Assembly (NCBI RefSeq): GCF_917627385.1
Contig: NZ_CAKJTL010000029.1
Coordinates: forward strand, 1-34,610
Source: Protofrankia sp. CiT1
GTDB taxonomy: Bacteria; Actinomycetota; Actinomycetes; Frankiales; Frankiaceae
Reading direction: 5' to 3'
DNA length: 34,610 nucleotides
The notes under the pieces are model-generated. The model did not search any database. It was not told where the DNA came from and was given only the letters and a program-made list of their open reading frames with translations. The position numbers and the translations under genes were made by a program. Numbering within the stretch: the first letter of the stretch is position 1; the number at the start of each line of letters is the position of its first letter. This document shows, one piece after another, positions 1 through 34,610 of this stretch.

Positions 1-429
1 CTGGCGAACCGGGCGGGGCGTGGGGGGCGGATCGCCCAAGCGGCTTTGCTGTTCGGACTGTCGGCCGGAGTCTGCTACGCCATCGCGACTCTGGCGACTC
101 GCCAGATCGGCCTGTATCTGGACAATCATGAACTGGCCGGACTGCTGTCAACACCGACCCCTTATGTGCTGATCGCCTTTTCCGTTCTTGCGCTGGGCCT
201 GGAACAGCGAGGCCTACAGGGCCGGGCCGCAGTGATCGCGTTCCCAGTGACCAGCGGGGTCTCAGCCTTTTTACCGGTCATGATTGGTTTGACCTTGTTT
301 GACGAGACGGCGCCAGAAGGACCCCAGATGGCGGCATTTGTCATTTCGCTCGGCCTGGTCGCGATCGGGATCTTCGGTCTCGGTCGGGACCGTGCCGCGA
401 GTGTCACGCGGGAGTCCGCAGCGGTCTGA
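1..429 (+). CDS. EamA/DMT-type transporter, C-terminal part
   Basis: The frame is open from the first base, so this is the end of a longer gene cut by the window edge. The visible 142 residues hold about four hydrophobic segments separated by short loops, for example around YVLIAFSVLALGL, then VIAFPVTSGVSAFLPVMIG, and a last one near FVISLGLVAIGIFGL. This matches the second half of a drug/metabolite-transporter (EamA) protein in the cytoplasmic membrane; substrate cannot be inferred. The TGA stop at 427-429 touches the left end of palindromic element A. Family assignment rests on hydrophobic pattern and the Pro-Val-x-Ser-Gly type segment typical of DMT proteins. Confidence 0.7.
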   Translation: MANRAGRGGRIAQAALLFGLSAGVCYAIATLATRQIGLYLDNHELAGLLSTPTPYVLIAFSVLALGLEQRGLQGRAAVIAFPVTSGVSAFLPVMIGLTLFDETAPEGPQMAAFVISLGLVAIGIFGLGRDRAASVTRESAAV

Positions 430-599
430 GAGCGTGTGTGAGATCGGGCTTTCGATCAGGGAGCCGCGTCCAGGTAGCTTCCTGGCAAGGCTGTGGGCTG
501 CACCGATACCGGAGGAGCGGTATCGGTGCAGCCAAGAACACGGCCAGGTGCAGCCTGGACGCGGCGAGCCGGACAGCTGACTGTCGAAACACGCCTTAG
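428..599 (+). repeat. Palindromic element A (cruciform-type, between convergent genes)
   Basis: An element of about 170 bp with inverted ends related to GGCGTGT/ACACGCC. An outer 12-bp perfect stem pairs 463-474 with 554-565. A nested 6-bp stem (CCTGGC/GCCAGG) follows, and inside it is a 15-bp perfect hairpin, 496-510 with 519-533 and an 8-nt loop. It carries the box TTCGATCAGGGAGC (451-464) and the box GCGAGCCGGACAG (564-576), both shared with elements B, C1 and C2. The element fills the gap between the transporter stop and the stop of the 52-aa minus-strand gene, so it probably works as a bidirectional terminator (inference). Confidence 0.8.
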
Positions 600-754
600 G
601 GCTGAAATCGCTCCATTGCCCTGCGGACGCGGGAGTTCGCCTGGGCAAAACTGATCTTTCCGTCGACGTACGCCGCAAGAGCGTTGCGGCGCACCCGCTC
701 GGTACGCGGGTCCTCAAGCGGGGTGTTGAGCAGGTTCGTCGTGGCAGTGGCCAC
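596..754 (-). CDS. Small hypothetical protein, 52 aa
   Basis: A short reading frame with a good ribosome binding site: GGAGG ends 8 nt before a GTG at 754-752. The product begins VATATTNLLNTPLEDPRTE and continues with an Ala/Arg-rich, probably helical region ending in RRAMERFQP. I do not recognise a family. Codon use (third-position GC) and the Shine-Dalgarno match support a real gene, but its size is near the limit. Its TAA stop lies in the right inverted end of element A, so the reading frame end was probably set by that element. A GTG 3 codons upstream is an alternative start but leaves no room for the ribosome site. Confidence 0.5.
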   Translation of the reverse strand: MATATTNLLNTPLEDPRTERVRRNALAAYVDGKISFAQANSRVRRAMERFQP

Positions 755-1440
755 GCTGATCACCTCCCGTTGTGCGGGAACAGGACGACGAAAAATCCGC
801 CTGACATGCGCCAGGCGCGATTTGGATCAATGAGCTTCCGGGCCGACGGGGTTGGCACCCTGCCCGCGAAACGGTCGATCGCCTACGTTCCGCCAGTGCG
901 CAATCGACGAAGCTGACTGGATCTAAAGGTCGGATGGGGGGAAAGGCCGAAACGCCCTGACCTTCGGGCCTCTGCCCAGGCTATGGCGTACATGACGGCT
1001 TCGCTCCCTATAGCGACAACGGGCACCAGCACCCGATGAGATAATCGAAATTTTGTGACACTACGTCAACGGGAAGGACGGCAAAGCGAGCGGACAACAA
1101 GAAAAGGATCACAAGGCAAGGACCACAACCCGACCCGACCTCTACAGAGTGCGCTGTCGGGGGCCCGATCGCAAGGCCTTTTTCATGATGTTGCTATCCG
1201 CGCTCGTCTGATTACTTTTTCGGCCGCGTCGTGCCACGGGGGTTCCGGTTTGCGATGGTTCAGCCGAGCTTCTGGAGGTGGTGAGGCGGGGCAAGAGTCG
1301 AAGTCCCGGCATCAGAGCCACCTCAGGAGGTGCAGACGACGGCGCAGGTGAGTCGATGCCCCACCTCGCCATTCCTAAATTATGACAATTGCTGCATATC
1401 GGACACGATAAACTTCGCCTATCTGGACGAGATACTCTCT
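755..1440. other. Gene-poor intergenic stretch
   Basis: No convincing gene. Open frames exist on both strands (1055-1351 plus, 1142-1372 minus), but they lack ribosome binding sites, are Arg/Ser-rich and resemble no protein family I know. The stretch may hold the promoter of the 52-aa gene near 755-850. No tRNA or strong hairpin seen. Confidence 0.5.
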
Positions 1441-1648
1441 TAGGGGCTCCGGCAATAGGACTGTCCGGCTCGCGCCGCCCGGTCGGCGCTTCGCATCATC
1501 GCTCCCTGTCCATCGCTGCGCGATGCACGGGTACCCCGGCTCGTCAGTCGCCACCCAACACCTCCGGTGACTCCCTCCGCAGCCTCGCGATCCATCCGCC
1601 CGGGCGCCGCTCCCTGATCGAACGCCCTATTGCCGGAGCCTCTCTTAT
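1441..1648 (-). repeat. Palindromic element C1
   Basis: About 208 bp. The ends GGCTCCGGCAATAGG (left, from 1445) and its inverse CCTATTGCCGGAGCC (right) form a near-perfect inverted repeat, and the right end closes with CTCTTA as in other copies. Oriented on the minus strand it carries the box TTCGATCAGGGAGC (complement of 1609-1622) and the box GCGAGCCGGACAG (complement of 1461-1473). The core contains the family's CATCGCGCGATG-like palindromic segments. No coding frame is conserved with the other copies. Confidence 0.85.
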
Positions 1649-2046
1649 CACGTCCAGGCCGGGGCGCGGCCGGATCGGTTACGACATGGGCCGTATCCGT
1701 TCGGTGCGGGCCTTCCTCGGGAGCCGCCCGCCCGTGGCCTGCCGACGGAAAGATAGGTCCACGATTGTCCGAAATGATCCTTGTAGGGTACCCTCAGGCT
1801 CCTTTGTGAGCCTGAGGGTACGCAAAAATCCAGCACACCCGGGATCTCTGGCCAGACGAAAAATAATGCTTACACGATTTTTGGCATACTAGCCCGCTTG
1901 GTGGTTCCGGGCGAGTGAAAAACCATGATCGCACTCTCTTTGGCCGCTGGGACCGTATGTCCCGGGTTCATTCCGGTGCCGAGCGGTCTGAGCGACATCC
2001 GGCCGCCCGGCAGCACCGTGTTGGCCCGTGGTTGTGATTCGGCGGG
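1649..2046. other. Intergenic stretch downstream of the DUF397 gene
   Basis: No convincing gene. It holds the perfect hairpin at 1788-1821 and, on the plus strand, AT-richer sequence near 1858-1890. The DUF397 gene ends at 2047 on the minus strand, so the hairpin lies 226 bp beyond its stop. Confidence 0.5.
1788..1821. terminator. Perfect 14-bp hairpin, possible terminator
   Basis: GTACCCTCAGGCTC (1788-1801) pairs exactly with 1808-1821 across a 6-nt loop. There is no T-run after the stem for transcription on either strand; an A-rich run follows on the plus strand. Many actinobacterial terminators lack the T-run, so it could end minus-strand transcription from the XRE-DUF397 pair, but it could also be an operator or an insertion remnant. 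Confidence 0.45.
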
Positions 2047-2286
2047 TCAGATCTGATCGAACTCGCCGTCCCTGACACCGGCAAGGAAGGCATCCCATTC
2101 GCCACCGGTGAAGGCCAGGACCGGGCCGGCTGGGTCCTTCGAATCGCGGACGAGGACGCCGTCGGCAGCGACCGCAACCTCTACGCACATGCCGCCGGCA
2201 CCATTGCTGTAGCTGCTTTTGCGCCACACGGCCGTCTCGGCATCGATATCGATCTTGCTTGTGGTTGACATGCTGTTTTCAGTCAT
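2047..2286 (-). CDS. DUF397 domain protein
   Basis: 79 residues with the DUF397 signature: the segment WRKSSYSNGAGGMCVEVA, then VLVRDSKDPAGPVLAF and the ending GEWDAFLAGVRDGEFD. Function is not established; in actinobacteria such proteins are typically encoded next to XRE regulators with a DUF5753 sensor half, and the pair is thought to act in developmental control or as a toxin-antitoxin-like unit. Here its ATG overlaps the stop of the upstream XRE gene by 4 bp (ATGA), with GGAGG 7 nt before the start, so translation is likely coupled. Confidence 0.92.
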   Translation of the reverse strand: MTENSMSTTSKIDIDAETAVWRKSSYSNGAGGMCVEVAVAADGVLVRDSKDPAGPVLAFTGGEWDAFLAGVRDGEFDQI

Positions 2287-3143
2287 TTCATTTCCTCCGT
2301 CACTCTGGCTATCATCTCAAGGGACTGGTCGGGGCGAAGCGCGGCGGCCAACAGGTAGTCGGTCTTCAGCCGGTAGTGCCGAATTTCCGCCGCCCGTTCA
2401 AGATAGAGGCTCCCTGTCGCTTCCTCGATATAGACAACGTCGTGGTCTGTCGGGTCCGGAAAGCCGAGGATCGCGAAGGTGCTACCCATTCCCGCGTGGG
2501 CACCCGCGACGAAGGGAACGACCTGGAGAGTCACATTGGGTAGTTTCGCTCGCTTGATGAGATACTCGAGCTGCGCTCGCATCACGGCCGTACCGCCAAC
2601 CGGACGGTGTAGCACCGCCTCGTCGAGGACGACCCACAACCGAGGAGGGTTGTCGTGCGTGAGTCGACTCTGTCGATCGAGCCGCAGTGCGACTCTGCGC
2701 TCCAGGTCCTCCTCCACGATCTCTGGGTTGTTGGCGCGGATGACGTGGCGGGCGTACTCGGCTGTCTGTAACAGTCCATGAACGAGCTGCGCCTCGTACA
2801 CGCTTATCGAAGAGGCATCTCCTTCGAGGCCGATGTAGATCTCGAACCATGGAGGAACCACATCGTGGTAGGTATGCCACCAGCCACGTTTGCGAGACTC
2901 GCGGGCAAGCGCGAGGAAGGCTTCGCGTTTGGTCTCGTCCGTGACGCCGTAGAGCTGCAAGAGATCGTGGACGTCGCGGGTCCGGACCGGTACGCGGCCG
3001 TTTTCCATTCTGCTGATCTTTGAAATTGAGCAACGGAGGAGTTCGCAAGCCTGATCGACGGACACGTCAGCTTCCTCACGGAGCTGGCGGAGTTCGGCGC
3101 CGAGTCGCCGCCTTCGGACGGTTGGACCACTGTTAGTGCCCAT
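2283..3143 (-). CDS. XRE-family regulator with DUF5753 domain
   Basis: 286 residues. Residues about 15-70 form the helix-turn-helix (LRQLREEADVSVDQACELL, then SKISRMENGRVPVRTRDV), and the remainder is a DUF5753 region, recognisable from the segments WWHTYHDVVPPWF, YEAQLVHGLLQTAEYARHV and a later LQVVPFVAGAHAGMGSTF. It is a cytoplasmic DNA-binding protein. The ATG start is preceded by GAAGGGG. It forms a two-gene operon with the DUF397 gene and probably controls its own promoter in the 3144-3323 gap (inference). Confidence 0.93.
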   Translation of the reverse strand: MGTNSGPTVRRRRLGAELRQLREEADVSVDQACELLRCSISKISRMENGRVPVRTRDVHDLLQLYGVTDETKREAFLALARESRKRGWWHTYHDVVPPWFEIYIGLEGDASSISVYEAQLVHGLLQTAEYARHVIRANNPEIVEEDLERRVALRLDRQSRLTHDNPPRLWVVLDEAVLHRPVGGTAVMRAQLEYLIKRAKLPNVTLQVVPFVAGAHAGMGSTFAILGFPDPTDHDVVYIEEATGSLYLERAAEIRHYRLKTDYLLAAALRPDQSLEMIARVTEEMK

Positions 3144-3323
3144 TAATCCCCTTCGCGTAGAGCATTGCTACATTCTGCCAGCGCTTCATCACTTTTATGT
3201 GCTGGATGATGCTTTCCGTAACGACACGGTCGCGATTGCTCTTGCGGGAGCCGCCCGATGCGCTCATGCTGTTTGTGTTGATACTTTAAGTAAGATCAAT
3301 AATACGAAGGGTGAGTTGTTGTC

Positions 3324-3641
3324 ATGGCTGCGATGGGGGGAGATCAGGTGGGCGCGGGTGAAGCGATGATCAGACGCCGCTTTCTGGTCTTTGACGGAGA
3401 CGGCGAGCTTGTCGCGACCTTCCCCGAGTGGGGTTCAGCCCATGCCTGGGCACATCAGCGGTCCATGGAGCCGCGTACGCCACAACCGGTTCAGATCGAG
3501 GACCGGTGTGACCGCCGGACGTGGAGCATCGAGGCGGGACGTTGCCAGCTGACAGTATGGCGTAGCGATGTCGAATACCGCTCGTGTACACCAGAGGCCA
3601 CGGCGGCGACTGACCGGTGGGAGCGCGCCTGGGCTTCCTGA
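3324..3641 (+). CDS. Hypothetical protein, about 91-105 aa
   Basis: A plausible short gene divergent from the XRE/DUF397 operon. The core, from MIRRRFLVFDGDGELVATF onward, contains repeated aromatic and charged residues and ends RWERAWAS. No family recognised. Three starts compete: ATG 3324 with AAGGG about 12 nt upstream, ATG 3333, and ATG 3366 with a weak GTGAAG. The last gives 91 residues and starts right at the part that looks best conserved in character. The AT-richer 3270-3315 region is the likely promoter. Confidence 0.6.
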   Translation: MAAMGGDQVGAGEAMIRRRFLVFDGDGELVATFPEWGSAHAWAHQRSMEPRTPQPVQIEDRCDRRTWSIEAGRCQLTVWRSDVEYRSCTPEATAATDRWERAWAS

Positions 3642-3756
3642 CCGACCGATAAGACCCACCGCGGTCAGGAAGCCATTACTACCAGCCTGGCTATGATCAG
3701 CAGCGAGGCCTGCGGCGCGACCGTAGGTGGCCGGCACGCACGCTCGAAATCGCCCG

Positions 3757-5265
3757 CTATTGAATGCGGCGTTGGTGGTCGCGTCGCGGGAGGATGGGCG
3801 CGTCGCGGCCGGTGCCTATCGGTCGGCCGGAGGGCGCGGCCGGTGTCTTTTGTTCGTGGTATTCCTCTTCGACGTTGATGGTCCAGATGTCGTGGTGGGT
3901 GCCGTCGAGAATGTTCTCGACTGTGCGCATCGCGGTGAGCATGGAATGGTCGGCGTTGTTGTAGCGGTGCATGCCGTTGCGGCCGACGGGGTAAACGTTG
4001 GGGACATTCACGGAGATCCATTCTCGGATGATCTCAACGTTATGGCGGTAGTACTGGTCGTAGGTCGGGTATGCCTTCGGCACCCGCACGACGTAGCCGC
4101 GTTCGACCGCGCCGTGGCGTACGAGTCCGAGCAGCTCCAGTTCACGGGTGGCGAGCGCGATCAGCTCGTCGTCGAGCTTCGTCCACATGTCGTCGCCCTC
4201 GAAGACGAAGAACTCCAGACCAAGACAGGTCCGCCCTTCCTTGACGAGGTAGGGCGACCAGGAGCCGTAGTTCTGGATCCGGCCGACCTTGACACCCGGG
4301 TCATGGATGTAGATCCAGTTGTCGGGAAAGCCGAACTCGGCGGGGACGACGAGCGCGACGGTGAGGTAATCGCGGTAGCGCAGATCGTTGGCCGCTTCAA
4401 TGACCTTGGCAGGCGGTGGCGGGTCCATGCCCAGCACGAGGGCTGACAGTGGGGTTGAGGAGATCACCTGGTCGGCCGGCACCCGTGTGCGCTCGCCGGT
4501 CTTCGATTGGACGGTGACCGCGACCGCGCGTCCGTGCTCATGGTGGATGGTCGTGACGGCGGTGTTCAAGGTGACCGTTCCGCCCATCTTCTCGACCTTG
4601 TCACGGCAGGTCTCCCACATCATGCCGGGGCCGTACTTCGGGTAGTGGAACTCCTCAATGAGGCTGGTGATGTCCTTCTGGTTTCGCCTCGGGAGGACCG
4701 CGTTGACGATCGCGGAGGACAGCGAGAGGTTCTTCACCCGCTGTGCGGCCCAATCCGCCGGCATCTCGCTGACCGGGATTCCCCACAGCTTCTCGGTGTA
4801 GGTTTTGAAAAACGTCCGGTACAGCCGCCAACCGAAGCGCGCGACCAGCCACGCCTCATAGTTGCTCTGATCCCGCGGCGGACGCAGCCGCGCGCGGGCG
4901 TAGGACCCGAGGGCGAGTGCCGCGTGCCCAGGCCCGAGGTTGCGCAGGGCGTTGAAGGCGCGCAACGGGTAGTCGTAGAGCTTCCCCTGGTAATATATCC
5001 GGCTCATCCGAGGCCGGAGCAAGAAGTCCTCGGCAGGCAGGATTTCGTGCCACAGCACCTCGACGGCCGCGACCTTGGTGAAGAACCGGTGCCCGCCGAT
5101 GTCGAATCGCCAGCCGTCGCGCTCGACGGTACGGCTGATCCCGCCGACCACGTCGTCGGCTTCGAACACCGTGACGGCCGCGCCGCGAGCGGCCAGCTGA
5201 TAGGCGCCTGTCAGGCCAGCCGGCCCGGCACCAATGATCACCGTGTGCGGAACCTGAGTCGACAT
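3757..5265 (-). CDS. FAD-dependent oxidoreductase, UDP-galactopyranose-mutase-like
   Basis: 502 residues. The N-terminus VIIGAGPAGLTGAYQLAARG is a dinucleotide-binding fold, followed by FEADDVVGGISRTV and DIGGHRFFTK, typical of amine-oxidase/Glf-type flavoproteins. Near the C-terminus NVYPVGRNGMHRYNNADHS fits the second FAD-contact motif of this group. Members are annotated as NAD(P)/FAD oxidoreductases resembling UDP-galactopyranose mutase or protoporphyrinogen oxidase; the substrate here is unknown. Start chosen at the ATG at 5265 because GGGAG lies just upstream; an in-frame GTG at 5277 is less likely. The C-terminal 25 residues are Arg/Pro-rich and look added. The gene diverges from a TetR gene, which may control it. 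Confidence 0.85.
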   Translation of the reverse strand: MSTQVPHTVIIGAGPAGLTGAYQLAARGAAVTVFEADDVVGGISRTVERDGWRFDIGGHRFFTKVAAVEVLWHEILPAEDFLLRPRMSRIYYQGKLYDYPLRAFNALRNLGPGHAALALGSYARARLRPPRDQSNYEAWLVARFGWRLYRTFFKTYTEKLWGIPVSEMPADWAAQRVKNLSLSSAIVNAVLPRRNQKDITSLIEEFHYPKYGPGMMWETCRDKVEKMGGTVTLNTAVTTIHHEHGRAVAVTVQSKTGERTRVPADQVISSTPLSALVLGMDPPPPAKVIEAANDLRYRDYLTVALVVPAEFGFPDNWIYIHDPGVKVGRIQNYGSWSPYLVKEGRTCLGLEFFVFEGDDMWTKLDDELIALATRELELLGLVRHGAVERGYVVRVPKAYPTYDQYYRHNVEIIREWISVNVPNVYPVGRNGMHRYNNADHSMLTAMRTVENILDGTHHDIWTINVEEEYHEQKTPAAPSGRPIGTGRDAPILPRRDHQRRIQ

Positions 5266-5298
5266 TAGTTCTCCCACTCTTTCGCTGGGGCGACGAAC

Positions 5299-5345
5299 GG
5301 CGCCACCGTGAGACGCATCTGCATAGCTTCTTGGACGGTGTTGCC
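5299..5345. promoter_or_regulatory. Imperfect inverted repeat in the oxidoreductase/TetR gap
   Basis: GGCGCCACCGT (5299-5309) and ACGGTGTTGCC (5335-5345) are inverted copies with two mismatches out of 11. They sit between the two divergent starts, which is where a TetR protein usually binds. The 25-bp spacing is wide for one TetR dimer, so this is a weak call. Confidence 0.3.
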
Positions 5346-5387
5346 TAATTTTCGAGATGCTTGAGTCCAGGAGGGTAGCGTGGGTCC

Positions 5388-6080
5388 GTGGCCATCGACG
5401 CAGCGGGTGCCAGCGCCGTCGCGCTGGGCCGAGGCCGGCTGGCCAAACGCGAGGCGATCATGAAAGCCGCGTTCGAGGTCTTCGCGCGGCAGGGCTACGC
5501 CGCCACCAGCCTCGACGACATCGCGTCGGCCACCCCGGTCTCCCGCCAGACCGTCTACAATCATTTCGGCGACAAGGAGAAGCTCTTCCTTGCCGTCATC
5601 GACGGGATGATCACGTCGAACCTCGACGCGCTACGCAACGCGACGAACATATTTCCCGCACGCGTAGAGACTGTCGATGACGCCTCGACCTACCTGCTTG
5701 ACCTCGCGCGACGGATCACAACGGTCTACGCCAGCCCGACCACCAGCGCGTTGCGCCTAGTTATCCAGACCGAGGCACCCCGTCACCCCCAGCTCCTGGC
5801 CCTGTGGCGTTCCCGCGTCACCACACCCGTATGGCCAGCCCTCATCGGCAGCCTTGCCCGCCTCGCTCACGCCGGCGCTCTAAACATCGACGACCCAGCC
5901 CGCGCCGCCGGTCAATACCTCGCCCTCATCATCGGGACCTCCTGGCAGATGACAGAACTCGGCACCTTCGCTTTCACCGCGCCCTCCGATCGCGACGCCC
6001 CGGAACTCGACACCGCCATTCGAGCGAACGTCGCCCTTTTCATCCGTGCCTATGCACCCATCGCCACTCAGGCCTTTTAG
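5388..6080 (+). CDS. TetR/AcrR-family transcriptional regulator
   Basis: 230 residues. Residues about 21-67 hold the TetR DNA-binding domain: IMKAAFEVFARQGYAATSL, then the recognition part TPVSRQTVYNHFGDKEKLF. The C-terminal two thirds is helical, as expected for ligand binding and dimerisation, and includes IQTEAPRHPQLLALW, typical of the TetR_C groups with an AefR-like sensor. GTG start at 5388 with AGGAGGG about 15 nt upstream, a rather long spacing. It is divergent from the Glf-like oxidoreductase, its probable target. The TAG stop overlaps the left end of element D. Confidence 0.9.
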   Translation: MAIDAAGASAVALGRGRLAKREAIMKAAFEVFARQGYAATSLDDIASATPVSRQTVYNHFGDKEKLFLAVIDGMITSNLDALRNATNIFPARVETVDDASTYLLDLARRITTVYASPTTSALRLVIQTEAPRHPQLLALWRSRVTTPVWPALIGSLARLAHAGALNIDDPARAAGQYLALIIGTSWQMTELGTFAFTAPSDRDAPELDTAIRANVALFIRAYAPIATQAF

Positions 6081-6283
6081 GGCGTGTCTGATGGATGGTG
6101 GTCGATGTGGGCGATGATCCAGAAAGTGCCTGCAAGGCGGAGCAGGCCCGGATAGCGGTGTTCTATCCGGACCGACGGCAACGCGGCAGGATGCCTTCCG
6201 GGCATTGAGAACAGGGACCCGCACGGACGCGAAGCGTTCGGTGGGGGGCGAAGCGATCGAAGACTCATCAGACTACGCCCTAG
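6078..6283. mobile_element. MITE-like element D
   Basis: About 206 bp bounded by an imperfect inverted repeat: TAGGGCGTGTCTGATG on the left and, read inverted from the right end, TAGGGCGTAGTCTGATGA. If the repeat proper starts at GGGCGT, the flanking bases are TA on both sides, as expected of a TA target duplication. Inside is a hairpin CCGGATA/TATCCGG. There is no transposase; a minus-strand frame reading into the left end could be the tail of one, but I cannot confirm that. It lies between convergent TetR and VapC genes and donates the TetR stop codon. Confidence 0.65.
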
Positions 6284-6382
6284 CCGTCCTGCTATTGGAA
6301 GTCTGTGAGTTCTGCTATTGGCAGAGCAGGGTGCGGCGCGGCCTGACTTGCGGCCGAGAACGTCAGTGGCCAAGGTGCAGGT

Positions 6383-6820
6383 TCAGGCTTCTGCCGTCGC
6401 AGGTACCGGGACGGCAATGACGGTAAGCCCGTCAATGCTGGCGAAGTCGGCGGGGTTGCAGGTGTATACGGGCAGGTTCTTGGACAGCGCGGTGGCGGCG
6501 ATCATTGCGTCATACGCTCGGGCCGCAGGCTTGCGACCGGCTTGGCGCAGCGAGGCCGCCACCCGTCCGAACGCTCGTGCCGCTGCGGCATCGAAGGGGA
6601 GCGGATCAAAGTCGGCCTCGGCCTGCTGTACCTGGGCCTGCCTGTTGGCACGCTCGCCGTCCGTGGCTGCGGCGAGCGTGCCAACCGAGAGTTCGGCCAG
6701 CGTGACGGCGGTGATGAGCGGTTCCGCGGGCAGGCCGTCCGGGTCGGGTATGCGTGGCAGATGGATGACCGTGCTGGTGTCGAGCACCCCGCGCGGGTGG
6801 CGTACGGCGGGATCGGTCAC
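6383..6820 (-). CDS. vapC: VapC-family PIN-domain toxin
   Basis: 145 residues forming a complete PIN domain. The expected acidic residues are present: D14 in VLDTSTVI, E43 in LAELSVG, D104 in AYDAMIAATAL, and D125 in CNPADFASIDG. VapC proteins are Mg-dependent ribonucleases that cut tRNA or rRNA when not bound by their antitoxin. The GTG start overlaps the antitoxin stop by 4 bp (GTGA), so the pair is translationally coupled. Target RNA unknown. Confidence 0.92.
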   Translation of the reverse strand: MTDPAVRHPRGVLDTSTVIHLPRIPDPDGLPAEPLITAVTLAELSVGTLAAATDGERANRQAQVQQAEADFDPLPFDAAAARAFGRVAASLRQAGRKPAARAYDAMIAATALSKNLPVYTCNPADFASIDGLTVIAVPVPATAEA

Positions 6821-7053
6821 AGTGCGGGGTCCAGCATGCTGTCGATGTCCTCGCGCAGGAGTACCGGGTCGACACGCGGTAGACCGCGCCAGCGCTCCAG
6901 CAGCAGCGCGGCTGACAGCGGGCGGCGTGGCAGGGGCCGGAGTTCGGCGACCGGATGACCGTCCCGGGTCACTGTCAGTGCCTCTCCGTTTGCGACCCGG
7001 TCCAGAATCTGGCCGCCATGATTGCGGAGATCTCGAACTGTTACTTCGATCAT
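6817..7053 (-). CDS. vapB: Phd/VapB-type antitoxin
   Basis: 78 residues. The N-terminal half, MIEVTVRDLRNHGGQILDRV followed by GEALTVTRDGHPVAELRP, is the Phd/YefM DNA-binding fold. The C-terminal tail, with segments such as LSAALLLERWRGLPRVDP, is the probable toxin-wrapping part. It lies immediately upstream of the toxin gene and overlaps it. By analogy with the family, it should repress its own promoter, which would be in the 7054-7080 gap. Confidence 0.92.
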   Translation of the reverse strand: MIEVTVRDLRNHGGQILDRVANGEALTVTRDGHPVAELRPLPRRPLSAALLLERWRGLPRVDPVLLREDIDSMLDPAL

Positions 7054-7079
7054 GAAATTAACGTATCACGCGTGAGACG

Positions 7080-7391
7080 TCAGCGTTCGGGCGTGGCCAG
7101 GATCTTGAAAAGCATGGTGTTGGTGTCGGTGAGCGTCTGGACGTCGACCCGGCGCAGGTATTCTTCTAGCGCGGCCTTGGCCACAAACGTGACCAGGCCC
7201 ATCACAGCCCACTGGCCCTCGCCCAGCCGGACGCAGAACCCCTCGTCGGTGGCGTGCTCCACGACCAGCGCGACCAGCACGGTCGGCTCATCGACGATCT
7301 CGTTGTAAACCGTGGAACTGATGACCAGCACCGCCTGGGCTGTCGGTCCGGTGCGGGTGGTCCAGATCTCGCCGCGCCGCGGCGACCTCAT
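7080..7391 (-). CDS. MazF/PemK-family toxin
   Basis: 103 residues. Begins with RRGEIWTTRTGPTAQAVLVIS, the RGEIW-type opening strand of PemK/MazF endoribonucleases, followed by VVEHATDEGFCVRLG and a C-terminus that fits the compact barrel fold. The usual product cleaves mRNA at short motifs. It overlaps the upstream antitoxin gene by 4 bp. The sequence is more divergent from classical MazF than usual, so the toxin activity is inferred from fold motif and context. Confidence 0.8.
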   Translation of the reverse strand: MRSPRRGEIWTTRTGPTAQAVLVISSTVYNEIVDEPTVLVALVVEHATDEGFCVRLGEGQWAVMGLVTFVAKAALEEYLRRVDVQTLTDTNTMLFKILATPER

Positions 7392-7648
7392 TCGGCGGCG
7401 CCCGCCAGGTTGGGCAGCCCGGCCGCCGCGAGTGCCCGCTGGTTGGCCTCACCGAAGGCGAGCGCCACCTGGGTGATCGCCGGGTTCGCCCGCATCCAGG
7501 CAGCGTGGGCGGCACAGCGCCGGCGCATGTCCTCGGCGTCGAGCACGCGCTCGACCCACGCGTTCATCGACGTGTCCGCTGCCTCGGCATACCGCTTGAC
7601 CGCCTCGTATGCCTCGTCCGAGAGCCGAAGCGTAATCGTCCGTGTCAC
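7388..7648 (-). CDS. Ribbon-helix-helix antitoxin of the MazF-like pair
   Basis: 86 residues from a GTG at 7648. The start VTRTITLRLSDEAYEAVKR is a ribbon-helix-helix pattern, followed by EAADTSMNAWVERVL. Longer frames upstream exist but run into unrelated sequence. No Shine-Dalgarno is visible; instead a TAGCAT box lies 7 nt before the start codon, so the mRNA may be leaderless. The C-terminal part (from about residue 50) would bind the toxin encoded 4 bp overlapping downstream. Confidence 0.82.
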   Translation of the reverse strand: MTRTITLRLSDEAYEAVKRYAEAADTSMNAWVERVLDAEDMRRRCAAHAAWMRANPAITQVALAFGEANQRALAAAGLPNLAGAAE

Positions 7649-7655
7649 GCGTAAT

Positions 7656-7674
7656 ATGCTAGCAAGATCTGCTA
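7656..7674 (-). promoter_or_regulatory. Putative -10 box and operator dyad of the antitoxin gene
   Basis: On the minus strand TAGCAT (complement of 7656-7661) lies 7 nt from the GTG, a fitting -10 element for a leaderless transcript. It overlaps a 15-bp dyad, TAGCA-N5-TGCTA (7660-7674), which could bind the ribbon-helix-helix antitoxin. Both parts are inferred from spacing and symmetry only. Confidence 0.4.
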
Positions 7675-7819
7675 TCAACATCCGTGGCGAGCCGGATACG
7701 CCGTCGCGGTGCCCCGCGAAGTCCGCGGTGTTCACGTGCGTCGCCTGCCAGCTCACAGGGGCGTTTCTGTCGCCCATCGGTGCGCGGCTCGCCGTGACAT
7801 GGTCGGCTACGGTGATGGC

Positions 7820-7942
7820 GTGGGACTGCATCTGAGCCGGATCGACGAGGCGGACGAGCCGCTGTCGAAGGACCCGCTCGCGTTGTTGATCGTGATGGTG
7901 CTGGACCAGCAAATCGGACAAACAGCGAACGATGTTGGGTGA
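7820..7942 (+). pseudogene. Truncated copy of the HhH-GPD glycosylase gene
   Basis: The frame starting GTG at 7820 reads VGLHLSRIDEADEPLSKDP and LALLIVMVLDQQI, then diverges and stops. It matches the first 32 or so residues of the intact gene at 12099-12674 (MGLHLSQIAEADELL...), and the upstream similarity includes the CGGCTACGGTGATG sequence before the start. Everything after the DQQI segment, including the DNA-binding and catalytic regions, is missing. The sequence following the break, ATCGGACAAACA, recurs after the fragment at 11293. Confidence 0.75.
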
Positions 7943-8082
7943 TCCGTCCCGATTGGTATGCGGAAAGCGCTCGCACGGACGCGGAGGGTCGCCTACGAGG
8001 GGAGACGGTCTCCTCGGCGTGCGCTGTGCCCTCGGCCGTTTGGCGCCGTGGCCGTCGGGTGCCTATGGTGATCTGACTTTCT

Positions 8083-8116
8083 CCCCGCCGTCCTCCGCGA
8101 CTGGCGGGGTTTTTTT
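8083..8116 (+). terminator. Rho-independent terminator
   Basis: CCCCGCC (8083-8089) pairs with GGCGGGG (8103-8109), a 13-nt loop between them, followed by seven T residues (8110-8116). It is the only classical hairpin plus T-run I see in the window. It lies just after the HhH-GPD fragment and 17 bp before the NYN fragment, so it may have been the terminator of a lost upstream gene or a leader element of the NYN gene. Confidence 0.75.
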
Positions 8117-8132
8117 CTAGATCGGGTACGTC

Positions 8133-8350
8133 ATGACCCCGCGAGTCGCGGTCTTCATCGACTACCAGAACGTTCACTTTTCGGCGCGAAGCAGGTTCCA
8201 ACCGGCCGACGCGCCACGTCACCACGGTCATGTTGATCATGGCCGGGTGGCTGAGCGGATCGTCGCCGGTCGACGCTTCGCCGGTCGACGCTTCGGCGGC
8301 GAGTTCGCGGCAGTCCGTGTGTACCGAGGCTGTCCGAGCCCGATCGCCAA
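8133..8350 (+). pseudogene. NYN-domain gene, N-terminal fragment
   Basis: The frame from ATG 8133 reads MTPRVAVFIDYQNVHFSAR and later EFAAVRVYRGCPSP, which fits the start of a NYN (LabA/PIN-like) ribonuclease domain, including the FIDYQN acidic motif. After about 70 residues similarity ends, close to the 3' end of the convergent VapC gene. A 15-bp direct duplication (GCCGGTCGACGCTTC, twice, near 8265-8296) adds five residues (AGRRF twice). I read this as a remnant cut off when the VapBC pair or its flank arrived. Confidence 0.55.
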
Positions 8351-8353
8351 CCG

Positions 8354-8761
8354 CTATGTGATTAGTTCTATGGCGCAGCGTGGGCCAGTCGCGGCAATGT
8401 ATTTGGCGTCACAGGTGAGAAGGACGGCGTCGATCTGTTCGGCCAGTGCGACGTAACCGGCGCCGTATGCGGTCATGTTTTCTCGAAGTTCCCAGACGCG
8501 TTGGGCGGTCGGCCCGCCGAGCAGTTCGCGACGGATCGGTAGGCGGATCAGGTTGGCGACGAGATTCGGGGCGTGCTCGGCTAGGCGGCTCGTACGTCTG
8601 GCCAGGCCGCGGAGCGCCGAGATGACCTCGATGTCCAGATGAGCGGGGGCGTAAGAGGCGTCGCCGCTGGCCATACGATCCCTCGCGGCCTTGCGCCGTG
8701 GGCTGTCATCCCCGGCGAGTAGATCGACGATCACGGACGCGTCAACGACGATCAGCCCCAC
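8354..8761 (-). CDS. VapC-like PIN-domain toxin lacking one catalytic Asp
   Basis: 135 residues. MGLIVVDASVIVDLL gives D7, HLDIEVISAL gives E45, and LLTCDAKY gives D118. The usual motif YDAxYVALAE near position 100 reads YGAGYVALAE here, with GGC in place of the Asp codon GAC, so the third acidic residue of the usual PIN site is absent. The protein may be inactive or weakly active as a nuclease. Its start overlaps the antitoxin gene by 10 bp. The family role (RNA cleavage) is known; activity here is doubtful. Confidence 0.85.
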   Translation of the reverse strand: MGLIVVDASVIVDLLAGDDSPRRKAARDRMASGDASYAPAHLDIEVISALRGLARRTSRLAEHAPNLVANLIRLPIRRELLGGPTAQRVWELRENMTAYGAGYVALAEQIDAVLLTCDAKYIAATGPRCAIELIT

Positions 8762-9021
8762 CGTGCCTCCTGCGCATCACGGACTGCGCGTACGGCGGCG
8801 ACCGCGTCGTCCGTGGTAAGCCCTACCGAGGCGCGAGCGCTGTCGATGTCGGCGAGTACCTCGTCCATGGTCGGGGTAGTCGCCTCGCGGCTGAGTACGT
8901 CGAGCACGTAGGCGTTCAGCGACTGCCGGCGCGCTTTCGCCCGTGCGGTCAGAGTGGCACGTACTCGAGCTGGGAGCGCCCGGATGGTGAGGTTGGTCGT
9001 GATCTCTTCGGCAGTAGTCAT
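8752..9021 (-). CDS. FitA/VapB-type ribbon-helix-helix antitoxin
   Basis: 89 residues. MTTAEEITTNLTIRALPARV leads into a ribbon-helix-helix (NLTIRALP, then RQSLNAYVLDVLSREA), as in FitA-like antitoxins paired with PIN toxins. The rest, with TMDEVLADIDSARA, is the likely toxin-binding tail. It precedes the VapC-like gene with a 10-bp overlap. The palindromic hairpin at 9089-9122 lies about 70 bp upstream of the start. Confidence 0.88.
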   Translation of the reverse strand: MTTAEEITTNLTIRALPARVRATLTARAKARRQSLNAYVLDVLSREATTPTMDEVLADIDSARASVGLTTDDAVAAVRAVRDAQEARWG

Positions 9022-9088
9022 GACGTCATTCTAACGTCGAAGTCGCGTCTCGGCGACGTCAGATGTCGATCAGGTGAACAGCATGTGT

Positions 9089-9122
9089 CGCGCCATCGCG
9101 ACGCTGCCGTCGCGATGGCGCG
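9089..9122. terminator. Perfect 14-bp hairpin
   Basis: CGCGCCATCGCGAC (9089-9102) pairs exactly with 9109-9122 over a 6-nt loop. It is immediately followed by the 19-mer GGACAAACAAGGAACGGAT (9123-9141), which recurs exactly at 11314-11332. It may be a second terminator for the minus-strand gene ending at 9255, or part of a small dispersed element. Confidence 0.55.
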
Positions 9123-9214
9123 GGACAAACAAGGAACGGATGACGGGCGCCGGGTTGTGCCGGTGGGGTGCCTGCCTAGAGGGTTTCAGCGTGGGCCCAG
9201 GGCAGATCTGTGCG

Positions 9215-9247
9215 GTGGGTGGCCAGGGCGGGCGCCTGGCCACCCAC
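9215..9247 (-). terminator. Perfect 13-bp hairpin downstream of the secreted-protein operon
   Basis: GTGGGTGGCCAGG (9215-9227) pairs exactly with 9235-9247 across 7 nt. It begins 8 bp beyond the stop of the minus-strand gene at 9255. There is no T-run, as is common in actinobacteria. Confidence 0.7.
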
Positions 9248-9254
9248 GGGATCG

Positions 9255-10532
9255 TCACGATCCGAAGCAGGCCGCTGCGCCCCCGGCCGCGAGGATGGTC
9301 ACCGAACACCACGTAGTGCGCGGATAGTAGGCCTTCATAACGACCGCAGCAGTGGCCGCTCTGTCGTCGGAAGGAACGTTCTGGACTGATTCGGCGAACT
9401 CGGCGCCGAGCAGATTACGGAACAGCAGAAGGTGCTGGGAGGTCGGGCTGGCGCTGGAGAGCGGTACGAAGGTGACGCCCGGAATGCTGTCGATCGCCGA
9501 CCGCTGCGCCTCAGTGCCGACCGCGAAGGTGTAGTAGCCGGAGGAATCGAGACTGGTCGCGTCGTCCGCGCGGCAGCCATAGTCGATACTGCCGTCGGGT
9601 AGCGTGTTGACGACGACAGGCAGCGGCGGCTTGGCCAGGTTGTCGCACAGCGACCAGTAGCGGATATCGGCGTCGGCGGCCGGCCACGGAGCCGGATCGT
9701 CACCCGTCGGTGTTCGGGGGGCCTTGCCGTGCACGACGAGCACCGAGCCGTCGGCTGGCGGCGTCACGCTTGCCGACAGGTAGGCGTTGTCCAGATTCGG
9801 GAAAAGGCCGCCGGTGCCCGAGGCGCCGCGCGCGAACTGAGGACTCGCCGCGCTGGCTGTGACGGTTGGCTGGGACGCGACCATATCGGGCCCGGAGTCG
9901 GCCGCGGTGCTGGCGCCGCATACCGGCGGCGTGTTCGAGACATCGTCCTGGGTGAAGGTAAGGGTTGGCAGATGGACGTCGGCCGCATTCCCACCGGCCG
10001 GAAGGTAGACGCGATAGATGAGGTAGCCGGTCGCGCCCGACGTGGTTTCCGCCGGCGCCAGCGGTAGCGTGTTGCTTTCGCCTGTCACCACGTCCTGGGT
10101 CAGCGTGACGGTGAAGTTGCCGCCCGGTGCCGCGGTCTGTTGCCACGGATTCACGCTGCCAGCGTCCGGGGCGGTCAGGAAGTCGGGGAGCCCAGAGCTG
10201 ACCCCGTTGGTCGTGAACGGGGCGCGGTTGGAGCTGTACACGGTCAGGGAGGTGTAGCGGGCGTCGGCGTAGGAGCCCGCGACCGTGATCTTAAGACCGT
10301 CCTCGACCGTGAACGGCGTCGTCCAGTACACGGCGTCGCTGTCCGGGAGCGCCACGTTGGCAGTAGAGGGCGTTGTCTCCAGCCGCCAGGCGCATGACGG
10401 TGTCGACGCCGAAGCCGCGGCGAGGGCCGGCGTGTCGACGGCGAGAGTCGTCGGCGCGGCCAGCATGGCCACGGCAAGCGCCGCTGCGGCGTGGAACCGG
10501 CGGCGCTTCCTGCTCCTCGCCACTACGAGCAC
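9255..10532 (-). CDS. Exported protein of unknown function, 425 aa
   Basis: Residues about 8-40 look like a signal peptide: an Arg/Lys-rich start (RSRKRRRF) then AAAALAVAMLAAPTTLAV and an ALAA cleavage region. The mature part contains LVVHGKAPRTPTGDDPAPW and ADIRYWSLCDN, then IDYGCRADD and SSGYYTFAVG. I have seen this arrangement in uncharacterised bacterial exported proteins distantly recalling DUF1214-type domains, but I cannot name a function. Several cysteines (for example in YWSLC, DYGC) could form disulfides outside the cell. The GTG at 10532 overlaps the upstream gene by 10 bp; a GTG at 10523 is an alternative that overlaps its stop by one base. The two genes are clearly an operon. Confidence 0.8.
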   Translation of the reverse strand: MLVVARSRKRRRFHAAAALAVAMLAAPTTLAVDTPALAAASASTPSCAWRLETTPSTANVALPDSDAVYWTTPFTVEDGLKITVAGSYADARYTSLTVYSSNRAPFTTNGVSSGLPDFLTAPDAGSVNPWQQTAAPGGNFTVTLTQDVVTGESNTLPLAPAETTSGATGYLIYRVYLPAGGNAADVHLPTLTFTQDDVSNTPPVCGASTAADSGPDMVASQPTVTASAASPQFARGASGTGGLFPNLDNAYLSASVTPPADGSVLVVHGKAPRTPTGDDPAPWPAADADIRYWSLCDNLAKPPLPVVVNTLPDGSIDYGCRADDATSLDSSGYYTFAVGTEAQRSAIDSIPGVTFVPLSSASPTSQHLLLFRNLLGAEFAESVQNVPSDDRAATAAVVMKAYYPRTTWCSVTILAAGGAAACFGS

Positions 10533-11005
10533 GTCCAGGCAAGCGAGCCGTCGATGGCCGTCCCCGCGGGGGTCGTCAGGTCGACGGTGGATACGCCGCC
10601 AGTCGCGCTGATGCTGGTGGGTACGGCGCCGGCGGGCAGAGTGACGTTGCTGCCATCGGGTTGCGTGAGCTGGAGTGTGAGGACACCGGTGTAGCTGCCG
10701 GGGCCGCGGTAGCCGGTCGCGAGGACGTTGAACGAGAGGGTGTAGCCGTCGATGGTGGCGGTACTCGCCGAGGCCGTGTACGTGAGCCGCCCGGCTGAGC
10801 AGTCGACCGTGGTGGCCGCCGTCCCGCTGAGGCTGACGGGCTCGGTGATCGAGAGCGTGACCGATCCGTCGCCGGTTTCGGGCGTTGCGGCGCTCGCGGC
10901 GCTCGCGGTGGTCGCGAGGCCCGCGGTGACCGCGAGGCTGGCGGCGGCCACGCCAGCCACTCGGACGGCCCGGCCGGGGGATCTCCGGATGCGGTGCTTA
11001 CCCAT
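10523..11005 (-). CDS. Exported beta-rich protein, paralogue of the lipoprotein at 24251
   Basis: 160 residues. Residues about 1-38 form a signal peptide (basic start, then VAAASLAVTAGLATTASA). The mature part reads SVTLSITEPVSLSGTAATTV followed by DCSAGRLTY, and ends IDGSLAWTCS. It aligns along its length with the lipoprotein at 24251-24835, sharing an opening S-x-T-x-S-I-T strand, a cysteine after TTV, an IHGY/IDGYT strand, a PGSY/AGSY turn and the final W-x-C-S. GAGGAG 9 nt upstream supports the ATG. Function unknown; it is probably released or cell-wall associated, and is co-transcribed with the 425-aa exported protein. Confidence 0.85.
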   Translation of the reverse strand: MGKHRIRRSPGRAVRVAGVAAASLAVTAGLATTASAASAATPETGDGSVTLSITEPVSLSGTAATTVDCSAGRLTYTASASTATIDGYTLSFNVLATGYRGPGSYTGVLTLQLTQPDGSNVTLPAGAVPTSISATGGVSTVDLTTPAGTAIDGSLAWTCS

Positions 11006-11098
11006 GGCGTCTGCTCCTCAGCTCTCGGACCTGCGGCCGTATCCTCACCGGCTGGTGTGTGAGTTCGCCGTCCAGAACGTTCGAGTTCTATGAGCAAG

Positions 11099-11287
11099 TA
11101 AGAGCGCCCGAGGATAGGACTGTCCGGCTCGCGGCTCGCGGCTCGCGGCTCGCGGCTCCCCGCGTCCCACCCGGCCGCGTTGTCGTCAGTCGGCGCCCAG
11201 CACCAGGGCGCCTTCCTCCGCCGCCTTGCCGGACCGGGCGCGGATGAGCCGCTCACTGATCGAACGCCCCATCCTCGGACGCTCTTA
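11099..11287 (-). repeat. Palindromic element C2
   Basis: About 189 bp. Left end TAAGAGCGCCCGAGGATAGG and right end, read inverted, TAAGAGCGTCCGAGGATGGG. In minus orientation it carries the box TTCGATCAGTGAGC (complement of 11251-11264) and GCGAGCCGGACAG (complement of 11120-11132). It differs from the others by a short tandem array near its left end. It sits in the divergent gap between the exported-protein operon and hicB. Confidence 0.85.
11125..11158 (+). repeat. 7-bp tandem repeat inside element C2
   Basis: Four perfect copies of GCGGCTC (11131-11158) plus a partial first copy. It lies where the family box GCGAGCCGGACAG ends, and looks like replication-slippage expansion of that box's GAGCCGC. 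Confidence 0.85.
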
Positions 11288-11292
11288 TTGGC

Positions 11293-11332
11293 ATGGTGCT
11301 GGACCAGTAAATCGGACAAACAAGGAACGGAT
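11293..11332 (+). pseudogene. Second, shorter trace of the HhH-GPD gene with the common junction
   Basis: ATGGTGCTGGACCAG here matches the LVMVLDQQ part of the truncated copy at 7894 and the intact gene at 12175. It then continues with ATCGGACAAACAAGGAACGG, the same break-point sequence that follows the 7.8-kb copy. Six bases separate it from element C2. Too short to be a gene. Confidence 0.6.
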
Positions 11333-11439
11333 CGCGACACGGCTCTCGATAAGTATGGAATCGATGACGGAACGTGGGTGCGGTCTGGGTGGCCTGCCGC
11401 TGGTAGGTACGCGCGCGATACGCGCCTGACAGGGCTACC

Positions 11440-11670
11440 ATGATCTCCATGGAGCGAGCTGTCCGGCTGACCGCGATCGTCACCCACGAAGGCGACTGGT
11501 ACGTGGCGCGGGCCCTTGAGGTCGAGGTGGCAAGTCAGGGCCCAAGCGTGGAGGAGTCGCTGGCGAACCTGCGCGAGGCACTGGAGCTGTACTTCGAGGA
11601 TGAGCCGGTTCCGACGGTCTCCGTTGACGGGCCGATCGTCGCGCCCGTCGACGTCCGCTTGCCAGCGTGA
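11440..11670 (+). CDS. hicB: HicB-family antitoxin
   Basis: 76 residues, or 73 from the second ATG at 11449. The sequence LTAIVTHEGDWYVARALEVEVASQ followed by GPSVEESLANLREALELYF is the partial RNase-H-like HicB fold. There is no separate C-terminal DNA-binding domain, so autoregulation may need HicA or be absent. The downstream hicA overlaps by 4 bp. HicB binds and neutralises HicA. Confidence 0.9.
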   Translation: MISMERAVRLTAIVTHEGDWYVARALEVEVASQGPSVEESLANLREALELYFEDEPVPTVSVDGPIVAPVDVRLPA

Positions 11671-11894
11671 CACCCGCGCTCCCCAGAGTCTCAGGTCCGG
11701 AGGTTGTCCGGGCATTGCGTCGTGCGGGCTTTGACGAGGTGAGCACAAGAGGCTCGCACTGCAAGCTCCGGGACAAGGCTGCGGCCCGTACCGTGATCGT
11801 GCCGCTGCACCGTGAACTGGCGACGGGTACCCTCGCCTCGATCCTTCGCCAGGCCGGTATGGACGCCGAGGAGCTGCGAACTCTGCTCAGCTGA
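11667..11894 (+). CDS. hicA: HicA-family toxin
   Basis: 75 residues with the double-stranded-RNA-binding-like HicA fold: RVSGPEVVRALRRAGFDEV, then TRGSHCKLRD containing the single catalytic His31, and VPLHRELATGTLASILRQAG. HicA is an mRNA interferase. GTG start overlapping the hicB stop (GTGA), hence coupled translation. Order antitoxin then toxin differs from the classical E. coli hicAB order but is common. Confidence 0.9.
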   Translation: MTPALPRVSGPEVVRALRRAGFDEVSTRGSHCKLRDKAAARTVIVPLHRELATGTLASILRQAGMDAEELRTLLS

Positions 11895-12098
11895 GCGGGG
11901 CCGTGGTCAGCCAGCCGATGCTGGGCGTCAGGCCGCACAGCAGTGAGCCCAGTCCAAAAAGGTGGCGAGGCCGGTCGGCACGACCGCGGTGCACCGCCCG
12001 GACGCCGACGGTCGGGTGGGACGGGACGCGGCGGCGTCGACTGTGCAGCGACCGGACCAGCGATGCGACGGCTGCCCCGGTCCGGCTACGGTGATGTC

Positions 12099-12674
12099 GT
12101 GGGACTGCATCTGAGTCAGATCGCCGAGGCGGACGAGCTGCTGACGAACGATCCGCTCGCGTTGCTGATCGGGATGGTGCTGGACCAACAGATTCCTCTT
12201 GAGCGGGCGTTCGCGGCTCCCTGCGAGCTGGCCCGACGGCTTGGTCGTTCCCTGAACGCGGCGGATCTCGCCAGGGCCGACCCAGACGAACTCGGCGCGG
12301 CCTTCTCCCAGCAGCCGGCGCTGCATCGGTTCCCCGGTTCGATGGCCAAGCGGGTGCAGAGCATGTGTCAGCTCATCGTCGACACCTACGACGGCAACGC
12401 GGCCCGCGTGTGGACGACCGCGGCCGACGGCAAGGAGCTACTGAGGCGGGTGGCGGCACTGCCGGGTTTCGGTACGCAGAAAGCCAAGATTTTTGTGGCG
12501 CTTCTTGGCAAGCAGCTTGGCGTGACGCCGCCAGGCTGGCGGGAGGTGTCCGCACCGTTCGGGGATGACGGATCGTACCTTTCGATCGCCGACATCATCG
12601 ACACGGTCACCCGTGACAAGGTTCGTGCCTACAAGAAGGCGATGAAGGCCGCCACCAAGGTATCTACCGGCTGA
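12099..12674 (+). CDS. HhH-GPD-type base-excision DNA repair protein
   Basis: 191 residues from GTG 12099; an upstream frame to 11943 is open but has no protein-like features. The N-terminus VGLHLSQIAEADELL and LLIGMVLDQQIPLERAF match actinobacterial HhH-GPD-family glycosylase-like proteins. The hairpin and catalytic part is LLRRVAALPGFGTQKAKIF with its G-F-G loop. The usual Fe-S cysteines of EndoIII are absent, as in this subfamily. Role in excision of damaged bases is by homology. Two truncated relatives of its 5' part lie at 7820 and 11293. No Shine-Dalgarno is obvious; TACGGT upstream could be a -10 of a leaderless mRNA. Confidence 0.87.
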   Translation: MGLHLSQIAEADELLTNDPLALLIGMVLDQQIPLERAFAAPCELARRLGRSLNAADLARADPDELGAAFSQQPALHRFPGSMAKRVQSMCQLIVDTYDGNAARVWTTAADGKELLRRVAALPGFGTQKAKIFVALLGKQLGVTPPGWREVSAPFGDDGSYLSIADIIDTVTRDKVRAYKKAMKAATKVSTG

Positions 12675-12791
12675 ACTGCGGTTTTGTTGTTTCCAACATA
12701 CGTGTCATTGCCGTACCGCGCCACGCGGTAGATGAGCATGTGCGGGGCGGGCGGCCGGATTCTTGACGAGTTGCCGTCCAGCTGCACCCGG

Positions 12792-14924
12792 TCAGTCGTT
12801 TTCAGTCGGCGCAGGGAGATCGAGCTGGAACCAGACGGTCTTACCGGTCCGGGTCGGCCTGGCGCCCCAGCGGGTGGCCAGTTCGGCGACGAGCTGCAGG
12901 CCGCGGCCGCCCTCGTCGTCGACGGTGGGATGCAGCAGGCGGGGAACCCGGGTGTCTTCGTCGGAGACCTCGACATAGAGGGCGTGCTGGCCGCGCCGTA
13001 GGATCAGTTGGCCCGGGGCGTTCGCATACCGGATCGCATTGGTGACCAGTTCGCTGACCAGCAGTTCGACGGTGAAGGCAGCGCCTATGACTTCCCAGCG
13101 GCTGAGGGCGCTCAGGACGGCTTCGCGCGCGGCCTTGGCTGCCTGGGGACGCGGGGCGATCGCGGTGGTGGCGGTGGTAGCGGTGGTGGTGGCACGGACG
13201 AGTAGCAGCGCGACGTCATCGTCGTAGCCTTCGCCCCGGTCGATGAGGCTGAGCATCCGGTCGGCAGTCCTGCCGAGATCATGCGCCTGTTTCTGTTCGG
13301 CGTCACGATGGATGGAGCTGAACATGAGCTCGATGCGTCGACAGCCTTCGTCGATGCCGACGGTGGGGGACTCGACCAGGCCGTCGGTGAAGAGCGCAAG
13401 TGTGGTTTCGGCTGCGAACACGTGCCGTGTTTCGGTGTACGTCTGTTCCCCCAGCCCGAGGCCGAGGATCGGATCGCCGTGGCCTTCGAGGCGGCGGACC
13501 TTTCCGTCCGGACAGGTGAGGACGGGATCCAGATGGCCCGCGTTGGCAATGCAGATAGTGCCGGTAGCCGGCTCGAAAATCGCATAGATACAGCTGATGA
13601 GCGTTTGATCGGGGCCGCTGCCGAGGTTCTGGACAAGGTCGTCGAGATGGGTGAGGACGTCGGCCGCGGGCAGGTCGAGAGCGGCGAAGGCGCGGACGGC
13701 GGAACGGACCTGCCCCATGACGGCCGCGGCCGTGAGGCCCCGGCCCATGACGTCACCGATGACCAGCGCGACCCTGCCCGCAGACAGCGGGATGATGTCG
13801 AACCAGTCGCCACCAACTTCAGTACCGGCCGTCCCAGGTTCATAACGCCAGGCGATGTCCAGGCCTTCGACGGCGGGGGTTTCGTGCGGCAGCAGGCCGC
13901 GTTGCAAAGCGATGGCGGCGGCGCGCTGGCTGGCGTAGGCTCGGGCGTTGGCCACCGCACTGGAGATCCTGCTTCCCAGTTCGGCCGCGGTCTGCACGTC
14001 CCAGTCGGTATAACGACGCCGGGACGAGCCGATGCCGAAGTAGACGACCCCGAAGAACTGCCGGCCCACCAGCAGCGGAACCACGATCGCCATGTCGATC
14101 GCGACCTGCTCGAAAAAGTCGTGCGGTTCGGACATTTGGACGCTGTGTATTATTCGTTCTGTTATGTCGAAAAGCACTGGTCGGCGCGTGGCGAATGCTC
14201 GATGAGCGGGATTATCCTGATCAAGATAGACCAGAGTTCCCACGGTATTGATCGGAGTTGGCGAGGCGGAGCGCGGCGTGTTGGCGTGCCTGGCTCCGCG
14301 TAGCGCCAGCCTGTCCGGGTGGGTGTCGGCGTCGAGCGTTTCGTCGGCCAGGAGGACCTCGCAGTTGTCGGCGAATTCGGGGACGGCGAGGTCGACGATC
14401 GCCGCCAGCGTGTCCGGTAGTTTCAGGGACGCGCCGACCAGCCCGCTGGCCCGCCCCAGCAGGCGCAGCCGCTGTTCCACGGCCTCGCGATCGGCTTCCG
14501 CCTGTCGTTGTTCGGTGATGTCGATCGCGGCCACACCGATCGCCGTCGTGACGCCGTGCCGATCGCGGATCGGATAGTGAGAAGCGCTCCATATGCGGCG
14601 GTGCGGCCAGCTTGCCGGGGTGCGTCCGGTGATTTCAACATCGATGATCGGCTTCCCGGTGTCCAGCACCCGCCGGATCACATCCCATGCCTGAGGATCT
14701 ATATCGGGAAGCAGCTCCGCGATCGTCTTGTCTCCGATGTCCGCCGTGGACAGACCGTTGAAGGCGAGTATGGTCTTGTTCATGTAACGTATTCGTAGCT
14801 CTGTGTCGACAATCAGGAGGCCAATTGGAGCCAAGTCAGTGAGTCGCGCGGCCAGCTCAAGGCTTTCCAGCTCGTCCGATCTTGCTGGTTCACGACGACC
14901 CGGGATACCCGTGCGTCGGATCAT
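12792..14924 (-). CDS. PAS-GAF-SpoIIE-HATPase sensor phosphatase
   Basis: 710 residues in four parts. About 20-140 is a PAS domain (LTDLAPIGLLIVDTELRIRY, ending AIDITEQRQAE). About 155-330 is a GAF domain. About 345-570 is a SpoIIE/PP2C phosphatase with EVGGDWFD, VIGDVMGRG and GYDDDVALL, which carry the metal-binding acidic residues. A Thr/Ala linker leads to a C-terminal RsbW-like HATPase at about 590-705 (SELVTNAIRYA, then GGRGLQLVAELATRWG). Such proteins dephosphorylate anti-anti-sigma factors or act as their own kinase switch in partner-switching control; target unknown. ATG 14924 lacks a clear Shine-Dalgarno. Three 11-bp repeats lie upstream. Confidence 0.94.
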   Translation of the reverse strand: MIRRTGIPGRREPARSDELESLELAARLTDLAPIGLLIVDTELRIRYMNKTILAFNGLSTADIGDKTIAELLPDIDPQAWDVIRRVLDTGKPIIDVEITGRTPASWPHRRIWSASHYPIRDRHGVTTAIGVAAIDITEQRQAEADREAVEQRLRLLGRASGLVGASLKLPDTLAAIVDLAVPEFADNCEVLLADETLDADTHPDRLALRGARHANTPRSASPTPINTVGTLVYLDQDNPAHRAFATRRPVLFDITERIIHSVQMSEPHDFFEQVAIDMAIVVPLLVGRQFFGVVYFGIGSSRRRYTDWDVQTAAELGSRISSAVANARAYASQRAAAIALQRGLLPHETPAVEGLDIAWRYEPGTAGTEVGGDWFDIIPLSAGRVALVIGDVMGRGLTAAAVMGQVRSAVRAFAALDLPAADVLTHLDDLVQNLGSGPDQTLISCIYAIFEPATGTICIANAGHLDPVLTCPDGKVRRLEGHGDPILGLGLGEQTYTETRHVFAAETTLALFTDGLVESPTVGIDEGCRRIELMFSSIHRDAEQKQAHDLGRTADRMLSLIDRGEGYDDDVALLLVRATTTATTATTAIAPRPQAAKAAREAVLSALSRWEVIGAAFTVELLVSELVTNAIRYANAPGQLILRRGQHALYVEVSDEDTRVPRLLHPTVDDEGGRGLQLVAELATRWGARPTRTGKTVWFQLDLPAPTEND

Positions 14925-14965
14925 CAGCGCGTGTGGGCCGGAGAGAAACGGGACGGATTCATGTT

Positions 14966-15008
14966 GTCACCTTGTGCCGCTGTCACCTTGTGCTGTCGTC
15001 ACCCTGTG
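14966..15008 (-). promoter_or_regulatory. Three 11-bp direct repeats at 16-bp spacing
   Basis: CACAAGGTGAC on the minus strand occurs at complements of 14966-14976 and 14982-14992 exactly, and as CACAGGGTGAC at 14998-15008, with starts precisely 16 bp apart. They lie 42-84 bp upstream of the SpoIIE start, where a promoter is expected, and could be regulator binding sites. Confidence 0.55.
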
Positions 15009-15202
15009 GCCGAGGTCGAATACGCTTGGCGTGAACAAATCCATCCTGGTGAGTGACGCGACGAGTTGAAAAGATCAAACGCGCCGCTTTTCCGCCGGTC
15101 AGGCATGTGGTTGGCGATGCCCGCTGCCAGCCGCGACCAAACGCGGGGCGAACGCGGGGGCGAATCGAAATGCGAGGACCAATGCGAGGGCGGGGCACGC
15201 GC

Positions 15203-16258
15203 TCAGACGGTCACCAGGACGAACACGGGGAACGCGCTGACGGCGGCGGCCGTCAGATAGATCGTCGCATGCGCCCACAGCGGCGTCCGGGGCGATGGAT
15301 CCAGCAGGCGCGAGATGCGGGCGACCAACGGAGTGTCGATCGGCGACCGGGCGCTCTCGGCCACCGGAGCGTTCGTGTCCCCGCTGTCTATCGTGCCGCT
15401 GCTGTGGCTGGCACGCGCCGGCCACAGCGTCCGGCATCGTTCAGACAGCTGGTGCTGGGGCACACCGCTGATCGCGACCGCGCCCGCCGGCACCGGGGAG
15501 CGGGCGACGCCGAGCCTGGCCAGTGCGCGCGCGAGCGTCTGCCCGCTGGTGCGCCGGGCAGCGGCGTCATCGGCGAGCATCTCGACCAACAGAGACACCG
15601 CGGCGGTTGCTTCACGGGCCGGTGACAGAAAGGGGAACGTTTCCTGCCAGGCCACGAAAGGCTGGATGACGAGATCGTGGCGGCTCCGAGCATGAGCTTC
15701 CTCGTGCACGAGGACGGCTTCCAGCTCGTCCGCGGCGAGCGCGGTGAGCAGCCCTTTGGAGACGACTACCCGGGTGTGACGCACACCGGGCAGGCAGTAT
15801 GCGACCGCGACCGGATGGTCCAGAACGCGGAGCCGACTACGTCGGCAGGCCTGTTCACCGTGGTCGTGACCGGCGAGGTCGACCAGATGGCGGTGACGGC
15901 GCCGTTGCCGCAGGGTCCGGGATGTGCATAGGGCGAGTACGCCGAACAGGCGGGCGGCAAGCGCGGATGCCACCGCGAGACCGATCAGGTTGATCCAGCC
16001 GAGCCCGGCCAGCGGCTCACCGGCCGCCAGATGGCTGGCATGATCGCGGACACTCACCGGCATGTTCGTCGACAGCGGCGCGAAGGTGAAAGCGATCACC
16101 GCTAGCAGCGCGGAGACTCCGCCCGCAAGCCCGACGGCCTGCCACAGCACGATCGCCGACCGCGGGCAGCGGGACGGCCAACGGGCCGCCGCGAGCAGCC
16201 GCGGAACCGGCCACGCAAGGGTGCACGCGAACAGGGTGAGAACGGCCGCGGTCGTCAT
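15203..16258 (-). CDS. M56-family membrane metallopeptidase (BlaR1/MecR1-like)
   Basis: 351 residues. Hydrophobic segments near residues 1-25, 35-62 and 88-112 are membrane-spanning, and a C-terminal one near 330-350. The zinc motif HEEAH lies at 185-189 and a downstream E/D (VEMLADD, 225-231) supplies the third ligand. In the BlaR1/MecR1 type the peptidase cleaves a partner repressor; this one lacks the large penicillin-binding sensor domain, as usual in actinobacterial homologues. The start overlaps the BlaI gene by 4 bp, so peptidase and repressor form one operon. Confidence 0.92.
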   Translation of the reverse strand: MTTAAVLTLFACTLAWPVPRLLAAARWPSRCPRSAIVLWQAVGLAGGVSALLAVIAFTFAPLSTNMPVSVRDHASHLAAGEPLAGLGWINLIGLAVASALAARLFGVLALCTSRTLRQRRRHRHLVDLAGHDHGEQACRRSRLRVLDHPVAVAYCLPGVRHTRVVVSKGLLTALAADELEAVLVHEEAHARSRHDLVIQPFVAWQETFPFLSPAREATAAVSLLVEMLADDAAARRTSGQTLARALARLGVARSPVPAGAVAISGVPQHQLSERCRTLWPARASHSSGTIDSGDTNAPVAESARSPIDTPLVARISRLLDPSPRTPLWAHATIYLTAAAVSAFPVFVLVTV

Positions 16259-16689
16259 AGCGGGTGAACAGTACCTCTGTCGGCAGGAGGTGGTTCGTCC
16301 TGTGGACGCAGTGTGTCCGATCCATCATCCTCGGCGCCCGCCGGCCGGGTCAGCGCCCGGCGAAGGATCTCGGCTTCGGCCGGGGACACCGAACCGACGA
16401 AGCGGACCAGCGCCGAGCCGCGATCATCGGTGGTGTCGAGGACCGCCAGCATGGCCTCGGCGACAACGGCGTCCCTGCTGCTCGACGCCCGGTAGCGGTG
16501 CGCGCGCTCGGCGCGCTCCCGTTGGACGAAACCCTTGCGCTCGAGGCGTTCCAGCACCGTGAGGACGGTGGTGTAGGCAAGGTCGCGTTCGTGGTCGAGG
16601 CGGGTCGCTACCTCACGCGCGGTCAGCCAACCGTCTGTATCCCACAGTACGTCCATGACTGACCGCTCAAGGTCACCCAGGCGCGCCAT
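16255..16689 (-). CDS. BlaI/MecI/CopY-family repressor
   Basis: 144 residues. A winged helix-turn-helix covers residues about 5-80: LGDLERSVMDVLWDTDGWLT, then TTVLTVLERLERKGFVQRER. A charged C-terminal part ends PPPADRGTVHPL and is longer than in the smallest members. It should repress its own operon until cleaved or released in response to the M56 signal. The ATG at 16689 starts the operon. Confidence 0.92.
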   Translation of the reverse strand: MARLGDLERSVMDVLWDTDGWLTAREVATRLDHERDLAYTTVLTVLERLERKGFVQRERAERAHRYRASSSRDAVVAEAMLAVLDTTDDRGSALVRFVGSVSPAEAEILRRALTRPAGAEDDGSDTLRPQDEPPPADRGTVHPL

Positions 16690-16781
16690 GGGTCCACTCT
16701 ACGACGCGCCAAGAGATGACGTGACCTGATCCATAGATCTCGTGAAGCTGGCCCACGGCCCGACAGAAGCGGCTATAAGGA

Positions 16782-18242
16782 TCACTGGCCATGAAAGGGC
16801 CGCGGTAGGCGTGCAGTGCGGCGGGCCGCTCGGCAGCGGCCGGGAATGACAGCCAACTGATGGTCGGCTTCTTCGACGTCACGATCGGTAAGTTCCGCCT
16901 GGATGCGTCGACCGGCGGTATCGAGATGGATCGTGGCCAGGCCGAACATCCGCTGTAGTGGTCCCTGGACCCGGCGGATGCTCTGGACTTTTTCCAACGG
17001 GACCCATCGTGTGACTCGGCGTACCCGACCGTTTGTCGTTACGATACAGGTCTTGCTGTCTCCCCAGGCGAGGTAGCGGTAGCGCAGTGGAGCTTTCCAC
17101 CGGGCGCGGGCCGGGGCGCGCCGATCGGCGGTGGGCGCCGCGGGAATGAGCTGGGACAGTAAGAACGCGGCTTGGCCATGGTCCCCGACCGGCAGCACAG
17201 CCCGCAGCTGGCGTCCCTCGGGCCTGTTCTCGTTCCTGACCCGCCGGCCCGCCACCTCGACCTCGAGGCGGCACCAGCGCAATGGCCGCCACAGGAGCGG
17301 TTCGACCAGCTGGACCGCTTGGACACGGCCGAACGGAATCGTCTCCGTGGCGGTCTGGATCGCGCCCGAGCGCAGATGGAGGCCGTCGGCGGCGACGGAG
17401 ACGGTGAGCTCGAAGCCGCTGTTGAAACGCCGCCAAGCCGCGGTGAGCATCCCGATCAGGAGACCCACGGCACCCCCCAGAGCACCGATGGCCGCCGGGA
17501 TCGCTACCGCGACCGCGGCGAAGACGACGGTCGCGCCTATCGTGACAACTCCCTGGCCGCTCAGCAGTATGGAGGTGGCCAGCCGCCGGGTGGACAGCGC
17601 CACCAGCAGCTGTTCCGGGGGTGGCGGTGAATCCTCGGCGACCCCGTGCGCGAGGGCCAGCAGGCGTGCCCGCAGGATCTCCGCGTCCGCCTTGCGTAGA
17701 CAGGCCAGCCGGCCGGCGGAGCCACCGGATGCCGCCATCCGCAGATGGAGTTCGGCGAGGCCCAGCACCCGCGCCAGCCCGGATTCCACCAGGTCGATCG
17801 CCTGGATCTGGGATAGCGGGTACCGCTGCGAGCTGCGGCGCAGCAGCCCTGTCTCGATTCGCAGCGTGCCGTTGTCAACCTGCCACCGGGTGACCAGCCA
17901 CGAGATCACACCGATGACGACGACCACGGCGACAACCGCGAGATCCCAGTAGCGTCCCTGCCCACCGCTGTCCTGCTGGTGGGTTACGGCGCCGGACAGC
18001 AGGAGAGTCGCCAGCACCACGAGGTGGCGACCGGCCCGTACCAGCGGTGACAGAGGGTGCAGACGGCGCCATCCGCCGGCAAGTCCCGCGATGGGTTGGC
18101 CGTCGCTCCGCTCACCGGCCTGTTCACCGGCCTGCTCACCGGCCGGTCCGGCCATCGCGGACGCTTCTGCCCTGGACGGCCCCGCCGTCAACCGTTGTAT
18201 CGCCGTTCCGTCCATAGCGGAGTGCTCGTCGGCGCTGTTCAC
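16782..18242 (-). CDS. Multi-PH-domain membrane protein (YdbT-like)
   Basis: 486 residues. Three bacterial PH (DUF304) segments can be recognised: LRIETGLLRRSSQRYPLSQI near residue 130, VSVAADGLHLRSGAIQTA near 280, and VRRVTRWVPLEKVQSIRRVQ near 425, each with the basic-then-hydrophobic strand pattern. Hydrophobic segments around residues 75-92, 100-118 and 215-265 are membrane spans. Related Bacillus YdbT and YdbS act together in protection against antimicrobial peptides. The start overlaps the small PH protein gene by 4 bp. Confidence 0.88.
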   Translation of the reverse strand: MNSADEHSAMDGTAIQRLTAGPSRAEASAMAGPAGEQAGEQAGERSDGQPIAGLAGGWRRLHPLSPLVRAGRHLVVLATLLLSGAVTHQQDSGGQGRYWDLAVVAVVVVIGVISWLVTRWQVDNGTLRIETGLLRRSSQRYPLSQIQAIDLVESGLARVLGLAELHLRMAASGGSAGRLACLRKADAEILRARLLALAHGVAEDSPPPPEQLLVALSTRRLATSILLSGQGVVTIGATVVFAAVAVAIPAAIGALGGAVGLLIGMLTAAWRRFNSGFELTVSVAADGLHLRSGAIQTATETIPFGRVQAVQLVEPLLWRPLRWCRLEVEVAGRRVRNENRPEGRQLRAVLPVGDHGQAAFLLSQLIPAAPTADRRAPARARWKAPLRYRYLAWGDSKTCIVTTNGRVRRVTRWVPLEKVQSIRRVQGPLQRMFGLATIHLDTAGRRIQAELTDRDVEEADHQLAVIPGRCRAARRTARLPRPFHGQ

Positions 18243-18712
18243 AGCCCGGCCGCTTTGGCTTCGCCCAGAGCGGCCAGCGCGTCACGGAGCCGGGCCGCTT
18301 CGGCCGCGAGGAGTCCCGGGATTCTGGCGTCACTCGCTGCGGCTGCGGTGTGCATGCGTACAGTAGCGAGCCCGAACATGCGCTCAACGGGCCCAGCGGT
18401 GACGTCGACGAACTGCATCCTGCCGTAGGGAATCACGGAAAGTTTGCGAATCATGACACCCCGTCGAATGAGGAGGTCGTCCTCGCGTTCGGCATAGGCC
18501 CAGGCCCTGATCCGGTGATGGAGAAGCCGTTCCCAGGCCAGCACCACGGCGGCGATCACCAGAGCGAGTAGTCCGCCGAGCCCCGCTGAGCCTATGAATG
18601 CGCCCAGCAGGCCGACGGTCGTGATCGTCGGAGTGGCGATGAGAGCCAGCTGGATCCGGCGCATGACCAGCAGGCGCGTGGACGGAGCTGTCCAGTCCTG
18701 GGCGTCGTTCAT
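18239..18712 (-). CDS. Small PH-domain membrane protein (YdbS-like)
   Basis: 157 residues. Two hydrophobic spans at about 20-40 and 44-62 are followed by a PH/DUF304 region: REDDLLIRRGVMIRKLSVIP, then YGRMQFVDVTAGPVERMFGL. This is the usual partner of the larger multi-PH protein, and the two genes form an operon with 4-bp overlap. The start is the ATG at 18712; the upstream 18713-19036 gap contains the promoter. Confidence 0.9.
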   Translation of the reverse strand: MNDAQDWTAPSTRLLVMRRIQLALIATPTITTVGLLGAFIGSAGLGGLLALVIAAVVLAWERLLHHRIRAWAYAEREDDLLIRRGVMIRKLSVIPYGRMQFVDVTAGPVERMFGLATVRMHTAAAASDARIPGLLAAEAARLRDALAALGEAKAAGL

Positions 18713-19036
18713 GTGATCCGTTCGCTGGGCCTGTCAGCCCGTTGCCGTGGGATATCCGCTTCGCGGTCAGCGGCCCGGAGCCGTGGGCTCGGCGCTGGGG
18801 TGAGCGTGACAGAGCAGGATGTCATCTGCCGTTTTGTCCCATCTGCATGTTGCCGTGCCCGCTCGGTACGCACTTCTCGAGTGCATACGATACATATATT
18901 TTATCCAATGTATGGATTTTATAGAGTAAATAGGATCTTTTTTGTATTTTAAGATCATAGTTGTTGTGGTTAGGATGATTTTGTCCTGTGCTGGTGCTGT
19001 TGTCCAGAGTCTTCGCGGAGCCGGAGCCCTCGGCCG
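18713..19036. other. AT-rich divergent gap between PH-protein and CPBP genes
   Basis: No gene seen. The centre (about 18880-18960) is strikingly AT-rich for this window and includes the dyad ATACAT-N12-ATGTAT (18890-18913). It probably carries the promoters of the divergent neighbours. Confidence 0.5.
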
Positions 19037-19969
19037 GTGACATCCGCCGTCAGGATCTGGGCGGGCAGCATGCGGAGCCGGCCATCAGGACGTGCGGTTC
19101 GCCTGGACGGCTACGGTCGCCAGATGGGTGTGCGTGGGGATGAGCGGACCGTGGTACCGATCGAGGCCGACCGGTCAGCCGCTGGCGCTGGTGGCCTGGG
19201 CGGGGTCGGCCGGCCGTTGTCCCGGCGGCTGTTCGTAGCCGAGGTGTGGCTCGTCCTCGGTGTCTCGCTGGGAGCCTCCGCGCTGTGGGCCGCTGTCCGT
19301 TACATCGGCGACCTGACCGCACCTGTGCCGCTTCGTCGGCAGGTTGCCGAGCTGAACTCGTCGGCGGCTCCGGGACGTCCGTGGCTCGATCTCGCATTGC
19401 AACTGGTCGGTATCGCAACCGCGCTGGTGCCCGCGCTGTTGGCGCTGAACCTGCTCGCGCGCGACGGCGGCGGCCCGTCCGCCATCGGGCTCGACTGCCG
19501 CCAGCCCAGCCGCGACGTCGGCTTCGGGGCCGGGCTCGCCGCCATGGTCGGCGGTACCGGGCTCGGGCTGTACCTGCTCGCCTGGCACTCGGGCGTGAAC
19601 CTGACCGTGGTTCCCACAAGCCTGCCGGCTGTGTGGTGGCGCGTCCCCGTCCTGCTGGCGTCGGCGGTGGAGAACGCGCTGCTCGAGGAGGTCGTTGTGG
19701 TCGGCTACCTGTTGACCCGGTTGCGCCGGTTTGGCTGGAACGACCGGACAGCGCTCGCCACGAGCGCTGTTCTGCGTGGTTCGTACCACCTGTATCAGGG
19801 TTTCGGTGGTTTTGTCGCTAATTTGCTTATGGGCCTGCTGTTCGGTCGGATCTATCAACGTCACGGGCGGATCGGTCCACTTGTCGTAGCTCATTCCCTG
19901 ATCGATTCGGTTGCTTTTGTCGGTTATGTGATTTTGGTCGGCAAGGTGTCCTGGCTCCCCAGGCCATGA
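19037..19969 (+). CDS. CPBP/CAAX-type membrane protease homologue
   Basis: 310 residues from GTG 19037; ATG 19124 is an alternative, which would skip a basic Arg-rich leader. Hydrophobic segments near residues 65-85, 118-140 and 165-185, and several later ones fit a polytopic membrane protein. The CPBP motif region reads ENALLEEVVVVGYLLTRL: the two glutamates are present but the Arg of the classical EExxxR is Val. The second motif is RGSYHLYQGFGGF and the third VVAHSLIDSVAF with its His. Family members cleave or modify proteins in the membrane; activity here is uncertain. No partner genes nearby suggest a substrate. Confidence 0.83.
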   Translation: MTSAVRIWAGSMRSRPSGRAVRLDGYGRQMGVRGDERTVVPIEADRSAAGAGGLGGVGRPLSRRLFVAEVWLVLGVSLGASALWAAVRYIGDLTAPVPLRRQVAELNSSAAPGRPWLDLALQLVGIATALVPALLALNLLARDGGGPSAIGLDCRQPSRDVGFGAGLAAMVGGTGLGLYLLAWHSGVNLTVVPTSLPAVWWRVPVLLASAVENALLEEVVVVGYLLTRLRRFGWNDRTALATSAVLRGSYHLYQGFGGFVANLLMGLLFGRIYQRHGRIGPLVVAHSLIDSVAFVGYVILVGKVSWLPRP

Positions 19970-20188
19970 TCTTGTTGGGCGCGGGCGTTGGGGTGGGCAT
20001 CGAAGCAGACATCGCGGCAGGTGGCGAAGCGGGCATCGGGGCGACAAGGTAGTTAACATTCGTTGAACAACGGTTATCTTTTTGTTGTTTATTGTATGCG
20101 ATTAGCGTGACCGAATTGTCGCCGATAGCGAGATTATTGCCATCCGTTGATGGTGACGCTTCGGTCGGATGTGATGAAAGGGCACGGC

Positions 20189-21865
20189 ATGGGCAGTGAA
20201 CTGAGGGAAGTCGAACGTAAGTTCGCGGTCGATCCAGTCTTCGTGCTTCCCGCGCTGGATCAGTTGCAAGGAGTCACTAGCGTTACCGAGCCGGAAACGG
20301 TCACCCTGGAAGCCGTCTACTATGACTCCGACGATTTTCGGCTGGCCAACAATAAGATCACATTCCGGCGGCGGACCGGAGGGCACGACGAGGGCTGGCA
20401 CCTGAAGCTGCCGATCAAAACTGGTGAGCGTACCGAGATCCAGCGCCCCCTTTACCCGGTTGCGGACGGCGTCGACGGGGCGAATGATCCGGCTGGAAGG
20501 AACGGCCAGCTGCCGGTCGCGGCTGATCCAGTACCGGAAGTGTCCGCCGTCGCTCACGCCGCCGCCGGACCAGCCAACGGCTGGGCGGACAGCGTTCCGC
20601 CCGCTGAGCTGGTGGAGCTGGTATCCGTCCACCTGCGCGGTGCGCCGCTGCAACCGGTGGCGCGGCTGGTCACGAGCCGCACGGCGATTCGCCTCCGCGA
20701 TGCCACCGGAGCTGATCTCGCCGAGGTGGTTGACGACTGCGTCAGCTCCCAGACTCTCGGCGGGAACACCGCGCGCCCGCGGCGCCGTGAGTGGCGCGAG
20801 ATCGAGGTCGAACGTGTCGGTGCTGGTGAGAACAGCCTGCTGGACAGGGTCGGCGCTACCCTGTCGGCGGCTGGCGCGTCCCAGGCCCTGGAGCCGTCCA
20901 AACTCGCGCGGGCGCTGGGGCCGACGCTGGCGAACCAACGGCGATCCGTGGCGGCGCCATCCCGGGGCAGGCTGCGGCCGAAGTCGCCGGCCGGCGAGGT
21001 GGTTCGGGCCTACCTGGCGGCCCAGGTGGAGGTGCTGCTCGCCACCGATCCCCGCGTGCGCCTGGACGCACCGGATGCCGTGCACAAGATGCGGGTGGCG
21101 ACCCGCCGGTTTCGCAGCACGCTGCGTACCTTCGCGCCGATGTTCGACCCGGCGGTCGGCAGCCACCTGGACGGGGAGCTACGCGATCTGGCCGGTGCGC
21201 TGTCCGCGGCCCGCGACTGCGAGGTGATGGTCGAGTACTTCGACGGGCGGATGGCCGAACTGCCCGGTGAGCTGGTGCGCGGTCCGGTCGTCGAGACGAT
21301 TGACAGCCAGCTGCTCGCGGGCCGGGCTGAGGCTCGCGGCGAGACCTTGGCGATGCTGCGCAGCGAGCGTTACCTGACGCTCGTCGCTGATCTACAGGTA
21401 GTGGTTGCCGGACCGCTGCGTGGCCCGGCAGCGCAGCCCGCGCGTATCGCCGTCCCGCAGCTGATCGGACGCGCCGATCGTCGGCTGACTCGCAAGGTCG
21501 CCGCGGCCCTGGCCACGCCGTCCGGGCATGAGCGGGACATCCAGCTGCACAGCGCCCGCAAGCAGGCGAAGCGCTTGCGATACGCGGCCGAGACAGCCGT
21601 ACCGATCTTCGGGTCCGACGCGGTGGAGCTCGCCAGGCTGGCCGAGCAGATCCAGGAGCTGCTCGGCACACATCAGGATGCCACCGTCGCACAAGGGCTG
21701 CTTCGTGGGTGGGGCACGGCGGCCGCGGATGCCGGCAAGCCGACCGCGTTCACGCTTGGGCTGTTGTTGGGCCTGGAGGAATGCCGTGCGCGGACCGCGG
21801 AACGGGATTTCATCGACTTCTGGCCGGCGGCATCCCGGCGGCGGCACCGCCGCTGGCTGGGCTGA
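20189..21865 (+). CDS. CYTH and CHAD domain protein
   Basis: 558 residues. The start ATG at 20189 is preceded by GAAAGGG at good spacing; an upstream ATG at 20147 lacks this. The CYTH domain (about 1-240) opens with the ExExK signature, E7-V-E9-R-K11, and contains LEAVYYDSDDFRL and LKLPI. The CHAD domain follows at about 280-555, with HKMRVATRRFRSTLRTF and HSARKQAKRLRYAAETAVPI, typical of these His-rich helical repeats. CYTH proteins act on triphosphates or bind polyphosphate; CHAD domains bind polyphosphate. The joint role in polyphosphate-related metabolism is by family knowledge only. An Arg/Ala-rich insert splits the CYTH region near residue 100. Confidence 0.93.
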   Translation: MGSELREVERKFAVDPVFVLPALDQLQGVTSVTEPETVTLEAVYYDSDDFRLANNKITFRRRTGGHDEGWHLKLPIKTGERTEIQRPLYPVADGVDGANDPAGRNGQLPVAADPVPEVSAVAHAAAGPANGWADSVPPAELVELVSVHLRGAPLQPVARLVTSRTAIRLRDATGADLAEVVDDCVSSQTLGGNTARPRRREWREIEVERVGAGENSLLDRVGATLSAAGASQALEPSKLARALGPTLANQRRSVAAPSRGRLRPKSPAGEVVRAYLAAQVEVLLATDPRVRLDAPDAVHKMRVATRRFRSTLRTFAPMFDPAVGSHLDGELRDLAGALSAARDCEVMVEYFDGRMAELPGELVRGPVVETIDSQLLAGRAEARGETLAMLRSERYLTLVADLQVVVAGPLRGPAAQPARIAVPQLIGRADRRLTRKVAAALATPSGHERDIQLHSARKQAKRLRYAAETAVPIFGSDAVELARLAEQIQELLGTHQDATVAQGLLRGWGTAAADAGKPTAFTLGLLLGLEECRARTAERDFIDFWPAASRRRHRRWLG

Positions 21866-21885
21866 TCCGTACATTCTACGGCGTG

Positions 21886-21975
21886 TTCCGGAAGCCGCCG
21901 TTCGATCAGGGAGCCGCGGCCAGGGGCCGCCTGGACGCGGCGAGCCGGACAGATGACCTTCGAAACACGCCCTAA
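21886..21975 (+). repeat. Palindromic element B (short form of A)
   Basis: About 90 bp. Ends GGCGTGTT and AACACGCC are inverted. It has the boxes TTCGATCAGGGAGC (21901-21914) and GCGAGCCGGACAG (21940-21952), identical to those of element A, and the outer stem (21913-21924 with 21930-21941) with one mismatch, but the nested 15-bp hairpin of A is absent. The right end overlaps the stop codon of the XRE gene on the minus strand; the CYTH-CHAD gene ends 20 bp before the left end. Confidence 0.8.
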
Positions 21976-22862
21976 TGGTCGTAGAAGCCGTGTGACCGGT
22001 CGTTGCCGACCCACCGTGCCGGCAGTTCCGTCAGCTGCCGGACCCGGTCCCGGTCAGTGGGGGTGACCGGGGTCTGCAGCAGGATGGTCGCATCCGGGTC
22101 GTCGGTAGGACGGAACAACGAGATGATCAGGAGGATCTCCCCGACGGTCGCGGTGGCGACCGTCACCTTCCGGCTGGTGAACTCGTGTGCCGACCGGTTT
22201 TCCCACCACTGCTTCAGGTCAGGCTTGTCGGCCTCGAGCAGCATGAATATCTCCTGGACACGTTCGTCCTGGAAATCGCCGTCGGCGCGCGAGCGGAACT
22301 GCGCGAGCACAGCCTTGGTCACGGCTTCCCACTCATGCAGCGTGCTGCCGAGCAGCCGGCTGGTGACCATCAGATACAGGAGGTTCCGGCGCCGATCGTC
22401 GACGAGGCCGGGGTCCGTCCACAGCGCCGCATAGGCGTCGTTCCAGCCGATGATGTCGAAGCTGTGGTCCAGAAGCAGCGCGGGACTGGTCGGCCAACTG
22501 TCCAGAACGGGTTGGAGCAGCCGCGCCACAGCATGGCGTTGATCGTGGGTGTGCCGCGCCCGGCGCGGCGGGGCGTGCAGGCCCGCGAGTGCCAGGGCAT
22601 GCCGTCGAGCATGATCGTCCAACCGCAGAGTGCGCGCCACAGCTTCGACGACCGGTCGGGAAGCCGCTACCCGTCCTTGCTCGAGCCAGGTGTACCAGGC
22701 GAGCCCCAGGCCGGACAGCTGTGCCACTTCCTCTCGTGGCAGCCCGGGTATTCGTTCACGGTGGGCCTGCAGGAACTTACCGAGTTCGCGTTGCCGGGAC
22801 TCCCGTTGGACGCCGCTGCTCGCCGTGTTGCCTACCGCACCGTGCGCCGTACTTTCTGTCAT
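21972..22862 (-). CDS. XRE regulator with MmyB-like ligand-binding domain
   Basis: 296 residues. The DNA-binding part runs from about 25 to 95: ELGKFLQAHRERIPGLPREE, then VAQLSGLGLAWYTWLEQGR. The C-terminal region (about 110-290) is the PAS-like MmyB ligand-binding type: LLDHSFDIIGWNDAYAALW, then FRSRADGDFQDERVQEIF and LRQLTELPARWVGNDR-like ending. Such regulators bind fatty-acid-type ligands or sense redox state and usually control a neighbouring operon. Here its neighbours upstream are unknown. Its TAG stop lies in element B. A dyad sits just before its start. Confidence 0.9.
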   Translation of the reverse strand: MTESTAHGAVGNTASSGVQRESRQRELGKFLQAHRERIPGLPREEVAQLSGLGLAWYTWLEQGRVAASRPVVEAVARTLRLDDHARRHALALAGLHAPPRRARHTHDQRHAVARLLQPVLDSWPTSPALLLDHSFDIIGWNDAYAALWTDPGLVDDRRRNLLYLMVTSRLLGSTLHEWEAVTKAVLAQFRSRADGDFQDERVQEIFMLLEADKPDLKQWWENRSAHEFTSRKVTVATATVGEILLIISLFRPTDDPDATILLQTPVTPTDRDRVRQLTELPARWVGNDRSHGFYDH

Positions 22863-22865
22863 GGC

Positions 22866-22883
22866 TAACCGTCCTGTCGGTTA
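22866..22883. promoter_or_regulatory. Perfect dyad before the MmyB-type XRE gene
   Basis: TAACCG-N6-CGGTTA (22866-22883) lies 3 bp upstream of the ATG on the minus strand. Its symmetry and position over the ribosome-binding region make it a candidate operator for autoregulation. Confidence 0.45.
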
Positions 22884-23114
22884 TCGCCCGGACACTTTTC
22901 GCAAGACCCGGCGGCGGGGGAAGCCATGGGGCACCCGCGGGCGGAGCGATGGCCACCTGTCCGTCGACGGGGCAGGTGCCGTTGACCTGGCAGCTGGCTT
23001 TTACGGGACACCTGTCGATGTTGACATCAGCAGGACCGCCGCTTACCGGCATTCAGCGCAGTGCGACCTTGCCCTCCCCGGTTGGCCGGAGTTCGGCCGC
23101 GGCTCCCCGGCTTG

Positions 23115-23312
23115 GAGCGCCCGGCAATAGAGGATGCGGCATTGCGGGGCTGGGGTGCGCACCTCGCGTCATCGCTGCCCATCCATCGCCGCGCGATGCA
23201 CAGGTACCCCGGCTCCTCGGTCGCCCCACAAGCTCCGGCGCATCCCTCCGTCGCCGCGCGATGCACGCACCTCAATCCCGCTTCTTGATCCACGCCCCTG
23301 TTGTCGGGCATT
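23115..23312 (-). repeat. Palindromic element C3
   Basis: About 198 bp. Left end GAGCGCCCGGCAATAG, right end (inverse) TGCCCGACAACAGGGG. The core repeats CATCGCCGCGCGATGCAC twice in slightly altered form. It occupies the gap between the divergent XRE (minus) and the small exported-protein gene (plus). Confidence 0.85.
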
Positions 23313-23475
23313 CGTAGCGCGTGTTTGAGATCGTCATTCCGGCATACTGATCAAAGGCCCGGCCCCGGACAGGTTCTCACACAGTTCTGACATTTCTCTG
23401 ACGAAAGACACACGGCGCCCCGGCAAGGTGACGGTGTCGCGGACCACGGTGGCCGCGTTCAACGGAGGTGACGGC

Positions 23476-23949
23476 GTGAGGATATCAATGGCAACGAAGC
23501 TCGCCGCGATGGCGGGCGCTGCGGTCATCGCGGCCGGTAGCGCCGCGACCGTGGCACTGGCCGACTCGGGAGGGCCTGTCACACCGGCCGCGAATGCCAC
23601 GACGGCCACCGCCGACCCGATCTCGGAGGTGGCGTCTGATGCTCGAGGCCATCGCGCCTGGCTCGCGGACAAAGGCGTGCACGGGGAGTTCGTGGCGCGG
23701 ACGGCGGACGGGTTCAAGACGTTCGATGTGCAGAAGGGGACCGTGACGGCGGTGTCCGGTTCGTCGTTGACCGTCCGCAGCGATGACGGATACACCGTCT
23801 CCTACTCGATCACGGATAGCACGATTGTGCGCCGAGGCAAGAACAAAGCGGATATATCGGCGGTGAAGACCGGGGAGAAGATCGTGATCGGCGCCCGTGT
23901 CGACGGCCAGACACGGACAGCGCTCCGCGTGATTGTGCAGGTCAGCTGA
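23476..23949 (+). CDS. Small exported protein with DUF5666-like domain
   Basis: 157 residues. Start GTG 23476 has GGAGG 7 nt upstream; longer frames lack one. A signal peptide covers about 1-30 (ATKLAAMAGAAVIAAGSAATVALA, cleavage after ALA). The mature part contains VQKGTVTAVSGSSLTVRSDD and SITDSTIVRRGKNKADISAV and VKTGEKIVIGARVDG, the repeated beta-strand pattern of DUF5666-type proteins. Role outside the cell unknown. It is the plus-strand partner of the convergent lipoprotein across element C4. Confidence 0.8.
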   Translation: MRISMATKLAAMAGAAVIAAGSAATVALADSGGPVTPAANATTATADPISEVASDARGHRAWLADKGVHGEFVARTADGFKTFDVQKGTVTAVSGSSLTVRSDDGYTVSYSITDSTIVRRGKNKADISAVKTGEKIVIGARVDGQTRTALRVIVQVS

Positions 23950-24014
23950 GCCGTTTGTCAGGGGAGAGAGCGGTGGCATCTGGCTGACTGGCGGTGAGCG
24001 GCCGGATGGTGAGC

Positions 24015-24181
24015 TTAGAGCGCCCGGCAACAGGGGTGTGGATCAGGGAGCGGGACTGGGGTGCGTGCATCGCGAGGCGGCGGAGGGAGCCACCCTGGCG
24101 TTGGGCGGCGACCGACGACAACGCGGTGAGGTGCGTGCCCCAGCCCCCGCGACGCCGCGTCCCTATTGCCGGTCGCTCTTA
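24015..24181 (+). repeat. Palindromic element C4
   Basis: About 167 bp. Left end TTAGAGCGCCCGGCAACAGG, right end CCTATTGCCGGTCGCTCTTA. Both flanks read TTA, the closest match to a 3-bp target duplication among the copies. It carries GGATCAGGGAGCG and the family GCATCGCGAGGCGGCGG core. It lies between the convergent exported-protein and lipoprotein genes. Confidence 0.88.
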
Positions 24182-24190
24182 GCCCCGCCT

Positions 24191-24224
24191 TTGGTGGCCA
24201 CGCCGGTCCCGGCGTGGCCACCAA
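24191..24224 (-). terminator. Perfect 15-bp hairpin downstream of the lipoprotein gene
   Basis: TTGGTGGCCACGCCG (24191-24205) pairs exactly with 24210-24224 across 4 nt, 27 bp beyond the minus-strand stop at 24251. No T-run. It is similar in size and position to the hairpin after the paralogous operon at 9215. Confidence 0.75.
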
Positions 24225-24250
24225 GCCGTGCCGCGAGTGCCGTGGCCGGG

Positions 24251-24835
24251 TCAGGCGGAGCAGGACCAGCTGATCGAGCCGGCCAGGGTACGGCCCGCCG
24301 AAGTCTGGCCGGTGAATGACAGCGAACCGCCCGAAGACGTGATCGTCGCAGTGGTCGCGATGGCCTCCACCGCGTACGGGCCGTCCGTGGATGAGCCGAC
24401 GGAAACGGTGACCACGGCCGGGTAGGAGCCGGCTCCGTGGTAGGCGGCGATCCGGACGGTCGCTGTAACGGTGTACCCATGAATGACGCCGCTGGCGGAT
24501 TCCACGTAGCGCCGGCCTGTGTCGCAGCTGACGGTTGTGTCCACGTGACCGGCGACTGTGATTGGCGATGTGATCGACACTGTCAGAGATCCCGGCCCGC
24601 CGACGCCGCGTCCGGCGGACGTACCACCCGTCGCCGGTGCGGTTGCCACGGGCACGGTTGTCACAGGCACGGTTGCCGTCACCGATGACGAGGTGCTGGA
24701 GGCCTGCGTGGTCGCCGCGGACACGGCCGTGCCGGCGGTGCGGGCACCGGGTTGGCATGCGGACAGCGGAAGAACTGCCATGCCGACGAGGAGCATGACG
24801 GCCATCCGGGATCGGCTGGCGTGATGACGGTTCAT
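24251..24835 (-). CDS. Exported lipoprotein, paralogue of the protein at 10523
   Basis: 194 residues. The lipobox PLSAC near residue 27 follows a hydrophobic MLLVGMAVLPLSA, so it should be lipidated and anchored outside. A Thr/Ser/Ala-rich linker (about 30-75) leads to a globular C-terminal part: SLTVSITSPITVAGHVDTTV, then SCDTGRRYV, IHGYTVTATV and the ending TLAGSISWSCSA. These match the exported protein at 10523-11005 strand by strand, including two cysteines. GAGGTG 8 nt before the ATG supports the start. It diverges from the response-regulator gene at 25007, which may regulate it (inference). Confidence 0.87.
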   Translation of the reverse strand: MNRHHASRSRMAVMLLVGMAVLPLSACQPGARTAGTAVSAATTQASSTSSSVTATVPVTTVPVATAPATGGTSAGRGVGGPGSLTVSITSPITVAGHVDTTVSCDTGRRYVESASGVIHGYTVTATVRIAAYHGAGSYPAVVTVSVGSSTDGPYAVEAIATTATITSSGGSLSFTGQTSAGRTLAGSISWSCSA

Positions 24836-25006
24836 CGTTTGACACCTCGTATCGGAGCGGGACAGCGGGTGCTGTTCTCAGCTCTGGAGCCTGCCCGGCG
24901 TTTATGAGAGCCGGATGTATGAACAGGCGGTTCGGCTCGCATGGAACTCATATGTTCGTCCGGTGTGATTGCGACCCGCGGGGCGCACGGAGGGCGTGGG
25001 AGGGAC

Positions 25007-25732
25007 ATGAGCGAGAACGGGAGCCGTGATTCGCGGTCGATGCGGGTCCTGGTCGTGGATGATGAGGCGAATATCGTCGATCTTGTCCGTATGTCCTTGC
25101 GCTTCCACGGCTTTGACGTGGTTACCGCAGCTTCCGGCCGGGAGGCGATGACCGCTGTCACCGAGATGGCACCGGATCTTGTGGTGCTTGACGTGGGGCT
25201 GCCCGACACCGACGGTTTCGAGGTCTGCCGTCGACTGCGTGACGCTGGAGCCGAGACCCCGGTGATTTTTTTGACCGCTCGTGATCGCCATGCCGACAAG
25301 GTCGCTGGTCTGACCTACGGCGGCGACGACTACGTGACCAAGCCCTTTTCCATCGATGAACTGGTAGCCCGGGTGCGCGCGGTGCTCCGGCGGGCACGGC
25401 GCGACCAGTCACCGCTGGCCGCGCAGGTCCTGGTCTTCGCCGATCTCGTCCTGAACGAGGACAGCCACGAGGTGGCCCGGGGCGGTCATCCGCTGGAGTT
25501 GTCGCCCACCGAGTTCAAACTGCTGCGATATTTGTTGGCGAACCCGCGCCGGGTATTGTCACGTGCCCAGATCCTCGACGCGGTCTGGAATTACGACTTC
25601 GACGGTGGCCACACCATCGTCGACCAGTATGTGAGCTACCTACGGCGTAAGCTTGCGCCGCACGGACCGCCGTTGATCCATACCCAGCGCGGCTTCGGCT
25701 ATGTGCTGCGAGAGCCTGGCGCGCAGCTTTGA
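25007..25732 (+). CDS. OmpR/PhoB-family response regulator, orphan
   Basis: 241 residues. The receiver domain has D18-D19, phospho-acceptor D62 in VLDVGLPD, T90 and K112 in VTKPF. The winged-helix output domain follows from about residue 140 (HPLELSPTEFKLLRYLLANP, then TIVDQYVSYLRRKL). ATG 25007 has GGGAGGGAC directly before it. The histidine kinase that normally follows is missing: the next thing downstream is a tandem hairpin array and a convergent aldo/keto reductase gene. The cognate kinase is elsewhere or has been lost. Confidence 0.94.
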   Translation: MSENGSRDSRSMRVLVVDDEANIVDLVRMSLRFHGFDVVTAASGREAMTAVTEMAPDLVVLDVGLPDTDGFEVCRRLRDAGAETPVIFLTARDRHADKVAGLTYGGDDYVTKPFSIDELVARVRAVLRRARRDQSPLAAQVLVFADLVLNEDSHEVARGGHPLELSPTEFKLLRYLLANPRRVLSRAQILDAVWNYDFDGGHTIVDQYVSYLRRKLAPHGPPLIHTQRGFGYVLREPGAQL

Positions 25733-25756
25733 CCGTATCGATACGTGACGATCGTC

Positions 25757-25931
25757 GTGTCTGGTCAAAGGCCGCGCGATGCTGGTTTTTCGCGCGGCCG
25801 GCGACTTTGGTCTGGGTGTCTGGTCAAAGGCCGCGCGATGCTGGTTTTTCGCGCGGCCGGCGACTTTGGTCTGGGTGTCTGGTCAAAGGCCGCGCGATGC
25901 TGGTTTTTCGCGCGGCCTTTGACCTCGGTGA
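25757..25931 (+). terminator. Three tandem hairpins, 59-bp repeats
   Basis: Copies start at 25757, 25816 and 25875, exactly 59 bp apart. Each contains GGCCGCGCG-N12-CGCGCGGCC, with a loop ending in TTTTT. The third has the longest stem, 16 bp: GGTCAAAGGCCGCGCG against CGCGCGGCCTTTGACC. The array lies between the convergent response-regulator and aldo/keto-reductase genes, where a bidirectional terminator is expected; triplication of a 59-bp segment is the likely origin. Confidence 0.8.
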
Positions 25932-25932
25932 G

Positions 25933-26940
25933 TTACCCGGTCGGTCGGGATGGCCCGGCGCCGGCTCCGAGACGATCGATGCCCAGCTCGATGTCATCGA
26001 TGTCCTCCGCGGTCAGCGCGAGGGTGGCGGCCGTGATCCATCCATTGACCTGGCTTGGCCTGCGCGCGCCGACGATCGCCGCGGTCACACCGTCGAACGC
26101 GAGGGTCCAGGCGACGGCTACCGAGGCGACGGTCGTGTTGTGCCTTTTTGCCACCGTTCGCAGGATGTCAGCGAGAGCGAGGTTGCTGTGCAGTGCCTCG
26201 CCGGTGAAGTCCGGTGAGGCGCGCCGCCAGTCGTCGGCCGGGAGGTCGGCCGATCGCTGCGCTGACCATGCCCCGCTGAGCAGCCCCGACTGCATCGGGC
26301 TGTAGACGATTACCCCGATGTTGTGCTTGGCGCAGTACGGCAGGATGTCCGTGGCCACGGTCCGCTTGATCGCTGAGAACGGCGGCTGGAGAACATCAAC
26401 CCCGCCCGCGGATGCGGCACGCTCGAGCAGGTCGACGTCGAAGTTGGACACGCCCACCGACCGGATCTTTCCTTCCGCGCGCAGTTCGTGCAGTGTCGCG
26501 ACGGAATCCTCGATCGGTGTGCCGTCCTTCGGCGGCCAGTGCAGTTGGTAAAGATCGATTCTTTCGATCTTCAATCGTCGCAGGGACGCGTTGACCTCAC
26601 GGCGGATCGACTCGGGCGAGCCCACTCTGGCGGGCAACAGGTCATGATCTGATTTCCAGGTCATGCCGCACTTTGTGAACACGTATGGCCGGTCGGCTTC
26701 GCCGATGTCCGCGAGCGCCCGTGCCACGACCTCCTCGGAGTGCCCGCGGCCGTATACAGCCGCTGTGTCGATCCAGTTCACGCCGTGCTCGACGGCATGC
26801 CGAATGGCGGCCACCGATTCATCGTCGTCCTGGGCGCCCCATCCGAATGCGTGCTCCGCACCGCCGATCGCCCAGGCGCCGAAGCCAACCCGGGTGATGT
26901 TCAAACCGGTCGGGCCCAAGAGCATTGTAGGAAGGGTCAT
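25933..26940 (-). CDS. Aldo/keto reductase
   Basis: 335 residues from ATG 26940; the longer frame to 27051 has no protein-like leader. The catalytic tetrad of the family is visible: D58 (WIDTAAVYGRGHSEE), Y63, K90 (FTKCGM) and H134 (YQLHWPPKDG). It is an NADPH-dependent cytoplasmic oxidoreductase that reduces aldehydes or ketones, of the AKR11/YajO-like type with the later IGVIVYSPMQSGLLSG segment. Substrate unknown. Its stop is next to the triple hairpin, which probably ends its transcription. Confidence 0.92.
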   Translation of the reverse strand: MTLPTMLLGPTGLNITRVGFGAWAIGGAEHAFGWGAQDDDESVAAIRHAVEHGVNWIDTAAVYGRGHSEEVVARALADIGEADRPYVFTKCGMTWKSDHDLLPARVGSPESIRREVNASLRRLKIERIDLYQLHWPPKDGTPIEDSVATLHELRAEGKIRSVGVSNFDVDLLERAASAGGVDVLQPPFSAIKRTVATDILPYCAKHNIGVIVYSPMQSGLLSGAWSAQRSADLPADDWRRASPDFTGEALHSNLALADILRTVAKRHNTTVASVAVAWTLAFDGVTAAIVGARRPSQVNGWITAATLALTAEDIDDIELGIDRLGAGAGPSRPTG

Positions 26941-27781
26941 GGTCAGTGTGTACCCCCATGCGAGACTCCGGATCTGGGTGGAACGAGGACTCCTGGGATC
27001 CAGGCGGCTGGCTCCGACCGGACCGTACCGGCTTCTCCAGCATGAAAGCATTCACGCGACCGGAAGTCCCGCGGCCAGGAATGTCAGTAATGTCATGTTT
27101 GTCTTGTTGACATTCCTGAAGATGAGCGGCCTCCGCCGCGGCCGGCCAGGGCCGGTGCGCGGCGGCGAGCGGGAATGCCGTCTGGTCGCGGGCGGTCTGG
27201 GCGTGTCGTCCGCGGGCGTTGGACAGCCCGGGTCATTGGATGGTCGCACGGTGATCCGCTGGTGAAATATGCACCATGATTTTTACTATGAGTAGTCATA
27301 TTGGTGGTACGGGTTATCTGTCGGCTGGCAGGTGGGATGCCCGCGCCATGAGTACGCGGCCGGGCCGCATAGGAACACCCAGGCCGGTCCCGGGGGTGTC
27401 AGCCGCCTCGGGGGCTGGTAGCCACGATCGGCTCCCTGGAGGCGTTGACCATGGGCAGTTCTGGTGGCACGCCCTGACGGTGGCCGGCCGCGGCGCTCTG
27501 CCGGCGCGGACGATGGAGGTGCCCGCGACCGGTAGTCGCGGTGGGTTACCTCGGGCGATGCGCCGCCATCCGCTACGTGAGGTATGTAGTGGACTTCCTT
27601 CCCCGGAGACCTCCCGTGATGGCCTGTAGCCGTGTAGCGTCTTCCATGGCCAAGTTCGGCGGTTGGCGTCTACAAGGGACGCGGACGGCGAACACTGTCG
27701 TGGGAGCGCCAAAATCTCACTTCAGACGGTCCGGGGCCCGCGCGGTGTGGGTCCTGACTGCACCAGCAGGGAGAACGGCAC
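26941..27781. other. 841-bp gap upstream of the cold-shock gene
   Basis: No convincing gene; a plus-strand frame at 27276-27629 is Gly/Arg-rich and lacks a ribosome site. An inverted repeat, AGGAATGTCA (27077-27086) and TGACATTCCT (27108-27117), may be an operator of the aldo/keto reductase gene. The part before 27782 is likely a long 5' leader of the cold-shock mRNA, as is common for this family. Confidence 0.5.
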
Positions 27782-27985
27782 GTGGCTCAGGGCACGGTTA
27801 AGTGGTTCAACTCGGAGAAGGGCTTCGGCTTCATCTCCGTGGACGGCGGCGGTTCGGATGTCTTCGTCCACTACAGCGCGATTGACATGGACGGGTACAA
27901 GAGCCTGGAAGAAGGGCAGCGGGTCGAGTTCCAAGTGACCCAAGGACAGAAGGGTCCACAGGCTGACGCCGTTCGGGTCGTCTGA
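27782..27985 (+). CDS. Cold-shock protein, CspA family
   Basis: 67 residues covering a whole cold-shock domain. Starts GTG 27782 with GGGAG upstream. It reads [20 protein letters not shown], the RNP1 motif KGFGFI, then [10 protein letters not shown], the RNP2 motif VFVHY, and ends ADAVRVV. A single-stranded RNA and DNA binding chaperone. It is monocistronic and followed by a weak stem-loop at 28020-28054. Confidence 0.96.
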
Positions 27986-28019
27986 GCCACGAGGGACGTA
28001 ACTCCACAGTCGTAGGGCG

Positions 28020-28054
28020 AGGGTCCGCCATCCCCAGCTGAGGAGGCGGGCCTT
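28020..28054 (+). terminator. Probable terminator of the cold-shock gene
   Basis: AGGGTCCGCC (28020-28029) and GGCGGGCCTT (28045-28054) form a 10-bp stem with two G-U pairs, 15-nt loop, 35 bp past the stop, followed by the weak T-rich TTCGTTAT. Confidence 0.5.
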
Positions 28055-28209
28055 CGTTATCTGTCGGTGGCGGGCGACACGTTCGGATTCATAACGCATC
28101 GCGTTTCTTTTTCGTGTTGTTTCTTTTCTGGTAGATTGCGCGTTTCCGCATAGCCGCTGACGTGCGCTCGAATATGTCGGGTCCGTCAGCTGCCATCTTT
28201 TTTGTTGAA

Positions 28210-28295
28210 TAGGAGCGCCCGGTAACAGAGGACCGCGGCGTCGCGGGGCTGGGGCACGCCCCTCGCCGCGCTGCCGGATTTTTTGCCGAGCGTAT
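28210..28295 (-). repeat. Palindromic element C5, truncated
   Basis: TAGGAGCGCCCGGTAACAGA at 28210 matches the family left end, and the next bases (GGACCGCGGCGTCGCGGGGC) match the corresponding arm of C3. After about 28275 the sequence departs from the others; TTGCCGAGCG near 28285 may be a worn right end. It lies between the convergent cold-shock and asd genes. Confidence 0.65.
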
Positions 28296-28350
28296 CCGCC
28301 GGATGGAACGCTCGTAGCAAAATTTCCGTCAACCACGCCGACGCGGGGGA

Positions 28351-29496
28351 CTATCGACCGCGGGACACCAGGAGTTCGGCGATCTGCAGGGTGTTCAAGG
28401 CCGCACCCTTGCGGAGGTTGTCGCCACAGACGAACATGGCGAGCTCACACGGGTCGTCGGGCGATTGCCTGATCCGCCCGACCCAGGTCGGATCGGTACC
28501 GACGACATCTGCCGGCGTTGGGAAATCCCCTGCGGCCGGGTCGTCCAGGACCGCCACACCTGGCGCCGCGCGCAGGACGGCTCGTGCCTCATCCGCCGTT
28601 ACCGGACGTGCGAACCACGCGTGTACCGCCACCGCGTGGGTCGTCACGACCGGTACCCGGACACAGGTCGCGGATACCCTGAGGCCGGGGAGCCCGAGGA
28701 TTTTCCGTGACTCGTTCCGGATCTTAATTTCCTCGGACGACCAGCCGCCATCCTTGTAGGAACCGGCCCACGGCACCACGTTCAGCGCGAGCGGCGCGGG
28801 GAACGGGCCGAGCCCGTTCTCCCCGATCGCCTTGCGGACGTCTCCGGCGCTCTGTCCGAGTCTGAGCTCGATGTCGCCAGCCGTGCCGGCAGGCAGGCCG
28901 GCCGCGTCGGCCGGCGGCATGTTGCGGTGGGCGAGCCCGGCATCGAGGACGACCGCGAGCTGGGCGTACAGCGTGTCGATACCGGCTTGGCCCGCTCCGC
29001 TCGCTGCCTGGTAGGAGGTCGCCACCAGGGAGTCCAGCCCGAACACCCGGTGTAGCGCGCCAACCGCGACGATCATTGACAGTGTCGTGCAGTTCGGGTT
29101 GGCGATGATCCCACGAGGTCGCCTCGCCGCAGCCTGCGCGTTCACCTCGGGGACGACGAGCGGGACGTCGGCATCCATCCGGAAAGCGCCCGAGTTGTCG
29201 ACCACGGTAGCCCCACGGGACGCGGCGACCGGTGCCCACTCCTTGGAGACCTCATCCGGAACGTCGAACATCGCGATGTCGACGCCGTCGAAGACCTCGG
29301 GAGCCAGCGCAAGCACCTCGACGTCCCTGCCGCGCAGCCGCAGTTTCCGCCCAGCGGACCGGGCGGAAGCGATCAAGCGGATCTCTCCCCAGATGTTCGG
29401 GCGTTCCGTCAGCAGCGACAGCATCACGGTGCCGACCGCACCGGTCGCGCCGACTACAGCGAGTGTTGGGCGGTGGGCGGCAGTCTGTGTCGTCAT
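28351..29496 (-). CDS. asd: Aspartate-semialdehyde dehydrogenase
   Basis: 381 residues. N-terminal nucleotide-binding loop [13 protein letters not shown]; the catalytic Cys136 lies in [20 protein letters not shown] and [16 protein letters not shown] are conserved substrate-site segments; [15 protein letters not shown] supplies the acid/base His. It converts aspartyl phosphate to aspartate semialdehyde, the second step of the route to lysine, threonine, methionine and diaminopimelate. The start overlaps the end of the aspartate-kinase gene by 4 bp, so the two are one operon. Length is slightly longer than the usual 340-360. Confidence 0.96.
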
Positions 29497-30761
29497 CGGC
29501 CGGTGCCCGCGTACACGACGGCCTGGCCGTTGGGATCGGAGAGGTCGAAGGCACTGTGGACGGCCCGGACTGCTACGGGCAGGTCGGTGTCGCGGATGAC
29601 GACCGAGATCCGGATCTCGGAGGTTGAGATGATCTCTACATTGACCCCGGCGTCCGCGAGCGCGCCGAAAAAACGGGCTGACACCCCTGGATGCGACTTC
29701 ATCCCGGCGCCGATCAGGGAGAGTTTGCCGATGTGATCGTCGTACAGGGTCCGTTCGAAGCCAATCTGGCCACGGACCTTCGTCAGCGCGGTCAGCGCGG
29801 TACGGCCGTCGGCTTTCGGGAGGGTGAAGGAGATGTCGGTCCGCCCGGTGCCGGCGACCGAACCGACCTGCACGATCATATCGAGGTTGACGTCCGCGTC
29901 AGCGACGGCTCGGAAGACGGCAGCGGCCACGCCGGGCTTGTCCGGGCAGCCGGCCACGGTCACCTTCGCCTCGCTCTGGTCGTGTGCGACTCCGCGGATG
30001 ATGGCCTGTTCCACGAGATCTGCCTCCGGAATCTCGGTGACCCACGTACCCGGCTTCGAGGAGAACGAGGAACGGACGTGGACGGGGACGGTGTAGCGGC
30101 GGGCATACTCGACGCACCGAAGCATGAGAACTTTGGCGCCGCAGGCCGCCATCTCCATCATTTCCTCGTATGAGATGCGCTCGATGCGGCGTGCGTCCGG
30201 CACGATACGCGGGTCGGCGGTGAAAACGCCGTCCACATCGGTGTATATTTCGCAGAAATCAGCCCGCAAGGCGGCCGCGAGGGCCACGGCGGTCGTGTCC
30301 GACCCACCTCGGCCGAGCGTCGTCACGTCCTTCGTATCCTGGCTGACACCCTGGAAACCGGCGACGATCGCGATCGCACCTGAGTCCAGAGCGTCACGGA
30401 TGCGTCCCGGTGTGACATCGATGATGCGGGCCTTGCCATGCGCCGAAGTAGTGATCACTCCCGCCTGGGAGCCCGTGAACGACCGTGCCTCGGCACCCAG
30501 GTTTGAGATCGCCATGGCCAGCAGTGCCATCGAGATGCGTTCACCGGCGGTGAGCAGCATGTCGAGCTCTCGGGCCGGTGGTACCGGCGTGATCTGTTCG
30601 GCGAGTTCCAGCAGGTCATCGGTCGTGTCACCCATCGCGCTCACCACGACCACCACATCGTCGCCGGAACGGCGCTGAGACACGATCCGTTCGGCGACCC
30701 GTTTGATCCGGTTGGCATCCGAGACGGAGGAACCGCCGAACTTCGTCACCACGACCGCCAT
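29493..30761 (-). CDS. lysC: Aspartate kinase
   Basis: 422 residues from ATG 30761; a longer frame to 30782 lacks a ribosome site. The start [19 protein letters not shown] carries the KFGGSS active-site motif. The catalytic part includes [18 protein letters not shown], and the C-terminal third contains paired ACT domains. The product phosphorylates aspartate, the first committed step of the family, and is normally feedback-inhibited by lysine plus threonine through the ACT domains. It precedes asd. An internal ribosome site and GTG at 30014 would give a separate beta subunit. Confidence 0.96.
30012..30027 (-). promoter_or_regulatory. Internal ribosome site and start for an aspartate-kinase beta subunit
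   Basis: On the minus strand GGAGG (complement of 30023-30027) precedes an in-frame GTG (30014-30012) by 8 nt. Translation from it gives 173 residues, the two ACT domains. Such alpha/beta overlapping genes are established for lysC of Corynebacterium and Bacillus; here it is inferred from the site. Confidence 0.7.
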
Positions 30762-30919
30762 GAGGCCCAGGCTACTTGGCACTCAGGGGACGGAGAAGGG
30801 CTGCGGTCACGGTGCTTTCGGGATGGCGATCAGATTGCCCCGCCGGAGCGGGCGGCCGTCTTGCCCGCGCTGGGGAACGAGGCGTTGCCGCCACGGTGGC
30901 CATTATCATATTTTTTTGA

Positions 30920-30950
30920 TTTTGAAAATAGTTTTTTGGAATTTTCAAAA
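30920..30950. repeat. AT-rich hairpin
   Basis: TTTTGAAAAT (30920-30929) pairs with ATTTTCAAAA (30941-30950) over 11 nt, in a run of nearly pure A/T from about 30903 to 30960, inside GC-rich DNA and next to element C6. Confidence 0.65.
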
Positions 30951-30967
30951 AAATTAAGTATTCGATA

Positions 30968-31171
30968 ATAGAGGTTTAGATCAAGGAGCGGGGTTGGGGC
31001 GCGTGCATCGCGAGGCGGTGGAGGGAGCCGCTCTGGTGGTGGGTGGCGATTGACGAGCTGGGGTGCCCGTGCATCGCGCGGCGTATGGCCGGGGAGCGAT
31101 GACGCGAGGCGCGGGCCCCAGCCTCGCGACGCCGCTTCCTGCTCGGACGCCCCGCTGCCGGAAGCCTCTTA
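30968..31171 (+). repeat. Palindromic element C6
   Basis: About 204 bp. The left end is worn (AGAGGTTTAGATCAAGGAGC), but the right end is CCGCTGCCGGAAGCCTCTTA. It carries GATCAAGGAGCGGGG and the family GTGCATCGCGAGGCGGTGGA core, then a second GCATCGCGCGG block. It occupies the divergent gap between lysC and the beta-helix lipoprotein gene. Confidence 0.82.
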
Positions 31172-31465
31172 ACCGCTATTTTGCGTGGGGCGTAATGATG
31201 TACGCGGTGGGACATGTGTGGGTTACGCGTGGGTCATGCGTGAGATGGCTTGCCTGGCGCTGTTTCACCGAGTGTTCCAGTGGTGGCACGGCGCTGCTGG
31301 TTGGTCACATTTTTATGATGTGGGTTGAAGTGGGTTCTTCGTTGGTTTGTCAACCGATAATCATTAATTTTTCTTTCATGCATATGATGCTGCTATTACG
31401 GATGGTGGCTGACGTTCGCGCATCGTGGGGGCCCATGAGGATGCGGGCCGGTTCACCGCTATGCT
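31172..31465. other. Intergenic stretch before the beta-helix lipoprotein gene
   Basis: No gene seen; the plus-strand frame at 31063-31518 runs through element C6 and lacks protein character. The part around 31310-31410 is AT-richer and probably contains the promoter of the gene that starts near 31526-31616. Confidence 0.5.
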
Positions 31466-31513
31466 CCTTTCGTCCTACTTGGGGGGGACACCAAGATTGG
31501 GACCTACGAAAGG
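31466..31513 (+). promoter_or_regulatory. Structured leader before the beta-helix lipoprotein gene
   Basis: CCTTTCGT (31466-31473) pairs with ACGAAAGG (31506-31513), with an inner stem CTTGG (31478-31482) and CCAAG (31491-31495). It ends 12 bp before the first possible start codon. It could be a riboswitch-like or protein-bound leader, or a terminator; I cannot match it to a known class. Confidence 0.45.
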
Positions 31514-31525
31514 CTTAGAGAGCCA

Positions 31526-32854
31526 GTGATGATCAACTGCAGTGCCCGGTGGAGTCCCGTGGCAAGCACCGAGGCACTAGGCGTGGGCCCTCGAGGCGCC
31601 TCTCCGCTGGGCGACGTGGCCGAGTGCTCCCAGGAGCGCCGTGCCGGGCGCCACTCGGCTGCCAGCCGGCTACCAGCCACCGTGGTGTTGTCCGCTGTTC
31701 TCCTGACCGGTGGGCTTGCCGCGTGCAAGCCAGCCGATTCGAGCCTGACGCAACCCGCCCATAGCACGGCGGCCCCCGCGGGAAACCAGGCACCGATCCA
31801 GACGCCCGCGGCTCCCACGGCTACCGGGAGCACGCTGTCTGCCGGGTCGGTTGTTTCGTCTCCGGCAGCCACAGCGACCGCCCAGGCCTCAGCGCCTGCC
31901 GCCGCATCGGCCTTGCCAGCCCTGGTTGCCGGGCTGACGGGGATTCCGGTGCCGCCGGCGCCGTTGCGTCAGGTCGGGGTGTCGACCACCCAGCAGTTGA
32001 CCGCCGCGCTCGCGAACGCCCGGCCAGGGGATCTCATCCAACTCGCGGACGGGCAGTACAGCGGGCACTTCGTCGCCAACCGGGCGGCGACCGCGAAGGC
32101 ACCGATCACGGTGCGTGGCTCACGCAACGCAGTGCTCGATGGTGGGTCGATCAACAGTGGCTATGTCTTTCACCTTGACAACGCCGATTACTGGCGCTTG
32201 GAGGGTTTCACGGTCCAGGACGGCCAGAAGGGGGTGATGACCGACCAGACCAGCGGGGCGGTCATCACCGGACTGCTGGTGCGGAACATCGGTGACGAGG
32301 GCATCCACCTACGGAACTTCTCGACTGACAACATCGTCGCCGGGTCGACGGTCAGCGGTACCGGGCGCAAGGATCCGGGCTTCGGCGAGGGCATCTACAT
32401 CGGCTCGGCCGAGTCGAACTGGGCAAAGTTCAGCGGTGGGAAGCCGGATAACTCCGATCGTAACCAGATTATCGGTAACGCAATCAACGGAGTGACCGCG
32501 GAGGCGGTTGACATCAAGGAAGCCACAACCGGTGGCGTCCTGCGGAGCAACACCTTCGACGGCTCCGCCATCACGGGTGACAACTACGCGGATTCGTGGG
32601 TCGACGTGAAGGGCAACAACTGGCTCATCGAGGGCAACGTCGGTGTCAACAGCCCGAAGGATGGTATCCAGACCCATGTCGTCGTCGACGGCTGGGGAAT
32701 GGGAAACATCATCACCGGCAACAAGCTCGACGTCCGCGGTCCCGGCTTCGGTGTCAGCGTTGACAAGCCGGACAAGACCAGGAACACCGTCTCCTGCACC
32801 AACACCGTCACCGCGGCGGCGAGCGGGTTGTTCAACGTGCCCTGCGCGCGGTAA
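31526..32854 (+). CDS. Secreted beta-helix lipoprotein (pectate-lyase-like)
   Basis: Up to 442 residues. A lipobox LAAC (Cys67 from the first start) follows the hydrophobic ATVVLSAVLLTGGLAA. The first 30 residues are not signal-like, so GTG 31616 is a likely true start, giving a normal lipoprotein leader. A Thr/Ala/Pro linker precedes a right-handed beta-helix: TTQQLTAALANARPGDLIQL, then ITVRGSRNAVLDGG, YWRLEGFTVQDGQKGV and VTAEAVDIKEATTGG. This fits extracellular polysaccharide lyases or binding proteins. A perfect terminator follows the stop. Confidence 0.88.
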   Translation: MMINCSARWSPVASTEALGVGPRGASPLGDVAECSQERRAGRHSAASRLPATVVLSAVLLTGGLAACKPADSSLTQPAHSTAAPAGNQAPIQTPAAPTATGSTLSAGSVVSSPAATATAQASAPAAASALPALVAGLTGIPVPPAPLRQVGVSTTQQLTAALANARPGDLIQLADGQYSGHFVANRAATAKAPITVRGSRNAVLDGGSINSGYVFHLDNADYWRLEGFTVQDGQKGVMTDQTSGAVITGLLVRNIGDEGIHLRNFSTDNIVAGSTVSGTGRKDPGFGEGIYIGSAESNWAKFSGGKPDNSDRNQIIGNAINGVTAEAVDIKEATTGGVLRSNTFDGSAITGDNYADSWVDVKGNNWLIEGNVGVNSPKDGIQTHVVVDGWGMGNIITGNKLDVRGPGFGVSVDKPDKTRNTVSCTNTVTAAASGLFNVPCAR

Positions 32855-32890
32855 CGCTCTCCGCGCGCGGTAACAGTCTCATCGCTGTAG

Positions 32891-32930
32891 GACCGCGGGT
32901 GGCTCATGAGGTTTCGGGCCACCCGCGGTC
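32891..32930 (+). terminator. Perfect 13-bp terminator hairpin
   Basis: GACCGCGGGTGGC (32891-32903) pairs with GCCACCCGCGGTC (32918-32930) over 14 nt, 37 bp after the beta-helix gene stop. Confidence 0.8.
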
Positions 32931-33061
32931 ACTGTTTCCAGCTGTATGAAGTCGTCGATGCCCGCGGCGAACAGAGCGTTACGCGAACCAACAACTCATC
33001 GGCCGATCTGTTGCGCGCAAGGCTCCTTGCTGGCAGTGTCTGCTTCGATTTCCATGATTGA

Positions 33062-33126
33062 GTCGAAAATACAGAATGAACCGCCCCGGGTTCTTTGGAG
33101 ACCGGGATGCCTGCGCTTCGGTCGGC
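33062..33126 (+). pseudogene. Immunity-gene tail and spacer, first copy
   Basis: These 65 bp match 34210-34274 at 59 positions. The first codons read V-E-N-T-E-stop here and V-D-N-T-E-stop at the end of the intact immunity gene. The rest is the conserved spacer beginning ACCGCCCCGGGTTCTT. It is the 3' end of a lost earlier immunity gene. Confidence 0.65.
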
Positions 33127-33130
33127 ATAG

Positions 33131-33880
33131 CAGCTTCGTCCTGCGGGTAGTAGCGGGACTCGAATTCGGCGGGCTCGTTTTTACGATCCGGTCACGGCGC
33201 GGTTCTTGACGGTCGATCCGGCTCTGGATCTCACGCGTAGTCCGTATGGGTATGTCGGGGGGAATCCGCTTAACGACGCGGATCCGAGTGGGCTGTGTGG
33301 GTTCTGGTGCAAGGTCGGTACCGGCCTCGGTATCGGTGCGGTGGTTGTGGGTACTGCGGCGTGCATCGTTCTTGAGCCGTGTGGTCTGGTTGAGGCCGGT
33401 GGTGTGGCGCTCGCTTCAGGTGCGCTCGTGCTCGGTGGTGGGGTCACGATCGCGGCCGAGACCGGGGGTGTGATCGCGGGTGGCGCGGTGGTGGGCGGTC
33501 TCATCGGCGGCGTATCCGCCGCGGTATCGAGTGCCAACGGTGGTTCCAGCGGCCACTCCAGCGGTGGTTCCAGCGGAAGATCCAGTAGTTCCAGCAGCCA
33601 CTCCAATCCTGCGTCCACAGAGTGCATCGACGATGTATTGTCGAAGTTGCGAACTGGTCGCACTCCGCCGAACCTGGAAGTTGATACGCCAGAGGAAATG
33701 CGACAGGTATTCGCTGATATCTCCAGAGATGGGATACCGGTGCAGTCGGGTTATCCGGGTAAGTTCGTTGAGCTGCAAGACGGCACCAAGGTCGGGTTCC
33801 GCGAGAGCAGTAGGTCAGGAGGGGAGACAATCGATATTTTCAAGGCCGATGGTACGCATGTCAAGGTTCATCTCTCATGA
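33131..33880 (+). pseudogene. Displaced RHS C-terminal toxin tip
   Basis: Frame open from 33131. RHS homology starts near 33170 with RARFYDPVTARFLTVDP and continues SPYGYVGGNPLNDADPSGL, the conserved end of the RHS core. It then has a hydrophobic/Gly-rich segment (VLGGGVTIAAETGGVIAGGA), a Ser-rich linker and the tip: ECIDDVLSKLRTG, then GKFVELQDGTKVGFRESSR and the ending THVKVHLS. The main RHS shell is missing, so the tip is a silent cassette in an orphan array. The first in-frame start is TTG 33206. Toxin family is not known to me; the DGTKVGFRESS block resembles tips of other polymorphic toxins. Confidence 0.75.
33587..33629 (+). repeat. RHS linker repeat, first copy
   Basis: 43 bp, matching 34277-34319 at 41 positions. 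It encodes the Ser-rich linker to ECI before the toxin tip. Its reappearance after the immunity gene marks the exchange boundary between cassettes. Confidence 0.8.
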
Positions 33881-34227
33881 TTGATTTGTTGGCCAAAGAA
33901 ATACTCAAAGCCGGCCTTGATGACTGGGTCCCGCTGCTGGCTGTCGATTCGCTTGCGCGACGCTTTCTGTCATCGACTGACGAGGATTTTGTTCATCGAG
34001 AAGTTATTGAAACGATTAATTATCTTGTTGTTGAAAATCTTGTTGAGATTGGTGAAATAACGGATGGCGGATTTTCCCCTTGGGGTGACTCCGTCGCCGA
34101 TGCATTGATGCGAATAAAGCATTCATACCAGGGTTTTGATGCAAACCGCTGGGGATTCACCTGTTGGCTCAATAACACGCCGCAGGGTGATAGGATTGGA
34201 AAAATCATCGTCGATAATACGGAATGA
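33877..34227 (+). CDS. Probable immunity protein of the RHS tip
   Basis: 116 residues. ATG overlaps the toxin-tip stop by 4 bp (ATGA), the standard immunity-gene position. The sequence is acidic and helical at the start (MIDLLAKEILKAGLDDWVPL, then DEDFVHREVIETINYLVVEN) and ends GKIIVDNTE. Codon use is clearly lower in GC than its neighbours, which fits a mobile immunity gene. I do not recognise its family; the role is inferred from position only. Confidence 0.75.
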   Translation: MIDLLAKEILKAGLDDWVPLLAVDSLARRFLSSTDEDFVHREVIETINYLVVENLVEIGEITDGGFSPWGDSVADALMRIKHSYQGFDANRWGFTCWLNNTPQGDRIGKIIVDNTE

Positions 34228-34319
34228 ACCGCCCCGGGTTCTTGGGAGACCAGGATGCTTGGGCTTCGGTCGGCGCAGTTCCAGCAGCCGCTCCGATCCT
34301 GCGTCCACAGAGTGCATCG
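34210..34319 (+). repeat. Second copy of the spacer and RHS linker
   Basis: Bases 34210-34274 repeat 33062-33126 (59 of 65 identical), and 34277-34319 repeat the toxin linker 33587-33629 (41 of 43). Reading in frame gives the Ser-rich linker then ECI, after which the sequence is unrelated: the start of a lost or replaced further tip. Confidence 0.8.
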
Positions 34320-34453
34320 GGTATGACCATGGTCGTCGCTGGGTGGTGTTGACATCTGTCACCAGTGATGGCACTGCCGGGCCCCTACCGCACCCAACCG
34401 GACCGACTGTAGGCGGGTGCCCTAGCGTGTGCGAAGGTTCTTTCGTAGCTGTT

Positions 34454-34592
34454 GGAGCGCCCGGCAACAGGGGCGTTGATCAAGGAGTGAGGCTGGGGTG
34501 CGTGCATCGCGCGGCGATGGCTGGGGAGCGATGACGCGAGGTGCGCACCCCAACCCCGCAATGCCGCGTCCCCTGTTGCCGGGCGCTCTTAA
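34454..34592 (+). repeat. Palindromic element C7, best-preserved short form
   Basis: About 139 bp. Left end GAGCGCCCGGCAACAGGGG and right end CCCCTGTTGCCGGGCGCTC are perfectly inverted over 19 bp; CTCTTA follows. Inner arms GGCTGGGGTGCGTGCATCGC and, inverted, GGTTGGGGTGCGCACCTCGC also pair, so the whole element could fold into one long hairpin. It lies downstream of the RHS cassette. Confidence 0.9.
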
Positions 34593-34610
34593 GGTAGCTG
34601 TTCAGCTGGG

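Follow-up and report, generated by a model that had tools for sequence, protein, structure and literature searches.

A triplicated hairpin array in Protofrankia sp. CiT1 as a probable expansion within a lineage-specific, REP-like family of intergenic hairpins

Introduction

The stretch of Protofrankia sp. CiT1 DNA analysed here (contig NZ_CAKJTL010000029.1, 34,610 nucleotides; hereafter the window) contains a response regulator gene and an aldo/keto reductase gene that converge on a short spacer, and this spacer holds three consecutive copies of a hairpin-forming unit. A first-pass annotation made from the letters of the sequence read the copies as an unusual triple transcription terminator that may isolate the two genes from one another. 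The locus raises the question of whether such an array is a device made for this gene pair or whether it belongs to something larger that also occurs here. Our analysis argues strongly for the second answer: the array very probably arose when one member of a REP-like, lineage-specific hairpin family, dispersed through intergenic DNA, was multiplied head to tail.

Structure of the array

The three near-exact copies described in the first-pass annotation are present as 59-bp units arranged head to tail at 25757-25933 (Table 1), and Tandem Repeats Finder returned 25757-25917 with a period of 59, 2.7 copies and 100% matches. The neighbouring genes are convergent, as had been described, with the regulator ending at 25732 on the plus strand and the reductase at 25933 on the minus strand. 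Together with the final base of the hairpin unit, the first linker reads TTTGGTCTG. In the predicted fold of units 1 and 2, four outer pairs are separated by a 3x3 internal loop from an inner stem of 10 bp. Unit 3 has the same letters as these units up to 25917 and then continues with TTTGACC, which is exactly complementary to the 5' end of unit 3 itself. Its arms (25881-25897 and 25908-25924) measure 17 nt each and are 100% complementary, which corrects the 16-bp stem reported initially, and its predicted folding energy is -35.0 kcal/mol on the plus strand. The array folds far beyond shuffled sequence (z of -6.5 on the plus strand and -7.6 on the minus strand). On the reductase strand each of the three hairpins is predicted to fold locally, while the predicted minimum-energy fold of the regulator strand pairs unit 1 with unit 3.

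Perfect 17-bp arms are found in two members of the CiT1 genome, the one at 25881-25924 of the window and another at G000:C31:3023-3066 (locus L227), and most members keep a mismatched internal loop. Such arms are the expected product of template-switch correction of a quasi-palindrome. Elsewhere in the window there is a fourth, isolated member of the family (Table 1), and positions 5441-5495 may hold a further, weak one (16.7 bits, E 0.069).

Table 1. Positions of the repeat units, hairpins, linkers and flanking genes in the window, with one further family member
Feature	Position	Strand	Details
Fourth, isolated family member	1902..1945	-	covariance model (CM R1) 47.4 bits
Response regulator	24941..25732	+	Response_reg (PF00072) and Trans_reg_C (PF00486); start uncertain
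Unit copy 1	25757-25815		59-bp spacing
Unit copy 2	25816-25874		100%
Unit copy 3	25875-25933		86%
Hairpin of unit 1	25763..25806	+	44-nt element; CM R1 63.4 bits; fold -26.3 kcal/mol
Linker between units 1 and 2	25807..25821	+	15 nt, letters repeated at 25866-25880; period 59
Hairpin of unit 2	25822..25865	+	same letters as unit 1; CM R1 63.4 bits; fold -26.3 kcal/mol
Linker between units 2 and 3	25866..25880	+	
Hairpin of unit 3	25881..25924	+	perfect 17-bp arms; CM R1 57.3 bits on +, 36.0 on -
Aldo/keto reductase	25933..27051	-	Aldo_ket_red (PF00248), convergent; start uncertain

A dispersed hairpin family

With the array as query, relatives were found elsewhere in the CiT1 genome. When at most two mismatches were allowed, the loop pattern occurred 20 times, counting the copies in the array itself, and a control pattern 3 times. 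The family has the layout GGCCAAAGGC-stem-CGCGATCATG-GTTTTTCGCG-stem'-CCGGAGGCC and forms a 44-nt element. We aligned 38 units, picked by hand out of 51: 37 come from the genus, represented by five genomes, and the remaining one comes from genome G013. The 13 that were dropped were weak, degenerate or duplicate, and this selection favours structure in both the alignment and the model. In these hand-selected units, 92.3% of the cells in the two-part stem are paired versus 86.1% in shuffles, 30 cells are changed on both sides versus 9.1, and the covariation score is 0.228 versus 0.128 for shuffled and at most 0.072 for slid versions, while the number of further pair types (20 versus 18.1 in shuffles) is not clearly above expectation. 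The stem shows compensatory changes, supported by covariation. Four positions (A6, A17, T21 and G22) are invariant in all 38 units, the last three of them in or beside the loop, and a run of T marks the sense strand: TTTT occurs in 43/97 members of CiT1 and 60/108 of the congener G001, and AAAA in 4 and 2. Rfam gave no match at the gathering score in the window.

At E<=0.01, the covariance model identified 97 members in the CiT1 genome (96 in another run) and at least 149, 65, 52 and 102 in the congeners G001, G002, G003 and G004, respectively. Across the order, 21 of 35 genomes match at this threshold, with between 1 and at least 149 matches each, and 14 have none. Of 296 genomes sampled from the class, 15 have a match at E<=0.001; 13 of them belong to the same bacterial family as CiT1, and the two outside it have single near-threshold matches. 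Among 80 control loci from named genomes, most of them actinobacterial, three matches reached E<=0.1, the best at 22.5 bits. In the genomes sampled, the hairpin family is nearly confined to one bacterial family. We found no title or abstract describing it in the open-licence literature, but its absence from print is weakly supported because the supplement of PMC4447401, according to the available text of that paper, gives palindrome and tandem-repeat counts for Frankia genomes. The word Frankia does not occur in the available text of three papers (PMC2267715, PMC12306157 and PMC3733652), nor does Actinobacteria occur in the available main text of the last of these.

Tandem arrays and copy-number turnover

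A triple arrangement is less unusual than the first-pass annotation had supposed. The 97 members of the CiT1 genome fall into 78 clusters, namely one of six, three of three (including the array at 25757-25933), eight of two and 66 single copies, and head-to-tail arrays make up 12 of these 78 loci. The 95 clusters of G001, drawn from 108 of its 149 matches, include 13 pairs, and three-unit arrays are also present among the matches listed for G002, G003, G012 and G025. Neighbours less than 200 nt apart are without exception on the same strand (32/32, from the 97 CiT1 members and 149 G001 matches), with spacings of 54-66 nt. We suggest that slippage or unequal recombination across this unit makes the arrays grow, and that the perfect stem of unit 3 may have arisen by template switching within the hairpin. 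The copy number of the array itself could be collapsed, as the CiT1 assembly consists of 191 contigs.

Copy number among relatives, a comparison that had been suggested at the outset, does differ at orthologous sites. One such site is the clpP-clpX spacer, which holds six members in CiT1, one in the opposite orientation in G001, and none by the model in G002, G003 and G004, with a degenerate hairpin retained in G002 and G003 as judged by eye. The six-unit array (L199 2501-2831; G000:C73:18972-19302) has spacings of 60, 57, 55, 60 and 57, apparently a three-unit block occurring twice. We aligned nine further sites between CiT1 and G001; five were readable, and at the others (L212:2110, L212:1653 and two in L247) the sequences were too diverged or the member was in the other orientation. 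The readable sites have CiT1/G001 copy numbers of 1/0 (one site), 0/2 (two sites), 2/1 (one site) and, by eye, 1/2 (one site). As for the two genes flanking the array, the regulator and reductase stretches examined in G001 and G004 contain no member at E<=1, with incomplete coverage because the reductase stretches of both contain runs of N, and the best score in the G002 reductase stretch is 13.6 bits (E 0.47). Within this coverage, the array does not appear to be conserved with the gene pair.

Genomic context and the possibility of mobility

We counted the context of all 97 CiT1 members and of 108 of the 149 G001 matches (E<=0.01), relying on crude gene calls from a codon-usage script. Cluster centres rarely lie inside called genes (3/78 in CiT1 and 8/95 in G001). 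Within 40 nt of called genes, 44 clusters lie in sense at 3' ends, 22 in antisense at 3' ends and 28 at 5' ends, where one cluster may count on both sides (p = 0.009 for sense versus antisense, p = 1.1e-4 for 3' versus 5' ends). Spacers were classified for 100 of the 173 clusters, the others being in gaps longer than 700 nt (55), inside called genes (11) or at edges (7). In these spacers of up to 700 nt, 71 clusters are between co-directional genes (47 in sense, 24 in antisense), 17 between convergent genes and 12 between divergent genes; divergent spacers make up 26-30% of the member-free spacer bases and convergent ones 11-13%.

CTAG is a rare sequence, with a rate of about 0.3 per kb. It is found in the 8 nt that precede the element in 9/97 CiT1 and 18/108 G001 members, compared with 0 and 1 in a control window of 8 nt, and in 0/97 and 5/108 across the whole stretch from -40 to -9. 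When a member begins 0-5 nt after a stop codon on the same strand, that codon is TAG in 14 of 15 cases (11 of 12 in G001, the remaining one being TAA, and all three in CiT1), while TAG ends 76/252 and 57/232 called genes in the two genomes. In G001, the majority linker CAGGTCCCCGGG follows the hairpin 3' even for single copies, with CT.GAG before it.

These features would fit a non-autonomous, REP- or MITE-like mobile hairpin that inserts beside CTAG, often supplies the TAG stop and is moved by some enzyme. The enrichment of CTAG, the preference for TAG, the conserved 3' linker of single G001 copies and the presence/absence sites between CiT1 and G001 all point in this direction. However, CTAG flanks a minority of the members, and no convincing target duplication was found, the one candidate being a 5-bp CTGTT repeat noted by eye at one presence/absence site. 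The sole transposase family searched, Y1_Tnp (PF01797), is absent from CiT1, G003 and the member-rich genomes G007, G013, G022, G025 and G026, with one match each in G001, G002 and G004. We therefore consider mobility of this kind possible but somewhat unlikely. A still more specific scheme, which we regard as speculative and unlikely, involves a mobile hairpin specific to the bacterial family. It would have spread without a REP-type transposase in the genomes where it is most abundant, inserting at CTAG next to the 3' ends of genes, providing them with a TAG stop and a preformed hairpin, and afterwards multiplying in head-to-tail order alone.

Comparison with known repeat families

REP sequences are described in the available text of PMC3733652 as short intergenic palindromes in many copies, occurring singly, in pairs or in clusters, some of them reiterated in tandem with flanking DNA. 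The hairpin family resembles them as a high-copy intergenic palindrome (97 copies at E<=0.01) that occurs singly or clustered, but it differs in being a 44-nt stem-loop with a conserved loop and in its enriched flank, which is CTAG instead of the GTAG or CGTC that serves as the REP tag. Neither tag is enriched here: GTAG lies within the 8 nt preceding the element in 0/97 CiT1 members (control 3) and 4/108 of G001 (control 1), and CGTC in 2/97 (control 7) and 3/108 (control 5), with 1 and 0 occurrences of GTAG and 0 and 2 of CGTC on the 3' side. We also rejected a RAYT-driven REP, as the distribution of Y1_Tnp across the order (17 of 35 genomes, including several without a hairpin match) runs against it despite the single matches in three congeners. 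BIME clusters have inverted neighbours, whereas close neighbours in the hairpin family are arranged head to tail only. We classify the family as REP-like and not as a REP.

Other families offer partial parallels. Mycobacterial MIRUs are minisatellite-like interspersed repeats, arranged in tandem between genes with units of 40-100 bp and a copy number that varies, whereas the unit here is a covarying hairpin. MITEs are similarly short, dispersed, structured and non-coding, but no parent transposase (PF01797 being the family searched) and no clear target duplication were found for the hairpins studied here. Finally, the "I-shaped" terminators without a U tract and the clusters of GC-rich hairpins discussed in the available text of PMC8355165 and PMC8269248 are also stable GC-rich hairpins near stop codons, mostly lacking a U tract; the hairpin family differs from them in its shared sequence and conserved loop, and in occurring in divergent spacers as well.

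The array as a transcript end

The part of the first-pass annotation that holds is the physical setting: the hairpins are strong and tandem, and a transcript from either of the convergent genes would meet them at the 3' end of its gene. Positioned directly behind a stop codon, so stable a hairpin would be expected to slow the polymerase and to shield the 3' end from exonucleases. The hairpins are GC-rich and stable, as expected of intrinsic terminators (-26.3, -26.3 and -35.0 kcal/mol on the plus strand), and on the regulator strand the stems of units 1 and 2 are followed by UUU and then GGUCUG, with 4 T in 8 nt. There is no U tract in the array sequence after unit 3, or after any unit on the reductase strand. 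A scan of 24000-28000 for canonical intrinsic terminators gave three sites, two of them in units 1 and 2 with the tail ACTTTGGTCT, and we did not accept this candidate because 2.1 sites (sd 1.6) were expected and the result is not clearly above chance. Across the family, the 8 nt that follow the element on the sense side contain at least 3 T in 14/97 CiT1 and 17/108 G001 members, compared with 6 and 7 in control windows, so that the pooled frequency of U-rich tails is about twice that of the controls (31/205 versus 13/205); the antisense values of 15 and 11 are similar to their controls (14 and 11).

The bias of the family towards the sense strand and 3' ends fits a role at 3' ends, although insertion under selection to avoid promoters would also yield part of the 3'-end bias. 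Structured 3' ends without a U tract are common in Streptomyces clavuligerus (PMC8269248), and PMC8355165 proposes that hairpin clusters lacking poly-U serve as termination units, in both cases according to the available text. The bias of the family, together with the TAG stops just before members, makes a role of the hairpins as transcript 3' ends plausible. More specifically, and tentatively, once transcribed the hairpins may serve as 3' ends in which a U tract is short or missing, and may halt transcription with other factors, block 3' exonucleases, or both.

Whether the triplet was selected to insulate the regulator from the reductase is a separate matter, and we think it improbable. The strong hairpins at a convergent junction, the short U-rich tails of units 1 and 2 and the published precedents just cited could all be read in favour of such a dedicated multiple terminator. 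However, the same hairpin occurs 97 times at 78 loci of the genome, with arrays at 12 of them, array size is labile at clpP-clpX, and 12 of 100 clusters lie in divergent spacers, which a terminator of this kind should avoid. The gene pair itself is also not conserved as such. In G001, a sensor kinase gene (HAMP, HisKA and HATPase_c domains) comes after the regulator ortholog (79-81% identical), and a sulfatase gene and a P450 gene lie between this kinase and the reductase. In G004, a kinase 65% identical to that of G001 adjoins the regulator, and the reductase lies about 34 kb away. The orthologs are not neighbours in either congener, and G002 and G003 gave no clear arrangement. The isolating role claimed for the array as a special terminator of this pair is consequently not supported. 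Occurrence in divergent spacers and the scarcity of U tracts both speak against a purpose-built intrinsic terminator, and promoter avoidance could account for part of the positional bias; we therefore read the array as an expansion of a repeat family in which any effect on termination is secondary. Readthrough from the two genes may well be limited by the array, but as a by-product rather than through a device designed for the pair.

The same comparison bears on the history of the locus. The array occupies the place between regulator and reductase where G001 and G004 carry the kinase after the regulator, and a search of the window found no match to the kinase, sulfatase or P450 of the congener. 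Most simply, gene order suggests that the kinase was lost from the regulator locus in the CiT1 lineage and that the array sits in the scar. The regulator at 24941-25732, lacking an adjacent kinase, is possibly orphaned. In G004, a short tandem TTGACCAG repeat directly follows the reductase stop codon (L139, L280).

Another explanation is that the hairpin is a genome-wide site bound by a protein or RNA, as part of a regulon or as a chromosome-organising site, with the conserved loop as its recognition motif. The four invariant positions and the T run on the sense strand would suit such a role, but the turnover at orthologous sites is unlike a conserved regulon, and we find this reading very doubtful. 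An assembly artefact, conceivable in a draft of this kind, is scarcely credible, as arrays with diverged units occur elsewhere in the same genome and arrays occur in other genomes, and unit 3 differs from units 1 and 2.

Implications

As a member of this hairpin family, one odd intergenic array becomes part of a genome-wide system of about 100 copies that can be compared between species. The finding also carries a caution, since a tandem terminator called from sequence alone may be a member of a repeat family. The range from 0 to 6 units at a single orthologous spacer, that between clpP and clpX, places this turnover beside basic genes. If the hairpin were indeed mobile in the way just outlined, it would carry gene ends with it as a portable cassette and change the points at which transcripts stop. 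The family would make it possible to ask whether the 3' ends of transcripts in GC-rich bacteria are set by dispersed hairpins, and to study how repeats spread where the REP-associated transposase is not found.
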